Program-made: the position numbers and the translations under genes
Shown: in pieces, positions 1 to 64,000 of the stretch
Layout of the letters: each line of letters opens with the position of its first letter
Numbering within the stretch: the stretch's first letter is position 1
The notes under the pieces: model-generated
What the model was told of the DNA's origin: nothing
Seen by the model: only the letters and a program-made list of their open reading frames with translations
Databases searched by the model: none
DNA from: Hyphomonas beringensis
GTDB lineage: Bacteria; Pseudomonadota; Alphaproteobacteria; Caulobacterales; Hyphomonadaceae
Direction of reading: 5' to 3'
Assembly (NCBI RefSeq): GCF_000682755.1
Contig: NZ_AWFF01000026.1
Span: forward strand, 1-64,000
Length of the DNA: 64,000 nucleotides

Positions 1-45
1 ATAAAGGCTACGGAATGGAGCGTTACCGCCCTGCGGAGGGATCAA

Positions 46-64
46 GCGAACGCATTGCGTTCGC
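46..64. repeat. Perfect palindrome, 9-bp arms
   Basis: Arms gcgaacgca (46-54) and tgcgttcgc (56-64) flank a single base, giving a 19-base perfect inverted repeat in non-coding DNA. It is seen directly in the sequence. Its role is unknown. Confidence 0.6.
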
Positions 65-147
65 CCCGCAGCAGGCCTTGAGCGCAAGCGATAGGCCCGC
101 GCTTTACAGGCACCATGCCCTGCGCTTACGCTCCGGGCCTGTTTCGG

Positions 148-172
148 GAAATCGTGCCACTGGCACGATTTC
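148..172. repeat. Perfect palindrome, 12-bp arms
   Basis: Arms gaaatcgtgcca (148-159) and tggcacgatttc (161-172) flank one base, a 25-base perfect inverted repeat. With almost no loop it is more likely a cruciform, a protein-binding site or a repetitive palindromic unit than a transcription terminator, and no T-run follows. Confidence 0.65.
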
Positions 173-373
173 TGATCCTCACCAGCCCAACCGGCTTTCA
201 CCGGCTCACCCTGGCCTGACCTGCCTAGGCGCTGGCGAGACCGTCTCTCCCCCCAGCACCATCCTGACCCTGCCCCCACGACCAGAACGGTACCTGATCC
301 GGCCCCCGTGTGAGCAGACCTGAAGTATGGCTTGGGGGCGTATCAGACGGATTGGGTTGGGGGCGGAAGGATG

Positions 374-423
374 TCCTCTCACATCCCGGCAGATACCTAC
401 GCAGGTATTGGTGGGGGAGAGGA
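374..423. repeat. Nested inverted repeats
   Basis: An outer 7-bp pair (374-380 with 417-423) encloses an inner hairpin with 6-bp stem and 4-base loop (393-398 with 403-408). It lies about 55 bases past the stop of the minus-strand acetyltransferase gene. There is no T-run on either strand, so a simple terminator is not supported. It may be a structured 3' end or part of a small RNA. Confidence 0.35.
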
Positions 424-478
424 TGGGGCTGTGTCCGCCGAAGTTTCGGTCCTGTGGCTCTGGCCCTCGGCCTGCGCC

Positions 479-973
479 TCAGGGTTTGCGGGTGTAATAG
501 GCGACGGCGTAATCGGGTTTGTAGCGTTTCTCGCCGACACGGGAGAAGCCCATGCGGGCATGGAATTTGTGGGAGAGCGGATTGTCCGGGTCCGTATTCA
601 CTTCGGCGCCGATCCAGTCCCGCCCCTTGGCCAGACCGAAGGCCGCCTCATACAGGCGCTGGCCGATGCGCAGGCCGCGCGCAGCCTCTGCCACGGCGAT
701 GCGGTCCACATAGAGCAGGCTCGCCTGCTCCTGTTCCATCCAGCGCTCAAACCAGCGGAGATTGTCGCTGGCATAGGCCATCGTGCCAGGCTCGATCAAA
801 TTGATGAAGCCGAGCGGCTGGCCGGCCTCATCCTCGGCCACCAGACAGGTGCCGACATCAAACCAGCGTTTCAGCCCCTCTGGCGTATCCTCATGCCCCA
901 CACCGGGCGTGCCGGCCTGATTGATGGCATAAAGGGCGGCAAGATCAGCGGGGGTGTAGGGACGAATACGCAT
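479..973 (-). CDS. GNAT-family N-acetyltransferase
   Basis: About 164 residues with the GNAT arrangement: an N-terminal 'MRIRPYTPADLAALY' strand-helix typical of the fold, a central beta-strand 'SLLYVDRIAVAEAARG', the acetyl-CoA pyrophosphate loop 'RGLRIGQRLYEAA', and a C-terminal 'HKFHARMGFSRVG' motif. The family moves an acetyl group from acetyl-CoA to an amine; the substrate cannot be read from the sequence. The ATG at 973 is chosen because it begins the conserved strand; another ATG in frame lies at 991, and neither has a strong ribosome-binding site. It stands alone on its strand between palindromic regions. Confidence 0.85.
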   Translation of the reverse strand: MRIRPYTPADLAALYAINQAGTPGVGHEDTPEGLKRWFDVGTCLVAEDEAGQPLGFINLIEPGTMAYASDNLRWFERWMEQEQASLLYVDRIAVAEAARGLRIGQRLYEAAFGLAKGRDWIGAEVNTDPDNPLSHKFHARMGFSRVGEKRYKPDYAVAYYTRKP

Positions 974-1041
974 CCGCGCGATGTGGGGCATGGGCCAGGG
1001 GATGGCAAGGCTGGGGTGCAGGGGTGCAGCCTATACCGGTC

Positions 1042-1128
1042 TCATCTTGAGCGAAGTCGAAGGATGAACGGGCCTAGACCCGAAAGCTTCCCCGCACGCG
1101 CACGATCCTTCGACTTCGCTCAGGATGA
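1042..1128. repeat. Paired inverted repeat (REPIN-like), upstream copy
   Basis: A forward unit at 1042-1067 containing gagcgaagtcgaaggatg is followed 37 bases later by the same unit inverted at 1105-1128, so the pair can fold into a long hairpin. It ends 14-17 bases before the GIY-YIG gene start. The unit resembles a dispersed repeat common in alphaproteobacterial genomes (from memory). An equally spaced copy lies directly after the same gene at 1547-1632. Confidence 0.8.
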
Positions 1129-1144
1129 GCGCTAGGGTGGTGTG

Positions 1145-1513
1145 ATGCGGTTCTGGGTTTATCTTCTGCAATGTGCGGACGGAAAATACTATGTCGGCTC
1201 ACATCGCGGAGACGATGTGGACGCCCGCGTCTGGGAGCACAATGAGGGCTTGAACCCAAAGGCGTTCACTTATTCTCGCAGGCCTGTGGAGCTGGTCTGG
1301 TGCGGGGAATTTTCGGACCCGACAGAGATGGTGAATTTCGAACGGCAGATGAAGGGCTGGACCCGCGCCAAGAAGGAAGCCTTTATACGCGGGGACTGGG
1401 ACAGCCTGAAATCCTTGTCGAAATCCCGCACGGCTCCGCCCATTCCGGAGAAGGGCCGTTTCTACAAACTGACCCATCCGGGTAAGCCACAAGACCCTGA
1501 CAAACCCAAATAA
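1145..1513 (+). CDS. GIY-YIG nuclease domain protein
   Basis: 122 residues in a single GIY-YIG endonuclease domain. Visible motifs are 'VYLLQ' (residues 5-9, the GIY strand), 'YYVG' (15-18, the YIG strand), a catalytic-type Arg28 in 'DARVWEHN', and Glu66 in 'NFERQMKGWTRAKKEAFI', which fits the metal-binding glutamate. Small stand-alone proteins of this kind are frequent in proteobacteria but mostly uncharacterised. Start is ATG 1145 or GTG 1142 just before it. Paired inverted repeats of one family lie immediately before (1042-1128) and after (1547-1632) the gene, which suggests a link between nuclease and repeat, as REP-associated transposases have with theirs; this is inference. Confidence 0.88.
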   Translation: MRFWVYLLQCADGKYYVGSHRGDDVDARVWEHNEGLNPKAFTYSRRPVELVWCGEFSDPTEMVNFERQMKGWTRAKKEAFIRGDWDSLKSLSKSRTAPPIPEKGRFYKLTHPGKPQDPDKPK

Positions 1514-1546
1514 AGATCGGACGCATCCCTGATCCTCTTCCCGGAC

Positions 1547-1632
1547 TCATCCTGAGCGAAGTCGAAGGATGATGCGGCAAAGCGCTAATCCGCAGCGCAC
1601 CCGCGCCCGTGCTTCGACTTCGCTCAGCATGA
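1547..1632. repeat. Paired inverted repeat (REPIN-like), downstream copy
   Basis: The forward unit at 1547-1572 and inverted unit at 1611-1632 belong to the same family as 1042-1128. The forward core matches the consensus gagcgaagtcgaaggatg; the inverted unit differs slightly (cgctcagcatga in place of cgctcaggatga). Core-to-core spacing is 52 bases against 53 in the upstream pair, and the spacers are alike (GC-rich, ending in cgcac/cgcg runs). It starts 34 bases after the GIY-YIG stop codon. Confidence 0.8.
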
Positions 1633-1747
1633 GCGCGTTCGGAAGGGCGGTTCGTGGCGGGAGTCTGGAGGGAGGGTATCGCTCCGCTCAACCCACCCTA
1701 CACTTGCTCAAGATTTATGAGAATTTCTGTCGAAAGCGCCTTGCACC

Positions 1748-2335
1748 TTAAGACGCGGCCCAGCCCATAGCGTTCAAAATTTCGTCAGCCATCCGAGATG
1801 CAGCTTGTTTTAGCATTACGCCGCCGGACAGGATAATTGCGCCTTTTAAAAAGCCGTTCACGAATCTCGAAATTAGGTCAGAAGAGAAGCGTCCCGCCCC
1901 CAAGGAGGCTTCAAACATGGCAATTTCGTGTAGCGCGATTGTGCGGTCATCTTCACTTAATTCGTTATCTGAATTAACTGAAGACTTAAGATCTTCCTTG
2001 GCAGCGCTGAGAACTTCCAGCTGCTCGTCCGTCATCTCAACGTAGTTGCGAGGGATATAGTATCCGAGCTTGAACTCGTATTCACGCTTGAGCTGTTGAA
2101 GCAATATCACCAGGCGTGCTCTAGGGTCGCGAGTTGCAACTTGAGGGCCTTGAAGGCCGGAGATGATCGTTCGTGCTTCTGCGGCAAGGCTTATGTCTCC
2201 AGATTTCCCGACAATGAAGAGAACGGAGCCTAACCACTCATGATTGACTGAATTGTCGTGCCGGAATGTCGCCTTCTCAGGAATTGATCCCAAGAGACGG
2301 ACAATCTCATTCAGAATTTGGGCATCTTCTGGCAT
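1748..2335 (-). CDS. Hypothetical protein co-oriented behind argG
   Basis: 195 residues, no family recognised. The protein is mostly helical and charged, with a glycine-rich hydrophobic segment near the C-terminus ('FLKGAIILSGGVMLKQ') that could be a membrane-associated helix. The start is ATG 2335, preceded by a strong ggaaggtgg ribosome-binding site; a TTG 12 bases upstream is less likely. It begins 13 bases after the argG stop on the same strand, so it can be read from the argG transcript. Base composition is unlike the neighbours (24 G+C in the 60 bases 1921-1980, against 42 in 3001-3060 inside argG), which hints at recent acquisition. Confidence 0.75.
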   Translation of the reverse strand: MPEDAQILNEIVRLLGSIPEKATFRHDNSVNHEWLGSVLFIVGKSGDISLAAEARTIISGLQGPQVATRDPRARLVILLQQLKREYEFKLGYYIPRNYVEMTDEQLEVLSAAKEDLKSSVNSDNELSEDDRTIALHEIAMFEASLGAGRFSSDLISRFVNGFLKGAIILSGGVMLKQAASRMADEILNAMGWAAS

Positions 2336-2348
2336 TCCACCTTCCAAG

Positions 2349-3590
2349 CTAGTTCTTCCCGAACTTCCGGTCGCGTCCCGCCAGCAGCTTGAGCCGCAAC
2401 GCGTTCAGGCGGATGAAGCCTTCGGCGTCCTTCTGGTCGTAGGCGCCGTGGTCGTCTTCGAAGGTGACGATGTCTTCCCGGTACAGAGAATAGGGGCTGG
2501 AGCGGCCGATCAGATAGGCCTGGCCCTTGTAGAGCTTGAGCTTCACTTCGCCGGAGACATAACGCTGGGAATGGTCGATGGCGGCCTGCAGCATTTCGCG
2601 CTCCGGGCTCCACCAGAAGCCATTATAGATAAGCTCTGCATATTTCGGCATCAGCTCGTCTTTCAGGTGCGCGGCGCCGCGGTCGAGCGTGGCCTGTTCG
2701 ATGCCGCGGTGGGCGACCAGCAGGATCGTGCCGCCGGGCGTCTCATAGATGCCGCGGGACTTCATGCCCACGAAGCGGTTTTCCAACAGGTCCAGCCGGC
2801 CGATGCCGTGCTTCTTGCCGTATGCGTTGAGGGCGGTGAGCAGCGTGGCGGGGCTCATTTCTTCGCCATTGATGGAGCAGGCATCGCCGCGCTCGAACCC
2901 GATGGTGATGATTTCCGCCTCGTCCGGTGCATCTTCCGGGCTGATCGTCCGCATATGAACGAATTCCGGAGCGGGCTCGGCCGGGTCTTCCAGCACTTTG
3001 CCCTCGGAGGAGGAGTGCAGCAGGTTTGCGTCGACGGAGAAGGGGGCCTCGCCGCGCTTGTCTTTCGCGATCTCGATGCCGTGGGATTCGGCGAATTTCA
3101 GAAGGTCTGTCCGGGATTTGAAATCCCAGTCGCGCCATGGGGCGATGACCTTGATGTCCGGGTTCAGGCCGTAATAGCCGAGCTCGAAGCGGACCTGGTC
3201 GTTGCCCTTGCCGGTCGCGCCATGGCAGACGGCGTCGGCGCCGACCATGTCTGCGATCTCGATCTGGCGCTTGGCGATCAGCGGCCGGGCGATGGAGGTG
3301 CCGAGCAGGTAGACGCCCTCATAGACGGCATTGGCGCGGAACATCGGGAAGACATAATCGCGCACAAAGTCTTCGCGCACATCCTCGATGAAGATGTTTT
3401 CCGGCTTCACGCCAGCGGCGAGCGCTTTTTCGCGTGCGGGCCCCAGTTCCTCGCCCTGGCCGAGGTCTGCCGTGAAGGTCACGACTTCCGCGCCGAACTC
3501 TGTCTGCAGCCATTTCAGGATGATCGATGTGTCGAGCCCCCCGGAATAAGCGAGGACGACTTTTTTCGGGGCGGAACCTGTCTTGGCCAT
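2349..3590 (-). CDS. argG: Argininosuccinate synthase
   Basis: 413 residues, the usual length. ArgG joins citrulline and aspartate at the cost of ATP to form argininosuccinate, the penultimate step of arginine synthesis. The N-terminal PP-loop ATP site 'SGGLDTS' is at residues 16-22, and other family blocks such as '[13 protein letters not shown]' and 'YETPGGTIL' are present. The ATG at 3590 has an aaagg ribosome-binding site about 10 bases upstream. It is transcribed away from the coiled-coil protein gene, and argB lies elsewhere in the window (30024), so arginine genes are scattered. Confidence 0.97.
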
Positions 3591-3773
3591 GAAGCTGTAC
3601 CTTTCTTGTGCACGCGCGCAACGGCTGTTGCCATAAGGTCCAAATGACGTGCTGACAAGCGTCGCTCTGGGATCAAGGGGATGGTTTTGGCCTGGTTAAT
3701 TAGTTAATATGAAAGGTAGGGGCATTAAGCCTGATGCCAGATAGGCAAAGGTAACCGCCGGAGGGGTTTTGAG

Positions 3774-5732
3774 ATGTTCGAGACAAGACTGACAGAAGGT
3801 CATGAAACGACTCCCATGCTTCGGGGCGGAGTGCGCAGGTCTGACGGGGCATCCCGCCCTGAAAAGGCCGTGCGGCAAAAGGCCGAGACCGATGTGCGCG
3901 GCAGCTTCCGTGAGCGCCTTGAGGCCCGCAAGGCGACGCGGCCCCAGTCGACCCTCGCCATTGATTCGGGCATTCGCTATCCGGCGCTGAAAGATGGCCG
4001 CGTTACCCGCGCGCCACGTGCCGTCAGCCCGGTGCAGCCGCCCTGCGCCGTACAGACAGAGCGCGCGCCGCTGAAGATGACCTTCGCGCTGCCGAGAGTG
4101 CCGGACATGGTGCTGAAGCGGACGCCGCTGAGTTCCGTCTCGGCGGGCGCATTGCCGCTGGCCGGGAAGGGCAAGGCGGGCCTGTCCGGCGGTGGGCATG
4201 ACGATGATGAGGGCGGTGTGCGCACGCGTCTGGGCGATGTATCGCAACTGGCATTTGCTGGTCTGGCTGTGCTGGGCCTGGCGGGTCTGTCGGTCATGGC
4301 AGCGGAATCGGCGCTGCATGAGGATGATCCCAGCGATGCAGGATCAGGCGAGACAGGTGGCGATGATTTGAAGCTGGCGCAGCAGGACGCGGCACCGACG
4401 CCGGCGGGGCAAACGTCTGCCCTGGCTCTGGCGGCGGCATCACAGCCGGTAGGCGCCGAGAGCCAGCCATGGTTTGATTACAAGCGCCTCGCCACAGAGA
4501 TTGCCGTGCGTCAGGAAGAGGCTGAGGCCGCCCGGGTCGAGGCTGAGACGAGAGCCGCCCAAGAGGCTGAACGCCGCGCCGCCGCTGCGATTGCCGATGC
4601 AGAAGCCGCGCGTCTGGCCGAGGAACAGAGCCTGGCCCAGTCCGCCCGCGAGGCACGTCTGGCCGAACAGGCCGCCGAAAAGAAACGCCTCGCTGAGCTG
4701 GAGGCCCGCCGCGTGGCAGAGGCCGAGGCCCTGCGTCAGGCGGAACTGGAAGCCCGGCGTGTGGCCGAAGCGGAAGCCAAAGCGCTGCGTCTGGAAGAAC
4801 TGGAAGCGCGCCGTCTGGCCGAAGCCGAAGCCGAGACGCGCCGCCTGGCGCAGCTGGATGCCCGTCGCGCAGCCGAGCTGGACGCGATGCGCCGCGCGGA
4901 CATTGCCGCGAAACAGGCCATTCAGGAACAATTGCGCCGTCAGGCTGGCTTTGCGGTACAGCCGGAACCTGCTGCGCCCGAGATAACAAAGGTCTCTGCT
5001 GCGCCAGAGGAAGATGCGCGGCTGGTGTCGGCAATTGGCATCACGGATATGCCGCAGCCTGCATCGCTGAAGCCTGCCTCCATTCAGGTAATGGCGCCTG
5101 CGCCGATGCCGGAGCAGAGCCGCCGGGCTGCGATCACTTTTGCTGCCTATACCGGCGCTGTGCCGAACCCGGCCTCTCTGAAGCCTGCCAACCCATTGCA
5201 GCTGGCAGCCGCCACGCCGACACAGCGCAGCGCGCCAAAGATCCTGACGGCGACGACGGCTGGGGTCCGCGCCTTTGACCGCCCGGTGGGCGCGGTTGCG
5301 CCGGTGGAGCAAACATCTCAACAGGTTGAGGATTTCATTGTCCGCCGCGTGCAGGCCGCGTCTGATGTGACCTTTACCGAAGAGGCGCTAAGCCCGCTGC
5401 GCGCAGATTTCCTTGAACTGGTGAACGGCGCACAGGATGGCAGCCGTTCCATTCTGGTGACGCCGGATGGCCGCCAGGTAGAGATCTTCATGGAAGAAAC
5501 GCTGACCCGCAATGTGAATCGTCCGGTGATCCGCACGGTCAGCTATAGTGTCAGCCAGTATGATGCCGTGCAGCGCTCAGTCGAGACGGCGGCAGAACAG
5601 GTGCCGGTAACGTGCCGCGATATTGCCTATGCCATTCCGGGCGTGGAGCGCGGACGGTTTGCGGCCTGCGAATCCGGCAAGGGCGACTGGCTGATCTCCC
5701 GCGCGACAGACCGGCCCGGCTCAGACGTTTGA
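3774..5732 (+). CDS. Membrane-anchored coiled-coil protein, function unknown
   Basis: 652 residues. Residues 1-150 are basic and probably cytoplasmic; one hydrophobic stretch at about 159-177 could be a membrane helix; residues about 240-395 form a long Ala/Glu/Arg coiled coil with tandem 16-18-residue units such as 'LEARRVAEAEA'; a Pro/Ala-rich linker follows; the C-terminal ~120 residues form a compact region with two cysteines, ending 'RFAACESGKGDWLISR'. The architecture recalls TonB- or TolA-like proteins that span the envelope, but I recognise no named family. The ATG at 3774 has a ggagggg ribosome-binding site at 3760-3766. Its 3' end overlaps the convergent DUF4112 gene by 12 bases. 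Confidence 0.8.
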   Translation: MFETRLTEGHETTPMLRGGVRRSDGASRPEKAVRQKAETDVRGSFRERLEARKATRPQSTLAIDSGIRYPALKDGRVTRAPRAVSPVQPPCAVQTERAPLKMTFALPRVPDMVLKRTPLSSVSAGALPLAGKGKAGLSGGGHDDDEGGVRTRLGDVSQLAFAGLAVLGLAGLSVMAAESALHEDDPSDAGSGETGGDDLKLAQQDAAPTPAGQTSALALAAASQPVGAESQPWFDYKRLATEIAVRQEEAEAARVEAETRAAQEAERRAAAAIADAEAARLAEEQSLAQSAREARLAEQAAEKKRLAELEARRVAEAEALRQAELEARRVAEAEAKALRLEELEARRLAEAEAETRRLAQLDARRAAELDAMRRADIAAKQAIQEQLRRQAGFAVQPEPAAPEITKVSAAPEEDARLVSAIGITDMPQPASLKPASIQVMAPAPMPEQSRRAAITFAAYTGAVPNPASLKPANPLQLAAATPTQRSAPKILTATTAGVRAFDRPVGAVAPVEQTSQQVEDFIVRRVQAASDVTFTEEALSPLRADFLELVNGAQDGSRSILVTPDGRQVEIFMEETLTRNVNRPVIRTVSYSVSQYDAVQRSVETAAEQVPVTCRDIAYAIPGVERGRFAACESGKGDWLISRATDRPGSDV

Positions 5733-6149
5733 GGCTTTGGCCAGTTCGGCCTCGTGCTTGCGGGCGCGTTTGATGAGGTGCTTTTCCACGACGCGAAAAT
5801 TCTTGCGGTGGGAGCGGAAAAAGACGTCGAAGACATCCCCCGCCAGCGGCACGGCGCCAATGGCCGCATCTGCGACGAGATTCCAGATAATCTGAATGTG
5901 CGCGGTGATGGGCAGTTTCAGGCGCGCGGCTGTGCCAAGCGCGTAGAGGCCCATGGCCCCGGTGACAGCATCCCCCGCAACCGGCACAACCCCGATAACA
6001 GCGTCCAGCCCGACCGGGACACCGGCGATTTTGAAGCGGGAATCCATCAGGCGGGAGAAGCGGTTGAAACCGGCGATTTCCTCTCCGATCGTGCGGCCCG
6101 TCGGAAGCCGCAAATGATGGTGCTCAGGTGTTTCGGCGCTGCCAGCCAT
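5721..6149 (-). CDS. DUF4112 domain protein
   Basis: About 142 residues matching the DUF4112 pattern: 'RLMDSRFKIAG' followed by hydrophobic glycine-rich segments ('VGLDAVIGVVPVAGDAV' and 'AAIGAVPLAGDVFDVFF') that look like two membrane hairpins, then a basic tail. Function unknown. ATG 6149 is chosen because the gcaggggg ribosome-binding site sits 6 bases upstream; ATG 6155 directly abuts that site and is less likely. It is convergent with the coiled-coil gene and diverges from the DUF952 gene. Confidence 0.8.
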   Translation of the reverse strand: MAGSAETPEHHHLRLPTGRTIGEEIAGFNRFSRLMDSRFKIAGVPVGLDAVIGVVPVAGDAVTGAMGLYALGTAARLKLPITAHIQIIWNLVADAAIGAVPLAGDVFDVFFRSHRKNFRVVEKHLIKRARKHEAELAKASNV

Positions 6150-6220
6150 TTTCATCCCCCTGCAGAATATGAGGTCAACACGGATTGCGCCTGGCGTCAA
6201 AGCCTGCTGAAACGCAGGTC

Positions 6221-6565
6221 ATGGACGACACACATGTCTTCAAATTGCTGACGGATGAGCAATGGCGTGATGCCGAACAGACCGGGGCGACCAATGTGCC
6301 GCTGGACCGGGATGACGGCTATGTGCATCTCTCAACCGCTGCGCAAGTTGCGGAAACGGCGCGACTATACTTTTCGGGCCAGAAGGATGTGCGCCTGGTA
6401 AGGTTCCCGGTGGATCGCCTTCCGCCCCTGAAATGGGAAAACAGCCGGGGGGGACAAATGTTCCCGCATCTCTATGCTTTCTTGCGTATTTCAAAGGCGG
6501 ATGCCGTCTGGCGTCTGGCCCTGGCAGAAGACGGGGCCCCCATCATGCCGAGGGATTTGACTTAA
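6221..6565 (+). CDS. DUF952 family protein
   Basis: 114 residues. The opening 'HVFKLLTDEQWRDAEQTG', the block 'DGYVHLSTAAQVAETA' and 'FPHLYAFLRISKADAV' are characteristic of DUF952, a small domain of unknown activity. The start is set at ATG 6221, where the conserved region begins; an in-frame TTG at 6185 would add an unconserved leader. The stop codon TAA directly abuts the ATG of pyrD, so translation of the two is probably coupled. Confidence 0.88.
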   Translation: MDDTHVFKLLTDEQWRDAEQTGATNVPLDRDDGYVHLSTAAQVAETARLYFSGQKDVRLVRFPVDRLPPLKWENSRGGQMFPHLYAFLRISKADAVWRLALAEDGAPIMPRDLT

Positions 6566-7618
6566 ATGAGCCTGACTGATCTTGGCGTTGCCGCCATCAA
6601 GATGCTGCCGCCGGAGCTGGCGCATACAGCAACCATCCGTCTGCTGAAGGCACGGATTGGGGTGCCCATGCGGCCGCCCGCGACGCACCCGACACTGGCG
6701 GTGAAGCTGCCGAAGTCCGGGCTTGCCTTGTCTGGCCCGGTCGGGCTGGCGGCCGGCTTTGACAAGAATTGTGATGTGCCGGCGGCGATGGCCAAATATG
6801 GCTTTGGCTTTGTTGAGTGCGGAACGGTGACGCCCAGACCGCAGCCGGGAAACCCGAAGCCGCGCCTGTTTCGCCTCAGTGAAGACCGCGCAGTGATAAA
6901 CCGGATGGGCTTCAACAATGAGGGCCTAGATTATTTCGTCGGTAATTTGGAAACCTATCAGGGCGAAGTGCCGATTGGCGCGAATGTCGGCGCCAATAAG
7001 GAAAGCGATGACCGGATTGCCGACTATGTTGAGGGTGTCGAAGCCGTTGCGCCCCATGCGGACTATATCACGATCAATATCTCTTCTCCCAATACGCCCG
7101 GCTTGCGCGGCCTGCAGGACAAGGCTTCCCTTGAGGCGCTGTTGACGGCGTGCGGGCAGGCAGAGCGCGCGGGCAAGCCTGTATTCCTGAAAGTGGCACC
7201 GGACCTGGACCCGCAGGCAATCAAGGATATTTGCGGCGTTGTGCGCGGGGCAGGGGCCTGGCTGTCAGGTCTGATTGTCTCCAACACGACGCTGGCCCGT
7301 CCGGAAAGCCTGCGCAGCGCCGACAAGGGCGAGACAGGCGGCCTCTCTGGCGCGCCACTGATGGAGCCGTCTACGGAGGTTTTGAAGGCCTTCGCGCGGG
7401 AATTGGGCGGCGAGTTTGATCTGATCGGCGCGGGCGGGATTGCCAGCGGCGAAGATGCCTATCGCAAGATCAAGGCTGGCGCGCATGCCGTGCAGCTTTA
7501 TTCAGCGCTGGTATATGAAGGCCCCGAACTGGCCGAGCGGATCAATCAGGACCTGGTCAGCCTGTTGCAGGCAGATGGGTTTACGACGCTGGCCGAGGCG
7601 GTCGGGAAAGACCTCTGA
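6566..7618 (+). CDS. pyrD: Dihydroorotate dehydrogenase (quinone), class 2
   Basis: 350 residues. It oxidises dihydroorotate to orotate with FMN and passes electrons to membrane quinone, the fourth step of pyrimidine synthesis. Seen are the class 2 N-terminal helical membrane-docking region (residues 1-40), the FMN-binding 'AAGFDKNCDV', 'INRMGFNNEG', and 'NISSPNTPGLRGLQ' with the catalytic serine of class 2 enzymes. It follows the DUF952 gene with no gap. Its last 38 bases overlap the convergent MATE gene. Confidence 0.97.
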   Translation: MSLTDLGVAAIKMLPPELAHTATIRLLKARIGVPMRPPATHPTLAVKLPKSGLALSGPVGLAAGFDKNCDVPAAMAKYGFGFVECGTVTPRPQPGNPKPRLFRLSEDRAVINRMGFNNEGLDYFVGNLETYQGEVPIGANVGANKESDDRIADYVEGVEAVAPHADYITINISSPNTPGLRGLQDKASLEALLTACGQAERAGKPVFLKVAPDLDPQAIKDICGVVRGAGAWLSGLIVSNTTLARPESLRSADKGETGGLSGAPLMEPSTEVLKAFARELGGEFDLIGAGGIASGEDAYRKIKAGAHAVQLYSALVYEGPELAERINQDLVSLLQADGFTTLAEAVGKDL

Positions 7619-8885
7619 ACAGGCCCGGCACGTAAAGCCCGAGCGCCGCAGCCCGGAACAGGTACATCAACAGGAAGGCGGTCCAGACGCCGGCATTGCC
7701 CATTGCTGGACGCAGCATCAGGTCTGCGCAGATATAGAGAGCGGCAGACAGGATGCCGGCATTGCGCAGGGCGCGGCCTTGCGTTGTGCCGAGGAACAGC
7801 CCGTCCAGCTGCCAGGCTGCAATGCCCAAGAGGGGCACGGCGGCGCACCATGGCAGATAGGCGAGCGCAGCGGCCCGGGCCTCCGGATCGCGGATGAAAA
7901 TGTCGATGACCCAGCCGCCGCCCAGCCAGTAGGCAAGGGAGATAGCCGCGCCGGAGAGCAGGGCGAATTCCGTTGTCAGGCGCATGGCACGGGAGAGTCG
8001 CTTGCCATCGCGCGCGCCATACGCTTCCCCGGCTTCCTTCTCTGCAACAAAGGCAAACCCGTCCAGCACGAAGGCGGCGACGGTGATGAATTGCAGGAGA
8101 ACTTCATTGCCTGCGGTGATGGCGGTGGAGATCATCGTGCCGGAGCGCACGAACCAGGCAAAGCACAGCAGCAGCGCCAGTGTCCGGATCATGATGTCGC
8201 GATTGGCGGCCAGCAGCGCGGTCAGCCTGTCGCGGTCCAGCAGGCGGGCATGGCCGCGAAAGGCCGGAGCGACAAGGATCAGGCCGAAGACCAGCGCGAC
8301 CCATTCGGCAATGGCTGTGCCAGCTCCGATTCCGGCAGGGCCCCAGTCAAGTTTTGCGACGAACCAGGTATCGAGCCCGGCATTGACGCCGTTCATCACG
8401 ATCTGGAAGGCCAGCATCTGGCCGGTCTTGCCGGTGCCAAGCATCCAGCCGGTGACGGCGAGCCCCATCAGATAGGCCGGCGCGCCCCAGATGCGGGCAT
8501 TGAAATATCCACCCGCCAGTGTCTCGACCGTCTCTGTGCCATGAAAGGCCGCGAAGATGCCGAGCCTCAGGAGAGGGGACACCAGGAACAGCACCGCGCC
8601 GATGCCGGCACCCATCAGGAGGGCGCGTAACAGAATGGCGCGCGATTCCGCGATGTCTCCGCCGCCATTCGCCTGCGCAGTCAGACCGGTGGTCGACATG
8701 CGCAGGAAGCCAAAGCCCCAATAGATGAAGCTGAAGGCGACGGCGGCGATGGCCACGGCGGCGAGGTCTGACTTGTCGCCAAAGCGGCCCATAATGGCGG
8801 TGTCGACAACTCCGGTCGTCGCGGTTGCCGCCTGCGCGAGGATCACGGGCGTTGCGAGGGAGAGGATCTTGCGCCGGGTCAGCAT
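7581..8885 (-). CDS. MATE-family efflux transporter, DinF-like
   Basis: 434 residues with about 12 hydrophobic segments and the internal two-fold repeat of MATE exporters. The N-terminal 'RKILSLATPVILAQAATATTGVVDTAIMGRFG' region and 'ISTAITAGNEVLLQF' fit the DinF branch. The family exports drugs or metabolites in exchange for Na+ or H+; the substrate is not readable. The 3' end overlaps pyrD by 38 bases on the other strand, and the PAP2 gene lies 39 bases upstream on the same strand. Confidence 0.93.
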   Translation of the reverse strand: MLTRRKILSLATPVILAQAATATTGVVDTAIMGRFGDKSDLAAVAIAAVAFSFIYWGFGFLRMSTTGLTAQANGGGDIAESRAILLRALLMGAGIGAVLFLVSPLLRLGIFAAFHGTETVETLAGGYFNARIWGAPAYLMGLAVTGWMLGTGKTGQMLAFQIVMNGVNAGLDTWFVAKLDWGPAGIGAGTAIAEWVALVFGLILVAPAFRGHARLLDRDRLTALLAANRDIMIRTLALLLCFAWFVRSGTMISTAITAGNEVLLQFITVAAFVLDGFAFVAEKEAGEAYGARDGKRLSRAMRLTTEFALLSGAAISLAYWLGGGWVIDIFIRDPEARAAALAYLPWCAAVPLLGIAAWQLDGLFLGTTQGRALRNAGILSAALYICADLMLRPAMGNAGVWTAFLLMYLFRAAALGLYVPGLFRGLSRPPRPAS

Positions 8886-8924
8886 GGCGACCCGCTTAGC
8901 GTGATTGGGCGAGGCGGGCGAGGT

Positions 8925-9659
8925 CTATTGCGCCTGCAGGGCTGTATATAGCTCCCGTGCATGGGGCAGCGCGATGAAGAGGTATAGCGGGAAGGCCAGC
9001 GTCACGATCATCAGCGCGACAGGCACATGTCGCGCCGCATCTGGCAGGCGGTCGCCCTCGGTCAGCGCGGCAATGGCGGTCAGCATCAGGGCCGCAAGCG
9101 CGAGGCCTGCCAACGTGTCACTTGGCCAATGGGCGCCAAGATAGATCCGCGACAGGGCGATCATGATAGCCAGGCTCGCAAAGGCGACGGCCAGCAGGCG
9201 GCCCGGAAGGCGCTTGAACACAGCCATGGAGAGCAGGGCCAGCGCGCCATAGATCAGGGCGGAATTGGTGGCATGGCCGCTGGGAAAGCTGAAGGATTCC
9301 ACGCCGCCATAAAGGTCCACGGTCGGGCGAGGACGTGCGACAGTGGACTTGATCAGCTTCACGATGAGCGGTGTGAGGAGGAACGCGCCCGCAAATATGC
9401 CCGCTTCCTTCCAGGCGCGGGCGATCAGCAAGGCGCCAATTGTCACGATGCTGACCAGAATCAGAAAGCGGGAATCTCCCAGCGCGGTAATGACCAGCAT
9501 CACCTCGTTCAGGAGCGGTGTGCGCAAATCTGCAATTTGATCCGTGATCATTCGGTCAAGATGATCCAGACCCCAGACATCCTGCACGCCCAGGGCGAGC
9601 GCTGTAATAATGATAAGGGAGAGGGCTGCGACCGCAGCGTAGGGTTTCAGGCCTGTCAT
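8925..9659 (-). CDS. PAP2-family phosphatase
   Basis: 244 residues with six probable membrane helices and all three PAP2 signature blocks: 'KSTVARPRP' (C1), 'SFPSGHA' (C2) and 'SRIYLGAHWPSD' (C3, with the catalytic histidine). Such enzymes remove phosphate from lipid substrates such as undecaprenyl diphosphate or phosphatidic acid at the outer face of the inner membrane. The ATG at 9659 is overlapped by one arm of a perfect 12-bp inverted repeat (9646-9687), so translation may be structure-controlled. Confidence 0.93.
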   Translation of the reverse strand: MTGLKPYAAVAALSLIIITALALGVQDVWGLDHLDRMITDQIADLRTPLLNEVMLVITALGDSRFLILVSIVTIGALLIARAWKEAGIFAGAFLLTPLIVKLIKSTVARPRPTVDLYGGVESFSFPSGHATNSALIYGALALLSMAVFKRLPGRLLAVAFASLAIMIALSRIYLGAHWPSDTLAGLALAALMLTAIAALTEGDRLPDAARHVPVALMIVTLAFPLYLFIALPHARELYTALQAQ

Positions 9660-9687
9660 GGCGTCACAATGCCCCGACAGGCCTGAA
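9646..9687. repeat. 12-bp inverted repeat over the PAP2 start codon
   Basis: Arms ttcaggcctgtc (9646-9657) and gacaggcctgaa (9676-9687) are perfectly complementary, with an 18-base loop. On the minus strand the structure lies between the symporter stop and the PAP2 gene, and its 3' arm contains the G of the PAP2 ATG and its next four codons. It could end symporter transcription weakly, or hide the PAP2 start region. No T-run follows. Confidence 0.55.
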
Positions 9688-9708
9688 GTTCCAGAAATTT
9701 GTAGCGGG

Positions 9709-11022
9709 TCAGACCGGGTCTCTTGCGCGGTAGATTTCCTCGTCGAACTCGCCTTCCCACTTTGCGACGGCCGTGGCGACGGTGAGATCTCCGGTCACAT
9801 TGGTGACGGTGCGCATCATGTCGAGGATACGGTCGAACGGGAAGAGCACGGCGATCACGACGACGATCTGTTCCGGTGTGGCCCCGATCACGCTGAGCGT
9901 GGTGGCGGCCAGGAACAGGCTGACGGACGGAATGCCGGCTGTGCCGATGGAGACCAGCGTCGCCATCAGGATGATGGTGACATACATGCTGATGGTCATC
10001 GGGGTGCCCATGGCCTGCGCGGCGAAGAGGGCGATGACGCCCTGATACAGCGCCGTACCGTCCATGTTGATGGTTGCGCCGAGTGGCAGGACCGAAGAGG
10101 CGACCGGCTTGCCGATGCCGAGGTTCTTCGTGGCGCAGGCAATCGTCATCGGAAGCGTGGCATTGGAAGACGAAGTCGAGAAGGCCAGGGCCTGGGCATC
10201 CACTGCGCCGCGGAAGAAGGGCAGCAATGGAAGGCGCAAACCCCCGCGAATGATCAGGCCATAGGTGATCAGAATGTGCAGGCCGCAGGCAATGTAGTGC
10301 GTCAGTGTCAGCTTGCCGAGGAAGATGAGAATATCGAGCCCGCGCTCACCCAACACCCAGGCCATCAGCGCAAACACACCGAAAGGCGCGGTTTCCATGA
10401 CAATCAAGGTCAGCTTCATGACGGCTTCGGCCGCGCTGTTGATGACATTGGCCAGCGGCTTGCCGGCTTCCCCGCACATCAGAATGCCTATGCCGAGCAT
10501 GATGGAGAAGAAGATGATCTGAAGCACGTCCCCATTGGCCAATGCGGCAACCGGGTTGGTCGGGATGATGGAGAGCAAGGTGTGCATCAATTGCTCGCCG
10601 ACACTGCCGGGTTGCGGATTGGCATCCAGGCGGGCCTTGGCCTCTGCAATGTCTGCGGCAGAGGCAATGGACAGGTCAAAACCGGCGCCGGGCTGGATGA
10701 TTGTTCCCATCAGGAGACCGAAGCTGACGGCGACGAGCGTTGTGCCCATATACATCATCAGGGCACGGCCCCCGAGACTGCCGAGTTTTTTCGGGTCTCC
10801 CATCGCCAGCACGCCGGACAGCAGCGTGGTGAAGATCAGTGGAACAACCAGCATCTTGATCAGGCTGATGAAGGCGTCGCCAAATGGCTTGGCCCAGGTC
10901 CTGACGGCATCTCCTGCCGCTTCGGCGCCCATGCCGTATCGCAGGCCGAGGCCCACCAGGGCCCCCAATACCAAGCCCGCGATCACACGCTGCCAGAGAT
11001 CAATTCCGAACCACCATTTCAT
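9709..11022 (-). CDS. Dicarboxylate/amino acid:cation symporter (DAACS)
   Basis: 437 residues with about eight membrane helices and two re-entrant loops. The serine-rich hairpin 'FSTSSSNATLPMT' and the later 'GATINMDGTALYQG' motif, which bind substrate and cation, identify the DAACS family (GltP/DctA type). It takes up glutamate, aspartate or C4-dicarboxylates with H+ or Na+; the choice between them is not decided by the sequence. It diverges from hrpB across about 120 bases that must carry both promoters. Confidence 0.94.
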   Translation of the reverse strand: MKWWFGIDLWQRVIAGLVLGALVGLGLRYGMGAEAAGDAVRTWAKPFGDAFISLIKMLVVPLIFTTLLSGVLAMGDPKKLGSLGGRALMMYMGTTLVAVSFGLLMGTIIQPGAGFDLSIASAADIAEAKARLDANPQPGSVGEQLMHTLLSIIPTNPVAALANGDVLQIIFFSIMLGIGILMCGEAGKPLANVINSAAEAVMKLTLIVMETAPFGVFALMAWVLGERGLDILIFLGKLTLTHYIACGLHILITYGLIIRGGLRLPLLPFFRGAVDAQALAFSTSSSNATLPMTIACATKNLGIGKPVASSVLPLGATINMDGTALYQGVIALFAAQAMGTPMTISMYVTIILMATLVSIGTAGIPSVSLFLAATTLSVIGATPEQIVVVIAVLFPFDRILDMMRTVTNVTGDLTVATAVAKWEGEFDEEIYRARDPV

Positions 11023-11144
11023 TGAGAAAGCTCCTGCCCCGTTGGTTGCGCGCGACGGTACGGCGCACTGTACGTAATGGCAATTGCGAGTCTGAACTTA
11101 CTGCAGCTTGCCAGCTACGGGTCGAAACGCCTATCAGGCTTAGC

Positions 11145-13592
11145 GTGAGAACTGGTCTCTCTTCCCTTCCGATTGATGATGTTCTGGCCGAAATCCGGTC
11201 AGTCATGGCGGACCACACGCGCCTCGTACTGGCTGCGCCGCCCGGCGCGGGCAAGACGACACGCGTGCCCCTGGCCCTGGCGGGTCTGCTGGGAGAGCCC
11301 CCGGTCATTGAGGGCCGCATCATCATGCTGGAGCCTCGGCGGATCGCGGCGCGGATGGCTGCGCAGCAAATGGCGACCTCGCTGGGAGAGAAACTGGGCC
11401 AGACAGTGGGTCTGACCACGCGGGTGGACCGGAAAGTTTCCAGCGAAACGCGCGTTGAGGTCATCACGGATGGCCTGTTCACACGGCGCATCCTGTCTGA
11501 TCCTGAATTGAGCGGCGTCGGGGCGGTGATCTTTGACGAATTCCATGAGCGCCGCCTGAATTCGGATTTGGGACTCACGCTGGCGATGGAAGCGCAGGGA
11601 GCGCTGCGCGAAGATCTGCGTATTCTGATCATGTCCGCCACACTCGATACGGAAAGCGTATCCAGAGTGCTTGCGTGTCCGGTGATCGAGAGTGAAGGCC
11701 GGCAATATCCGGTCGAAACGCGCTATCTGGGCCGGTCTCAGGACCGCGAGCGGATCGAAGACCGGATGCCCGTAGCCATACGGAAGGCCCTGAAGGAGGA
11801 AGACGGATCCATTCTGGCTTTCCTGCCTGGGGCAAGGGAAATCCTGCGCACGGCAGACCAGCTGGACGGCGCTCCGGAAAGTGTACGTGTCGTGCCCCTC
11901 TTCGGGGCATTGACCCCGGCAGAGCAGGATGCGGCTGTCTCTCCCGCCCCGGAAGGCACGCGCAAAGTGGTGCTCGCCACGGACATTGCTGAAAGCGCCC
12001 TGACCATTGAGGGCGTGCGCATCGTCATCGATTCCGGATTGTCGCGCGTGGCGGAGGATGCTGCAGGCGGACTTGGCACGCGGCTCTCCACGGTGAAGGC
12101 GTCCCGTGCCTCGGTCGATCAACGCCGGGGCCGGGCAGGGCGCCTGTCGCCGGGCGTATGCTATCGGCTGTGGGATGAGGCCGCGACGCGGGGCCTGATG
12201 CCAGCGCCTGTGCCGGAAATCCTGAAGAGTGACCTGTCCGGCCTTGTGCTGACACTGGCCGAATGGGGCGAGCGGGATGCTGGGCGCCTAATCTGGATGG
12301 ATCAGCCCCCGGCGGGACGCCTGAAGTCCGCGCAGGATTTGCTGGTGACGCTGGGGGCGCTGGATGCGCAGGGAAGTCTTACGCCTTTGGGAACAGAAAT
12401 GGCGTGTTTGCCCCTGCCGCCGCGCCTTGGGGCGCTGGTCGCGAGTGCGCCGTCGCCCGCAGAACGGGCGCTGGCAGCCGAGATTGCAGCCTTGGCCGGG
12501 GAACGGGGCATGGGCGGCAGCTCGCCGGATTTGAGAGATCGGCTGGCGGGCTTTCGCAAGGATGGCTCTCCCCGGGCGCGGAGCCTGAAGGCGCAAGCCA
12601 AAAGCTGGGGCAACGGCGCTGATCCCGGCGGGGACATGGCGAAATTGCTGGCGCGGGCCTGGCCGGACCAGATCGCGCGCAAGCGGCCGGGCAGTGCGGG
12701 CAGCTATCTGATGGCGTCCGGACGGGCCGCGATGTTGCCGGAGACGGATGCGCTGGCAAAGCAAGACTGGCTGGTGATTGCGGATCTGGGCGGCGCGGCG
12801 AAAGAGGCGCGGATTTCCCTGGCCATGCCGATTGATGAGGCTGTCGCGCTTGAGATTGGCGGCGTCGTCTCTGAAGACCGGGCGAGCTTTGACCCCAGGA
12901 CCGGCAAATTTACGGCGCGGCGGGTGAAAGCGCTGGGGGCGATTGTCCTGTCCGAGGCGCCGCTGCCCAAGCCGAAGCCGGCAATCTGTGCGGCGGCGAT
13001 GCTGGACGCCATTCGCGAAGAAGGCTTCCCCGCCATTGGCGCGGATGATGTCGTGCAGGAAACCTTGGCCCGTATCGGCATGCTGGAAACCGCAGGCTGT
13101 ATCGAGGCTGGAGGCATGAGCCTGGAGGGCCTGGTAGAGAGCGCGAAAGACTGGCTCTTGCCCCTGTTGAAGCGTCAGGGCGCCAGCGTGCCGCCGCCGC
13201 ATGCGGTGCGAGAGGCGCTGGTGACAAGTCTTGATTGGCAGGTGCAGGAAGCGTTGCGCCGGGATGCCCCGCTGAACCTGGAACTGCCGTCTGGCCAGAC
13301 GGCGCGGGTGGATTATCTGGATGATCGCGCGCCGCTCGTCTCTGCCCGCGCGCAAGCCTTTTATGGGCTGAGTGAGCATCTCAAACTGGCGGCAGGCCGC
13401 GTACCTGTGACCGTGGAAATGCTGTCCCCGGGCATGAAGCCGGTCGCCACGACACAGGACCTTGGACAGTTCTGGGGGGCGGGCTATCTCGACATGGCAA
13501 AGGACATGCGCGGGCGCTATCCCAAGCATGACTGGCCGGCCGATCCAGCCTCTGCCCGGGCCCATGAAGGGCGCACGAAGAAAAGATTATAG
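11145..13592 (+). CDS. hrpB: ATP-dependent helicase HrpB
   Basis: About 815 residues, the usual length. The DEAH/RHA-type helicase core shows Walker A 'APPGAGKTTRVPLAL', the DExH box in 'IFDEFHERRLNSD', motif III 'MSATLD', and 'QRRGRAGRLSPGVCYRLW' (motif VI), followed by the HA2-like and HrpB C-terminal domains. The cellular role of HrpB is poorly defined; RNA metabolism is presumed. GTG 11145 is chosen because HrpB proteins begin close to 'LPIDDVL'; the longer frame from 11022 would add 41 basic residues unlike the family and run into the divergent symporter start. Confidence 0.9.
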   Translation: MRTGLSSLPIDDVLAEIRSVMADHTRLVLAAPPGAGKTTRVPLALAGLLGEPPVIEGRIIMLEPRRIAARMAAQQMATSLGEKLGQTVGLTTRVDRKVSSETRVEVITDGLFTRRILSDPELSGVGAVIFDEFHERRLNSDLGLTLAMEAQGALREDLRILIMSATLDTESVSRVLACPVIESEGRQYPVETRYLGRSQDRERIEDRMPVAIRKALKEEDGSILAFLPGAREILRTADQLDGAPESVRVVPLFGALTPAEQDAAVSPAPEGTRKVVLATDIAESALTIEGVRIVIDSGLSRVAEDAAGGLGTRLSTVKASRASVDQRRGRAGRLSPGVCYRLWDEAATRGLMPAPVPEILKSDLSGLVLTLAEWGERDAGRLIWMDQPPAGRLKSAQDLLVTLGALDAQGSLTPLGTEMACLPLPPRLGALVASAPSPAERALAAEIAALAGERGMGGSSPDLRDRLAGFRKDGSPRARSLKAQAKSWGNGADPGGDMAKLLARAWPDQIARKRPGSAGSYLMASGRAAMLPETDALAKQDWLVIADLGGAAKEARISLAMPIDEAVALEIGGVVSEDRASFDPRTGKFTARRVKALGAIVLSEAPLPKPKPAICAAAMLDAIREEGFPAIGADDVVQETLARIGMLETAGCIEAGGMSLEGLVESAKDWLLPLLKRQGASVPPPHAVREALVTSLDWQVQEALRRDAPLNLELPSGQTARVDYLDDRAPLVSARAQAFYGLSEHLKLAAGRVPVTVEMLSPGMKPVATTQDLGQFWGAGYLDMAKDMRGRYPKHDWPADPASARAHEGRTKKRL

Positions 13593-13651
13593 GGAACCGG
13601 TGGGGGCAAATGGCGTTTTCCAAGGGATAGCTGACCCCAAAGGAGCTCGCC

Positions 13652-14122
13652 ATGAAAATTCTGAGCCTGACACTGGCCTCTGCTGTAACTGCAACAATGG
13701 CAGCCCATGCAGAGCTGCCCGCCCCGCCGCAGGAGCCCCTCACTTACGCCCCGGCACCAAAGGCCTGCACGACGGAAGAATTCACGATCTATTTTGAGCG
13801 CGGTGTGACCCGCCTCGGCGATCAGGCCGATGCTGTTCTGGACGCTGTTGCCGATGATCTGAGCGATTGCCGCTATGCCCGTATCGAAGTGACCGGCGAT
13901 AGCGATGCCGCAGGCCCTGTGGATTTGAACCGCAAAGTGTCGGATGAGCGCGCCCAAGCCGTGGTCGAAGGCCTGAAAGCCCGCAACATTACGGCAGGCC
14001 ATATCGGGATTGAGCCGAAGGGCGAGGCCCGCGCCTATGCCGCGAATGGCTATGCCGAGCCGCTGAACCGCAAGGCGACCGTGCGTCTGGTGCCGGTCAA
14101 TTCGGACCAGCGCGCCTCATAA
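13652..14122 (+). CDS. Secreted OmpA-like domain protein
   Basis: 156 residues. A signal peptide (residues 1-20, cleavage after 'AHA') is followed by a short Pro-rich linker and an OmpA C-terminal-like domain: 'FTIYFERGVTRLGDQADAVL', then 'RIEVTGDSDAAGP', 'LNRKVSDERAQAVVEGL' and 'NRKATVRLVP'. This domain usually binds peptidoglycan in the periplasm; here it is short and lacks a barrel or lipid anchor. The ATG has an aaaggagct ribosome-binding site. It lies 59 bases after hrpB. Confidence 0.85.
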   Translation: MKILSLTLASAVTATMAAHAELPAPPQEPLTYAPAPKACTTEEFTIYFERGVTRLGDQADAVLDAVADDLSDCRYARIEVTGDSDAAGPVDLNRKVSDERAQAVVEGLKARNITAGHIGIEPKGEARAYAANGYAEPLNRKATVRLVPVNSDQRAS

Positions 14123-14142
14123 ATTCAAGAGATATTCAAACC

Positions 14143-14580
14143 TTAATTCGGGCGGCTATCTGATTGGCCGCCCCATTCCATGCCCATTGTCTTTTTCATC
14201 CAGTCGGCAAAGGTGGCTGGCTTTTCAAGGGCCTTGGGGTCCAGAGACCCATAGGAAACGAGTGGGCCATCGCGCGCTTCAAGGCGAACGCCGCGCACAT
14301 GAGTGTCGCCAAGCGACCAGTCATTATGGGCGCCGGTGTCCAGCAGCAGCATGACCTGTTCGCCGCCGCGGCCTTCCTCGTCACGGCCGAAGACCAGTCC
14401 GTAGACTTTCTCACGTCCCCATAACCCATGGCTGGAGGCCTGACGCTTCCCATCAAGCAGAACCTCATCCCATAGCAGGTTACGTCGCCACTGCAGGACG
14501 TGCATGCGATCCTCCATGATGATCTTGATGTCGACATGGTGCATGGACAGACGAACGATTTCGGCGCGTAGCATGGGCAA
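14143..14580 (-). CDS. Hypothetical protein
   Basis: 145 residues, soluble, no signal peptide, no family recognised. It is rich in charged and Trp residues ('RMHVLQWRRNLLWDEVLLDGKRQ') and predicted mostly beta in the middle. The ATG at 14580 has a ggag ribosome-binding site 6-9 bases upstream, and a 7-bp inverted repeat with 5-base spacer sits just upstream (14588-14606), which supports a real, possibly regulated gene. It converges on the OmpA-like gene. Confidence 0.6.
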   Translation of the reverse strand: MPMLRAEIVRLSMHHVDIKIIMEDRMHVLQWRRNLLWDEVLLDGKRQASSHGLWGREKVYGLVFGRDEEGRGGEQVMLLLDTGAHNDWSLGDTHVRGVRLEARDGPLVSYGSLDPKALEKPATFADWMKKTMGMEWGGQSDSRPN

Positions 14581-14587
14581 CTCCGTA

Positions 14588-14606
14588 ATTATCGAAAAAC
14601 GATAAT
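14588..14606. promoter_or_regulatory. Possible operator palindrome
   Basis: attatcg (14588-14594) and cgataat (14600-14606) form a perfect 7-bp inverted repeat around five A residues. It lies 8-26 bases upstream of the ATG of the minus-strand hypothetical gene at 14580, a position suited to a repressor site. The binding protein is unknown. Confidence 0.4.
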
Positions 14607-14623
14607 ATGAAGTGGCAGCGGGG

Positions 14624-15289
14624 TCAAGCCGTTTCGAAGGGGCAGGGGGCCACGAACTGGACGTCCTCGCCCGTCACCGGATGACGAAAGCCCAGTTCGC
14701 TGGCGTGGAGATGCAGGCGCGTCACCATGTTGCGCGCGAGATCATGGGCATAGAGCTGGTCTCCCAGAATGGGGTGGCCAAGCTCTGCCATGTGCACACG
14801 CAGCTGGTGAGACCGACCGGTCAGCGGGATAAGCTTCACGCGGGAGGCGGCAGCGTGGCGGTCAATGATCTCAAACCGTGTCTGGCTGGGTTTGCCAATT
14901 TCATGATCCACCTTCTGCATGGGCCGGTTGGGCCAGTCTGTGATGAGAGGCAGGTCAATCAGCCCGTTCGCTTCCTCAGGTGCCATCCAGACATCGGCCA
15001 GATAGGTCTTTGCGACCTCTCCCTGTTCGAAGGCTTTTGAGAGCGCGCGCTGGATGTCAGCAGTGCGGGCGAACAGCAGCAGGCCGCTGGTTGCCATGTC
15101 CAGGCGGTGAACCGTCAGGGCGCCAGGATAGGCTTCATCCGCGCGGCTGCGGGCGCAATCGGCCTTTTCGGGGCCGCGTCCGGGCACAGATAGAAGGCCT
15201 GCCGGCTTGTCGGCCACAATCAGCCATTCATCCACATGGAGAAAGACAAGCGGGTCTGAAGGCGGCGTATAGGGAGTGTGGACAGGCAT
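14624..15289 (-). CDS. rluA: RluA-family pseudouridine synthase
   Basis: About 221 residues. RluA-type enzymes turn uridine into pseudouridine in 23S rRNA and tRNA. The catalytic-Asp motif 'HRLDMATSGLLLFA' is present, with 'KPAGLLSVPGR' near the N-terminus and 'TGRSHQLRVHMAELGHPILGD' near the C-terminus. There is no S4 domain, as in RluA rather than RluC/RluD. ATG 15289 is chosen by comparison with the short N-terminus of E. coli RluA; an in-frame TTG at 15328 would add 13 residues. The assignment to RluA within the family is less certain than the fold. Confidence 0.85.
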   Translation of the reverse strand: MPVHTPYTPPSDPLVFLHVDEWLIVADKPAGLLSVPGRGPEKADCARSRADEAYPGALTVHRLDMATSGLLLFARTADIQRALSKAFEQGEVAKTYLADVWMAPEEANGLIDLPLITDWPNRPMQKVDHEIGKPSQTRFEIIDRHAAASRVKLIPLTGRSHQLRVHMAELGHPILGDQLYAHDLARNMVTRLHLHASELGFRHPVTGEDVQFVAPCPFETA

Positions 15290-15372
15290 AAGTTTGACGG
15301 AACCGTCTCGGCAATTGTGCGTTGGCAAGTGGACGCCTTCATTCCGGAGGCAGATGAAAAGGAGCTTTGGAT

Positions 15373-15513
15373 ATGAAAAAACCGATTATTGCAATCCTGC
15401 TTGGTCTTGGCGCTTTTGGTCTTGCGGCCTGCGACAGCAATGATGGCCCTGCAGAAGAGCTGGGTGAAGAAGTAGATGATGCTGCCGACGACGTTCAAGA
15501 CGAGTTGGACTAA
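15373..15513 (+). CDS. Tiny lipoprotein (46 residues)
   Basis: A short gene with ATG 15373 and TAA 15511-15513. The protein begins 'MKKPIIAILLGLGAFGLAAC', a lipoprotein signal with lipobox LAAC, followed by 26 very acidic residues rich in Asp and Glu. It resembles entericidin-like or other small cell-envelope lipoproteins in size and layout, but the acidic tail is not typical of them. An aaggag ribosome-binding site lies about 10 bases upstream and a clear terminator follows (15536-15562), so this is probably a monocistronic, well-expressed gene. Standard minimum-length cut-offs would miss it. Confidence 0.85.
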   Translation: MKKPIIAILLGLGAFGLAACDSNDGPAEELGEEVDDAADDVQDELD

Positions 15514-15535
15514 TCGGTTTCTTCCGAGCAAAATT

Positions 15536-15562
15536 AAAGCCAGCCTTCGGGCTGGCTTTTTT
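15536..15562 (+). terminator. Rho-independent terminator
   Basis: A 10-bp perfect stem (aaagccagcc, 15536-15545; ggctggcttt, 15550-15559) closes on a stable ttcg tetraloop and runs into Ts. It lies 22 bases after the stop of the tiny lipoprotein gene. Because the stem ends in A/T pairs it may also work on the minus strand for the gene ending at 15590. Confidence 0.9.
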
Positions 15563-15589
15563 ATGGCTGGAAGGTTTTTGAAGTTCGGA

Positions 15590-16081
15590 TCAGGTGGTCT
15601 GGTCGTCAGCGTCTACAATGTCGGCCTTCTCGCGGTTCAGATCCTGCGCTTCGGCAAAGGAGCGCGCGTCGAGGTCCATGACATCGACAACTTCGCGTGT
15701 CTCTGGATTCAGCAGTGCCAGGCGATGGCCAAACCGCACGGTTTGAAGTTCCGCTTTCTTCAGCGGCGCTTCGAGGATAATGGCAAATTCTGCGGAGGTC
15801 GCCGGCATTTGTGTTGGCAGAATCATGCCAGGCACAATCCTGTCTTCGACAGGCGAGTCTGCCAGGCAGATGCCTTTCTTCTGAATGCCGACTTCGCAGT
15901 TGCGGCCTTTCAGGTCAAAGTCATGATCAAAGATCGTATAGTCCGCTTCCTGAAAATAATCGACGGCTTTAACGTCTGGTCCAGGCAGTGCAGGTTGCAG
16001 AATGACGGCAAGGCCGGCAATCGAGGCCGCGCCGGCAGAAACACAAGCAGAAACAATCATCTCGGGGGTCATAGGGTCCAT
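15590..16081 (-). CDS. Hypothetical secreted or membrane-anchored protein
   Basis: 163 residues. A hydrophobic N-terminus (about residues 8-30, 'IVSACVSAGAASIAGLAVIL') suggests a signal peptide or anchor. The rest is soluble with two central cysteines ('RNCEVGIQKKGICLADSP') that could form a disulfide, and a C-terminal acidic tail. No family recognised. Start ATG 16081 or ATG 16072, neither with a strong ribosome-binding site. It follows the histidine kinase gene on the same strand after 72 bases. Confidence 0.65.
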   Translation of the reverse strand: MDPMTPEMIVSACVSAGAASIAGLAVILQPALPGPDVKAVDYFQEADYTIFDHDFDLKGRNCEVGIQKKGICLADSPVEDRIVPGMILPTQMPATSAEFAIILEAPLKKAELQTVRFGHRLALLNPETREVVDVMDLDARSFAEAQDLNREKADIVDADDQTT

Positions 16082-16153
16082 CCAGCTTACTGGTGGACTA
16101 ATGCGTGTGTAGGGGATTTGGTTCCCAAAGCACGGGATAATGACGATAAAATG

Positions 16154-17581
16154 TCAGGCCCTGGGCGGAAGGGTCAACCGGAAAACAGATCCTTCAGGCC
16201 CCGTAGAGGCCAGTTCCAGTTCACCGCCCATGGCTTCGGCCAATTCCCGTGCGATCACGAGCCCGAGCCCTGTACCTGTCTGGCGCGCTGTGCCAGCAAA
16301 AGGGGTGAACAGATTGTCGGCGGCTTTCTGAGGCAGGCCCGGGCCGGTGTCCACGAACTCGATCTGATTATTCTCTGAGCTGACGAAAATTCGGGAAGGG
16401 TCGGAGCCTGCTGCGGCCATTGCTTCAGCCGCATTGCGGATAAGGTTTGCCGCGATCCTGTGAAGGTGATCAGGGTCTGCGGTCACCTGGTCCAGCATGT
16501 GGACATTGTTTATAAGTTCGACAGACGGCCACGCCGCGAGCGCCTCGTCGGCGGCCTCGTCGATCGCTTGTTTCAGGTATATCGTATCCGGCTCAGCTGG
16601 CTGTGGCATCGCCTTGCCATAATCGAGCGTTTCAGTTGCCAGAGTGATCGCGCGGGTCAAGGCGCGCTCAAGGCGCGGTGCAGCCTTCTGTACACGGATG
16701 TCTTCAGATCGCGCCAGCGTGTCCGAGACAAGCTGCGCGGAGGCAAGGGAGTTGCGCAAATCATGGTTGATCTTGGCGACGGCCATACCGAGCTCAGCAA
16801 GATGGGCGCGCTGGCGGAAACTGTCGGCCACAGCGCCTTCCATGTCAGACAGGGCGTTCTGTGCCCGGCCTATCTCATCACTCCGGCGCGTCGGCGGCAG
16901 ACGTTTGGTCCAGCCACCTGGATCCTGGCGGAACTGTTCCACGCTGAGGGTGACGCGCTGCATGGGGCGCACGACAAGGAGGTGGAGCAGAACGTAGATG
17001 ATGGAGGCGGCAACCATCGCGATGAGCAGGGCAAGGCCCGCAATCCGGCGGGCATAGGCATAGAGTCCGGCCTTCATCGGCGCTTGCGGGACGACCACTT
17101 CGATCACCCGGTCTGGCTCTGACCCGATGGCGGTAACGACGAGAATGCGGTCGTCTGGCGCGAAGAAGGCGCCGATCACATCCAGGACACGGCTTAGCGC
17201 GCTGGTGTCGCGCAGATCTTCAGCATGCATCTCGCCTTCCATGGGCATGTTGGAGGAGAGCAGCTGAAACCGCATGTCGTCTTCTGTTTCTGCGACGGCG
17301 AGCACTTCGGCATTTTCCAGCAATTGCTGGGAGAGTTCTTCGGACACAGAGCGCTCCGGTGCGGCGTCCAAGGCGAGCGCGGCAATACGGGCGGCCTGCA
17401 CGCGTTCATTCAGCCAGGCCATACGATAGCCGGATGCGCTCGGCACGAAAATGAACGCCTCGACGATCAGGATGGCGACCACGGTGAGCGCAAAAAGGCG
17501 AAACGACAGGCTGTTGAACCATCGCGCCGTGGCGCGGGTTTCAGCAGTCTGAGGTACGGGCGCGTCAGGCGTTTCGGTCAC
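16154..17581 (-). CDS. Sensor histidine kinase (orphan)
   Basis: 475 residues: membrane helix (about 26-47), periplasmic sensor region (48-178), second helix (180-204), HAMP linker, then a phospho-acceptor helix with His273 in 'KINHDLRNSLAS', and an ATPase domain with the N box (about 379-383), 'DTGPGLP' (411-417) and 'GTGLGL' (437-442). No response regulator gene is nearby, so its partner is elsewhere. The start is GTG 17581, only 14 bases after the flavoprotein gene stop, so it is probably the last member of the DUF547-TVP38-flavoprotein operon. The signal is unknown. Confidence 0.9.
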   Translation of the reverse strand: MTETPDAPVPQTAETRATARWFNSLSFRLFALTVVAILIVEAFIFVPSASGYRMAWLNERVQAARIAALALDAAPERSVSEELSQQLLENAEVLAVAETEDDMRFQLLSSNMPMEGEMHAEDLRDTSALSRVLDVIGAFFAPDDRILVVTAIGSEPDRVIEVVVPQAPMKAGLYAYARRIAGLALLIAMVAASIIYVLLHLLVVRPMQRVTLSVEQFRQDPGGWTKRLPPTRRSDEIGRAQNALSDMEGAVADSFRQRAHLAELGMAVAKINHDLRNSLASAQLVSDTLARSEDIRVQKAAPRLERALTRAITLATETLDYGKAMPQPAEPDTIYLKQAIDEAADEALAAWPSVELINNVHMLDQVTADPDHLHRIAANLIRNAAEAMAAAGSDPSRIFVSSENNQIEFVDTGPGLPQKAADNLFTPFAGTARQTGTGLGLVIARELAEAMGGELELASTGPEGSVFRLTLPPRA

Positions 17582-17595
17582 GCGCTTGAAGTAGC

Positions 17596-19029
17596 CTAGG
17601 GGATGCGTTGGAGCAAGCCGACGAGGCGCTTTGCGTTCTTTCCGAATAGAACATCTGTGAAGTGCGCATTTGCCGCCCGTTTCACCACTTCTGCCCGTGT
17701 CGGGTAGGGGGAGATGAAATTGGTCAGATCCTTCACATCCAGCCCGTTCGACATGGCAACGGAGACCAGTTGCAGGATATCGCCAGCTCCTTCACCAACA
17801 ATTGACGCGCCGAGCAGCTTGCCCTTGCGCAAGATCAGCTTGGCTTCGCCCAGCGTCTTGCCTTCGGCAATGGCGCGGTCGTTCTCACTAAACGGGAAGC
17901 TCGGCGCAGAAACAGACTCTTCACCGTAGCACTCTGTCGCTTCGGCTTCTGTCATGCCCAGCTGTGCGACTTCGGGGGATGTATAAGTGACGGCCGGAAT
18001 GGGCAGGCTGTTCGCTTTGGTGAATTGCTTGAAGAAGGCACGGCGGCTGAAGACCGAAGCATGCCAGCCCGCGACATGGGTGAATTGTTCCCGGCCCGCG
18101 ACATCGCCCAGCGCCCAGACGCGGCCATTCGACTTGGACCGCAAATTGTCTCCGACCTGGATGCTTGTCTCGTCGTGATCGACATTGCCCTTGTCCAGGG
18201 CGAGGCCATCCAGAACCGCGCGGCGGCCCAGGGCTACCAGCAAATGGCTGCCTTCAATGACCGAGGTTTGCGATCCGTCCTGGCGTTCCGTGCGAACATG
18301 AATGCTTTTGCCCTGGCCAGTCACATGCACGGCCTTGTGCCCCTCCAGCAGCGTGACGCCTTCTTCCTTCAGCGTGTCGATGGCGATCGCGGCATGGTCA
18401 GGGTCTGCCCGGCCGAGGGCGAGTTCCTTCTCCACGACCGTAACTTTGCTGCCAAGACGGGTGAAGGCCTGCGCCATTTCCATACCGATGGGCCCTGCGC
18501 CCAGAATGATGAGATGTTCTGGCAGCTCAGGCAGGTCGAAAATGGTCTCATTGGTCAGATAGGGGACTTCGCTGAGGCCCTCGATGGGGGGCACAAAAGC
18601 GCGCGACCCTGTGGCGACGACGATACGGCGGGCGACGGTGCGCGTTGAGTCCGAGACCAGGGTTTTGGAATCTTCAAAGCGTGCTGTCTCACGGATGACG
18701 GTGACGCCGAGCCCTTCGAAGCGCTCCTGGCTGTCGACCGGGGCAATGGTCTCGATGGCTGACTGGATGTGCGCCTTGACCTTCTGCCAGTCTGTTTGCG
18801 GGGCGCCTGCAGAAATGCCGTACTTCTCTGCCTCACGGACGGAGGCAGCGGCTTTTGCTGCGCTGAGCAGGGCCTTGGACGGGACGCAGCCATAATTCAG
18901 GCAGTCCCCGCCCATCTTTCCCTTTTCGTAAAGGACAACAGACAGGCCGAACTGGGCGGCGCCTGCGGCGGCGGACAGGCCTGCAGAGCCTGCTCCAATC
19001 ACGGCCAGGTCAACGTTCAGGGTTTGCAT
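17596..19029 (-). CDS. MerA-like FAD/NAD(P) disulfide oxidoreductase
   Basis: 477 residues, class I pyridine nucleotide-disulfide oxidoreductase. N-terminal FAD motif 'VIGAGSAGLSAA' (10-21), redox-active cysteines Cys43 and Cys48 in 'GGDCLNYGCVPSKAL', NAD(P) motif 'ILGAGPIGMEMA', and a C-terminal dimerisation domain. At the position of the usual catalytic His in 'HPTxxE' it has Tyr ('YPTRAE'), as in mercuric reductase, but the N-terminal metal-binding domain and C-terminal cysteine pair of MerA are absent. It is therefore not safely called a mercuric reductase or a lipoamide dehydrogenase. ATG overlaps the TVP38 stop (ATGA). Confidence 0.9.
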   Translation of the reverse strand: MQTLNVDLAVIGAGSAGLSAAAGAAQFGLSVVLYEKGKMGGDCLNYGCVPSKALLSAAKAAASVREAEKYGISAGAPQTDWQKVKAHIQSAIETIAPVDSQERFEGLGVTVIRETARFEDSKTLVSDSTRTVARRIVVATGSRAFVPPIEGLSEVPYLTNETIFDLPELPEHLIILGAGPIGMEMAQAFTRLGSKVTVVEKELALGRADPDHAAIAIDTLKEEGVTLLEGHKAVHVTGQGKSIHVRTERQDGSQTSVIEGSHLLVALGRRAVLDGLALDKGNVDHDETSIQVGDNLRSKSNGRVWALGDVAGREQFTHVAGWHASVFSRRAFFKQFTKANSLPIPAVTYTSPEVAQLGMTEAEATECYGEESVSAPSFPFSENDRAIAEGKTLGEAKLILRKGKLLGASIVGEGAGDILQLVSVAMSNGLDVKDLTNFISPYPTRAEVVKRAANAHFTDVLFGKNAKRLVGLLQRIP

Positions 19030-19769
19030 CAGGAAGCTTCCTCAATCTTGCCCGCCTTGCGGGGAAACAGTTTTTTCCAGGCTACGGGGAGCAGGGAGAC
19101 GACCACCAAAGCGAGCGCAGCGGGCAAAAGGTTCCGAAACACAGATGCAAGATCCGGGTCTTCGCCCCGCGCAAAGGTGGCGCCAAGGCCTGCCCCAACC
19201 CAGGTATAGGCGACCACGCCGGGCACAATGCCGAGCGCAGTGGTGATCACATAGTCACGGAATTTCGCACCCAGAATGGCCGGCAAGACATTGGCGACAG
19301 CAAAGGGCATGGCCGGCACAAAGCGCATGGCAAACATATAGGCCAGCGGGCTGTCCTGAAATTCTGTGCGGACTTTCTCTGCATAGCCGCCTGCCATCTT
19401 GCGCAAGGAAGCGCCCAGCGAAGTTCTTGCGGCCAGGAAAAGCAGGCTGGCCCCCAGGGTTGCCCCGGCAATCGTGGCAAGCGATCCGCCGACCAGGCCG
19501 AACAGAAAGCCGCCCGCAATCGTCACCCAAAGGGCGCCGGGCATCATGAAGAGGGTCGTCAGGGCATAGATACCGACAAAGGCCGCAATGGCGAGGACAA
19601 GATGGTCATCGACAAAGGCCCGCAGCGTGGCCTGCTGCTGGCGCAAGGTTTCCAGGGACAGATAGTCAAACAGGCTGAGCGCCCATGCCGCAATCAGGCC
19701 AGCAGCGATCAGATAAAGCGGCCACAGGCGCAGCCAGATCGGCCGGGATGTCGTGGATGTCTCACTCAT
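19029..19769 (-). CDS. TVP38/TMEM64 family membrane protein
   Basis: 246 residues with about six membrane helices and the central DedA/VTT-type domain, seen in 'GALWVTIAGGFLFGLVGG', 'GATLGASLLFLAART' and 'FAVANVLPAILGAKF'. Related VTT proteins move lipids between leaflets; for the bacterial TVP38 branch the role is unclear. It overlaps DUF547 upstream and the flavoprotein downstream, both by the four-base ATGA, so the three are made together. Pairing of TVP38 with a MerA-like flavoprotein is a recurrent arrangement in bacteria (from memory). Confidence 0.93.
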   Translation of the reverse strand: MSETSTTSRPIWLRLWPLYLIAAGLIAAWALSLFDYLSLETLRQQQATLRAFVDDHLVLAIAAFVGIYALTTLFMMPGALWVTIAGGFLFGLVGGSLATIAGATLGASLLFLAARTSLGASLRKMAGGYAEKVRTEFQDSPLAYMFAMRFVPAMPFAVANVLPAILGAKFRDYVITTALGIVPGVVAYTWVGAGLGATFARGEDPDLASVFRNLLPAALALVVVSLLPVAWKKLFPRKAGKIEEAS

Positions 19770-20548
19770 TGTGGTGTCTCATGGGAAAAATCATTGAGGG
19801 ACCAGTCATATTCATAGCCCCGGATACGCGGTGTCTTGCGGATGGCTTCAGCCAGGTCTGGCTCTGCATATTTCAGCAGGTGCTGGATCACGGCGGGTTT
19901 TGATCCGCCGAAATCGTCTTTGAACCAGTCATAAATGGTTGAGACGGTCAGGCCTCTGGGGCCGACACTGACACCGCGGGGATGGTTGATATAGGCGCGG
20001 GCCGCGGCATCCAGGTCCCGGTCCAGCGTATCGCCCTTCCAGGCGACGGGCTGCAGGTTCGGGCAAGACCAGGCGGCGCAATTGATGGCGTAGTGCACGC
20101 GCGGGTCGCCAAAGCGCGGACGCAGTACATCGTGCTCAATGCCATCAAGGGAGATCTCTTTCCCGTCTGCTGTGACCTTGATCTTCTTCCAGGGGCCGCC
20201 GAATACATAACCGTCCCGGATCGAGCCGAGCGCATATTTCTGCACAATGTAGCGCACGGTTACGGCATTATAGAGATTGGCCCAGGCGGCGAATGTATCG
20301 TCATCGCGGCCAGACAGGTCCATGTCGGCAAAGCTGGCAATATAGACATCCAGCTCAGCGCGGTCGGCCTGATTGGCCTTCAGGGCGGCATAATCGACGC
20401 GGTTCACGCCATCGTCTCCCGGGTGGACATAGTCAGACAGAAGGCGGGTCCACTGGGCATGTTGCGCAGAAGCAGGCAGGCTGATGGCAAGCGTCAGGAC
20501 GCAGCCTATCAGCAGGGCTTTCACGAAGGTCAGGATCGAATGGGGCAT
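19766..20548 (-). CDS. DUF547 domain protein, exported
   Basis: About 260 residues with a signal peptide (cleavage near 'ASA') and a DUF547 domain. Hallmarks are 'FAAWANLYNAVTVRYI', the basic 'GPWKKIKV' segment, and 'VHYAINCAAWSCPNLQP' with its paired cysteines. The function of the domain is unknown; a periplasmic thiol-related role is possible. ATG 20548 gives a well-formed signal peptide; an ATG 48 bases upstream adds a basic leader. The stop overlaps the TVP38 start, so it heads a four-gene operon. Confidence 0.88.
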   Translation of the reverse strand: MPHSILTFVKALLIGCVLTLAISLPASAQHAQWTRLLSDYVHPGDDGVNRVDYAALKANQADRAELDVYIASFADMDLSGRDDDTFAAWANLYNAVTVRYIVQKYALGSIRDGYVFGGPWKKIKVTADGKEISLDGIEHDVLRPRFGDPRVHYAINCAAWSCPNLQPVAWKGDTLDRDLDAAARAYINHPRGVSVGPRGLTVSTIYDWFKDDFGGSKPAVIQHLLKYAEPDLAEAIRKTPRIRGYEYDWSLNDFSHETPQ

Positions 20549-20573
20549 GAAGTGTCTAGTATGGGGCGAATGC

Positions 20574-20619
20574 CGCAGACGCATAGCCTGACGCACGGAA
20601 AAATCCGTTCACGTCTGCG
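20574..20619. repeat. Nested inverted repeat upstream of the DUF547 operon
   Basis: cgcagacg (20574-20581) pairs with cgtctgcg (20612-20619), enclosing an inner acgga/tccgt hairpin. It lies between the beta-lactamase-like gene stop and the DUF547 start on the minus strand. No T-run follows, so it is either a weak terminator or a 5' leader structure for the DUF547 operon. Confidence 0.4.
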
Positions 20620-20651
20620 TGCGTTTCCCTGACGTCCGGGGGAGATGGGCC

Positions 20652-21839
20652 TCAGTGCCCGGCGGCTGCTTGGGAGGTGTCGAGTTCCATCCAGTCATGG
20701 AAGGGCAGGCCATAGGCCATGTCCATCACCTCAAAGCCGATGCCGTTCGGCTGGCGGGAGCTGGAGTTCCACAGGATGACAACGCCCGTATCGCGGTCAG
20801 GATCGAACAGGATGAAAGAGCGGTATCCTTCAACGGCGCCGCGATGGCCAACAACGCGGTTGCCTGCTTCGCCATATTTGTAAATGCGCCAGCCAAGCCC
20901 GTAACGGGCGTCGCGCACGGTGCCTCTATAGCGGCTGGACATGCGTGCCTGCTCGCGCCGGGTATAGATGCGCGGGGTTTGCAGCAAGTCGAGCGCTGTC
21001 TCGCCCAGGACGTCGGGGACCAGGCCCATATGCGCACGGGCATAGAGTGCGAGATCCCGGATCGAGCCATTGACGCCGCCCGCGGCCGGTATGCGGTAAT
21101 AATTGTCATTGACGATTTTCTCCTTAGGGCGTCCCGCGGTGCGGCCACGCTTGGAGTAGGGGCGGGCCCAGGAGGGGGAGTTCTGCAGGCCGCTGCGGCC
21201 GATACTGGCGGTTGCCATGCCAAGCGGAACGAAGACGGAGCGCTGCACCGCGTCAGCATATTTTGACTCTGTGACATCCTCGACCACTTCGGCGATGCTG
21301 TCATAGGCGACATTCTGGTAGGTATGACACTCGCCAATTGCGCAGACAGGCTTCAGGGATTTCAGGCTTTCGCGGATCTTGGCCGGGTCCCAGCCATCTT
21401 CCAGACGCGTATCATAGGCGTTCGGCAGAATGCCGAGACGATGCGACAGGACATCTTCCAGGGTCGCGCGTTGTTCCCCGCCGCCGGGCAGGCGCAGGCT
21501 GGTCTTGAAGCTGCCGACCGTGTCGGTGATGTTGAGACGGGCCTGGCTGGCGAGAATGGCAATTTCTGTCGCGGCCACGCCTTTGGAGAGAGAGGCCCAG
21601 CGGAACACCGTGTCATCGGTGACCGGCTCGCCCCCGATTTCGGTGACGCCATAGCCCTTGGCGAAGGCGATACGGCCATCCTCAATCACGGCGACCGATA
21701 GGCCGACCATGTCCTCGTCTGCGGCCAGGCGGGTCAGCCGGGCGTCAAGACGGTCATAATCCATGGTCTGGGAGATGGCCGCTGCCGGTATGGCAAGCAG
21801 GGCCAGAAGGCAAAGAACGGCAGAGCGCTGAAACCGCAT
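20652..21839 (-). CDS. Serine beta-lactamase-family hydrolase, exported
   Basis: 395 residues with a signal peptide ('LLALLAIPAAAISQ') and a class C beta-lactamase/esterase fold. Catalytic 'SLSK' is at residues 83-86, the second motif is the Tyr-x-Asn 'YQN', and 'GHRGAVEGY' replaces the KTG box, as in many esterases and D-peptidases of this family. Likely substrates are esters or D-amino acid peptides rather than antibiotics (inference). ATG 21839 has an agaggt ribosome-binding site; the frame stays open for 129 codons upstream but that part crosses the rpmH promoter region and is discarded. Confidence 0.9.
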   Translation of the reverse strand: MRFQRSAVLCLLALLAIPAAAISQTMDYDRLDARLTRLAADEDMVGLSVAVIEDGRIAFAKGYGVTEIGGEPVTDDTVFRWASLSKGVAATEIAILASQARLNITDTVGSFKTSLRLPGGGEQRATLEDVLSHRLGILPNAYDTRLEDGWDPAKIRESLKSLKPVCAIGECHTYQNVAYDSIAEVVEDVTESKYADAVQRSVFVPLGMATASIGRSGLQNSPSWARPYSKRGRTAGRPKEKIVNDNYYRIPAAGGVNGSIRDLALYARAHMGLVPDVLGETALDLLQTPRIYTRREQARMSSRYRGTVRDARYGLGWRIYKYGEAGNRVVGHRGAVEGYRSFILFDPDRDTGVVILWNSSSRQPNGIGFEVMDMAYGLPFHDWMELDTSQAAAGH

Positions 21840-21961
21840 GTGACCTCTTCGAAAATTTTGCGCCCGCCCACATTCACAGAGTGCGCGAGACTCTTGTCTC
21901 GTGTAAAGAGTCTGCCGCATGGGGCGCTCAGGAAAGTGCTGTCTTGTTATGCCCCGATGGC

Positions 21962-21990
21962 TTGACCTTGGCCATTCATGCCTGTATTGG
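21962..21990 (+). promoter_or_regulatory. Probable promoter of rpmH
   Basis: A -35-like ttgacc (21962-21967) and a -10-like tattgg (21985-21990) are separated by 17 bases, about 40 bases upstream of the rpmH start. The -10 match is partial. The position before the rpmH-rnpA-yidC cluster supports it. Confidence 0.4.
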
Positions 21991-22028
21991 CCCCTCTTTC
22001 CGAGATACTTAGCTTTCAGAGCAGACCG

Positions 22029-22163
22029 ATGAAACGCACATTCCAGCCGAGCAACCTTCGCCGCAAGCGCACCCATGGCTTCCGCGACCGCATGTCGACC
22101 AAAAATGGCCGTAAGGTGCTGGCGCGCCGCCGCGCCAAAGGCCGCAAGTCGCTGTCCGCTTAA
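22029..22163 (+). CDS. rpmH: 50S ribosomal protein L34
   Basis: 44 residues with the whole L34 pattern: '[18 protein letters not shown]' then '[19 protein letters not shown]'. It binds 23S rRNA in the large subunit. It heads the conserved rpmH-rnpA-yidC cluster and lies 43 bases before rnpA. A likely promoter is at 21962-21990. Confidence 0.98.
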
Positions 22164-22206
22164 GAGCGGGGCCGCCCCCGTCTGACTGAAGGACGGATGC
22201 CAGGCC

Positions 22207-22575
22207 ATGACCAGCGAAATGCACACTTCCGAGATTGAGGTCGCCCGTCTTCGCGTGCGGCCTCAATTTCTTTATGTGCGTCACGGAAAATTAGAGCGGC
22301 GCAAGGCCCTTGTAATCCAGGCGCGCCCCAGGCGGGGAGAGGCCCCCGGCCATCACATTGGCGCCGGGTTTACCGCCACCAAGAAGATCGGAAATGCCGT
22401 TATCCGCAACAGGGCCAAGCGCCGGTTGCGTGAAGCCGCGCGTGTTCTCTTGCCGCAGCATGGGAAAGCGGGGTGGGATTATGTCTTCATTGCACGTATG
22501 GAGACGCCTGAGATTGGCTGGGCACGTTTGCTTGACGATATGGAAAGTGCGCTGATAAGCCTCGCCGCTGATTAA
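22207..22575 (+). CDS. rnpA: Ribonuclease P protein component
   Basis: 122 residues. RnpA is the small protein subunit that helps the catalytic RNA of RNase P mature tRNA 5' ends. The 'RNR' signature is in 'IGNAVIRNRAKRRLREAARV'. It lies between rpmH and yidC as in most bacteria. The small yidD gene that often sits between rnpA and yidC is absent: only 53 bases separate them. Confidence 0.97.
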   Translation: MTSEMHTSEIEVARLRVRPQFLYVRHGKLERRKALVIQARPRRGEAPGHHIGAGFTATKKIGNAVIRNRAKRRLREAARVLLPQHGKAGWDYVFIARMETPEIGWARLLDDMESALISLAAD

Positions 22576-22628
22576 AAACCCCCACCGCCGAGTCGGTCGG
22601 GCTGATATAGATTTTCCGGGATCCGCAG

Positions 22629-24455
22629 ATGGAAAAAGAAGACCAGCGCAATTTCCTGATCGCCATCGTTGCGATGATCGTGTTCGTGTTTGCCTATCAG
22701 AACTTTATCATGAAGCCCGCGCAGCAGAAATTCGAGGCGCAGCAGGCGGTTGAGCAGGCCGAACAGCAGACCGCAACGACCGCAGATTCCAGCGTGCCGG
22801 CTGTTGCACAGATCAAGCCGGTTGAAGAAGCCATTCAGGAGGATGCCCGGGTTGCCTTCAATGGGGACTCTGTCGATGGCACAATCCGCCTGTCCGGTTC
22901 CCGCATTGATGACCTCAGCCTGAAAAAGTACTTTCTGACGGTCGAAAAACTTGAAGAAGTCCGCCTGTTCCGTCCTGAGAACAGCGAATATGGCTATTTC
23001 GCCTCTTGGTATTGGGCTGACGGCTCTACATTGGTGGCGGGCCGCAACTCTCCCTGGAAACAGGTTGGAGAGGGCACGTTGACGACCTCAACCCCGATCA
23101 CACTGCGTCTTGAAACGGATGGCCTGACCATCGACCGCGAGATTTCGGTTGATGACGATTACATGTTCACCTTCACCGATACGGTGACCAATACATCCGG
23201 CGCGCCGCGTGAGCTGCGCCCGGTCGGTTCTATTGAGCGCCATGGTGACTGGAAAGGCTTCCTGGATGTCACCGATCCTGGCGCTGGCAAGCAAACCGGT
23301 ATTGCTCATGTCGGCCTTATGGGCGTGGTGAACGATGAATTGCGGATGAAGAAGTACAAGCCGCTGTTCCAGATGAAAGAAATCAAGGGCGAGACGAAAG
23401 AGGGCACTTTCCCGTCCGACCAGGGTGGCTGGTGGGGCCTGTCAGACAAGTACTGGCTGGGCGCGCTGGTGCCTGAGCAGGACCGTTTCTTTGCCGGCAT
23501 GGTCGACAAGCGCAAGCTCTCCCGCGGAGCCGGGCTGGAGTTGCGCACGGAGACGGCGTCTCTGACGCTAGCACCCGGTGCCAGCGAGACGGTTTCCAAT
23601 AGTGTGTATGCGGGCGCGAAGCGCTTTGAAGTGCTGCAGCATTACCAGAATGATCTTGGCATTCCGCGTATGGTGGATGCGATTGACTGGGGCTGGGCGT
23701 TCTTCCTGACCAAGCCTTTCTTCTATGCGCTGGAATGGCTGTCCGGCATTGTGGGCTCGTTCGGCTGGGCGATCCTTGCCTTTACGGTTCTGGTCAAGCT
23801 GCCGCTCGTTCCGCTCTACAATCAGAGCTACAAATCCATGGCGAAGATGAAGAAGCTGCAGGAGCCGATGAAGGACATCCGCGAGCGCTTCAAGGCGGAC
23901 CCGCAGCGCCAGCAGCAGGAAATCATGAAGCTGTACAAGCAGGAAGGCGCGAACCCGATTGGGGGCTGTCTGCCGATCCTGTTCACCATCCCGATCTTCT
24001 ATGCACTCTACAAGACGCTGTATGTGACGATCGAGATGCGCCACACGCCCTTCCTGTTCCTGAAAGACCTGTCGGCGCCCGATCCAACCGCGATTGGTAA
24101 TCTGTTCGGTCTGATCCCGTGGTGGTCTGCCGCTGATCTGAAATCCATTCCGTTCGTTGGTATCGTCATTGGCATCGGTATCCTGCCGATCCTGTACGGC
24201 GTCACCATGGCGGCGATCCAGACGCTGAGCCCGCCGCCGCCAGACCCGACGCAACGCCGCATCATTCAGGCGATGCCGCTGGTGTTCATGTTTGTCTTTG
24301 GCGGCTTTGCCGCAGGCCTGGTCATGTACTGGGTGTGGTCGAACCTGCTTTCCTTCGCGCAGCAATATTTCATCATGCGGCGTAACGGGGTTGAGACCGA
24401 GATCGGCAAATTCCTGAAAGGCCTGATGGGCGGCAAGAAGAAAACGGCGGATTAG
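22629..24455 (+). CDS. yidC: Membrane protein insertase YidC
   Basis: 608 residues, the full Gram-negative form. An N-terminal membrane helix (about 8-27) is followed by a large periplasmic beta domain (to about residue 340) and five C-terminal helices carrying the insertase core ('LSGIVGSFGWAILAFTVLVK', 'NPIGGCLPILFTIPIFYALY'). YidC inserts membrane proteins alone or with SecYEG. A basic cytoplasmic tail ends the protein. The next gene begins four bases after its stop. Confidence 0.98.
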   Translation: MEKEDQRNFLIAIVAMIVFVFAYQNFIMKPAQQKFEAQQAVEQAEQQTATTADSSVPAVAQIKPVEEAIQEDARVAFNGDSVDGTIRLSGSRIDDLSLKKYFLTVEKLEEVRLFRPENSEYGYFASWYWADGSTLVAGRNSPWKQVGEGTLTTSTPITLRLETDGLTIDREISVDDDYMFTFTDTVTNTSGAPRELRPVGSIERHGDWKGFLDVTDPGAGKQTGIAHVGLMGVVNDELRMKKYKPLFQMKEIKGETKEGTFPSDQGGWWGLSDKYWLGALVPEQDRFFAGMVDKRKLSRGAGLELRTETASLTLAPGASETVSNSVYAGAKRFEVLQHYQNDLGIPRMVDAIDWGWAFFLTKPFFYALEWLSGIVGSFGWAILAFTVLVKLPLVPLYNQSYKSMAKMKKLQEPMKDIRERFKADPQRQQQEIMKLYKQEGANPIGGCLPILFTIPIFYALYKTLYVTIEMRHTPFLFLKDLSAPDPTAIGNLFGLIPWWSAADLKSIPFVGIVIGIGILPILYGVTMAAIQTLSPPPPDPTQRRIIQAMPLVFMFVFGGFAAGLVMYWVWSNLLSFAQQYFIMRRNGVETEIGKFLKGLMGGKKKTAD

Positions 24456-24459
24456 GCAG

Positions 24460-25101
24460 ATGGAAAACGGTGACGGCTTCAGTGAAGAGGCGCTCGAAGT
24501 CGGCCGTGTGCTGTTTGCCGGGCCGGTCGAGTTCGTCAAAGGCGTGGTGGACCTGAAAGGTCTTCCGCCCGCGGACCGGACCGAAGTCTGCTTTGCGGGC
24601 CGGTCCAATGTCGGCAAGTCTTCGCTGATCAATGCCCTGACAAACCGGGCCAAGCTGGCGCGCTCTTCAGCCGAGCCGGGGCGGACGCGCGAACTCAACT
24701 ATTTCGATCTCGGAGAAGGCCAGCTTTACCTGGTTGACCTGCCGGGCTTTGGCTATGCCAAGGTCAGTCGTTCCCAGGCCGAAAGCTGGATGAAGCTGAC
24801 GCGTTCCTATCTTCGCGGGCGGCCGAGCCTGCGCCGGGTCTTCCTGCTGGTCGATGCGCGCCGAGGTCTGATGGATACGGATGAGGACGTCATGAAAATG
24901 CTCGATACCTCTGCCGTCACTTACCAGATTGTGCTGACCAAGGTCGACAAGCTGAAAAAGTCCGAGGCTGACGCCATCGCTGCCGGCATTGAAGCCAAGC
25001 TGAAAAAGCATGGCGCGGCGCATCCTCTCGTGCGGATGACCTCATCCGAAAAAGGGTGGGGCATTCCGGAGCTGCGCGCCGAAGTGGCCAGCCTGATCTA
25101 A
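24460..25101 (+). CDS. yihA: Ribosome-biogenesis GTPase YihA/YsxC (EngB)
   Basis: 213 residues. A single TRAFAC-class G domain with G1 'GRSNVGKSSLINAL', a G2/G3 region 'TRELNYFD' and 'LVDLPGFGYAKVS', and G4 'LTKVDKLKK'. The family assists late assembly of the 50S subunit. It starts four bases after yidC, so the two are co-translated. In many alphaproteobacteria argB follows directly; here argB is about 5 kb away. Confidence 0.97.
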   Translation: MENGDGFSEEALEVGRVLFAGPVEFVKGVVDLKGLPPADRTEVCFAGRSNVGKSSLINALTNRAKLARSSAEPGRTRELNYFDLGEGQLYLVDLPGFGYAKVSRSQAESWMKLTRSYLRGRPSLRRVFLLVDARRGLMDTDEDVMKMLDTSAVTYQIVLTKVDKLKKSEADAIAAGIEAKLKKHGAAHPLVRMTSSEKGWGIPELRAEVASLI

Positions 25102-27260
25102 TCTTTCCCCGGACGGTATATGCGTTCCGCATTCGCTTCGATGGCATCCCAGTCTGTCAACGCTGTGCGCCAGCCTTCGGCTGCGAACAGAGGCGCCTGA
25201 TCAGCATAATGCGGTGATGCACTGTCCAGCGTGGCGCTTCCGAAATTATGGATCACCCGCGCAGTTTGTGTGCCGTCTCTGTCCCACTCGACGAGTGCGA
25301 TCCAACTGTCGCCGGCACTCATGTGTAATTCGCCGTCTTCGCGAATGCCTGCTGGATAGACAGCGCGTAACGTGTCCGGCGCACCACTTAGAGGCAGGTC
25401 TACCCCGCCGCGCACGAGGCGGTTTACCTCGCCCCATTCCAAATCAACGCCGCCATGATGATCCGTCAGCCAGCGAACGGCTTCGCGGAAGGCTTGCTCC
25501 CGGGGTGGCGCAGCCTCTCCTGTGTAACGCGCCGTGATTTCTCGCAGGACGGTCAAAACGCCGAGCGCGGCATGCCGGTTTGCGGCGTCTGTCCTGAAGT
25601 CCCACGCGGCAAGATGCTGGGCGGCGGCTTGCATTTCGGCATCCTCGCTCCAGTCCATGGCCAGGATTTCGGCGACAATTTCCTGTGTTTCTGAGCCGTC
25701 TGCATAGGCGTTGTCGAATTTGATACGCAGCAGTTCAGCCTCTCCGATCGGGGTGGCGCCATCTGTCTGTTCGATGACGCGCAAAGCGCGATTGGTCTGA
25801 TTGGTCTGCAGGCCCATACTTTGCGGGAAGTCTTCTGGCTGCAGATTGTCTGGTCCATCTGTTGCGCTGAAGGGCTGGTTGTTGGCGTTGAAGACAAAGC
25901 CGGACATGGGGTTGATCAGCTTCGGTACAGCATCCCAGTCGCGATAATCTTGCCAGATCAGGTCAGACCGGTCGCCTGGCATATCCGCAGACCAGTCCCA
26001 TGCGTCATTCCGATCAGGATATTGGCCATTGTGAATGAAGGCGATGTTTCCGGCTTCGTCTGCATAGATATAATTGATGGAAGGCAGGGCGTTCATCGAC
26101 ATTGCGGACAGAAAGTCTTCCAGAGAGGCCGCCTTGTTCAGGCGGTAATATTGCTCCAGCTGACGGATCTCTCCCATGCCGGCATAGCGCAGGGCATAGG
26201 TGCCGTGCTTGGCCTCAATCACCGGACCATGGGCAGAGCGTAGGACCTTACGCTTGACGGGTAGCGCGAAAGGACCGGCAAGGCGGACCATGAGTGTGAC
26301 GGGGGTTTCTTCGAAATCGGTCCACTCGCCGTCAAGCTTGTACTGGTGAGGATTATCCGGATTGCGTGTCAGCACATAGACGTCCGACAGGTCCTGCGCA
26401 CTCACCGTGTTGGCCCAGCCCAAATGCGCATTGAAGCCGTGCAGGATCAGCGGTGTGCCGGGAAACAGACCGCCTGTCATGTCGAGACCTTCCTCTGATG
26501 CCATGTGCGCCTCATACCACGCCACCGGACCCGTCAGGGGCTGATGAGAGTTGATGAGGAGCCGCGTGACGTCGTCACCTGATCGCTGTGGCGAGACGGC
26601 AAAGGCATTCGATCCGCGCTCAGACATGCGCTTGGGCGCCATCAGGAAGGCCTTGCGGTCTTCTCCCTCCGGATCAAGCGCGATGGTTTGCGTGTAGTCT
26701 TCTCCAAACAACTCCATCAATGTGCCATCAAGGCCGTAGAAAAAGGGTGTCTTGAAGATGAAGCCCGCGACGACATCCTGCGCTGTAAATGGCGCGAGGC
26801 CCTGCCAGGTCGTGCCGGGATGCTCAGCAGCGTACAGGTTCAGCCCCGCGGCATAAGCCTCCGCAATGGCTTTGGTCTCTTCCGGAACGTCGCTGTCATA
26901 ACGCGCTTCGATCGTATCCCACACGCCCAGCAGACGGACCATGTAATCGACCGGCGCGGCATCCTTGCCACGATAACTGGCCATGACACCGCGCGTGGCT
27001 GCGACCACTTCCTGGATCGTCTCATAATCATCCTCGGCATGGGCATAGGCTATGCCAAACGCTGCGTCTGCGTCGCGCGCCCCGCGCACATGTGGAACGC
27101 CCCAGCTGTCACGGAGGATCTGAGCATCATAGTCTGCGGCGGCAGCAGCCAGAGTTCCGGCATCCGGATTTTCGGGCAGGGGGTGCCAGAGGTAAACTCC
27201 GCCCCCGATCAGAAACGCTGCGAGCAGGACACCCAGTGCGGCCAGTATGCGTTTCAACAT
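25098..27260 (-). CDS. Penicillin acylase-family (Ntn) amidohydrolase
   Basis: About 720 residues with an N-terminal signal/anchor (about residues 5-25). The proenzyme is expected to cleave itself before the nucleophile serine in 'ERGSNAFAVSP' (near residue 217), giving an alpha chain of about 215 residues and a beta chain of about 500. The family includes penicillin G acylase, aculeacin acylase and acyl-homoserine-lactone acylases such as PvdQ and QuiP; the sequence alone does not choose the substrate. Start ATG 27260 is well spaced from a ggggga ribosome-binding site; ATG 27266 is possible. The 3' end overlaps yihA by four bases. Confidence 0.9.
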   Translation of the reverse strand: MLKRILAALGVLLAAFLIGGGVYLWHPLPENPDAGTLAAAAADYDAQILRDSWGVPHVRGARDADAAFGIAYAHAEDDYETIQEVVAATRGVMASYRGKDAAPVDYMVRLLGVWDTIEARYDSDVPEETKAIAEAYAAGLNLYAAEHPGTTWQGLAPFTAQDVVAGFIFKTPFFYGLDGTLMELFGEDYTQTIALDPEGEDRKAFLMAPKRMSERGSNAFAVSPQRSGDDVTRLLINSHQPLTGPVAWYEAHMASEEGLDMTGGLFPGTPLILHGFNAHLGWANTVSAQDLSDVYVLTRNPDNPHQYKLDGEWTDFEETPVTLMVRLAGPFALPVKRKVLRSAHGPVIEAKHGTYALRYAGMGEIRQLEQYYRLNKAASLEDFLSAMSMNALPSINYIYADEAGNIAFIHNGQYPDRNDAWDWSADMPGDRSDLIWQDYRDWDAVPKLINPMSGFVFNANNQPFSATDGPDNLQPEDFPQSMGLQTNQTNRALRVIEQTDGATPIGEAELLRIKFDNAYADGSETQEIVAEILAMDWSEDAEMQAAAQHLAAWDFRTDAANRHAALGVLTVLREITARYTGEAAPPREQAFREAVRWLTDHHGGVDLEWGEVNRLVRGGVDLPLSGAPDTLRAVYPAGIREDGELHMSAGDSWIALVEWDRDGTQTARVIHNFGSATLDSASPHYADQAPLFAAEGWRTALTDWDAIEANAERIYRPGKD

Positions 27261-27397
27261 GTGCATTTCCCCCGGTATTATATCTTTCTGCCAGCCTACT
27301 GGGCAAAGTCAGTCTTGTCGCCTTGTACCTTTTCCTCTCGATATTGACCTTGAGGGCTGGGTGAGCACTATCCGCCGCGAGGCAATAGGAGAGCGGT

Positions 27398-27871
27398 ATG
27401 TCTCTGGAGATCCGGATTGATGATTTGAGCGGCCCTGAAGTGGCGGAGCTGTTGACCTCGCATGCGGACCTCATGCTGTCGCTCAGCCCGCCGGGGAGTT
27501 GCCATTTCCTGCCTCTGCAGGGCCTGAAAGTGCCAGAGGTAACGTTCTGGTCGATGTGGCAGGATGAGGCGCTTGTCGGGTGCGGCGCGTTGAAGGATCT
27601 GGCGGACGGAGCTGGCGAGATCAAATCCATGCATACGCGGCAGGATTTGCGCGGAAAGGGTCATGGCCGCGTGATGCTGGAGCATATTCTGGCTGAGGCC
27701 CGTGCACGCGGTTACGCGGCGCTGTATCTGGAGACGGGCTCAATGGATGGGTTCATTCCGGCTCGCAAACTTTATGAAGCCTATGGCTTCACGTATTGCC
27801 CGCCATTTGGAACCTATGTGGAGGATCCCCATAGTGTGTTCATGAGTCTGGATATGCAGGCGGCTGCTTAA
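27398..27871 (+). CDS. GNAT-family N-acetyltransferase
   Basis: 157 residues. The central strand 'GEIKSMHTRQDLRGKGHGRVMLEHIL' holds the acetyl-CoA loop R/Q-x-x-G-x-G/A, followed by 'YAALYLETGSMDGFIPARKLYEAYGF'. This is like the PhnO/YsnE branch of small acetyltransferases; substrate unknown. The ATG has an aggaga ribosome-binding site. It converges on trkH and overlaps it by four bases. Confidence 0.9.
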   Translation: MSLEIRIDDLSGPEVAELLTSHADLMLSLSPPGSCHFLPLQGLKVPEVTFWSMWQDEALVGCGALKDLADGAGEIKSMHTRQDLRGKGHGRVMLEHILAEARARGYAALYLETGSMDGFIPARKLYEAYGFTYCPPFGTYVEDPHSVFMSLDMQAAA

Positions 27872-29196
27872 CCGAGGAAGACCGAGCCTTCGGGATACTT
27901 CACACGTGGCTGCGTCTTGGTCGCCAGGAAGAAGCCCAGCGTTAGCGGTCCGATCCGGCCCAGGAACATGATCAAGCAGATCACCGCGCGGCCGACCTCG
28001 TTAAGGTCTCCGGTAATGCCTCGGCTGAGGCCGACGGTGCCAAAGGCCGAGCACACTTCGAACATCACGTCCATGAAGTCCAGTTCGTGTGTCGCGGTGA
28101 TGATGAACATGCCGGCAAAGATCGTGAACACGCTGATCGTCAGCAGAGCCATCACTTTCAGGCCTTCGGCAAGACCGATGGAATAGCCGAAGGCGCGCAT
28201 TCTGCCGCTGCTGCGGAAGAAGGCGAAAGTGGCGAGGAGGAGCACGAAAGCGGTGGTGACCTTAATGCCGCCAGCCGTTGACGTGCTGCCGCCGCCAATC
28301 ACCATCAGTACGATGGTTATCAGTGTTGTGTCGTGGCGCATGGCGCTTGTGTCCATGGAGTTGAAGCCAGCCGTTCTGGGCGTGACGGCCTCAAACCAGA
28401 TGGCATTCAGTTTTTCCGGCAGCGAATGAAGGCCCGCCAGGGTGCGCGGATTGCTCCATTCTAGAGCGGCATAGGACAACATGCCAAACAGGATCAGACC
28501 AAAAGTGCCGACCAGCATCAGCCTTGTATGCAGCGACAGCTGGCTGATACGCTTTGAGACAACAAGGTCCGAGATCACGGCAAAGCCCAGGCCGCCGATA
28601 ATGAACTGAATCGAGGTCGTATAGATGACGGTGGGAGAGCCGACATAGCCCATCAAACTGTCTGGAAAAAGCGAGAACCCGGCATTGTTGAAGGCCGAGA
28701 TGGAATGAAAGACTGCCTGCCAGATGCCTTGCTTCCAGCCGAACTGGGGCACGAATTCAAAACATAGCAGGATGGCGCCGGCAATTTCGCAGATCAGGAC
28801 AAAGCGGAAGATGAAGGAGGCAAGTTCCAGGAGGCCGCCAATCGAGCGCAGGCCCATTTCTTCCCGCAGGAATTGTCTCTGGGCCAAGCCGATCTGCATG
28901 CCCATGGAAGACAGGACCACGACTGCGAAGGTCATCATGCCCATGCCGCCGAGCTGAATCAGCACCATTAGGACACCTTGCCCGAAATGGGTGAAGTCCG
29001 CGCCGGTATCGACGACAGCCAGCCCGGTCACGGTGACAGCAGATGTTGCCGTGAACAGCGCGTCTGACCAGGTGATGTCGGTCGTGGTGGAGAATGGCAG
29101 CTTCAGCGCGAGCATGCCAAGGAGAATCCAGCTGAGATAGATCAGCGCCAGAAGGGCGGGGGTCGGCAGCGTGGAAAGGCGGTCTTTCAGGCTCAA
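27868..29196 (-). CDS. trkH: Potassium uptake protein, TrkH/KtrB family
   Basis: 442 residues. Four pore-loop/selectivity repeats are visible: 'SAVTVTGLAVVDT', 'SAFNNAGFSLF', 'TPRTAGFNSMD' and 'SAFGTVGLSRG', as expected for the Trk/Ktr/HKT family. At this length, and with a single-RCK partner next to it, it resembles KtrB more than the longer enterobacterial TrkH. It imports K+ with the cytoplasmic TrkA/KtrA subunit, whose stop overlaps its start (ATGA). Confidence 0.95.
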   Translation of the reverse strand: MSLKDRLSTLPTPALLALIYLSWILLGMLALKLPFSTTTDITWSDALFTATSAVTVTGLAVVDTGADFTHFGQGVLMVLIQLGGMGMMTFAVVVLSSMGMQIGLAQRQFLREEMGLRSIGGLLELASFIFRFVLICEIAGAILLCFEFVPQFGWKQGIWQAVFHSISAFNNAGFSLFPDSLMGYVGSPTVIYTTSIQFIIGGLGFAVISDLVVSKRISQLSLHTRLMLVGTFGLILFGMLSYAALEWSNPRTLAGLHSLPEKLNAIWFEAVTPRTAGFNSMDTSAMRHDTTLITIVLMVIGGGSTSTAGGIKVTTAFVLLLATFAFFRSSGRMRAFGYSIGLAEGLKVMALLTISVFTIFAGMFIITATHELDFMDVMFEVCSAFGTVGLSRGITGDLNEVGRAVICLIMFLGRIGPLTLGFFLATKTQPRVKYPEGSVFLG

Positions 29197-29861
29197 GCGT
29201 CGGATCCGTCTGCGAAGCGGCGAATGTCGGCGCGGTTCCCAAACAGGATGAGCCGGTCATCTTCCCCCAGATTCTGTTCGCCGTCTTCAATGGGAAAAAC
29301 CTGTTTGTCGCGGATCACGCCCAGGCAGGAGAGGGCATATTTTTCCTTCAAGCGCTGTGGAGAGAAGCCGCGCGTGCTGAAGCGGGAAGGTACGCGAATT
29401 TCGGCCAGGAAAACTTCATCCCACAGGCAGAGATAATTTCGCATGCGTGGATTGTGGACCAGTTGTGCCAGGTGGAGGCCCTCATTGGCCTCCGGTAGGA
29501 CAACATTCTGAATGCCGATCCGCTCCAGGATGGTCTTGTGCGTATCATTCTGCGCCTTGACCCAGACATCGGTGCAGCCCGCCTCAAGAATGTTCATCGA
29601 TGCCAGGATGCTGGATTGCATGTTCTCGCCGATGGATATGACCACTGCATCATAGGCTTCCAGGCCGATCTCTCGGACGGCCTTCATGTCCGCGGCATCT
29701 GCGACCAGGGCGGAGTCGATTTCGTCTGCGATGGAGGCGACTTCCGCCTCTTTGACGTCTACGCCCAGTACGCGGTCGCCCATGCGGGTCAATTCCCGCG
29801 CGACGGCCATACCGAAAGTGCCTAGACCAATGACCACCACATTGCGTCTGCTTTGAGCCAT
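29193..29861 (-). CDS. trkA: Trk/Ktr potassium uptake regulatory subunit (RCK)
   Basis: About 222 residues: an N-terminal RCK Rossmann domain with 'VVVIGLGTFGMAVARE' (nucleotide site) and a C-terminal RCK_C domain. One RCK unit is present, as in KtrA, not two as in E. coli TrkA. It gates the TrkH-type pore in response to nucleotides. ATG 29861 begins the Rossmann domain; the frame is open for 41 more codons upstream without family similarity. It is the first gene of a two-gene operon and diverges from argB. Confidence 0.94.
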   Translation of the reverse strand: MAQSRRNVVVIGLGTFGMAVARELTRMGDRVLGVDVKEAEVASIADEIDSALVADAADMKAVREIGLEAYDAVVISIGENMQSSILASMNILEAGCTDVWVKAQNDTHKTILERIGIQNVVLPEANEGLHLAQLVHNPRMRNYLCLWDEVFLAEIRVPSRFSTRGFSPQRLKEKYALSCLGVIRDKQVFPIEDGEQNLGEDDRLILFGNRADIRRFADGSDA

Positions 29862-30023
29862 GCGAATAACCGTATCTGTTGGGGGGAGGGGCAATTGTCC
29901 AATAATAGCGACGCCTGCGGCATCGTGATCAGCGCATAACGCAGCATAGGTCTGGCGGTTTCGCAATGCAGTAAAAATTCTCACCCCTTACCGAGGCGGA
30001 AAAACCACGCTAAAGGGGCGCGC

Positions 30024-30920
30024 ATGACAGACCAGATTTCCCCCGCCCAGTTCACCGCCCGCACGCTTTCGGAGGCGCTGCCCTATATCCAGCGTTATGC
30101 CGGGAAGACGATTGTCGTGAAATATGGCGGCCACGCCATGGTGGATGAGAGCCTGGCAGCGATCTTTGCGCGTGATGTGGTGCTGTTGAAGACCTTGGGC
30201 ATCAATCCCGTTATCGTGCATGGCGGCGGCCCCCAGATCGGCAAGTTGCTGGACCGGTTGGGCATTGTGTCCGAATTCAAGGGCGGTCTGCGGGTCACAG
30301 ATGAAGCGACCATGGAAGTGGTCGAAATGGTGCTGTCCGGCCCGATCAACAAATCCATTGTCCGCGCCATCAACCAGGCAGGGGGCAAGGCGGTTGGCCT
30401 GTCCGGCTCGGATGGCAATCTGATCCAGGCCGAGAAGGCCAAGAAGACAGAACGCGACCCGGATAGTCATATCGAGCAGGTTCTGGATCTTGGCTTTGTC
30501 GGTGAGCCGAGCGCTGTCGATACAAGTGTTATTGATGCCCTGCTGAAATCCGATTCCCAGCTTATTCCGGTTGTTGCCCCGGTCGGCGCCGGGCCTGATG
30601 GCCACCGCTATAATGTGAATGCCGACACGGCGGCAGGCGCGCTGGCGGCAGCCCTTGGCGCAAGTCGCCTGTTCCTGCTGACGGATGTTGCCGGGGTGAT
30701 GGACAAGCAGAAAAACCTGCTGCGCGATATCGCCGTCGATGACATTCCGGGGCTGATTTCAGACGGTACAGCTGCAGGTGGTATGATACCGAAGCTTGAA
30801 ACTGCGGCCCAATCTGTAAAACATGGGGTCGGGGCGGCAGTCATCCTCGATGGGCGTGCGCCGCACGCCTTGCTCATGGAGCTATTTACCGAACATGGCG
30901 CAGGTACGCTCATTTCTTAA
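30024..30920 (+). CDS. argB: Acetylglutamate kinase
   Basis: 298 residues. It phosphorylates N-acetylglutamate in the second step of arginine synthesis. Typical blocks are '[12 protein letters not shown]' near the N-terminus, '[18 protein letters not shown]', and '[20 protein letters not shown]'. The N-terminal extra helix of arginine-inhibited hexameric enzymes ('[16 protein letters not shown]') is present, so feedback inhibition by arginine is likely. It heads a plus-strand run through the DUF1036 gene, the nucleotidase and dapD. Confidence 0.97.
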
Positions 30921-31923
30921 AGGTCTTGTCTTTCTTGCGGCCAGTCTGGCCTTGCCAGCCATTGCGCAGGCGCAGGAGGGCGATGGCTGGAAACTCTGCA
31001 ACAAGACAAGCTACATCATCGAAGCCGCCGTCGGTCGTCCGGTTGGTGGCAGCATCAATGTCGATGGCTGGATCAAACTGCAGCCGGGCTCATGCCAGCT
31101 GGCCCTGAAAGGTCCGCTGGAGCCGAAATATCACTTTCTATATGGCCGCACATCCAGCGCCCATCGCGGCGGTGTGCGCGAATGGCGCGGTGAGACGGAA
31201 TTGTGCGTGGACCCGACCGGTGGCTTCTCTCTGGAAAGCCCGCCCAATTGTACTGCCATGGGCCTGGAGCCGCGCGGTTTCCGCCCCGTTCAGATCACCA
31301 ATCGCACACGCTGGAGCACAAGCTTCACCGAGATCGACAATTATGATCTGGAGAAGGCCCGCACAGCCGGGGTTCAGCGCCTTCTGGAAGAAGCCAATGT
31401 CTTCTCCGGCGCGATTGATGGCCATATCGGCTACAAGACGCGCTCGGCGATTGGAGACTTCCTGAAGAAAAACAATCTGCCGGCAGATACGTCAGACTCA
31501 GACCTGATCGATTTTCTGGAACAGGTCGCCAAGGATGCTGGCCGCAATGTCGGCTTTACGCTGTGCAACCGGACGGACAAGCGCATCTGGAGCGCCATTG
31601 CCCGGCGCGGGACCGAAGGCTGGGAAAGCCGCGGCTGGTGGATGCTGGAAGCAGGCGGCTGCGCGCGCGCCATCGATCGGGGTCTGCGGAGCACGGAATA
31701 TTATGTCTATGGCGAGATGGAAGACGGCACCCGCACGCGGACGCTGGCGAAAGCCTCTGATGCCTTCTGCGTTGGCCGGGCGAAATTCGCCATTGTCGGC
31801 CGCGATGATTGCGAGGCCTCAGCCTATCGAACGGCCCTGTTTGAACGCACGCCGGAACCGGTAGACCGCCGCCTGGTGTTTGAATTCTTCGAGCGTGATT
31901 TTGCCAAGGCGGGAACCCAATGA
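30895..31923 (+). CDS. Exported protein with two DUF1036 domains
   Basis: 342 residues. A signal peptide (cleavage near 'AIAQA') is followed by a first DUF1036 ('[17 protein letters not shown]' to 'LESPPNC'), a short peptidoglycan-binding-like helical unit ('[20 protein letters not shown]', '[13 protein letters not shown]'), and a second DUF1036 ('[18 protein letters not shown]' to the end). Each DUF1036 copy keeps four cysteines. The function of the domain is unknown. ATG 30895 lies inside the end of argB (26-base overlap), and the stop overlaps the nucleotidase start (ATGA), so it is tightly built into the argB-dapD operon. Confidence 0.88.
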
Positions 31924-32666
31924 TCTCTTCCAAGGCGGGCGTCCATATCGCGCCATTTGGCAGCTTCGGCCATGTCAGGGACTGGGTATTCGATCTCGAC
32001 AACACACTCTATCCGGCAGAATGCGACCTCTTTGCCGAGATTGATACGCGGATGACGGATTTCGTCTCGCGGTTGCTGGATCTTCCGCCAGTTGAGGCGC
32101 GAAAACTGCAGAAACATTATTATGCGACCTATGGTACGACCCTGTCGGGGCTGATGAAGGTCCACAAGATCGACCCGGCGGAGTTTCTTCACTTTGTGCA
32201 CGAGATAGACCTGTCGCCCCTGCCGGACCTGCCAATATTGCGCGATGCGCTGACAGCCCTGCCCGGGCGCAAATTTGTCTACACGAACGGATCGCGCCGC
32301 CATGCTGAGCGTGTGGTGGACAAGATGGGCCTGTCTCATCTGTTCGATAGCAGCTATGGCATCGAGGATGCGGGCTATACACCCAAGCCCAATCAGGCGT
32401 CCTATGACCGTTTTGTCGCGCTGCATGACATCAAGCCGGGACGGGCTGTCTTCTTTGAAGATCTTGCCCGCAATCTGCTGCCAGCCAAGGACATGGGCTT
32501 CACAACGGTACTGGTGCATTCCGAAAAGGATTGGAGCCATGAGCCGATCGAGGCCCGTCCGGCCAATCTGGATGACCTGTTGGGGGATGACGGGCCAGAC
32601 CACATAGACTATGTCACAGGCGACCTTGCTGCCTTTCTTGAGGCGGCAATTGAAACCTTGGACTAA
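31920..32666 (+). CDS. Pyrimidine 5'-nucleotidase, HAD superfamily
   Basis: 248 residues. HAD motif I is '[11 protein letters not shown]' (nucleophile and acid Asp), motif II '[11 protein letters not shown]', the motif III Lys is in '[11 protein letters not shown]', and motif IV '[14 protein letters not shown]'. This is the SDT1/Phm8-like pyrimidine 5'-nucleotidase group that dephosphorylates UMP/CMP-type monophosphates. It sits between argB and dapD, its usual alphaproteobacterial position. The start overlaps the DUF1036 gene by four bases. Confidence 0.93.
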
Positions 32667-32685
32667 ACGGCCCCCGGAGAAAAAA

Positions 32686-33513
32686 ATGACAGAAGCCCTT
32701 GCCGCCTCCATCGAACAGGCGTGGGAAACCCGCGATACGCTGACCACTGAAACACGCGGTGACGTGCGCGATGCAGTCGAGGCCGCCATTGACCTTCTCG
32801 ATTCCGGTGAAGCCCGCGTTGCGAGCCCGAATGGCGATGGCAGCTGGGAAGTGCATCAATGGCTGAAGAAGGCCGTGCTGCTGTCTTTCCGCCTGAACGC
32901 CAATGGCATGATTTCCGGCGTGCCGGGCGGCGGGAATTGGTGGGACAAAGTGCCCTCCAAATTCCAGGGCTGGGGTACATCTGACTTCGAGACTGCCGGC
33001 TTCCGCGCCGTGCCGCCCTGCGCCGTGCGCCGCGGCGCCTATATCGCGAAGAACGCTGTATTGATGCCGTCCTATGTGAACATTGGTGCTTATGTTGGCG
33101 AAGGCACGATGATTGATACATGGGCCTCTGTCGGCTCCTGCGCGCAGGTTGGTGCGAACTGCCATATCTCTGCAGGCACTGGCATTGGCGGCGTTCTGGA
33201 ACCGCTTCAAGCGAACCCGACCATCATTGAAGACAATTGCTTCATCGGCGCGCGGTCTGAAGTGGTTGAGGGCGTGGTTGTGGGCGAAGGCTCTGTCATC
33301 GCAATGGGCGTGTTCATCACCCAGTCCACCAAGATCGTGAACCGCCAGACGGGCGAGATCACCTATGGCAAGATACCGCCTTACTCCGTCGTCGTGCCGG
33401 GCACGCTGCCGGACAAGAATGGCGGACCGAGCCTCGCTTGCGCCGTGATCGTGAAAACGGTGGATGCCCAGACGCGCTCCAAGACCGGCGTGAACGAGCT
33501 GTTGAGAGCATAG
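32686..33513 (+). CDS. dapD: Tetrahydrodipicolinate N-succinyltransferase
   Basis: 275 residues. It succinylates tetrahydrodipicolinate in the lysine/diaminopimelate pathway. A helical N-terminal domain is followed by the left-handed beta-helix of hexapeptide repeats ('[20 protein letters not shown]', '[13 protein letters not shown]', '[18 protein letters not shown]'). ATG 32686 is used, with cggaga upstream; a longer frame begins inside the nucleotidase gene and lacks family similarity. Confidence 0.97.
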
Positions 33514-33574
33514 GCAAGGCCTTGCCGTGAAAGGAAATTCCGTGTGATGTCACCTTCTAGAAAAGAGGTGTGAC

Positions 33575-35104
33575 ATGCGTGGATGGATAATGGCGCTGCT
33601 GGTCGCGGTGGCTGCCCCGGCTTTTGCGGAAACAGATACGGCGAAGACCGAGACGGAAGAGGCAGCAAAGCCCATTCCGGACCCTGTTCTTTTCACGAGC
33701 ACGCATACAGGCACATTCAACGGGCAGCGCGTTGCCTATCGGGTTGAAGCTGGCGAGACATATCTCAAAGGCGACAGCGGTGAGCCTGAGGCGAGCCTCT
33801 TCACCTATTCCTACATCAAGGAAAAAGCAGGCAGTGACCGTCCGGTCACCTTCGTGTTCAATGGTGGGCCAGGCTCTGCTTCCATCTGGCTGCATATGGG
33901 CTTGTTGGGCCCCAAGCGCGTTGTCGTTCCGAGCGCCGCGGACGCAGACGATGGCGCGGCGCCGTACCGCCTTGTCGACAATCCCTTCTCATTACTGGAT
34001 GAGACCGACCTTGTGTTCATCGACCCCATCGGCACGGGGTTCAGCCGGGTGATCGGGAAAGGTGAGGGCAAGACTTACTGGTCTGAACAAGGGGACGCTG
34101 CGTCCTTGTCCGAATTCATGCGCATCTGGTTGACGGACCACAAACGCTGGAATGCGAAAAAATACATTACCGGCGAAAGCTTCGGGACAACTCGCGCAGC
34201 TTATCTCGTCTATGAAATGACGACGGGGGATGTGGACATCGCCTTCAATGGCCTGATGCTGATCTCACAGGCGCTTGACTATGAAGGCTCCACACCCGTT
34301 CACGACAATTTCTATTCCTATGTCACCTATCTGCCGAGCATGGCTGCGACTGCGCAGTATCATGGCAAGGCGGGGGCCGGCATCAGCCAGGCTGATTTCC
34401 TGACTCAGGCACGGGCCTTCGCGCAGGATGAGTATGCGCCTGCCTTGTTGAGGGGTACGCGGCTCAGCGCTGAGGAACGCGCGCATATCCGCGATCGCCT
34501 GGCCTATTTCACCGGCCTTTCGCCGGAGTATATCGAGCATTCGGATCTGCGTATCCTGACGCCGCGCTTCACCAAGGAACTCTTGCGCGATGAGGGCGTG
34601 GCACTCGGGCGGCTTGATGCGAGATATACAGGCGATGAAGCAGACGATGCAGCTGACCGTCCGTCAGGTGACGCGGCAAGCTACAGTGTCAGTTCGGCCT
34701 ATTCGGCTCTGTTCAATCAATATCTGACTGACGCACTGAATGTGGAGATGGACCGGCCCTATATCGTTTCCAGCGGGGAGGTGGCCGAGGGCTGGAATTT
34801 TACCGGCACTGAAGATAACGCAGGTTTGGAGCCGGAGTATTATAATGTGGCCCGCAAGCTGGCGACGGCCATGCGCCGCAATTCAGACCTGAAAGTCTGG
34901 GTGGCGAATGGTGTCTATGATCTTGTGACTCCCTTCTTTGATGCGGAGATGACTTTCGCCCGTCACGGTATTCCGGCCGACAATGTGGCCATGACATATT
35001 ATCAAGGCGGTCACATGATGTATCTTCATGAGCCGTCGCTGGAAGCGCTGACCTCTGATTTCAGGTCATTCTTTGATGGCACGCTCGAGGACGAGCAGCC
35101 TTAG
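33575..35104 (+). CDS. Serine carboxypeptidase, peptidase family S10
   Basis: 509 residues with a signal peptide ('MALLVAVAAPAFAETD'). The catalytic triad of the family is visible: Ser202 in 'YITGESFGTTRA', Asp449 in 'NGVYDLVTPFF', and His480 in 'YYQGGHMMYLHE'. The oxyanion/substrate block 'VFNGGPGSASIWLHMG' (95-110) is also present. It probably removes C-terminal residues from peptides in the periplasm or outside. A gaggtg ribosome-binding site precedes ATG 33575. It follows dapD after 61 bases on the same strand. Confidence 0.93.
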   Translation: MRGWIMALLVAVAAPAFAETDTAKTETEEAAKPIPDPVLFTSTHTGTFNGQRVAYRVEAGETYLKGDSGEPEASLFTYSYIKEKAGSDRPVTFVFNGGPGSASIWLHMGLLGPKRVVVPSAADADDGAAPYRLVDNPFSLLDETDLVFIDPIGTGFSRVIGKGEGKTYWSEQGDAASLSEFMRIWLTDHKRWNAKKYITGESFGTTRAAYLVYEMTTGDVDIAFNGLMLISQALDYEGSTPVHDNFYSYVTYLPSMAATAQYHGKAGAGISQADFLTQARAFAQDEYAPALLRGTRLSAEERAHIRDRLAYFTGLSPEYIEHSDLRILTPRFTKELLRDEGVALGRLDARYTGDEADDAADRPSGDAASYSVSSAYSALFNQYLTDALNVEMDRPYIVSSGEVAEGWNFTGTEDNAGLEPEYYNVARKLATAMRRNSDLKVWVANGVYDLVTPFFDAEMTFARHGIPADNVAMTYYQGGHMMYLHEPSLEALTSDFRSFFDGTLEDEQP

Positions 35105-35181
35105 AGGCACAGCGCGCACCCTCGGTATATTGCCCATGGCCTTTGGCTGTCCTAGGTATCATCCCAAGGAAAGGCTAGGGA

Positions 35182-35583
35182 ATGGTGTTGGCACTGCGTA
35201 ATCTGTTTCTGGTCATGGTGGCCATTTTCCTGGGATCGCAGCAGGCGATGTGTGCCTGTACCGACCACTCGCGCCACGGCACCAGCGCTGCGCATGCCGC
35301 CATGGACGTGCCGGCGGCGTCTGCGGGCCATTGTGACGACATGGCGTCTGCGCCTTCGGATATGCCAAAGGCGGAGTGCCATCCGGATACGCCCTTTCTG
35401 GCAAAGGCCGCGGATTTCAGTACCAAGGGCGTGCAGGGGCCAACCACAAGGGTCGTGATGCCGGTGCCCCCAGGCCTGGTATCCCAGAAAGCCTATCGTC
35501 TTGAGGCGCGCGGACCGCCCAGGCAGATGCCTGACCCGCCAAACATTACCCCCGTCAGCTTGAAAATCCGTCTTCTGAATTGA
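35182..35583 (+). CDS. Small exported His/Met/Cys-rich protein of the copper operon
   Basis: 133 residues. A hydrophobic signal segment (about residues 5-20) ends near 'MCACTDHSRHG', and the mature part is rich in His, Met, Asp and Cys up to 'AECHPDTP'. Proteins of this look often lie ahead of copA in alphaproteobacterial copper clusters; they probably bind or sense copper in the periplasm, but no named family is assigned. A second ATG is not far off; ATG or GTG at 35182-35185 is possible. It lies 91 bases upstream of copA. Confidence 0.75.
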   Translation: MVLALRNLFLVMVAIFLGSQQAMCACTDHSRHGTSAAHAAMDVPAASAGHCDDMASAPSDMPKAECHPDTPFLAKAADFSTKGVQGPTTRVVMPVPPGLVSQKAYRLEARGPPRQMPDPPNITPVSLKIRLLN

Positions 35584-35674
35584 GTGAGATGCGCTGGTTT
35601 GTGCGCATCCGGTGAGGCTTTGCCTGCTGGAAAGCTGCCTTGTGCAGCACACTTAATTCTCTGGATTTTCAAAC

Positions 35675-37564
35675 ATGTTGAACAGACGACAATTCATGTA
35701 CGCGTCGGCCGCGTCCGGCCTGCTCAGTGGCCTGGGGACGTTGCTGCCAGCCTGGGCCCGAAGTGCCAGTGATGGGAATCATGGTCTTCATCCTCATACG
35801 GAGACGGAGTTCGACCTGACGGTCGGGACGTTTCCCGTGCGCATTGATGGCAGGGTAGGTGAAGCGACCGGCGTGAACGGTACGCTGCCCGCGCCACTGA
35901 TCCGCTTTCGCGAAGGCGACGAGATTACCCTGAACGTCAAGAACACGCTGGATGTCGATACATCCATCCACTGGCATGGCCTGCTCGTGCCGTTCCAGAT
36001 GGATGGCGTGCCGGGCGTGACGTTTCCCGGCATCCGCCCAGGGGAAACCTTCACTTATAAATATGCCGTGCCGCAGTCCGGCACCTATTGGTATCACTCT
36101 CATTCCGGTCTGCAGGAACAGGAAGGCCATTATGGGCCGATCATCATCGACCCGAACGGCGTAGATCCGGTTGCGTATGAACGGGAATATGTTTTGGTGT
36201 TGTCGGACTGGAGCTTTGAGCGGGCAGAGCGGATCTTCGCCAAGCTGAAAAAGTCTAGCGACACGTACAATTTCCAGCAGCGGACCCTGCCTGACTTTCT
36301 GGCTGATGCCAGGGAGAGCGGATTTGGTGCGGCATGGTCTGACCGGGCGATGTGGGGCGCGATGCGTATGTCTCCGCGTGACATAGCGGACGTGACCGGA
36401 TCAACCTACCACTTCCTGATCAACGGCCATTCGACCAAGGACAATTGGAACGGTGTCTTCCGCAAGGGAGAGCGCGTCCGCTTGCGGATTATCAACGCCT
36501 CGGCCATGACCATCTTCAATGTGCGCTTGCCGGATCTGCCGATGACGATTGTGGCCGCAGATGGCCTGAATGTGCAGCCGCTGGAAGTGGATGAATTCCA
36601 GATGGGCGTTGCTGAGACATATGATGTGATCATCTCTCCGCCGGAAGACCGGGCCTATGCTTTCGTGGCCGAGAGTATTGATCGATCCGGTCAGGCCGTG
36701 GCGACATTTGGGCCGCAAGCCGGGATGCGTGCTGAAGCCCCGGCTCTCAGGCCTGTGCCGACACTAACCATGAAGGATATGGGCATGGATCATTCGGCCA
36801 TGGGGCATAGCGATATCACTCATGAGGTGAGAACAGAAAGTGCCCTGACGAGGGAAAAAGCAGATCACTCCAAAATGAACCATTCTGCACACGGCATGCC
36901 GGGGCATGACATGGGAGATATGGCGGCGTCAGACGGCTGGCCTATAGAGGCTCGCCCTGTGAAGCGAGGGCCTGGTGTGACAAAGGTCAATATGATGCCG
37001 ATCAGCCGTCTGGATGAGCCAGGTCTCGGTCTGGAAAATGTCGGGCACCGGGTGATGCGGTACTCCCAGTTGCGCAGTCTGGATCGGAACCCGGACCTGC
37101 GTGCACCCGAACGGGAGATTGAGATTCATCTGACCTCGAACATGGAACGTTACATGTGGTCGTTCGATGGGGTGAAGTTTTCTGAAGTGAAAGAGCCTAT
37201 CATCTTTCATGAGGGCGAACGTCTAAGGGTCAGCCTTGTCAATTCCACGATGATGCCACATCCAATCCATCTGCACGGCATGTTCTTTGATCTCGTCAAT
37301 GGCGGCGGAGATTACTCTCCGCGCAAGCATACGGTGATCGTAAAGCCGGCCGAGAAAGTCTCCTTTGATGTGTCGGCAGATCATGTCGGAGATTGGGCCT
37401 TCCACTGCCACCTTCTTTATCACATGCATGCAGGCATGATGCAGGTGGTTTCCGTTTTGCCATCGGATGATGCCGCTTCAATGCAGGATCATAAGACTAT
37501 GGATCATTCCAAAATGAACCATTCCGGCATGGGACATGACATGAAGATGGAGGGCGACCAATGA
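35675..37564 (+). CDS. copA: Copper-resistance multicopper oxidase CopA
   Basis: 629 residues. A twin-arginine signal ('MLNRRQFMYASAASG') sends the folded protein to the periplasm. Copper ligands are seen in 'SIHWHGLLVP', 'YWYHSHSGLQEQ', 'HPIHLHGMFF' and 'WAFHCHLLYHMHAGMM'. Two Met/His-rich segments ('MDHSAMGHSD', 'DHSKMNHSAHGMPGHDMGDM', and again at the C-terminus) can bind extra copper. It oxidises Cu(I) and lowers its toxicity. The stop overlaps copB by four bases (ATGA). Confidence 0.96.
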   Translation: MLNRRQFMYASAASGLLSGLGTLLPAWARSASDGNHGLHPHTETEFDLTVGTFPVRIDGRVGEATGVNGTLPAPLIRFREGDEITLNVKNTLDVDTSIHWHGLLVPFQMDGVPGVTFPGIRPGETFTYKYAVPQSGTYWYHSHSGLQEQEGHYGPIIIDPNGVDPVAYEREYVLVLSDWSFERAERIFAKLKKSSDTYNFQQRTLPDFLADARESGFGAAWSDRAMWGAMRMSPRDIADVTGSTYHFLINGHSTKDNWNGVFRKGERVRLRIINASAMTIFNVRLPDLPMTIVAADGLNVQPLEVDEFQMGVAETYDVIISPPEDRAYAFVAESIDRSGQAVATFGPQAGMRAEAPALRPVPTLTMKDMGMDHSAMGHSDITHEVRTESALTREKADHSKMNHSAHGMPGHDMGDMAASDGWPIEARPVKRGPGVTKVNMMPISRLDEPGLGLENVGHRVMRYSQLRSLDRNPDLRAPEREIEIHLTSNMERYMWSFDGVKFSEVKEPIIFHEGERLRVSLVNSTMMPHPIHLHGMFFDLVNGGGDYSPRKHTVIVKPAEKVSFDVSADHVGDWAFHCHLLYHMHAGMMQVVSVLPSDDAASMQDHKTMDHSKMNHSGMGHDMKMEGDQ

Positions 37565-38370
37565 GGCCGGTTATTCTTGCCCTCTGGATCATGGCGCTAG
37601 GCGTGTCCTCCGTATACGCACAGGAGCATTCCGGACATGAAGATCATTCCGAGAGCGCGCCTTGGTCTCAGGCAGATGCCTATTTCGATCCGGCAGAAAT
37701 GGCGGCTGCTCGAGCGCATGTCCTGCATCACAATGGTGATCAGGCCTTTGGTAGGGTGATGCTCAACCGCGCCGAAGTGCAGATGTCTGACGATGAAGAG
37801 ATCGGTGTGTGGGATGGTTCAGCCTGGTATGGCGATGACATCAACAGGCTCTATTTGAAGACGGAAGGGGAGTATGCCTTCGAGGAGGGTGCCTTTGAAG
37901 AGGCGGAGGCCCAATTGCTCTGGTCGCATGCGGTCTCGCCCTATTTTGATCTGCAAGCGGGCGCACGGTACGATTTTGAGCCTGAAGGCCGTGCGCATGC
38001 CGTGCTCGGCTTTCAGGGGCTTGCGCCTTACTGGTTCGAAGTGGACGGCGCCCTCTATCTCAGCGACGAAGGTGATTTGACGGCGGACTTTGAGGCGGAA
38101 TATGAGCTTCTCTTGACCCAGCGCCTGATCCTGCAGCCGCGTGTCGAGCTGGCCATGTCCGCTCAGGATATTCCGGAGCTTGAAACCGGGGCGGGCTTTA
38201 CAAATGTGCAGGCAGGCCTACGCCTTCGCTATGAGATCAGACGGGAATTTGCCCCCTATGTCGGCTGGGAATATCACAGCGCCCTGGGGCAAACGGCGGA
38301 TTATATAGAGGCCTCAGGCGATGAAACAGGCCAAGCCTACTGGGTCGTAGGCATCCGCACCTGGTTCTGA
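37561..38370 (+). CDS. copB: Copper-resistance outer membrane protein CopB
   Basis: 269 residues. A signal peptide ('MALGVSSVYAQEHSGHED') is followed by a short His-rich stretch and the CopB beta-barrel, which begins after 'ADAYFDPAEMAAARAHVLHH' and ends on 'VVGIRTWF', the aromatic C-terminus typical of outer membrane proteins. It is thought to sequester or pass copper at the outer membrane. Compared with Pseudomonas CopB, the Met-rich repeat region is very short. Confidence 0.95.
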   Translation: MRPVILALWIMALGVSSVYAQEHSGHEDHSESAPWSQADAYFDPAEMAAARAHVLHHNGDQAFGRVMLNRAEVQMSDDEEIGVWDGSAWYGDDINRLYLKTEGEYAFEEGAFEEAEAQLLWSHAVSPYFDLQAGARYDFEPEGRAHAVLGFQGLAPYWFEVDGALYLSDEGDLTADFEAEYELLLTQRLILQPRVELAMSAQDIPELETGAGFTNVQAGLRLRYEIRREFAPYVGWEYHSALGQTADYIEASGDETGQAYWVVGIRTWF

Positions 38371-38381
38371 GCATTTTTATT

Positions 38382-38406
38382 CGGGAGCAACGCTTGCTTG
38401 CTCCCG
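38382..38406. repeat. Hairpin between copB and the S41 gene
   Basis: cgggagcaa (38382-38390) pairs with ttgctcccg (38398-38406) around a 7-base loop. It sits between two convergent genes, where a shared terminator is expected, but the T-run lies before rather than after the stem on the plus strand, so the evidence for a rho-independent terminator is incomplete. Confidence 0.4.
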
Positions 38407-38411
38407 GTCCT

Positions 38412-39815
38412 TCAGCAAGTCTCGTCCTCTATGCACGAGACGAGTTGTTTCAGTGATGTAAGGTGGCTCTCAATAGGCGGATTCTCGGCAAACAGGGGTA
38501 GGGTTATCTCGGGTTCGATGCCCCGACCCTCATAAACTGTGCCGTCGTTAGACGAAAAAATCTCGTTCGATAGTTCAAGGTACCAGCCATTTGGCAGCGG
38601 CTTGGCAAGTGGAGTGGAGAAGGCCCCGCGGGTCCTCTGACCTGCAAGCGTTACATGAGGTAATTGTTGCAACATCATTGTGGTAATCTCGCCACCGGAT
38701 ACCGTGACATCACTGGTGATGACATAGACCGGCTTTGTATAAACCAGGCCATCACTGTAAGGAGCAATTGTATAGGTGATAAGAGGATCTTCGTTCCAGT
38801 CCGTACGCACGGAATAGGCCTCAAGGGGGGCATCCAGGAAGCGGCTGGCAATTGCGCGTGTGATTGCATCATAGCCGCCTCGATTGTTGGATAAATCCAG
38901 GATCAGGGCATCCGTGTCGCCAAAATTGGCGAAGGCCTCATCAAACAGATTGTGCAAAGCAATGATCTCGTCATTTTCCCATTCTGGTGTTCCAGCCTCA
39001 TGCCCGGTCGTAAAGCCACCCATGGTGAAGATTTGGATGTATCCAATATGTCCATTGATTGTGCCGTGGATGAACCGCTCGTTGCCGGTCTGAACGGCGC
39101 CTTTGTCCAGCCAGGCCATAAGATTATCCAGTATACCAACCAGCCAAGGAGATTCTCCTATGCTTTTGCGCACTTTTGGCAGGGTTTCGCCCAGCCCGAA
39201 TTGAATTCGGTGCGGCGTGCCATCAATTGTTGCGATCAGTTTTGTGTGGGAATCCTGAAGTGGCTTCAGCATGTTTGCGAAGAGATTGAGGAGATCCTCT
39301 TCACTCATGTCAGGGGTGATCTGTTTGCGCGATTTGGATGTTATTTCCGACCAGTCGACCCCGCGTACATCAAAGAAGGCGTAGTGCTGCTGGAAGGCTG
39401 AGGCGAAAATTTCGAACAGGGCGGCTGGGTCTGTGATCTGTGCATCAGTACAGCGATCCGGCATGCGCTCCAGTCTGCTGAATAGGGCGTGTCCATCCGA
39501 GGGTAGATATTCAAACTTGGCTGTGTCGGCATCCAGAGGGGTGAAGTATTTGTATTCAATCTGTCCCATCATGGTTGGGCCGTCCTGCCGGGTGGGATAG
39601 CAGGCTGCCGGAGTATCCTGCCAGCGCGTGATGCCGTCAGGTGTAATCTGAAGTATCCAGCCGGATTCCTGCGAACGCCATATACCGAGCGCTGCTGGCA
39701 GCACGGTCTCATTATGCATGATCAGATGTCTCTCAGGCTCTGGCGGCGCAAGCGAGACCTGTGTGCAGGCAGTAAGGGCAAAGAAGAGACTTGAGAAGAC
39801 AAGAGATGTGCGCAT
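38412..39815 (-). CDS. S41-family peptidase, lipoprotein
   Basis: 467 residues. A lipoprotein signal ends in 'FFALTAC'. The C-terminal half is a peptidase S41 (tail-specific protease) domain: 'GHIGYIQIFTMGG', 'ALILDLSNNRGGYD', and the catalytic-Ser region 'ITSDVTVSGGEITTMML', then 'RTRGAFSTPLAKPLPNG'. No PDZ domain is obvious. ATG 39815 starts the signal peptide; upstream in-frame codons fall within the palindrome at 39825-39846. Base composition is lower in GC than most of the window (26 G+C in 38641-38700). TetR lies just upstream on the same strand. Confidence 0.88.
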   Translation of the reverse strand: MRTSLVFSSLFFALTACTQVSLAPPEPERHLIMHNETVLPAALGIWRSQESGWILQITPDGITRWQDTPAACYPTRQDGPTMMGQIEYKYFTPLDADTAKFEYLPSDGHALFSRLERMPDRCTDAQITDPAALFEIFASAFQQHYAFFDVRGVDWSEITSKSRKQITPDMSEEDLLNLFANMLKPLQDSHTKLIATIDGTPHRIQFGLGETLPKVRKSIGESPWLVGILDNLMAWLDKGAVQTGNERFIHGTINGHIGYIQIFTMGGFTTGHEAGTPEWENDEIIALHNLFDEAFANFGDTDALILDLSNNRGGYDAITRAIASRFLDAPLEAYSVRTDWNEDPLITYTIAPYSDGLVYTKPVYVITSDVTVSGGEITTMMLQQLPHVTLAGQRTRGAFSTPLAKPLPNGWYLELSNEIFSSNDGTVYEGRGIEPEITLPLFAENPPIESHLTSLKQLVSCIEDETC

Positions 39816-39824
39816 GGGATTTCC

Positions 39825-39846
39825 AAAAATGACCATGGTCATTTTT
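39825..39846. promoter_or_regulatory. Perfect 22-bp palindrome, probable TetR-type operator
   Basis: The site reads as five A, then tgaccatggtca, then five T: a perfect 22-base palindrome. It lies about 10-31 bases upstream of the S41 protease start and just after the tetR stop. Symmetric tgacc/ggtca sites are typical of TetR-family operators, so control of the protease by the neighbouring regulator is likely (inference). Coordinates may be off by one base. Confidence 0.65.
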
Positions 39847-39861
39847 ATTGCGGTTTCTTCT

Positions 39862-40461
39862 TCAGGGCAATCCCCTGCGGGCAGCCATGTCGGCAAGGGC
39901 CACAAATCGCGTTTTCAGGTCAGACATAATTTCATTCTGCCGGCCCGTGACAACGCATTGGCGGACCGTACCCGTAAACAAAGTCAGGTAGAGATCTCCG
40001 AGTGCATTCACGTCAGTATCGGGCGGCAGGTCTCCTCTGGAGACAGCCTGTTTTGCAAGAGAAATATAATGATCGCGTACGGCTCGGTCATTCTCGGCCT
40101 CTACAGCCTGAATGGATAATGTCACGGGGGAAAGTTGCGTCGTGGCTTGCCAAAGCTGTGGTGACGACGAAGTCAGGCCGATTGTTCGGCGCGCTAATTC
40201 AAGTGTCGCTTCTGCCAGGGGGCGTTTATCATCTGCGGGCGATGCGGCCATGACATCGGCTATTAGGCGTCTGTACCATTCGGCCAGGATATCTGCCTTG
40301 GCGGGGAAGTGGTTAAAGAAGGTGCCCTTCGCAACGCCGGCTTCTTGAGTAATTTCATATACTGTGACCGCATCGTATCCCTTGTTGTCGAATAGATTCA
40401 GGGCAGACTGATAGAGGGCGTCAAAGACTTCTCTTTTCTTCTTGTCGCGTTTGCCTGCCAT
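39862..40461 (-). CDS. TetR-family transcriptional regulator
   Basis: 199 residues. The N-terminal DNA-binding domain is typical: 'VFDALYQSALNLFDNKGYDA', 'TVYEITQEAGVAKGTFFNHF', 'PAKADILAEW'. The ligand-binding C-terminal part has no recognisable ligand signature. It is transcribed towards the S41 protease gene, with a 22-bp palindrome between, and starts 48 bases after the alcohol dehydrogenase stop on the same strand; a 9-bp inverted repeat in that gap may be its own operator. Confidence 0.93.
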   Translation of the reverse strand: MAGKRDKKKREVFDALYQSALNLFDNKGYDAVTVYEITQEAGVAKGTFFNHFPAKADILAEWYRRLIADVMAASPADDKRPLAEATLELARRTIGLTSSSPQLWQATTQLSPVTLSIQAVEAENDRAVRDHYISLAKQAVSRGDLPPDTDVNALGDLYLTLFTGTVRQCVVTGRQNEIMSDLKTRFVALADMAARRGLP

Positions 40462-40466
40462 AAGGT

Positions 40467-40499
40467 CCGGTCCTTGTCTGACATTGCAGAAAGGACCGG
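40467..40499. promoter_or_regulatory. Inverted repeat upstream of tetR
   Basis: ccggtcctt (40467-40475) and aaggaccgg (40491-40499) are perfectly complementary with a 15-base spacer. The site lies immediately upstream of the tetR ATG and just after the alcohol dehydrogenase stop. It may be an autoregulatory operator; without a T-run a terminator is less likely. Confidence 0.4.
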
Positions 40500-40508
40500 T
40501 TCTTGTGT

Positions 40509-41609
40509 CTAGTCAAACACCACAACCTGGCGGGCGACTGTGCCTTTATTGTCTTTCAGGTTCTGCAGTGCGCCGGTAATGCCATCGAGCCCGATCCGGT
40601 CGGAGATCAAATCATCCAGGTGCAGCTTGCCCTGCTTGTAGAGTTCGATGAAGCGCGGGAAGTCTATGCGGAAACGGTTCGATCCCATCACAGCGCCTTG
40701 AAGACGTTTCTCTGTCACCAGAAGTTCGATACCCGGTACTTCGATGTTCACGCCGGGTGTGATCATGCCGACGATTGTCGCAACGCCCCGTGGACGGAGC
40801 ATGTGGTAGGCCTGTTCGGCGGTCTGCTTTAGGCCGACACACTCAAAGGCATAATGAACGCCGCCCTTGGTGAGCTCTTTCACCGCTTCAATCGCATCAA
40901 CCTTGCCCGGGTTCACTGTATCGGTCGCGCCGAAGCGGACGGCCATTTGCAGTTTCTCGTCTGACAGATCCACGGCAATGATCCGGCTCGCCCCGGCAAT
41001 GGCGGCGCCGTTGATGGCCGCCAGTCCCACGCCGCCGCACCCAAGGACGGCCACGGTTGAGCCGGGCTCCACTTTTGCTGAATGGAAAACCGAGCCGACG
41101 CCCGTCACCACGCCGCAGCCGATCAGGCAGGCGCGGTCCATAGGCATGTCCTTGTCGATCGCGCACAAGGCGTTCTCGTGTACCAGGATCTGTTCGGCAA
41201 AGGAGGAAAGGTTCAGGAACTGGCCGACTTTCTCTCCCTTGATGGAAAGCCTTGGGGCTTCTGTCGGCGGACGCTGGAATTTCTCTCCGTTCACGGTGTG
41301 ACAGACAGACATGTGGCCGGACAGGCAATATTCGCATGTGCCGCAAAAGGGCGAGAGGATTGAGATGACGTGGTCACCCGGCTTCACGGCTGAAACCATG
41401 GAGCCGACCTCTTCCACGATCCCAGCGCTTTCATGGCCCAGGATGACTGGCAATTCGGCGGGAAAGTTTCCATCCCAGAAGTGAACATCGGAGTGGCAGA
41501 CGCCGACAGCCTTCAGGCGGACCAGCACTTCTCTAGGTCCTGGTTTGGAAATGGTGACGTCTTCGATCGACAGGGGCGCATTGGGCGCGCGCATCACGGC
41601 AGCTTTCAT
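40509..41609 (-). CDS. Zinc-dependent alcohol dehydrogenase (class III/NDMA-like)
   Basis: 366 residues, medium-chain dehydrogenase. Catalytic zinc ligands are Cys38, His59-Glu60 and Cys165; structural zinc ligands are Cys89, Cys92, Cys95 and Cys103 ('CGTCEYCLSGHMSVC'). The NAD site 'AVLGCGGVGLAAI' (Gly190-Gly195) follows. It is near class III and NDMA-dependent alcohol dehydrogenases and probably oxidises an alcohol or S-hydroxymethyl thiol with NAD; the substrate is not decided. A ggagga ribosome-binding site precedes ATG 41609. tetR lies downstream on the same strand. Confidence 0.93.
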   Translation of the reverse strand: MKAAVMRAPNAPLSIEDVTISKPGPREVLVRLKAVGVCHSDVHFWDGNFPAELPVILGHESAGIVEEVGSMVSAVKPGDHVISILSPFCGTCEYCLSGHMSVCHTVNGEKFQRPPTEAPRLSIKGEKVGQFLNLSSFAEQILVHENALCAIDKDMPMDRACLIGCGVVTGVGSVFHSAKVEPGSTVAVLGCGGVGLAAINGAAIAGASRIIAVDLSDEKLQMAVRFGATDTVNPGKVDAIEAVKELTKGGVHYAFECVGLKQTAEQAYHMLRPRGVATIVGMITPGVNIEVPGIELLVTEKRLQGAVMGSNRFRIDFPRFIELYKQGKLHLDDLISDRIGLDGITGALQNLKDNKGTVARQVVVFD

Positions 41610-41679
41610 GGGGTTCCTCCGGTTTTATATTTTATGCCGGAAGCATTGCCGAGAATGGTGCGATTGGCGAGTCCTCTCG

Positions 41680-42447
41680 CTACGAGAGGCTGGGGCTTGT
41701 CAGGGTGCGCCAAGGGTCTGTCAGAAGCTTTCGATCTTCCGCATTGAGCAGGCCCGGCGCTCCAAGGGCCATGGTGATCTCGACCAGGCAGAGGGCCGCG
41801 CTTGCCCAGGGCTCCACAAGGTGAAGGTCCGGGTCTTCTTCGGGGCCACCCTCGGCATACATCGCATCATCGCCTTGAATGCGCCAAGCCTGCGCAACAA
41901 CAGCGCCGAAGACTGTTCGCAACCCTCGGCCGACAGGAGAGAAGGGGCCTTCGCTGCCAATCGAAATGATGCCTTCCCACTCGGTATACTCCCGGCTGGA
42001 GGGGGTCAGCCCTTCCCAGTTCAGCCAGGCCTTGGCATAGGCGCTAGCTGCGCCGGGAGCGCGGTGTTCGGCCAGAAGGTCAGCCTCCTGATAGGTGAGG
42101 CCGCTGGCCCGGTCGGCCACCCAGGCGACCGCTTCACCATTCGGACCGAACAGAGTGTGCGCCGGAAGCCGTTCGACAAGCCTGACAGCGGTCGCGCGGG
42201 TAAAGTCACCTTCATCTTCCTGCGGTGCGTTGGCGTCTATAACTTCTGCGGTCCACAAGGTTCCCGGCCAGTCTGACAGGATGATATCATCCGTATTGTG
42301 GCTGACGACGATATAGGGCGGTTCAGGTTCGGGATTGCGGATAATGTCACCCGGGCGGGCAGTGCGGAACCGGTCATCCCGCTTGCTGTTGGCCACATAA
42401 ACAAAGCCGGTGACCGGTCCATCTTCCCTGTAGGTAAATTTTACCAA
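41680..42447 (-). CDS. Hypothetical protein downstream of the alkaline phosphatase
   Basis: 255 residues, soluble, no signal peptide, no family recognised. It is acidic, with many Trp and Pro residues in the first half ('PEPEPPYIVVSHNTDD', 'LSDWPGTLWTAEVID') and a helical second half. The start appears to be TTG 42447, since no ATG or GTG lies near; an aaggacacggcaagg stretch just upstream gives a possible ribosome-binding site. It begins 14 bases after the alkaline phosphatase stop, so it is probably co-transcribed. Confidence 0.65.
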   Translation of the reverse strand: MVKFTYREDGPVTGFVYVANSKRDDRFRTARPGDIIRNPEPEPPYIVVSHNTDDIILSDWPGTLWTAEVIDANAPQEDEGDFTRATAVRLVERLPAHTLFGPNGEAVAWVADRASGLTYQEADLLAEHRAPGAASAYAKAWLNWEGLTPSSREYTEWEGIISIGSEGPFSPVGRGLRTVFGAVVAQAWRIQGDDAMYAEGGPEEDPDLHLVEPWASAALCLVEITMALGAPGLLNAEDRKLLTDPWRTLTSPSLS

Positions 42448-42461
42448 ACCTTGCCGTGTCC

Positions 42462-44048
42462 TTATTCCGCCTCAGGTTCCGGGCCCGCAACAAGTCCGGA
42501 GGCTCTTCCCATAACGTGGAAGATCTCGTTTTGCTCCATCACACCGGAAACAAGTTCTGAGCCGGGGCCGGTCGCGAAGATGGCGACATCGTCGCCGCCA
42601 TGGGTTTCTGAGCCCATGAACACGAGTGAAGGCTGTTGGAAGTTCGGGGCTGTCGTATCGACATCGGTGAGATCTTCACGGGTACAGTCCGGCTCACCTT
42701 CGACCATACGGCAGGCGGTCATTCCGCTGGCATAAGACAGGGTTGTGTAGGGCTTGCCGTCCTGCGCCATCATATGGTCGTCGTCGAGGCCGGTATTGAC
42801 CTTGCCGAGGATCGGGTTGCCCCGCTGGGGGTAGCCGGAAATGGTCATCGTGTGGCTGTGGTCGGCGGTGACAATGATCAGCGTGTCGTCATTGTTGGTC
42901 ATGTCCATCGCCGTCTTGATGGCCTGGTCAAACTCATCGGTCTCGTCGAGGGCACGGGCGGCATTCACGCCATGGTGGGCATGGTCGATGCGGCCGCCTT
43001 CAACCAACAGAACAAAGCCGTCCGGATTCTGCGACAGGCGTGTGATGGCCGCCTTGGTAAGATCAACCAGGGAAGGCTCTCCGGCCGTATCTTTGGCGCG
43101 GTCCATCTCGAACTGCATGTGCGAGCGTTCGAACAGACCGAGGACTTTCACATCCGAGGTGAAATCTGTGGCGGCGAAACCGGCCTCATCGGTGATGTAG
43201 ACATGGTCAGGGCCCTTGGCGACCCATTCGGCGGTCAGGTCGCGGCCATCCTTGCGGCTGCCCATCTTGCCTTCGTTTTCCGGGTCAGCTTCGGCCTCGG
43301 TCAGGAAGGCTGAGCGCCCGCCGCCCATAGCGACTTCGAACCCATCGCCTTCGGGCCATTCGATTAGCTGGCGGGCAATGTCCTTGCAGTCACCTGCATC
43401 GCCGCCTCTGAGGTCTGCGTCGGATTCCCAGTCGCGGTTCGGGGTTTCCGAATAGGTGGCACCGGGTGTTGCATGCGTGATGCGAGCTGTGGAGACGATA
43501 CCGGTGGCCAGGCCTTCGCGCTCGGCGAGGTCGAAAATGGAATCTGTGCCGTTGCCTATCGAGCTAGCGCAATTACTGCGCGTGGCTTCCTTCAGCACGC
43601 CCAGTGTGCCGGAATTGACCTTGACGCCAGAGGTCATGGCCGTGGCAGTGGAGGCGGAATCTGCGACCTGATAATCGTTGCTGTAGGTTTTGGACAGCGC
43701 CATGTAGGGCAGGGTTTCCATGGTCAGGCTGTAGGATTCACCGTCGAGCCCACGTTTCTGGCCAGCATAGATGCGCGCGGCCGTGATGGTGGGAATGCTC
43801 ATGCCATCGCCCACAAACAGGATGACATTCTTGGCGGGCTTCACGCCGCGTGTAGCGATTCTATTCTGAACGGCGGCTGCGGCGGACTGGAAATAGGCGT
43901 CTTCGGCCTGAACGGGCGTCGCGCCAGTGCGGTGCAGTGTTGGGGCAGGTTGCGGCGTCTCTGTGACCGACACCGTTTCCGCTGGGGCGACGCAACCAGC
44001 TACGGTCAGGGCGGTCAATGATACAAGGGAAAGGGCAATGCGGCGCAT
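42462..44048 (-). CDS. phoA: Alkaline phosphatase (PhoA family), lipoprotein
   Basis: 528 residues from ATG 44048. A lipoprotein signal ends in 'ALTVAGC'. The phosphatase core shows 'ILFVGDGMS' (metal-binding Asp81), the nucleophile Ser131 in 'VADSASTATAMTSG', and metal ligands in 'VEGGRIDHAHH' and 'TADHSHTM'. It releases phosphate from organic esters outside the inner membrane. It is lipid-anchored, whereas classical PhoA is soluble in the periplasm. No Pho box was made out upstream. Confidence 0.93.
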   Translation of the reverse strand: MRRIALSLVSLTALTVAGCVAPAETVSVTETPQPAPTLHRTGATPVQAEDAYFQSAAAAVQNRIATRGVKPAKNVILFVGDGMSIPTITAARIYAGQKRGLDGESYSLTMETLPYMALSKTYSNDYQVADSASTATAMTSGVKVNSGTLGVLKEATRSNCASSIGNGTDSIFDLAEREGLATGIVSTARITHATPGATYSETPNRDWESDADLRGGDAGDCKDIARQLIEWPEGDGFEVAMGGGRSAFLTEAEADPENEGKMGSRKDGRDLTAEWVAKGPDHVYITDEAGFAATDFTSDVKVLGLFERSHMQFEMDRAKDTAGEPSLVDLTKAAITRLSQNPDGFVLLVEGGRIDHAHHGVNAARALDETDEFDQAIKTAMDMTNNDDTLIIVTADHSHTMTISGYPQRGNPILGKVNTGLDDDHMMAQDGKPYTTLSYASGMTACRMVEGEPDCTREDLTDVDTTAPNFQQPSLVFMGSETHGGDDVAIFATGPGSELVSGVMEQNEIFHVMGRASGLVAGPEPEAE

Positions 44049-44120
44049 GGGATATCTCCAGTAATATGGCTTTGCGGCGGGCATAGACGTATTTCGTGAC
44101 AGTAATGCTGCGTCCGGTGT

Positions 44121-45023
44121 TCAGTCCACCGCTTGTGGCTTACGGCCGCGCTGGGCCAGCCAGACGGCGAACAGGATCAGCAGGCCGCCAGATGCCTGCA
44201 GTGACGTCAGTGTTTCTCCGAACATTTTCCATGAGACGGCCGCCGCGACGACAGGCTGCAACAGAATGATGACGCCTGCGACGGATGTGGGCGCACGGCC
44301 CAGCCCGGTGATGATCAGGCCCTGGCCGATGACGTGAATGAAGATGCCGAGGACCATCGGCACTCTGAAGCCCGAAAGGTCTTCCGGCATGAAGCTTTCG
44401 CCAAAGGCTATCACCATGCCAGCGGCTACGAGCGCCTCGACAAGGGTCAGCCAGAACAGGGTTTCCAGGCCGTTCATGCTGCGCCGGGCGAGCTTTGAGC
44501 ACAGGAAATAGCCAGAGACACATAGTGCTGCGATAATGGCGATACGGTCCCCCGCAAAGGAGGCGCCCTTGTCTGCTTGTCCGCCAAGCGAAAGCGCGGC
44601 AGCGCCGGCGACTGCCAGGACAACGGCCAGGAACCAGATCGGCGCGGGGCGTTCCTTCAGGAACAGCCAGGCCAGAAAGCCCACGCACACGCTGCCAATA
44701 TTCACGATGAAGGTTGCATTGGATACGCTGGTCAGGGTGAGGGACCAGTGCCAGAAGCCGATGTCGAGAGCGAAGCAGATACCGGCCAGAATGGCAAATA
44801 TATTGGGCTTGCCCGGTGCTCTGCGCTCGAACACCACAACAAGGATCAACAAGACAGGCAGGGCAAAAACATAACGCCAGAAGGCAATCGCCTGCGGACC
44901 CATATCTTCCAGGCCGAGCCTTAGCGCGATAGGCGCAAAGCCCACCGCGACGGCGCCGCCCATCAGCATGAGCACACCGAGCCATTCCCGCTGGGCGGGT
45001 GGTGAAATATCTACGCTTGTCAT
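44121..45023 (-). CDS. EamA/DMT-superfamily permease
   Basis: About 300 residues with ten membrane helices and two EamA domains ('MGGAVAVGFAPIALRLGLED' onward, and 'GDRIAIIAALCVSGYFLCSK' onward, ending 'VSWKMFGETLTSLQASGG'). The family exports or imports small metabolites; the substrate is unknown. ATG 45023 overlaps the gluQ stop by the four-base ATGA; the longer frame lies inside gluQ and is not used. Confidence 0.92.
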   Translation of the reverse strand: MTSVDISPPAQREWLGVLMLMGGAVAVGFAPIALRLGLEDMGPQAIAFWRYVFALPVLLILVVVFERRAPGKPNIFAILAGICFALDIGFWHWSLTLTSVSNATFIVNIGSVCVGFLAWLFLKERPAPIWFLAVVLAVAGAAALSLGGQADKGASFAGDRIAIIAALCVSGYFLCSKLARRSMNGLETLFWLTLVEALVAAGMVIAFGESFMPEDLSGFRVPMVLGIFIHVIGQGLIITGLGRAPTSVAGVIILLQPVVAAAVSWKMFGETLTSLQASGGLLILFAVWLAQRGRKPQAVD

Positions 45024-45871
45024 GAAAGGCCTGTCATTGCGCGAATGTCTGTCGGCGTCTTGCCGTCTTCGCGCCATGCACGCAATCCCCTGTCTCCAAA
45101 CCGCTTTGACAGTTTCTTCCCGTCCGGCCCCATGATGAGCGGATGAAAATGATAAAGGGGCTGTGGCCACTCCATCAGGGCCTGCAACAGGGTATGAACG
45201 GATGTCATCTCCCGTATGTCTTCGCCGCGTATGATATGGGTGATGCCCTGGAGGGCGTCATCATGGCAGCAGGCGAGGTGATAGCTGGTCGGCGTTTCCT
45301 TGCGACCCAGCACGACATCCCCAAACGGGGCAGGATCTGCTTTCACGCCATGCAAGCCATCCGGGCCGAACTCGGTATAGGAGAGATCATCATAAGCAGA
45401 GCCGAGCGTGTCCCGTGCGGCAGACAGGGATAACCGCCACGCAAAGGCGTCTCCGCGCTCAAGCCGTTCGGCCTCTTCTGAGGCGGGGAGCTGAGCACCT
45501 ATATAGGCCGTCATCTCAGATTCGGGTTCTGCGTCCAGAATTTCCGCGATCTCACGGCGCGTTTTGAAGCAGCGATAGATCAGGCCTCGTTCCCGCAGGG
45601 TTTCCAGACAGGCTTCATAGTCCTCAAAATGCTCTGACTGGCGGCGGATGGGACCGCTCCATTCCAGGCCCAGCCAGGTCAGGTCTTCCAGTATTGAGGC
45701 TTCATATTCCGGTTTGCAGCGCGTCTGGTCGATGTCTTCCATACGGAGCAGAACGCGCCCCCCGGCAGCGTGTGCAAAGCCCCACACGCAAAAGGCCGAG
45801 GCCGCATGGCCGAGATGCAGATGCCCGGTGGGTGAGGGCGCAAACCGTGTGATGAATTCGCCCTGTGGCAT
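45020..45871 (-). CDS. gluQ: Glutamyl-Q tRNA(Asp) synthetase
   Basis: 283 residues. It is a shortened glutamyl-tRNA synthetase without an anticodon-binding domain, which charges glutamate on queuosine at position 34 of tRNA-Asp. Class I motifs are visible: 'RFAPSPTGHLHLGHAASAF' (HIGH) and 'GKKLSKR' (KMSKS). The zinc-site cysteines usual in this family are only partly evident. ATG 45871 follows an aagggcagga ribosome-binding site. It is co-transcribed with the EamA gene, whose start it overlaps. Confidence 0.94.
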   Translation of the reverse strand: MPQGEFITRFAPSPTGHLHLGHAASAFCVWGFAHAAGGRVLLRMEDIDQTRCKPEYEASILEDLTWLGLEWSGPIRRQSEHFEDYEACLETLRERGLIYRCFKTRREIAEILDAEPESEMTAYIGAQLPASEEAERLERGDAFAWRLSLSAARDTLGSAYDDLSYTEFGPDGLHGVKADPAPFGDVVLGRKETPTSYHLACCHDDALQGITHIIRGEDIREMTSVHTLLQALMEWPQPLYHFHPLIMGPDGKKLSKRFGDRGLRAWREDGKTPTDIRAMTGLS

Positions 45872-46004
45872 TCCTGCCCTTCTTGTCCGAACTGTTGCCT
45901 GAAAGGCGAGTGTAATCATCTGAGGGGCGAGCTGAACAGCGTTTATCAGTTGCATGCATCAAGCAAGAACCGTATCGCACGGATAGACAGGAGGTCCGCC
46001 CTGA

Positions 46005-47072
46005 ATGCCTGTGCTTGCATGGTTTGATACAGCAGAAACCTGGGTTCAGGAGCATGTCCTGCCCGGAGGAGAGATGGCTGCGTTCGGCTTTGTGATGATG
46101 TTGCTCATCATCGCTGCAGTGGTCGTCATCCTGTTTGTATTGCTGGCCAAGACCGTGCGACGGGCCCTGATGGAGTCAGGCCTGCGCCGGGCCGCGAAGG
46201 ACAAATCCCCCGGTTATCGTATCCTGCTTGCGCCGCCAGGCGGACTGTCTGGTGCCAAGGCGGGCAAGTGGCTGATGTCGGCACTGCAGGACCATTTGGG
46301 CGCATTCAATTTCGGTGCTCCGTTCAAGCTGTTTCGTACCTCGCACATACCCGGCGGCCTGGAAGGGCGGGCGCTGGCCAGGGCCCGTCGACGCATGATT
46401 GTCTCCCAGGCCGACATGTTCCTCTGGACAGAGCGCACCGGGCGCGGGGATGAAGGGTTTCTGATCCACGGTCTAAGTCGCGGTGGCGGCTTGCGAGCAG
46501 AAGAAGCGCGGCCTTTCACGCTGGCGCTGCCGGGACGGATTAAGAATCTGGATGGTCAGTTGCCGCGGATCGCGGCCTATTTCCTCGCGCGGGAATTGCA
46601 GCCTGCCCTCGCAAATCCGCAATCCTTCCGGCCGGAGAAAATGAAGCTTCTCGCTGAAGCCCTCGGCGAAATGCTGGATGATTGCGCATCGCTGTCGCCT
46701 GTCTTGCTGCGCAGGCTGGAGGCGGATTTCTGCGCAACGGGGGTACACGTGGCAGAGCAGGCCGGAGACCTGGACGCGCTCGACAGGGTGCTGCGCCTGC
46801 GCCAGGGCCATCTTCAGGCTCCGCAGACCGATAGAGATTCCTGGCGTGTGGTTCAGTCTCATATGGACATCGGCCGTGCACTCATTGCCCGGTCCATGGT
46901 GCAATTCGACCGCAAACAGGTGGAAGATGCGATCTCCCACCTGTCAAAAGTGATTGAGGCCCTGCAGGCGGATCCGACGATTCAGCGCGCGCAAACGGTC
47001 TCCGACACGATGGCCAAGGCCAAGAACATGCTGGAGACGCGCAAGCGCTTTGCCGTGAATTTCGGAGCCTAG
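46005..47072 (+). CDS. Hypothetical membrane-anchored protein
   Basis: 355 residues. One membrane helix at about residues 26-48 ('FVMMLLIIAAVVVILFVLLA') is followed by a basic cytoplasmic segment, a middle domain ('RILLAPPGGLSGAKAGKWLM'), and a helical C-terminal region (about 210-345) that resembles TPR-like repeats ('LDALDRVLRLRQGHLQ', 'QVEDAISHLSKVIEALQ'). No family recognised. The aggaggt ribosome-binding site (45989-45995) is near-perfect, so the gene is real. It diverges from gluQ. Confidence 0.78.
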   Translation: MPVLAWFDTAETWVQEHVLPGGEMAAFGFVMMLLIIAAVVVILFVLLAKTVRRALMESGLRRAAKDKSPGYRILLAPPGGLSGAKAGKWLMSALQDHLGAFNFGAPFKLFRTSHIPGGLEGRALARARRRMIVSQADMFLWTERTGRGDEGFLIHGLSRGGGLRAEEARPFTLALPGRIKNLDGQLPRIAAYFLARELQPALANPQSFRPEKMKLLAEALGEMLDDCASLSPVLLRRLEADFCATGVHVAEQAGDLDALDRVLRLRQGHLQAPQTDRDSWRVVQSHMDIGRALIARSMVQFDRKQVEDAISHLSKVIEALQADPTIQRAQTVSDTMAKAKNMLETRKRFAVNFGA

Positions 47073-47079
47073 ACAGTCG

Positions 47080-47736
47080 TCAGGACGAGACGCCCAGACC
47101 GATCGGGCAGGACACGCCTGTGCCGCCCATACCGCAATAGCCATTCGGGTTCTTCGCCAGATATTGCTGGTGATAGTCTTCGGCGAGATACACCTTGTCC
47201 ACCGGCCTCACTTCCGTCGTGATCTTTGCGGCACGGCCGGATGAGGCGAGCGCCTTTTCATAGGCAGCAATCATCTCGCGGGCCGTTTCGGATTGCGCGT
47301 CAGACGTTGTGTAAATGGCAGAACGGTATTGGGTGCCGATGTCATTGCCTTGACGCATGCCCTGGGTCGGGTCATGGTTTTCCAGGAACAGCTTCATCAG
47401 CTCTGCAAAGCTGACCTCTTCCGGATTGAAGATGACTTCCACGATTTCCGTATGGCCCGTTCCGCCTGAGCAGACTTCGTCATAGGTCGGGTTGGGCGTG
47501 ATACCGCCAGCATAGCCGACACGGGTCAGCCAGACGCCATCCTGTTGCCAGAACTTCCGCTCGGCGCCCCAGAAGCAGCCCAGCCCGAAGACGGCGGCTT
47601 CATAACCATCTGGCACAGGGCCCTGAAGGTCACGTCCGAAGACATAATGAGTGCTCGCCGTAGGGATCGCGGAAGGGCGCCCGGGCAGGGCACTCTGGGC
47701 ATCCGGCAGGGGCGCGGGTTTCTTTGAAAACAGCAT
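47080..47736 (-). CDS. msrA: Peptide methionine sulfoxide reductase MsrA
   Basis: 218 residues. It repairs methionine-S-sulfoxide in proteins. The catalytic cysteine is in '[12 protein letters not shown]', and '[10 protein letters not shown]', '[18 protein letters not shown]' and '[20 protein letters not shown]' (with a recycling Cys) are present. An N-terminal extension of about 45 residues precedes the usual core, as in E. coli MsrA. ATG 47736 has an aaaggga ribosome-binding site. Confidence 0.96.
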
Positions 47737-47843
47737 ATCAGTTTCCCTTTCTGCAGCTGATATGGGTTTGGCTGCCCAGAACGGCAATCACGGTCTTGCG
47801 ATCTGCATGGTCATCCGCTATTGGCCTCCATTCTGCTGAGCGC

Positions 47844-47933
47844 GGTGAGGTGGCCGAGTGGTCGAAGGCGCACGCCTGGAAAGTGTGTAGGCTAGCAATA
47901 GTCTCCAGGGTTCGAATCCCTGTCTCACCGCCA
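47844..47933 (+). tRNA. tRNA-Ser, anticodon GGA
   Basis: A 90-base gene with acceptor stem ggtgagg/tctcacc, discriminator G and encoded CCA (47931-47933). The anticodon stem cacgc/gtgtg carries the loop ctggaaa, anticodon GGA at 47878-47880, reading UCC and UCU. A long variable arm follows (about 47886-47906), as in all serine tRNAs, and the T-loop is ttcgaatc. Confidence 0.97.
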
Positions 47934-48103
47934 GCAGATCTTTCAGACATGGTATTTTGGCGCGCTCTCGCATGAGGGCGCTGGCCTGATCTGCAATCCC
48001 GCATATCTGCCAACACATGACAAAGTGCATCCGGCATGCTCTCAGGCTTGGTTCAAAATTCTAGCATAACACGGGGTATAGTGTGCTGGCCGGTATGGCC
48101 TGA

Positions 48104-49639
<1,536 letters not shown>

Positions 49640-49649
49640 CGCCCGCTTT

Positions 49650-50345
49650 TCAGAGGGACAGCCTGAGCAGTTCCTCGGCCATCTTGTACCCTTCGCGCAT
49701 GGGTTCGATCACGGGCAGGCCATCCTTTTCAAGGATTGGCTTCATGTCTGCCATGCAGGTGCAGCCGAGCATGATTGTGTCCACTCCGTCATCTTTCAGC
49801 GCATCGTGGCAAACCTTTTTGACAGTTTGCATGGGTACATACTGACATGCCTGCATGCCGGTTATGAGATTATCATCCTGACCCATTGTCGCCAGATCAT
49901 TGTCTTCCGACATGAAGTGTATCTTCCTGGGGGTTCTCTCGACATCAGCGGCACCGAGAACGTGCTCATAGATGAATTTCATCGCAGGGGGCCAGAGTGT
50001 GACGATGGAATATTTCGGGCTTATCAAGGTGGCGGCACGAATGGCGGCGCTACCCGACCCTGCGACCGGAATTTTGATGCTCTGTCGCAACTCTTCCAAC
50101 CCATAGTCACCGACGGTGTTTACATACACAGCATCATATCCCGCTTTTTCTGCGGCGATACCGGCGGCAAGGTAGGCTTGCACGGCTTTTTCACGCGCTG
50201 CCGGGGTCGAAGGGAACACGGATCCTGGCACCGGCAGCAGAACCGGCTCTATGTCTGAGGACGCAACGTCTCGTATGGCATCGGGAATGCTGGTTTCTTG
50301 AACATTGGAGTCTCCCGTTCCCAGAACGGCGATTTTCAGGGACAT
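49650..50345 (-). CDS. Asp/Glu racemase-superfamily protein, atypical active site
   Basis: 231 residues with the two-domain Asp/Glu racemase fold, closest by eye to the hydantoin racemase branch ('KIAVLGTGDSN', 'DTIMLGCTCMADMK', 'PVIEPMREGYKMAEEL'). Racemases of this fold use two cysteines. The second is present in 'GCTCMAD', but the first site reads 'VYVNTVGDYG', with Thr where Cys is expected. It may therefore be a single-cysteine enzyme such as a decarboxylase or isomerase, or an amidase-type relative. ATG 50345 has a gaggt ribosome-binding site. It converges with the CoA-transferase gene. Confidence 0.82.
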   Translation of the reverse strand: MSLKIAVLGTGDSNVQETSIPDAIRDVASSDIEPVLLPVPGSVFPSTPAAREKAVQAYLAAGIAAEKAGYDAVYVNTVGDYGLEELRQSIKIPVAGSGSAAIRAATLISPKYSIVTLWPPAMKFIYEHVLGAADVERTPRKIHFMSEDNDLATMGQDDNLITGMQACQYVPMQTVKKVCHDALKDDGVDTIMLGCTCMADMKPILEKDGLPVIEPMREGYKMAEELLRLSL

Positions 50346-50642
50346 TGCAAACCTCATACTGACAAGTCGCAAGTATGGTATATCATTTGGGCGGCTTGTC
50401 AGCCTTCTGGGCAGTATTTTTTTGCGGCGGTATTCCAGCCCGAAGGTGGTAAGTCCGTATAAGGATTTGTTGTGCCGTATCTGACGTTCAGACGGATGTT
50501 GGTGTCAGGACTCTTAGGGGGCGCTCTTGGCTGTCATTAATCAATTTCAGCGGTGCAATTACTTTACGGATTTTGAGTTAATATTAACGAATGAGGTGAA
50601 TTCTAGGCATCTACCTATCAAGCCCTTGCCAAGGATTTTGCC

Positions 50643-51125
50643 ATGCTGAAGCGTGTCGCCGCCTCTCTTGCCGGAACCCTCATGATCGGACTTCCGGCCC
50701 TCGCTCAGGATCTGGTTGTTGAGCAGACCTTCGAACGCGCCATCGTCATCGAAGACGAGGAAGGCGGCGTCGAAATGGAATTGCTGCCTGCGGACGAAGT
50801 GAAACCTGGCGAACAGCTTTTCTACTCGGTGACCTATATCAATGACAGCGAAGAGCCTGCGACAGATGTCGTTCTGACGCTGCCAGTCCCGGAAGATGTC
50901 AGCCTTCTGGAAGACTCCGCTGTTGCGGAATATGACGAGGCCTTTGTGGATTTCTCGATCGATGGCGGCAAGACCTACATTTCGGGCGCGCGCCTTGTGT
51001 CTGACAGTGCCACCCCGGCGCACCTGGAAATTCCTGAAGAGATTACGCACATGCGCTGGACCTTTAGCCAGGAAATCGCACCAAAGGATTCCGGCCGGAT
51101 TTTCTTTGCGGCCATCCTTAAATAG
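50643..51125 (+). CDS. Exported protein with a DUF11-like beta domain
   Basis: 160 residues. A signal peptide (cleavage after 'LPALAQD') precedes an Ig-like beta domain: 'DEVKPGEQLFYSVTYINDSE', 'ATDVVLTLPVPEDVSLLEDS', which matches DUF11-type conserved repeats seen in surface proteins. The mature protein is strongly acidic. Function unknown. ATG 50643 is preceded by ccaaggattt. It lies 60 bases upstream of trpF on the same strand, after about 300 bases (50346-50642) in which I see no gene. Confidence 0.78.
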   Translation: MLKRVAASLAGTLMIGLPALAQDLVVEQTFERAIVIEDEEGGVEMELLPADEVKPGEQLFYSVTYINDSEEPATDVVLTLPVPEDVSLLEDSAVAEYDEAFVDFSIDGGKTYISGARLVSDSATPAHLEIPEEITHMRWTFSQEIAPKDSGRIFFAAILK

Positions 51126-51185
51126 GCTCCGGCTTTAACCATAGGCGATTGACCGGCAGGCCCTGCCTGACGTAACGCCCTTGCC

Positions 51186-51812
51186 ATGACCCAGGTAAAG
51201 ATTTGCGGCTTGACCGATCCGGACCTCGTGCGCTTCGCTGCGCAGAAGGGGGCAGACTGGATTGGCTTTGTCTTCGTTGAGGCAAGTCCCCGTCACGTGA
51301 CAGAGGCGGCGGCCGCGACATTGCTGATGCAGGCAGGGCGCGCCGTGCCCGTCGCGCTTCTGGTCGACCCCGATGATGCTCAAATCCAGCGGATCGTCGC
51401 TCTGGGTATTCGCACCTTGCAGTTGCATGGGTCTGAAACGCCTGAGCGTGTGACGGCGATCAAGGCAGCGACGGGAGTAGAGGTGTGGAAGGCCTTGGGA
51501 GTTGCCGCGCCTGAGGATCTGGAGCGGGCCGCGCTGTATACGGCTGCAGACCGCCTGCTCATTGATGCAAAACCTCCACACGGCGCTGATCGCACGGGTG
51601 GTCATGGCCTCGCTTTTGACTGGACGCTTCTGGAGGGCTGGAGTGCGCCGAAGCCCTGGCTGCTGGCTGGCGGGCTGACGGCCGAAAACGTGGCTGAAGC
51701 CATCCGGCTGACAGGCGCGCCGGCTGTTGATGTTTCTTCAGGCGTCGAGCGGCTGAAGGGGCTCAAGGACCGCGCCCTGGTGCAGGCCTTCATTGAGGCG
51801 GCCAAGGCGTAG
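51186..51812 (+). CDS. trpF: Phosphoribosylanthranilate isomerase
   Basis: 208 residues. A TIM-barrel enzyme that carries out the Amadori rearrangement in tryptophan synthesis. The family opening '[12 protein letters not shown]' contains the catalytic Cys (Cys7-equivalent) and the middle '[12 protein letters not shown]' and '[17 protein letters not shown]' are typical; catalytic Asp is in 'LLIDAKPP'. First gene of the trp-acc-fol run; trpB begins 100 bases after its stop. Confidence 0.95.
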
Positions 51813-51912
51813 CAGAAATCTTACGTGTCGCAGCCATGTGTCACCGCTACGCTTTCCTTGGCCAGCCCTTCGGTCTAAGTACACACGCGTGATTGCAAGG
51901 AAAGCAGGACAA

Positions 51913-53124
51913 ATGGATTTGCGGAATACATGGGACCAATGGCCGGACGTGAATGGCCGTTTCGGAGAGTTTGGCGGTCGGTATGTGGCCGAAACGCTGA
52001 TGCCGCTCATCCTTGAGCTTGAGGCCGAGTACCGCAAGGCCAAGGAAGATCCAGCCTTCAAGGAGCAGATGGACGATTTATGGACCCATTATGTCGGCCG
52101 TCCATCCCCGCTTTATTTTGCCGAGCGCATGACCGAACATTTCGGCGGCGCGAAGATCTACTTCAAGCGCGACGAGCTGAACCATACCGGCGCGCACAAG
52201 ATCAATAACTGCCTGGGTCAGGTTCTGTTGGCCATGCGTATGGGCAAGACCCGCATTATTGCAGAGACCGGCGCGGGCCAGCACGGCGTTGCAACGGCAA
52301 CGATCTGCGCGCGCTTTGGCCTGAAATGCGTCGTGTTCATGGGCGAGACGGATGTCGAACGCCAAAAGCCGAACGTTTTCCGCATGCGCCTGCTGGGCGC
52401 CGAGATTGTTCCTGTCTCTTCCGGAACCGGCACGCTGAAGGATGCGATGAACGAAGCCCTGCGTGACTGGGTGACGAATGTGGAAGACACTTTCTACTGC
52501 ATTGGCACGGCAGCGGGGCCTCATCCGTATCCGGAGCTGGTGCGTGATTTCCAGAGCATCATCGGCAAGGAAGCGCGCGCTCAGATTCTTGAGCGCGAAG
52601 GCCGCCTGCCAGACGTCGTGATGGCGTGTATCGGCGGCGGGTCCAATGCAATCGGACTGTTCCATCCCTTCCTGGAAGATGAAGGGGTGCGTATGCTGGG
52701 TGTCGAGGCTGCGGGCCATGGCATTGAAACCGGCGAACATGCGGCCGCCCTGAATGGCGGCAAGCCGGGTATCCTGCATGGTAACAAGACTTATCTTCTG
52801 CAGACGGATGACGGGCAGATCGTGGATGCGCATTCGATCTCTGCCGGGCTCGACTATCCGGGCATCGGGCCGGAACATGCCTTCCTGCGTGACTCAGGCC
52901 GGGCGGAATATCTCTCCTGCACCGACAAAGAGGCGCTTGAAGCCTTCCAGCTCTGTACCCGTCTGGAAGGCATCATTCCGGCGCTTGAGCCCTCGCACGC
53001 CATTGCGCGCGTTGGCGAGGTGGCCAAGGAGTTGGGGCCTGATGGCTTGATCGTTTTGAATATGTGCGGCCGGGGCGACAAGGACGTGTTTTCTGTCGCC
53101 AAGGCGCTCGGTGTAGACATGTAG
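51913..53124 (+). CDS. trpB: Tryptophan synthase beta chain
   Basis: 403 residues. It joins indole to serine with pyridoxal phosphate. The PLP lysine is Lys96 in '[15 protein letters not shown]', and the phosphate-binding '[12 protein letters not shown]' is intact. '[16 protein letters not shown]' opens the family core, supporting ATG 51913 with an aaggaaagcagga region upstream. It works as a complex with TrpA, encoded two genes further on. Confidence 0.98.
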
Positions 53125-53182
53125 AAGCTGTGGGGGTGGCCCCTCAGCCGCCCTTGCGCGAACAGAAAAAGGGGAGGGGCAG

Positions 53183-53578
53183 ATGATCTCCCACATTACG
53201 CTTGGAACGAATGACCTGGACCGTGCGGTCGCGTTTTATGACCCGATCATGCAGTCGCTGGGTCATGTTCGTGTGCCATTTGAGCGGTCGGACCCCTTCA
53301 TCATGTGGAAGGACCCGTCGATGGACCGGCCATTGATTGCCCTGACCCGCCCGGTCAATGGCGCGCCACATGAGCCTGGAAACGGCCAGATGGTTGCCTT
53401 TGTGGCTCCGGACCGGCCGACAGTAGATGCGGTGCATGCCCTGGCCATGGAGGCGGGCGGACAGGATGAAGGCGCGCCGGGTTTGCGCCCGCTGTATCAT
53501 CCAAATTATTACGGCGCGTATTTCCGTGATCCGGACGGCAACAAGATTTGTATCGTCTGCCATGACGCGGTGGACTGA
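53183..53578 (+). CDS. VOC-family (glyoxalase/dioxygenase fold) protein
   Basis: 131 residues of one vicinal-oxygen-chelate domain: 'ISHITLGTNDLDRAVAFYDP' at the start and 'YGAYFRDPDGNKICIVCH' at the end. Metal-ligand positions (His near the start, Glu/Cys near the end) suggest a bound divalent metal is possible. Function unknown. It sits between trpB and trpA in the operon with a gaggggcag ribosome-binding site. Confidence 0.9.
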   Translation: MISHITLGTNDLDRAVAFYDPIMQSLGHVRVPFERSDPFIMWKDPSMDRPLIALTRPVNGAPHEPGNGQMVAFVAPDRPTVDAVHALAMEAGGQDEGAPGLRPLYHPNYYGAYFRDPDGNKICIVCHDAVD

Positions 53579-53633
53579 GACGGTGTAAGATGCTCACTGT
53601 GTTTCACCTGAATGAAGTCTCTGGGGGATTGAT

Positions 53634-53954
53634 GTGACAGACCTTCTTCTCATTCGCATTACCTGTCCCTCGCGCCGTGTGGCCGAAGAGATCGGCGATG
53701 CTGCGATTGAGCATCGGCTGGCAGCCTGCGCAAATCTGGAAGGGCCGGTGTCTTCCACCTATCGCTGGAAAGGTGTGGTGGAGCAGGCGTTCGAGTTCAT
53801 TCTCTGGCTGAAAGCGCCCAAAGCGAACTGGGACCGTGTTGAAGCTCTGGTCCTGACACACCATCCTTATGATGTGCCTGCAATGGTGGCTTTGCCTTGC
53901 ATTCAGGCGAATGCGCCTTATGAGGCGTGGGTTCACGAGAATACGGACACCTGA
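53634..53954 (+). CDS. cutA: Divalent-cation tolerance protein CutA
   Basis: 106 residues, the trimeric CutA1 fold. Seen are 'ITCPSRRVAEEIGDAAIEHR', 'LAACANLEGPVSSTYRWKGV' and 'VEALVLTHHPYDVPAMVALP'. CutA is linked to copper tolerance but its mechanism is unknown. The start is GTG 53634 with a ggggga ribosome-binding site. Its TGA overlaps the trpA ATG by one base (TGATG), which couples the two. Confidence 0.95.
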   Translation: MTDLLLIRITCPSRRVAEEIGDAAIEHRLAACANLEGPVSSTYRWKGVVEQAFEFILWLKAPKANWDRVEALVLTHHPYDVPAMVALPCIQANAPYEAWVHENTDT

Positions 53955-54781
53955 TGCCTACTTCCCGAATTTCTGATGCCTTCGCCCGTGCCAAGGGCGA
54001 GAACCGCGCCGCTTTGGTGACATACATCATGGCAGGCGACCCTGACCTGGAAACCAGTTTTGAGGCGATGAAGGCTCTGCGCGACAATGGCGCCGACATC
54101 ATTGAGCTTGGCGCCCCGTTCACAGACCCCATGGCCGATGGTGCGTCCATCCAGAAAGCCGGCCTGCGTTCGCTGGCCAAGGGCACGACATTACGCGACA
54201 CGCTGAAACTGGCCGCGCGCTTCCGTGAGGAAGATCAGACCACCCCGCTGATCCTGATGGGATATGCCAATCCTGTTTTCCGCATGGGCTATGGCGAATT
54301 TGCCAGCGCGGCTGCCGAGGCGGGCATCGATGGCACGATCCTGGTCGATTTGCCGCCCGAAGAGGATGGCGAACTGCGGGAAGAATACGCAAAACATGAT
54401 CTGTCGGTCATCCGTCTTGCGACGCCGACCACCCACGAAGCCCGCATGGCAAAAGTTGCCGAAGGGGCGAGTGGTTTCCTCTATTTTGTTGCTGTGACGG
54501 GAGTTACAGGGGCTGGAAGCGCTGATCCAAAAGCGATTTCTGGGAACATTGAGATGGCCAAACGCGTTTCAGGATTGCCCGTTTGTGTAGGCTTTGGTGT
54601 CAAATCTGGCGCACAGGCTGCAGAAATGGCTAAAATCGCTGATGGGGTTGTCGTAGGCTCCGCTTTCGTGGACCATGCTGAAAAGGCCCATGAATCAGGG
54701 GATTTTTCCAGTGCGCCGCGGGGAATGGGCGTTCTGGCGCAAGAGTTAAGCTCGGCAATCAAAGAGGTTGCCAAGCCCTAA
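53954..54781 (+). CDS. trpA: Tryptophan synthase alpha chain
   Basis: 275 residues, a TIM barrel that splits indole-3-glycerol phosphate to indole. The catalytic acids are Glu51 and Asp62 in 'IIELGAPFTDPMADG', and the phosphate loop 'VTGVTGAGSADPKAI' and 'VCVGFGVKSGAQA' are intact. ATG 53954 overlaps the cutA stop; a longer frame from 53927 lies inside cutA. It partners TrpB. Confidence 0.97.
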   Translation: MPTSRISDAFARAKGENRAALVTYIMAGDPDLETSFEAMKALRDNGADIIELGAPFTDPMADGASIQKAGLRSLAKGTTLRDTLKLAARFREEDQTTPLILMGYANPVFRMGYGEFASAAAEAGIDGTILVDLPPEEDGELREEYAKHDLSVIRLATPTTHEARMAKVAEGASGFLYFVAVTGVTGAGSADPKAISGNIEMAKRVSGLPVCVGFGVKSGAQAAEMAKIADGVVVGSAFVDHAEKAHESGDFSSAPRGMGVLAQELSSAIKEVAKP

Positions 54782-54809
54782 TAATGAATGCCGCCGAGGA
54801 GGTTGAGGC

Positions 54810-55790
54810 ATGAACTGGATTACCAAGGTCACCCCGCCGGGCCTGAAGACCATGCTCGCGAAGAAGGATACGCCCGACGATCTGTGGGTGAAGTGTCCTA
54901 TTTCCGGAGAGCTGGTCTACAAGACCGATCTGGAGGAAAACTGGTATGTCACGCCTGCTGGCGCACATCTGCGCATCAGCCCGCGTACACGGTTCCGCAT
55001 CCTTTTTGATGATGAACGCTGGGAGCCGATCGAGCTGCCTTCCGTTCCGCATGACCCACTGAAATTCAAGGACGACAAGCCTTATCCATCGCGCCTGAAA
55101 GCGGCGAAGGCCAAGATTGCCGCGCGTGAGAAGAAAGAAACTGATCAGGGCGGATCTCCGCTGTTGCAGGATGACTGCATGGTCGCGGCCTATGGCAAAG
55201 TTGGCGGTGTGCCGACAGTCGTCCTGGTTCAGGACTTCGCCTTCATGGGCGGGTCTCTTGGCATGGCCGCCGGGGAAGGCTTTATCGCAGCCGCGCAGAT
55301 GGCGCTGGCGCGCAAGGCCGCTTTTGTCGTCTGTACCGCATCCGGCGGCGCGCGCATGCAGGAAGGCACGCTCAGCCTTATGCAGATGCCGCGCACAACC
55401 CTGGCCATCAATGAATTGGCCGAGGCAAAGCTTCCTTATGTTGTCGTCCTGACAGATCCGACCTCCGGCGGTGTATCTGCCTCCTATGCGATGCTGGGCG
55501 ACGTTCATATTGCTGAGCCGGGCGCCATGATTGCGTTCTCTGGCCCGCGCGTTATTGAGCAGACGATCCGCGAAAGCCTGCCGCAAGGCTTCCAGAGATC
55601 TGAATTCCTGCGCGAGAAAGGTCAGGTCGATATTGTCTGCGATCGGCGCAAGCTGAAAGAGACCGTAGCGCGCGTCCTGAGCCTGCTTCTGCCGAGCACC
55701 CGGCGGCGCGAAGATCGCATTCCGGCCTCGCTGACCCCGCCAAAAACGCATGAGACGCAGGCGGCGAAAGGGAAGGGCAGCACTGCTTGA
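54810..55790 (+). CDS. accD: Acetyl-CoA carboxylase carboxyltransferase beta subunit
   Basis: 326 residues. With AccA it transfers carboxyl from biotin to acetyl-CoA, making malonyl-CoA. The crotonase-fold core is clear ('DFAFMGGSLGMAAGEGF', 'SGGARMQEGTLSLMQM', 'PTSGGVSASYAMLGD', 'EPGAMIAFSGPRVIEQT'). The N-terminal zinc finger of E. coli AccD (four Cys) is degenerate: 'WVKCPISGELVYKTD' and 'WYVTPAGAHLRI' keep only one Cys. A gaggagg ribosome-binding site precedes ATG. It overlaps folC. Confidence 0.96.
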   Translation: MNWITKVTPPGLKTMLAKKDTPDDLWVKCPISGELVYKTDLEENWYVTPAGAHLRISPRTRFRILFDDERWEPIELPSVPHDPLKFKDDKPYPSRLKAAKAKIAAREKKETDQGGSPLLQDDCMVAAYGKVGGVPTVVLVQDFAFMGGSLGMAAGEGFIAAAQMALARKAAFVVCTASGGARMQEGTLSLMQMPRTTLAINELAEAKLPYVVVLTDPTSGGVSASYAMLGDVHIAEPGAMIAFSGPRVIEQTIRESLPQGFQRSEFLREKGQVDIVCDRRKLKETVARVLSLLLPSTRRREDRIPASLTPPKTHETQAAKGKGSTA

Positions 55791-57040
55791 TTGGGAACAG
55801 TCCAGCCCTGGCGGAGGCGTTGGGGCGGTTCGAAGGGCTCTATCCTGAAACGATCCATCTCTCGCTCGACCGCGTCCTGAACGCGCTTGAGGCGATGGGG
55901 CGGCCTCAAGACAGATTGTCGCCTGTCATCCATGTTGCCGGGACAAATGGCAAAGGCTCTACCTGCGCCTTCATGCGTGCGATGATGGAGGCGGCAGGCC
56001 TCAAAGTACATGTCTTCAGCAGTCCGCATCTGGTGCGTTTCAATGAGCGTATCCGGCTGGCAGGAGAGATTGTTGATGATGAGCGCCTGATTGCCTGGCT
56101 TGAACGGACGTATGAGGCAATCAAGGGCCTCGAAATCACCCATTTTGAAGCCACAACAGCGACCGCTTTGCTGGCCTTCTCTGAAGTTGCCGCTGATGTG
56201 CTGATCCTCGAAGTCGGGCTTGGCGGCAGTTATGACGCGACCAATGTCATAGATGCGCCTGCGCTCAGCGTGATCACACCCGTAGATTTTGACCACAAGG
56301 CCTTTCTGGGGTCAGACCTGCGCAAGATTGCGCGGGAAAAGGCCGGGATTATCAAGGCAGGCTGTCCGGCGCTGACGGCGATCCAGCGCAAGGTATGCGA
56401 CGAAGTCATCACGGCGCGGGCAGAAGAATTGGGCGCGCCACTTTATCGCATGAAGGCGCATTTTATTGACGCCATGCCCGCGGAATTGGGCCTTATCGGA
56501 GAGCATCAGCGGGCGAATGCCGCGCTTGCAGGAATGGCTGTGCAGCTTTTCGGCAATTCGATCCGCATCAGTCAGGAAGAGATATTTGCGGGTGCGCGCA
56601 ATGCGACCTGGCCTGCCCGGATGCAGATGCTGAACCCGGGACCGGTGACCTCACTGGCCGAGGGACGGGAGGTCTGGCTGGATGGCGGACATAATCCGCA
56701 TGCGGCCCGTGCGATTGCCCGGCATTTGCAGAAACTGCCAGGTAAGACCGCTTTGGTCTCTGCCATGCTCGCGTCCAAGGATGCGACCGGCTTTTTCATG
56801 CCGTTTCGTCAGGTGCGCCCTCAAGTATTCACCCTGCCAAATGCGCCGGGGCATCAGGGTGCAGAACCACAGGATCTGGCCGAGGCAGCAACCACTGCGG
56901 GATTGGAGGCGACAGGCTGTGACAGTCTGGAAGAGGCGATGAAAGCCGCCATCGCCTCAGGCGCGGACCGTATTCTGATTTGCGGGTCGCTTTATTTGGC
57001 CGGTGAGGTACTGGCCCGCAATGGCGAGCCACCGGTCTAG
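55787..57040 (+). CDS. folC: Folylpolyglutamate/dihydrofolate synthase
   Basis: 417 residues. It adds glutamate to dihydropteroate and to folates. The ATP P-loop is 'HVAGTNGKGSTCAFM' (Gly52-Ser58), and the Mur-ligase-like core 'ILEVGLGGSYDATNV', 'ITPVDFDHKAFLG' and the C-terminal 'VWLDGGHNPHAARAIA' are present. The start is TTG 55787, overlapping the accD stop by four bases (TTGA), so translation is probably coupled. It ends four bases before coaBC, which converges. Confidence 0.96.
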   Translation: MIGNSPALAEALGRFEGLYPETIHLSLDRVLNALEAMGRPQDRLSPVIHVAGTNGKGSTCAFMRAMMEAAGLKVHVFSSPHLVRFNERIRLAGEIVDDERLIAWLERTYEAIKGLEITHFEATTATALLAFSEVAADVLILEVGLGGSYDATNVIDAPALSVITPVDFDHKAFLGSDLRKIAREKAGIIKAGCPALTAIQRKVCDEVITARAEELGAPLYRMKAHFIDAMPAELGLIGEHQRANAALAGMAVQLFGNSIRISQEEIFAGARNATWPARMQMLNPGPVTSLAEGREVWLDGGHNPHAARAIARHLQKLPGKTALVSAMLASKDATGFFMPFRQVRPQVFTLPNAPGHQGAEPQDLAEAATTAGLEATGCDSLEEAMKAAIASGADRILICGSLYLAGEVLARNGEPPV

Positions 57041-57043
57041 TCG

Positions 57044-58276
57044 TTACTCTGCGGCGAGTTTTGCGCCCGCGCCGCCATCGCCAAGGGTTACGGCGATACG
57101 AGTGGCCAGCTGGCGGGCGACATCTTCCTTGCCCATGCGCGGCCAGCGTTCAGACCTGTCCCGCATTATCAGGACGATCTCGTTCTCAGCGCCGCCCATG
57201 ACATCTCCGGACACATCATTGGCGACGATCCAGTCGCAATTCTTGCGGGCGAGTTTTGCTTCGGCATGCTCTTCGACATCATGCGTCTCAGCGGCAAACC
57301 CGATCACCAGATCCGGGCGGTTCTTGCGCTTGTGGGCAATTGTTTTGAGAATGTCCGGATTCTCGATCAGCTCCATTGCGGGATGTTCGCTGCCTGCGCC
57401 CTTGATCTTCAGTTTTTTCGTTGCTGCGCGCGCCGGACGCCAGTCTGCGACGGCGGCCACCGAAATGAAAACATCCGCCGGCAGAGCCTCTTCGCAGGCC
57501 TTCAGCATTTGCCGCGCGGTCTCGACGGGCACGAAGTCGGCGCCCGCTGGAGGCGTCAAGGCGACCGGGCCGGAGACAAGGGTAACGCTCGCGCCAAGCT
57601 TGATCAGCGCGTCGGCGATAGCATAGCCCTGACGGCCGGAGGAATGATTTGAGAGGAAGCGGACGGGGTCCAGAGGCTCACGGGTCGGGCCCGCCGTAAC
57701 GAGGGCGTGTACACCCTTCAAAGCGCCTGCATTGTTACCCTGCAGGGCACGCTCGATCTCAGACACGATGGCAGGAATCTCAGGCAGCCGGCCTGGGCCG
57801 AACTCGCCGCAGGCCATGGCGCCTTCATCTGGCTCCATCACGGTCACGCCGTCTGCCCGCAGGGTCTCGATGTTGCGCTGGGTGGCGGGATGTTGCCACA
57901 TGCGGACATTCATCGCCGGCACGATCAGAACCGGTTTGTCCGTTGCCAGCAGGGTTGTCGAGGCGAGATCATTGGCGAGGCCTGCTGCTGCCTTGCCCAT
58001 CAAATCAGCTGTGGCCGGGCAGACGACCACAAGGTCAGCCGAGCGCGACAGCTCGATATGGCCCATCTCGGCTTCTTCATTCAGGTCAAAAAGTTCTGTG
58101 TAGACCTTGTCACCCGACAAGGCGGAGACAGACAGCGGCGTCACGAATTCCTGGCCGGCCTTGGTCAGGATACACCGGCAGGCAATATCCCGCCGGCCCA
58201 GCTCGCGGATCAGCTCCAGGCTCTTATAGGCGGCAATTCCGCCAGATATGATCAGGAGGATACGTTTCTGTGTCAT
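57044..58276 (-). CDS. coaBC: Bifunctional CoaBC (phosphopantothenoylcysteine synthetase/decarboxylase)
   Basis: 410 residues. The N-terminal FMN-dependent decarboxylase (about 1-190) has 'ISGGIAAYKSLEL', the catalytic His73 ('MGHIELSRSADL') and 'PAMN' (120-123), with a reactive Cys in 'AMACGEFGPGRL'. The C-terminal synthetase has 'TAGPTREPLDPVRFLSNHSS', 'AAVADWRP' and 'NPDILKTI'. It makes 4'-phosphopantetheine in CoA synthesis. It lies downstream of ubiB on the same strand and converges with folC. Confidence 0.97.
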   Translation of the reverse strand: MTQKRILLIISGGIAAYKSLELIRELGRRDIACRCILTKAGQEFVTPLSVSALSGDKVYTELFDLNEEAEMGHIELSRSADLVVVCPATADLMGKAAAGLANDLASTTLLATDKPVLIVPAMNVRMWQHPATQRNIETLRADGVTVMEPDEGAMACGEFGPGRLPEIPAIVSEIERALQGNNAGALKGVHALVTAGPTREPLDPVRFLSNHSSGRQGYAIADALIKLGASVTLVSGPVALTPPAGADFVPVETARQMLKACEEALPADVFISVAAVADWRPARAATKKLKIKGAGSEHPAMELIENPDILKTIAHKRKNRPDLVIGFAAETHDVEEHAEAKLARKNCDWIVANDVSGDVMGGAENEIVLIMRDRSERWPRMGKEDVARQLATRIAVTLGDGGAGAKLAAE

Positions 58277-58404
58277 CTTCCGCGCTCTAGGTCTGAGCTT
58301 GTTTTATCGCAAATTTCTTGCCGTTACCCCATGAAAACCCTGTGATTGTCGGCACTGCGTTAAGGAATGCAAGGCTTACAGCAGGATTTGGGGCCTGATG
58401 GGGC

Positions 58405-59919
58405 TTATTTGAAGGCCCAGACGGCCAGGCCAGAAAGAATGGCAATCAGGCCGAACCAGCCCCACCAAGGTGCAAACCGGCGCGGCGGCGGGGGAGGCGG
58501 CGGCGGTGGCTCAAGCGACGCTTCGAACCGGTCCATCACTTCCGGCAGGCGTTTCAGGCGGTTTGTTACCTCCCGCAGATTGCCGGATATCAGCTTGGCC
58601 GCGCCTTCGGGGCCAAAGCTCTTGCGGATCCAGCCACCCACGACAGGCTCTGAAGCAGTCCAGATATTGTGGGACGGGTCAATCGCCCGCGCGACGCCTT
58701 CCACCTGCACCATGGTTTTCTGAAGCAGAACGAGTTCCGGCCGCAGAGACATGCCAAATGTGTGCGTATAGTCGAACAGCTGCAGCAGGATGCGCCCCAT
58801 GGAAACGTCTTCGGCCGGTTTGCCGTGCACAGGTTCCCCAATGGAGCGCAAGGCCTGGGCGAAATCGCCAACAGACTGATGCGCAGGCACATAGCCCGCC
58901 TCGAAGTGTACTTCGGCGATGCGCCGATAGTCGCGCTTCAGGAAGCCCCACAGGATTTCTGCCAGGAAGCGGCGCTCTACCAGGCCAATACGGCCAATGA
59001 TGCCGAAATCGACCAGTGCAATCTTGTTTTCAGGCGTGATGATGATGTTGCCTTCATGCATGTCCGCATGAAAGACGCCGTGCTCAATGGCGTGGGTCAG
59101 GAAGCCTTGCGTGATGTCATTGGCCAGCTTCTTGCGGTCAATGCCGGGCCGGTCCAGTGCAGCCGGATCTGTCAGCGGCGTTCCGTCGATCCAGTCTATG
59201 GTCAGCACGCGGCGTCCCGTCCGGTCCCAATCGACCTTTGGAACGATGAAATGGCCGGATTTCTGGCTGATCTCGCGCATTTCGTCCGCGCCGCCAGCCT
59301 CAAGGCGCAGGTCGGTCTCGCGCATCATGGCCGCGGCGATGGTTTCGGTGAAGGCAACAGGCTTCAGGCGCTGGCTCTCGGCGGAGATGCCTTCAATCGT
59401 GCGGGCAGCGCGCTTCATGGCCGACAATTCTGCACTGAGGCGTTTTTCGATGCCCGGGCGCAGGATTTTCACCGCGCGGTCGCCATCCGGCAGGCTCATG
59501 CGGTGGACCTGTGCAATGGAGGCGGCGGCGATCGGGTCCGACAATTGATTGAACAGCCGCTCAGCGTCTTCCGCGCCGAACTCCTCTACCAGTGAGGCGC
59601 GCGCGGCCTTCATGGAGAAGGGGGGGAGTTTGTCCTTCAGGCGGCCAAGATCCCCTGTCACCTCAGCGCCAAATACATCTGGCCGCGTCGCCAGGAACTG
59701 GCCGAGCTTGATGTAAGCGGGCCCGAGCCTTTCCAGGGCAATTGCCAGACGTTCGCCCGGCCGGCCTTTCGCGCCGCCGCCAAAGATGCGCAGCGTGCGT
59801 CCGGCTATGCGTGCCGGCAGCGGCAGGCGGCTCTGATAGGCGCCCGGCAGGATCACATCATGACGCGCGAGGGCAATGCCAGCCCGCATCAGGCGGCGAT
59901 AGTCGGAAATCACGCCCAT
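58405..59919 (-). CDS. ubiB: UbiB-family atypical kinase (ubiquinone synthesis)
   Basis: 504 residues. The KxGQ motif 'YIKLGQFLATRPD', the alanine-rich nucleotide loop 'AAASIAQVHR', 'MRETDLRLEAGG', 'HADMHEGNIII' and 'LVDFGIIGRIG' identify the UbiB/ADCK3 family, an ATPase needed for coenzyme Q synthesis. Two C-terminal hydrophobic helices anchor it to the inner membrane; just before the last is a run of nine prolines, which usually needs EF-P for translation. It lies upstream of coaBC. Confidence 0.96.
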   Translation of the reverse strand: MGVISDYRRLMRAGIALARHDVILPGAYQSRLPLPARIAGRTLRIFGGGAKGRPGERLAIALERLGPAYIKLGQFLATRPDVFGAEVTGDLGRLKDKLPPFSMKAARASLVEEFGAEDAERLFNQLSDPIAAASIAQVHRMSLPDGDRAVKILRPGIEKRLSAELSAMKRAARTIEGISAESQRLKPVAFTETIAAAMMRETDLRLEAGGADEMREISQKSGHFIVPKVDWDRTGRRVLTIDWIDGTPLTDPAALDRPGIDRKKLANDITQGFLTHAIEHGVFHADMHEGNIIITPENKIALVDFGIIGRIGLVERRFLAEILWGFLKRDYRRIAEVHFEAGYVPAHQSVGDFAQALRSIGEPVHGKPAEDVSMGRILLQLFDYTHTFGMSLRPELVLLQKTMVQVEGVARAIDPSHNIWTASEPVVGGWIRKSFGPEGAAKLISGNLREVTNRLKRLPEVMDRFEASLEPPPPPPPPPRRFAPWWGWFGLIAILSGLAVWAFK

Positions 59920-60000
59920 ATCTGCCCCTTTTCGTGGCTGGGAACCCGAAACCGGTTAAGGCGTTTCCACACTGATGAAATATAACAAAAGGAGGCTGTC

Positions 60001-60174
60001 ATGGCCGATGTAAAATCGTCTGGAAACAATGGGTTGATGTATTTTCTGGCAGGAGGCTTACTGGTCGGCCTGATCGCCTTTGGAGCGTATTACTATGCCG
60101 AACACTCATCGGCAAACCGGGCTGATGTGACGATCTCTGTAAGCGAGAACGGCATCGCCATTGATGGCAATTAG
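60001..60174 (+). CDS. Small single-pass membrane protein (57 residues)
   Basis: A 57-codon gene, ATG 60001 to TAG 60172-60174, with a perfect aaggagg ribosome-binding site (59989-59995) five bases upstream. A hydrophilic N-terminus ('MADVKSSGNNG') precedes one membrane helix (about residues 12-32, 'LMYFLAGGLLVGLIAFGAYY') and a periplasmic tail with 'RADVTISVSENGIAIDGN'. No family recognised. It lies between the starts and ends of ubiB and ubiE on the opposite strand, splitting what is often a ubiE-ubiB operon. Short-gene cut-offs would drop it. Confidence 0.88.
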   Translation: MADVKSSGNNGLMYFLAGGLLVGLIAFGAYYYAEHSSANRADVTISVSENGIAIDGN

Positions 60175-60186
60175 GTCTCTCAGGCA

Positions 60187-60978
60187 TCAGACCGCCCAGC
60201 CAAAATGCAGGGCGGCGATGCCTCCGGAATAATTGGTGACGGAAACGCGGGAGAATCCCGCGTTTTCGATTTCCTGACGGAAGGTTTCCTGATCCGGGAA
60301 TTGCCGGATGGATTCGACCAGATACTGATAGCTCTCCTGATCCCCGGCAACGAGGCTGCCGAGGCGCGGAATCACGTTGAAACTGTAGGTATCATAGGCT
60401 TGCTGAAGGGCTGGGGCCGTCATGTGGCTGAATTCCAGAACGCCCAGGCGGCCACCCGGCTTCAGCACTCTGCGGAACTCTTTCAGCCCCGCGACCCGAT
60501 CTGCAAAATTGCGAATGCCGAAAGACACAGTCACGGCGTCAAAGGTGCGGTCCGGATAGGGCAATTTCTGGCCATCCGCGCAGACCCAGTCCAGGCGCCC
60601 TGACCATTTATCATTGTCGCTACGGGCCTTGCCTGCTTCCAGCATCGCATCATTGATGTCGCAGACAATCGCCGTTGCTGGTGTATCAATGCCCCGCCGC
60701 TTGCCGGCTTTGTCGGCCAGCTCCAAAAAGGCGCGGGCCAGTTCACCGGTCCCGCCAGCCACATCAAGATGCTTCTCGCCAGGCTGAGGGTTTATCTGGT
60801 TCATGGCATCATGCTTCCACAGGCGGTGCACACCTGCGGACATCAGATCATTCATCAAATCATAGCGCGATGCGACCGACCGGAAGACGCCCTTTACGCG
60901 GGCGACCTTTTCGGATTCCGTCACTTCCTGAAAGCCGAATGAGACTTTGCGCTCTGTAGTATTGCTGCCGTTGGACAT
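60187..60978 (-). CDS. ubiE: Ubiquinone/menaquinone methyltransferase UbiE
   Basis: 263 residues. It methylates the ring of demethylmenaquinol and of the corresponding ubiquinone precursor with S-adenosylmethionine. The family motifs are 'VFRSVASRYDLMNDLMSAGV', 'HLDVAGGTGELA' (SAM motif I), 'GQKLPYPDRTFDAVTVSFGI' and 'YDTYSFNVIPRLGSL'. ATG 60978 is chosen; an ATG 30 bases upstream would also work and the ribosome-binding site is weak for both. It is divergent from mutM. Confidence 0.96.
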   Translation of the reverse strand: MSNGSNTTERKVSFGFQEVTESEKVARVKGVFRSVASRYDLMNDLMSAGVHRLWKHDAMNQINPQPGEKHLDVAGGTGELARAFLELADKAGKRRGIDTPATAIVCDINDAMLEAGKARSDNDKWSGRLDWVCADGQKLPYPDRTFDAVTVSFGIRNFADRVAGLKEFRRVLKPGGRLGVLEFSHMTAPALQQAYDTYSFNVIPRLGSLVAGDQESYQYLVESIRQFPDQETFRQEIENAGFSRVSVTNYSGGIAALHFGWAV

Positions 60979-61026
60979 GCACGCCACCATAGTTACCTGA
61001 TCAGCCATAGACTATATGCGATAACG

Positions 61027-61872
61027 ATGCCTGAATTACCCGAAGTAGAGACAGTTCGCCGCGGACTGGCCCCCGTCATGGAAGGGCAGCGTATTGAACG
61101 CCTTGTCCAGAATCGCGCCGATCTGCGATTTCCCTTTCCGGATCGCTTCGCTGAGCGGCTGACAGGGGTTTGCATAGACCATATGGGCCGCCGCGCCAAA
61201 TTCCTGACGCTGACCCTCTCCACAGGGGAAATGCTGGTGATGCATCTTGGTATGACGGGGCGCTTTACGGTGGGCGGCAGTCAGCTGGGGGAGTTCCATC
61301 ATGAGACGGGCACGGATGCCCGGCATGATCATGTCGTGTTTCATCTCAGTAACGGTGCAACGGTTACCTACAATGATCCGCGTCGCTTTGGCTTCATGGA
61401 GCTTTGGCCGACAGAGACGTTCCAGACCTATCCAAGATTAATGCGCATGGGGCCGGAGCCACTATCGAATGGGTTTTCGGCCGCATATCTGGATGAGGCC
61501 CTGCAGGGACGCAAGACGCCGATCAAGGCAGCCCTGCTCGACCAGTCGATCATTGCAGGGCTTGGCAACATCTATGTCTGTGAAGCGCTGTGGCGTTCCG
61601 GCATATCGCCCAAGCGGATGGCGTCGAGTGTGCCCGGCCAACGCGCGGCGCGGCTGGCCCCTGCGATCAATGGTGTGATTGCCGAAGCGATTGATGCGGG
61701 TGGCTCTTCCATATCGGATTTTGCCAGCACGAGTGGTGAACTCGGCTATTTCCAGCATTCTTTTGCCGTCTATGACCGGGAAGGGCAGGCGTGTCGGAAG
61801 TGCGGCGGGCCCATTAAGCGTCTTGTCCAGTCCGGCCGCTCCAGTTTTTACTGTAGTACCTGCCAGCGCTAG
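61027..61872 (+). CDS. mutM: Formamidopyrimidine-DNA glycosylase
   Basis: 281 residues. It removes oxidised purines such as 8-oxoguanine. The catalytic Pro2-Glu3 are in 'MPELPEVETVRRGLAP', the beta-hairpin/lysine region is 'AKFLTLTLSTGEMLVMHLGM', and the C-terminal zinc finger reads 'CRKCGGPIKRLVQSGRSSFY' followed by 'CSTCQR'. It diverges from ubiE over about 48 bases, the conserved alphaproteobacterial arrangement. Its 3' end overlaps the XRE gene by four bases. Confidence 0.97.
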   Translation: MPELPEVETVRRGLAPVMEGQRIERLVQNRADLRFPFPDRFAERLTGVCIDHMGRRAKFLTLTLSTGEMLVMHLGMTGRFTVGGSQLGEFHHETGTDARHDHVVFHLSNGATVTYNDPRRFGFMELWPTETFQTYPRLMRMGPEPLSNGFSAAYLDEALQGRKTPIKAALLDQSIIAGLGNIYVCEALWRSGISPKRMASSVPGQRAARLAPAINGVIAEAIDAGGSSISDFASTSGELGYFQHSFAVYDREGQACRKCGGPIKRLVQSGRSSFYCSTCQR

Positions 61873-62291
61873 GCCTGCGCATCTCTTTCCGGGCGAGGTT
61901 TCATGGCGTTCAGCAGGTGAACGGCTGCCTGCAAGTCTTCCGGGTCGGCCATGTCCGCGATCAGCTTGCGCGCCTTGTGCTGAAGCTCCTTCACCTTGGC
62001 GCGCAATTCCGCATCGGCAGTCTCTTCGGCTCTCAAATCGATTGGCTCATAGAAGAAGTCGATGGATTTGTGCAGGACGATGGCAATTTCACGCAAGCGT
62101 CCGGCCGTAAGGCGGCTATGCCCCGCTTCATATTTCTGGATCTGCTGGAATGTGAGGCCGAGTTGGCTTGCGAGGCCTTCCTGGGTCAGGCCTCTCTGTT
62201 TACGCGCTGTGCGCACCTGGCGCCCGGTATAAAGATCCGCGCTGCCGGGCTTGCGCGCCTCGCTGCTCGAAGACTCATTTCTTTTTGCCAT
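61869..62291 (-). CDS. XRE-family transcriptional regulator
   Basis: 140 residues with a helix-turn-helix at about residues 24-80: 'GRQVRTARKQRGLTQEGLAS', 'LGLTFQQIQKYEAGHSRLTA', 'GRLREIAIVLHKSIDFFYEP'. A short charged helical C-terminal part follows, rather than a protease or sensor domain. Proteins of this layout are frequent in alphaproteobacteria and often have unknown targets. It converges with mutM. Confidence 0.92.
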   Translation of the reverse strand: MAKRNESSSSEARKPGSADLYTGRQVRTARKQRGLTQEGLASQLGLTFQQIQKYEAGHSRLTAGRLREIAIVLHKSIDFFYEPIDLRAEETADAELRAKVKELQHKARKLIADMADPEDLQAAVHLLNAMKPRPERDAQA

Positions 62292-62471
62292 GGCGTGTCC
62301 ACGGGCTGAGACTATAGGCAGGCTGTGCAGTCGGGCCCAGCCCTCTACCCTTGCGTGCTTTATAGGCTCAAGCTTGGGCCGAGCGCAACTATTGGTGGTA
62401 TTTCGACGTGCAAGCTTACAACCCGCGCCAGCTAATGAGGTGCGTCTGCGCTGAATGACAGAAGAGGTTTG

Positions 62472-62837
62472 TTACTTCTTGGGGTCCAGACGGATGATAT
62501 CATCCTGGTCTTGCGACTCTGACGTCGAGGCTGAGTCATTCAGGTTCAGCTGCAATTGGGGAGCATCCTGAAAGTTACCGCCGCCAAAACCAGACCGGCC
62601 CACCATGAGGTCGCTGTCATCACTTTGGCCAATCCGCAGATTGAGCGTGCCAGCGCCTGCCTGATCAGAAGCTGACGTGCTTGGCAGGTTCAAATTCAGC
62701 GTACCAGTATATTCATCCTGCACGGCCTCTGTCTGGGCAGTCGCCGTAGTGGAGGCAGTGTTTTGAGGATTCGGCTCTGAACAGGCAACCCCTGCAACAG
62801 TCAGGGACATCAGGGCCAGCGCAGTCGTCAGTTTCAT
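62472..62837 (-). CDS. Small exported or lipoprotein of unknown function
   Basis: 121 residues. The signal segment 'MKLTTALALMSLTVAGVACS' has a cysteine at its end; the lipobox is imperfect (Gly at -3), so processing by either signal peptidase is possible. The mature part is Ser/Asn/Gln/Asp-rich and repeats a 'GTLNLNL' / 'GTLNLRI' / 'LQLNLN' pattern, which suggests beta strands. No family recognised. ATG 62837 has a caggggat ribosome-binding region. It begins 27 bases after the gshB stop on the same strand. Confidence 0.75.
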   Translation of the reverse strand: MKLTTALALMSLTVAGVACSEPNPQNTASTTATAQTEAVQDEYTGTLNLNLPSTSASDQAGAGTLNLRIGQSDDSDLMVGRSGFGGGNFQDAPQLQLNLNDSASTSESQDQDDIIRLDPKK

Positions 62838-62864
62838 ATTCATCCCCTGATCTTGCAGCGTGCT

Positions 62865-63815
62865 TTAACGGCTCGCAAGTTTCTCTTGCACACCGTCCCA
62901 GAAAATTTCCGTGATATCAATGCCGCTTAATTTTTTGATGGCCTGTACACCTGTGGGGGATGTGACGTTGATCTCCGTCAGACGACCGCCAATCACGTCG
63001 ATGCCGGTCAGCATCAGGCCACGCCGGCGCAATTCCGGGCCAATGGTTTCGCAGATTTTCTTGTCAGCCTCGCTGAGCTCTGTCGCTTCAGCTGTGCCAC
63101 CGACCACCATGTTGGAGCGGATCTGTCCATCTTTCGGGCGGCGGTTCAGCGCGCCAGCAGCCACTCCGTCAATGAGGATGATTCGTTTATCGCCTTCGCT
63201 TACGGCAGGCAGGAAGGCCTGAACCATGACAGGTTCGCGGGAGCGGGTGAGGAAGATCTCTGTCAGCGAGTCGAAATTGGAATCATCTTCTTTCAGGCGG
63301 AAGACGCCCGCGCCACCATGTCCGTAAAGCGGCTTGATGATGATGTCCTTGTGCTTTGCACGGAAGGCCTCAATAGCTGCCATGTCTCGCGAGACCAAAG
63401 TAGGGGGCATCAGCTCTGGAAACATGAGCGGAAAGATCTTCTCAGGGCTGGAGCGCACACCAGCAGGGTCATTCAGCACCAGCGTCTCACCGGAAATTTC
63501 CTCTAGCAGGTGACACGCGGTGATGTAGCTCATGTCGAAAGGCGGATCCTGACGCATCAGAATGACATCGACATCCTTTGCCAGATCCAGTGTGACGGCC
63601 TCTTCGAAGAGGCCTGGCGTATCCTTGACGCGCTGAACCTTGGCCGGGCGGAGGCGGGCCGTAACCTTGCCTGCCTCATAGCTCATGTCCTGCGGGCCAT
63701 AGACGAACAATTCCATGCCTCGTGCCTGAGCTGTCTCAGCCAGGGCGAAACTGGTATCGCCGTCAATGTTCACAGATTCCAGCGGATCCATCTGGATCGC
63801 GACGCGAAGACTCAT
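62865..63815 (-). CDS. gshB: Glutathione synthetase
   Basis: 316 residues. It joins gamma-glutamylcysteine and glycine with ATP, the last step of glutathione synthesis. Prokaryotic GshB marks are 'VAIQMDPLESVNIDGDTSFA' at the N-terminus, 'VLMRQDPPFDMSYITA' (as 'LMRQDPPFD'), the ATP-grasp block 'IIKPLYGHGGAGVFRL', 'KRIILIDG' and 'INVTSPTGVQ'. It is followed by the small exported protein gene. Confidence 0.97.
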   Translation of the reverse strand: MSLRVAIQMDPLESVNIDGDTSFALAETAQARGMELFVYGPQDMSYEAGKVTARLRPAKVQRVKDTPGLFEEAVTLDLAKDVDVILMRQDPPFDMSYITACHLLEEISGETLVLNDPAGVRSSPEKIFPLMFPELMPPTLVSRDMAAIEAFRAKHKDIIIKPLYGHGGAGVFRLKEDDSNFDSLTEIFLTRSREPVMVQAFLPAVSEGDKRIILIDGVAAGALNRRPKDGQIRSNMVVGGTAEATELSEADKKICETIGPELRRRGLMLTGIDVIGGRLTEINVTSPTGVQAIKKLSGIDITEIFWDGVQEKLASR

Positions 63816-63863
63816 GCCATGCGCTCCTGTTGCGGGATCGCTGCGCTGCTGGCCCCGATCCTC

Positions 63864-64000
63864 TTAATAACTTGCGCCGATGAGTTCAGCATCGGCCCCA
63901 GTGTCATATGAGGCATCAGGTGTGGTTTGGGTAGAGGGGGACATCTGTGTTGTTGGTGCAGCACGTCGCACATTGTCTCCGCGAATGCGCACATAGGAGA
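63864..64000 (-). CDS. C-terminus of an unidentified gene running out of the window (partial)
   Basis: A minus-strand frame is open from the window edge to a TAA at 63864-63866, giving about 44 residues: the end reads 'SYVRIRGDNVRRAAPTTQ' then a Ser/Thr/Pro linker and 'DAELIGASY'. Codon use resembles real genes (few rare codons, wobble G/C). It probably is the 3' end of a protein whose bulk lies beyond 64000; the family cannot be told from this piece. It lies 48 bases upstream of gshB on the same strand. Confidence 0.5.
   Translation of the reverse strand, partial: SYVRIRGDNVRRAAPTTQMSPSTQTTPDASYDTGADAELIGASY

Follow-up and report, generated by a model that had tools for sequence, protein, structure and literature searches.

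The window, that is, the whole stretch of 64,000 nucleotides of Hyphomonas beringensis DNA that was analyzed, carries a small gene of the GIY-YIG nuclease superfamily placed between two pairs of inverted, REP-like repeats. The features of the locus are as follows.

1036..1067, + strand: left outer REP-like unit, forward copy, CTCATCTTGAGCGAAGTCGAAGGATGA (repeat comparison)
1099..1132, - strand: left inner REP-like unit, reverse copy; forms doublet 1 with 1036-1067
1145..1513, + strand: GIY-YIG nuclease gene, 122 aa (PF01541 match)
1541..1576, + strand: right inner REP-like unit, forward copy
1607..1636, - strand: right outer REP-like unit, reverse copy; forms doublet 2 with 1541-1576
1099..1576, + strand: inferred unit, inner REP - GIY-YIG gene - inner REP (inverted), from the strongest inverted repeat and boundary comparisons

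The open reading frame at 1145-1513 was intact and encoded 122 aa from its ATG, or 123 aa if the start is the GTG at 1142. The protein matched the Pfam family GIY-YIG (PF01541, E 2e-13), and the residues Y6, Y16, R28, H32 and E66 were present and were invariant in an alignment of 24 sequences. The domain and the catalytic positions assign the gene to the GIY-YIG nuclease superfamily; nuclease activity as such is inferred. No family was found when NCBIfam and PHROGs were searched with the protein. The AF2 model had a mean pLDDT of 82 with a low-confidence tail, and the nearest solved relatives in both sequence and fold were UPF0213 proteins (1zg2, 1ywl) and Slx1. The dN/dS of the gene against its nearest homologue was 0.12.

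The arms of the left repeat pair (1041-1065 and 1105-1129) were inverted over 25 nt with 96% complementarity, and those of the right pair (1546-1567 and 1612-1633) over 22 nt with 95%. The forward copies (1036-1067 and 1541-1572) formed a direct repeat of 94% and the reverse copies (1108-1132 and 1612-1636) one of 96%. Of the inverted repeats that enclose the gene, the strongest (31 nt at 94%) was formed by the inner copies (1099-1129 and 1546-1576), and the left inner unit ends approximately 13-15 bases upstream of the ATG. Both doublets were predicted to fold into long hairpins, with z-scores against shuffles of -6.6 for the left doublet 1 and -5.9 for the right doublet 2. An earlier sequence-only reading had described a 122-codon GIY-YIG gene between two inverted repeat pairs with core spacings of 53 and 52 bases. 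The arrangement held with small shifts in the coordinates. The near-equality of the spacings held as well, but the values were slightly off, as 55 (1049/1104) and 54 (1554/1608) bases were measured from core start to core start.

Two further features were observed to the right of the element. A GTAG-type repeat at window 1671-1701 (reverse complement GTAGGGTGGGTTGAGCGGAGCGATACCC) resembles the repeats flanking RAYT genes in the genomes G037 and G039, and is present although no Y1 gene exists in the window genome. Between the element and argG lies an ORF of 199 aa (window 1748-2347), whose function is unknown and which gave no blastn match in the compared sister regions.

Repeat and nuclease genes in the genome

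With up to two mismatches allowed, the only copies of the repeat core in the 110-kb contig were the four around the GIY-YIG gene. The 3.80-Mb genome (119 contigs) contained 11 copies at 8 sites, several of them as inverted doublets, and a reversed control gave 0 copies. The repeat is therefore dispersed and not exclusive to the GIY-YIG gene. Three PF01541 genes were identified in the genome, and the core was present only at the gene at 1145-1513. The second is a long ORF, which we take to be UvrC-like, without the core in its flanks. The third encodes 94 aa (L009 1218-1502), adjoins a gene which we take to be gyrase-like, and lacked the motif TGAG-N-TCGAA. A Y1_Tnp or RAYT gene was sought in the window genome and none was found.

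Association of the repeats with homologous genes

Homologues in the family were compared over 105 genomes. The closest of them, at roughly 60% identity or more, mostly carried the core at one or both flanks, within approximately 50 bases, with the reverse copy upstream and the forward copy downstream of the gene. More distant homologues in the family carried different palindromes at the same position. A scan based on the protein only resulted in 80 loci from Alpha- and Betaproteobacteria, Bacteroidota, Chloroflexi and Eremiobacterota/Vulcanimicrobiota. The full comparison set consisted of 134 small GIY-YIG genes and 683 control ORFs from the same loci. An inverted repeat with a score of at least 15 spanned 77 of the 134 GIY-YIG genes and only 5 of the 683 control ORFs (Fisher 2e-64, with loci treated as independent), and chance is therefore excluded for the arrangement in the window. 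The remaining 57/134 genes had no inverted repeat at score 15 in this ungapped test. The motif TGAG-N(0-45)-TCGAA occurred at a density of 8.1/kb within 200 bp of a gene, compared to 0.40/kb in the remainder of the loci, and reversed and altered control motifs were much rarer.

Clade specificity of the repeats

A tree of the 134 small GIY-YIG genes consisted of two clades separated by a supported long branch. Clade 1 (n=89), which includes the window gene, was sampled from Proteobacteria, Bacteroidota, Chloroflexi and Vulcanimicrobiota; clade 2 contained 45 genes. TGAG-N-TCGAA was present within 200 bp of 86/89 clade-1 genes, compared to 6/45 in clade 2, 4/20 RAYT genes and 12% of background windows, so that the clade-2 rate equals the background level. 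The association of clade 1 with the motif held in every sampled class: Alphaproteobacteria 40/43 (Hyphomonadaceae 24/24), Betaproteobacteria 6/6, Bacteroidota 10/10, Anaerolineae 3/3 and Vulcanimicrobiota 1/1. Motif labels were clustered on the tree, with 10 changes against 35.9 in shuffles. Within clade 1, similarity of the repeats followed similarity of the proteins (Mantel r 0.43, 0/2000; 0.32 for pairs below 70% identity). The middle of the clade-1 repeat was variable, from 4-5 bases up to long inner hairpins, and the stem positions beside the conserved blocks covaried (position 2: 0.86 paired, 0.52 when shuffled).

Hairpins with the layout of CGTC REPs (AT-stem of 8-9 bp, loop of 4-5, AT, tail CCA) were found at 17/45 clade-2 genes, in 2/449 background windows and at 0/89 clade-1 genes. 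RAYT loci of the same family (n=20) carried GTAGGG repeats in 15 cases, compared to 12% of the clade-1 GIY-YIG loci. Even within one genome, paralogous GIY-YIG genes were found to carry different repeats (L018 and L181, L016 and L183, L025 and L184).

The sequence-only reading had found no other copy of the repeat in the 64 kb and had judged chance unlikely. This held, as no copy was found elsewhere in the contig and chance is excluded, but 11 copies are present genome-wide. Two outcomes had been named as refuting it, and neither was observed. Homologues in sister genomes do not usually lack flanking copies, as most of those with at least 60% identity had the core and all 24 clade-1 members of the family (24/24) had the broader motif. 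Nor is the repeat equally common near unrelated genes (8.1/kb against 0.40/kb), and RAYT genes have a different repeat.

Mobility of the gene and its repeats

The gene and its repeats constitute a unit of approximately 430-480 bp, which was found at non-homologous sites. The inferred window unit (1099-1576) matched the unit at such sites in Henriciella and Bradyrhizobium. Three Bradyrhizobium loci (L081, L082, L084) had only the gene and repeats in common, at unrelated sites, and their homology did not extend past the outer edge of the right repeat, while on the left it ended at the repeat or just beyond it. The same picture was seen in Henriciella (L016, L018, L019), where the shared unit again lies at unrelated sites. 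Empty sites were identified in relatives: the flanks of L018, when joined, matched a contiguous stretch in G006, G009 and G015; for L019 this was so in G015 and G028. The comparison of strains that had been suggested as a check on the sequence-only reading thus showed that the unit lies at unrelated sites and that relatives have empty sites. No target-site duplication was visible at the empty sites, which are only about 80% identical with borders blurred by divergence. Doublets in G012 had spacings of 51-61. The dN/dS of the GIY-YIG genes was 0.06-0.24, including between copies at different sites, and the protein is therefore under purifying selection. Plasmid and phage collections contained only 5 and 4 homologues, respectively, all of them distant.

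The site of the window element, between a GNAT gene and argG, was compared in relatives. The gene was present in G047, while G065 had a decayed window-type gene (L265 ~3280-3600) with the right core repeat retained. The syntenic argG site in G074 contained the right doublet alone (86.6% over window 1541-1682). A clade-2-like GIY-YIG gene on the opposite strand occupied the site in G043 and G053 (L255, L257). No clean empty site for the window element itself was obtained among the compared sister regions.

Repeats without the gene

An intact clade-1 gene was present in only 4 of 42 Hyphomonas genomes, with a remnant in one more, whereas most of these genomes contained the core. About 50 core copies each were found in G045 and G076, which are without a clade-1 gene. 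In Henriciella, genomes with the window-type gene had more core copies (median 20.5 against 2.0, p 0.003); in Hyphomonas, no association between copy number and gene presence was observed (p 0.21). A 434-bp unit is present in several copies in G045, where it is bracketed by the same core; its 97-aa ORF is unrelated and is not a GIY-YIG gene (L152 1501-2000). The repeat can therefore bracket other DNA. Together with the gene-less repeats, these units imply that the repeat outlives the gene, or that something else also moves it. The 97-aa ORF family itself had no Pfam match and was present in 9-17 copies in several Hyphomonas genomes (G045; also G041, G058 and G056), and in 5 diverged copies in the window genome.

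Interpretation and rival explanations

The window probably contains a REP-type mobile element with a small GIY-YIG nuclease, and not a Y1 (RAYT) transposase, as its dedicated protein. We assign this reading a probability of about 0.75; there is no biochemical evidence for it. The association, the specificity of the repeat and the mobility of the unit are shown by comparison. Recognition of the hairpin, its cleavage, and copying or transposition by the GIY-YIG protein are inferred. The proposal of the sequence-only reading, that a GIY-YIG nuclease takes the role of the Y1 transposase for this repeat, is thus supported, but that it recognizes, cuts or spreads the repeat remains inference.

The rival that survives best is hitch-hiking, in which the GIY-YIG gene ends up in intergenic spots that are rich in repeats, or rides on repeats mobilized otherwise, without acting on them. 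In its favor are the multicopy 434-bp unit in G045, where the core brackets an ORF of 97 aa that is not GIY-YIG, the many genomes with the repeat and without the gene, and the GNAT-argG site, which looks like a hotspot given the clade-2-like gene in G043 and G053. Against it, the two GIY-YIG clades have different types of repeat, which also differ from the type at RAYT genes within the family, paralogues of the same genome have different repeats, the association holds across phyla, and control ORFs of the same loci do not show it. Hitch-hiking is therefore considered unlikely.

A second rival is that the repeats are ordinary REPs mobilized by a RAYT, or by another transposase in trans. The doublets, hairpin units and inverted REPs around the gene are indeed the architecture of RAYT loci (PMC2817692), and RAYT-like genes were present in 21/105 genomes of the family. 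On the other hand, the window genome is without Y1_Tnp, GTAGGG was found at 15/20 RAYT loci but at 12% of clade-1 loci, and TGAG-N-TCGAA at 4/20 and 97%, respectively. In addition, no transposase gene with CGTC repeats at its flanks was found in a survey from 2013 (PMC3733652). This explanation is very improbable, and a RAYT as mobilizer of the window repeat was rejected, because none is present in the genome and RAYT loci bear other repeats. That the hairpins are purely local, immobile RNA elements (terminator, mRNA stability or autoregulation of the nuclease) has hardly any support left, for although the doublets fold strongly and the left repeat lies beside the ribosome-binding region, about 13 bases from the start codon, the gene and repeats occur at non-homologous sites with empty sites in relatives and gene-less copies are scattered through genomes.

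If the GIY-YIG protein is the dedicated protein of the element, it would be predicted to bind its cognate hairpin, with the conserved TGAG and TCGAA blocks and the covarying stem, extruded as a cruciform or as a single-strand hairpin. The protein would then nick or cut the hairpin hydrolytically. Repair of the break may copy another repeat-flanked segment into the cut site, although this last step is more doubtful than probable. Such repair copying would spread doublets in trans, and the gene itself more rarely.

A bolder reading is that small GIY-YIG nucleases form a second class of REP-mobilizing enzymes, with a chemistry unrelated to that of the first, and that each clade serves its own hairpin family. 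Clade 1 would serve the CTGAG/TCGAAGG repeats found in several phyla; clade 2 would serve the CGTC REPs, perhaps with dRS3 and the Rickettsia elements among them. The balance of evidence leans slightly towards this reading, and Neisseria and Rickettsia loci were not covered. If it is true, the CGTC REPs gain the partner they were said to lack.

Few dispersed repeats are as common in bacteria as REP-like palindromes, and the CGTC superfamily was left without an enzyme in 2013 (PMC3733652). For a large class of such repeats, small GIY-YIG genes are the likely enzyme partner, one that had not been reported. No link of GIY-YIG proteins to REPs was found in the open literature searched (subscription papers and preprints were outside the scope); the nearest match merely lists GIY-YIG and REPs as separate accessory genes. 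A GIY-YIG partner, if confirmed, would explain the origin and spread of these repeats and would mean that a hydrolytic nuclease, too, can drive non-autonomous elements. The window system offers a directly testable pair of enzyme and repeat in marine and soil bacteria that are harmless.

Comparison with known systems

GIY-YIG homing endonucleases and Penelope-like elements use a GIY-YIG nuclease for mobility. Unlike these, the window unit consists of the gene and hairpins only, without intron, intein or reverse transcriptase. The UPF0213 and Slx1-like proteins resemble the window protein as its nearest solved relatives. Slx1 acts together with Slx4 on branched DNA, and to our knowledge no UPF0213 or Slx1-like GIY-YIG protein has been linked to repeats.

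CGTC REPs, among them Neisseria dRS3 and Rickettsia RPE-4/RPE-6, are short palindromes, mostly in inverted dimers and mostly in Alphaproteobacteria, which according to the 2013 survey have no dedicated transposase (PMC3733652). The clade-2 GIY-YIG repeats fit their published layout (17/45, background 2/449), whereas the clade-1 repeat of the window fails it (0/89) and has a variable middle with TGAG/TCGAA blocks.

The closest resemblance is to the REP-RAYT systems (REPtrons; BIMEs, REPINs), in which RAYT genes flanked by inverted REPs have been described (PMC2817692). As in these systems, the window gene lies between two inverted hairpin repeats, further copies of its repeat are scattered both singly and as inverted doublets, and repeat and protein co-vary (tree labels, Mantel test). 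The system is likewise chromosomal, with few plasmid or phage matches, and paralogues have their own repeats. The differences are that the window protein is a GIY-YIG nuclease (PF01541) and not an HUH/Y1 transposase, that the repeat lacks the GTAG tag (GTAGGG at 12% of clade-1 loci against 75% of RAYT loci), and that the repeat is present without the gene in many genomes. The chemistry of GIY-YIG nucleases is hydrolytic. The window element thus works like a REP-RAYT system but fails its defining enzyme and tag, and is therefore placed among REP elements as a kind with a different enzyme.
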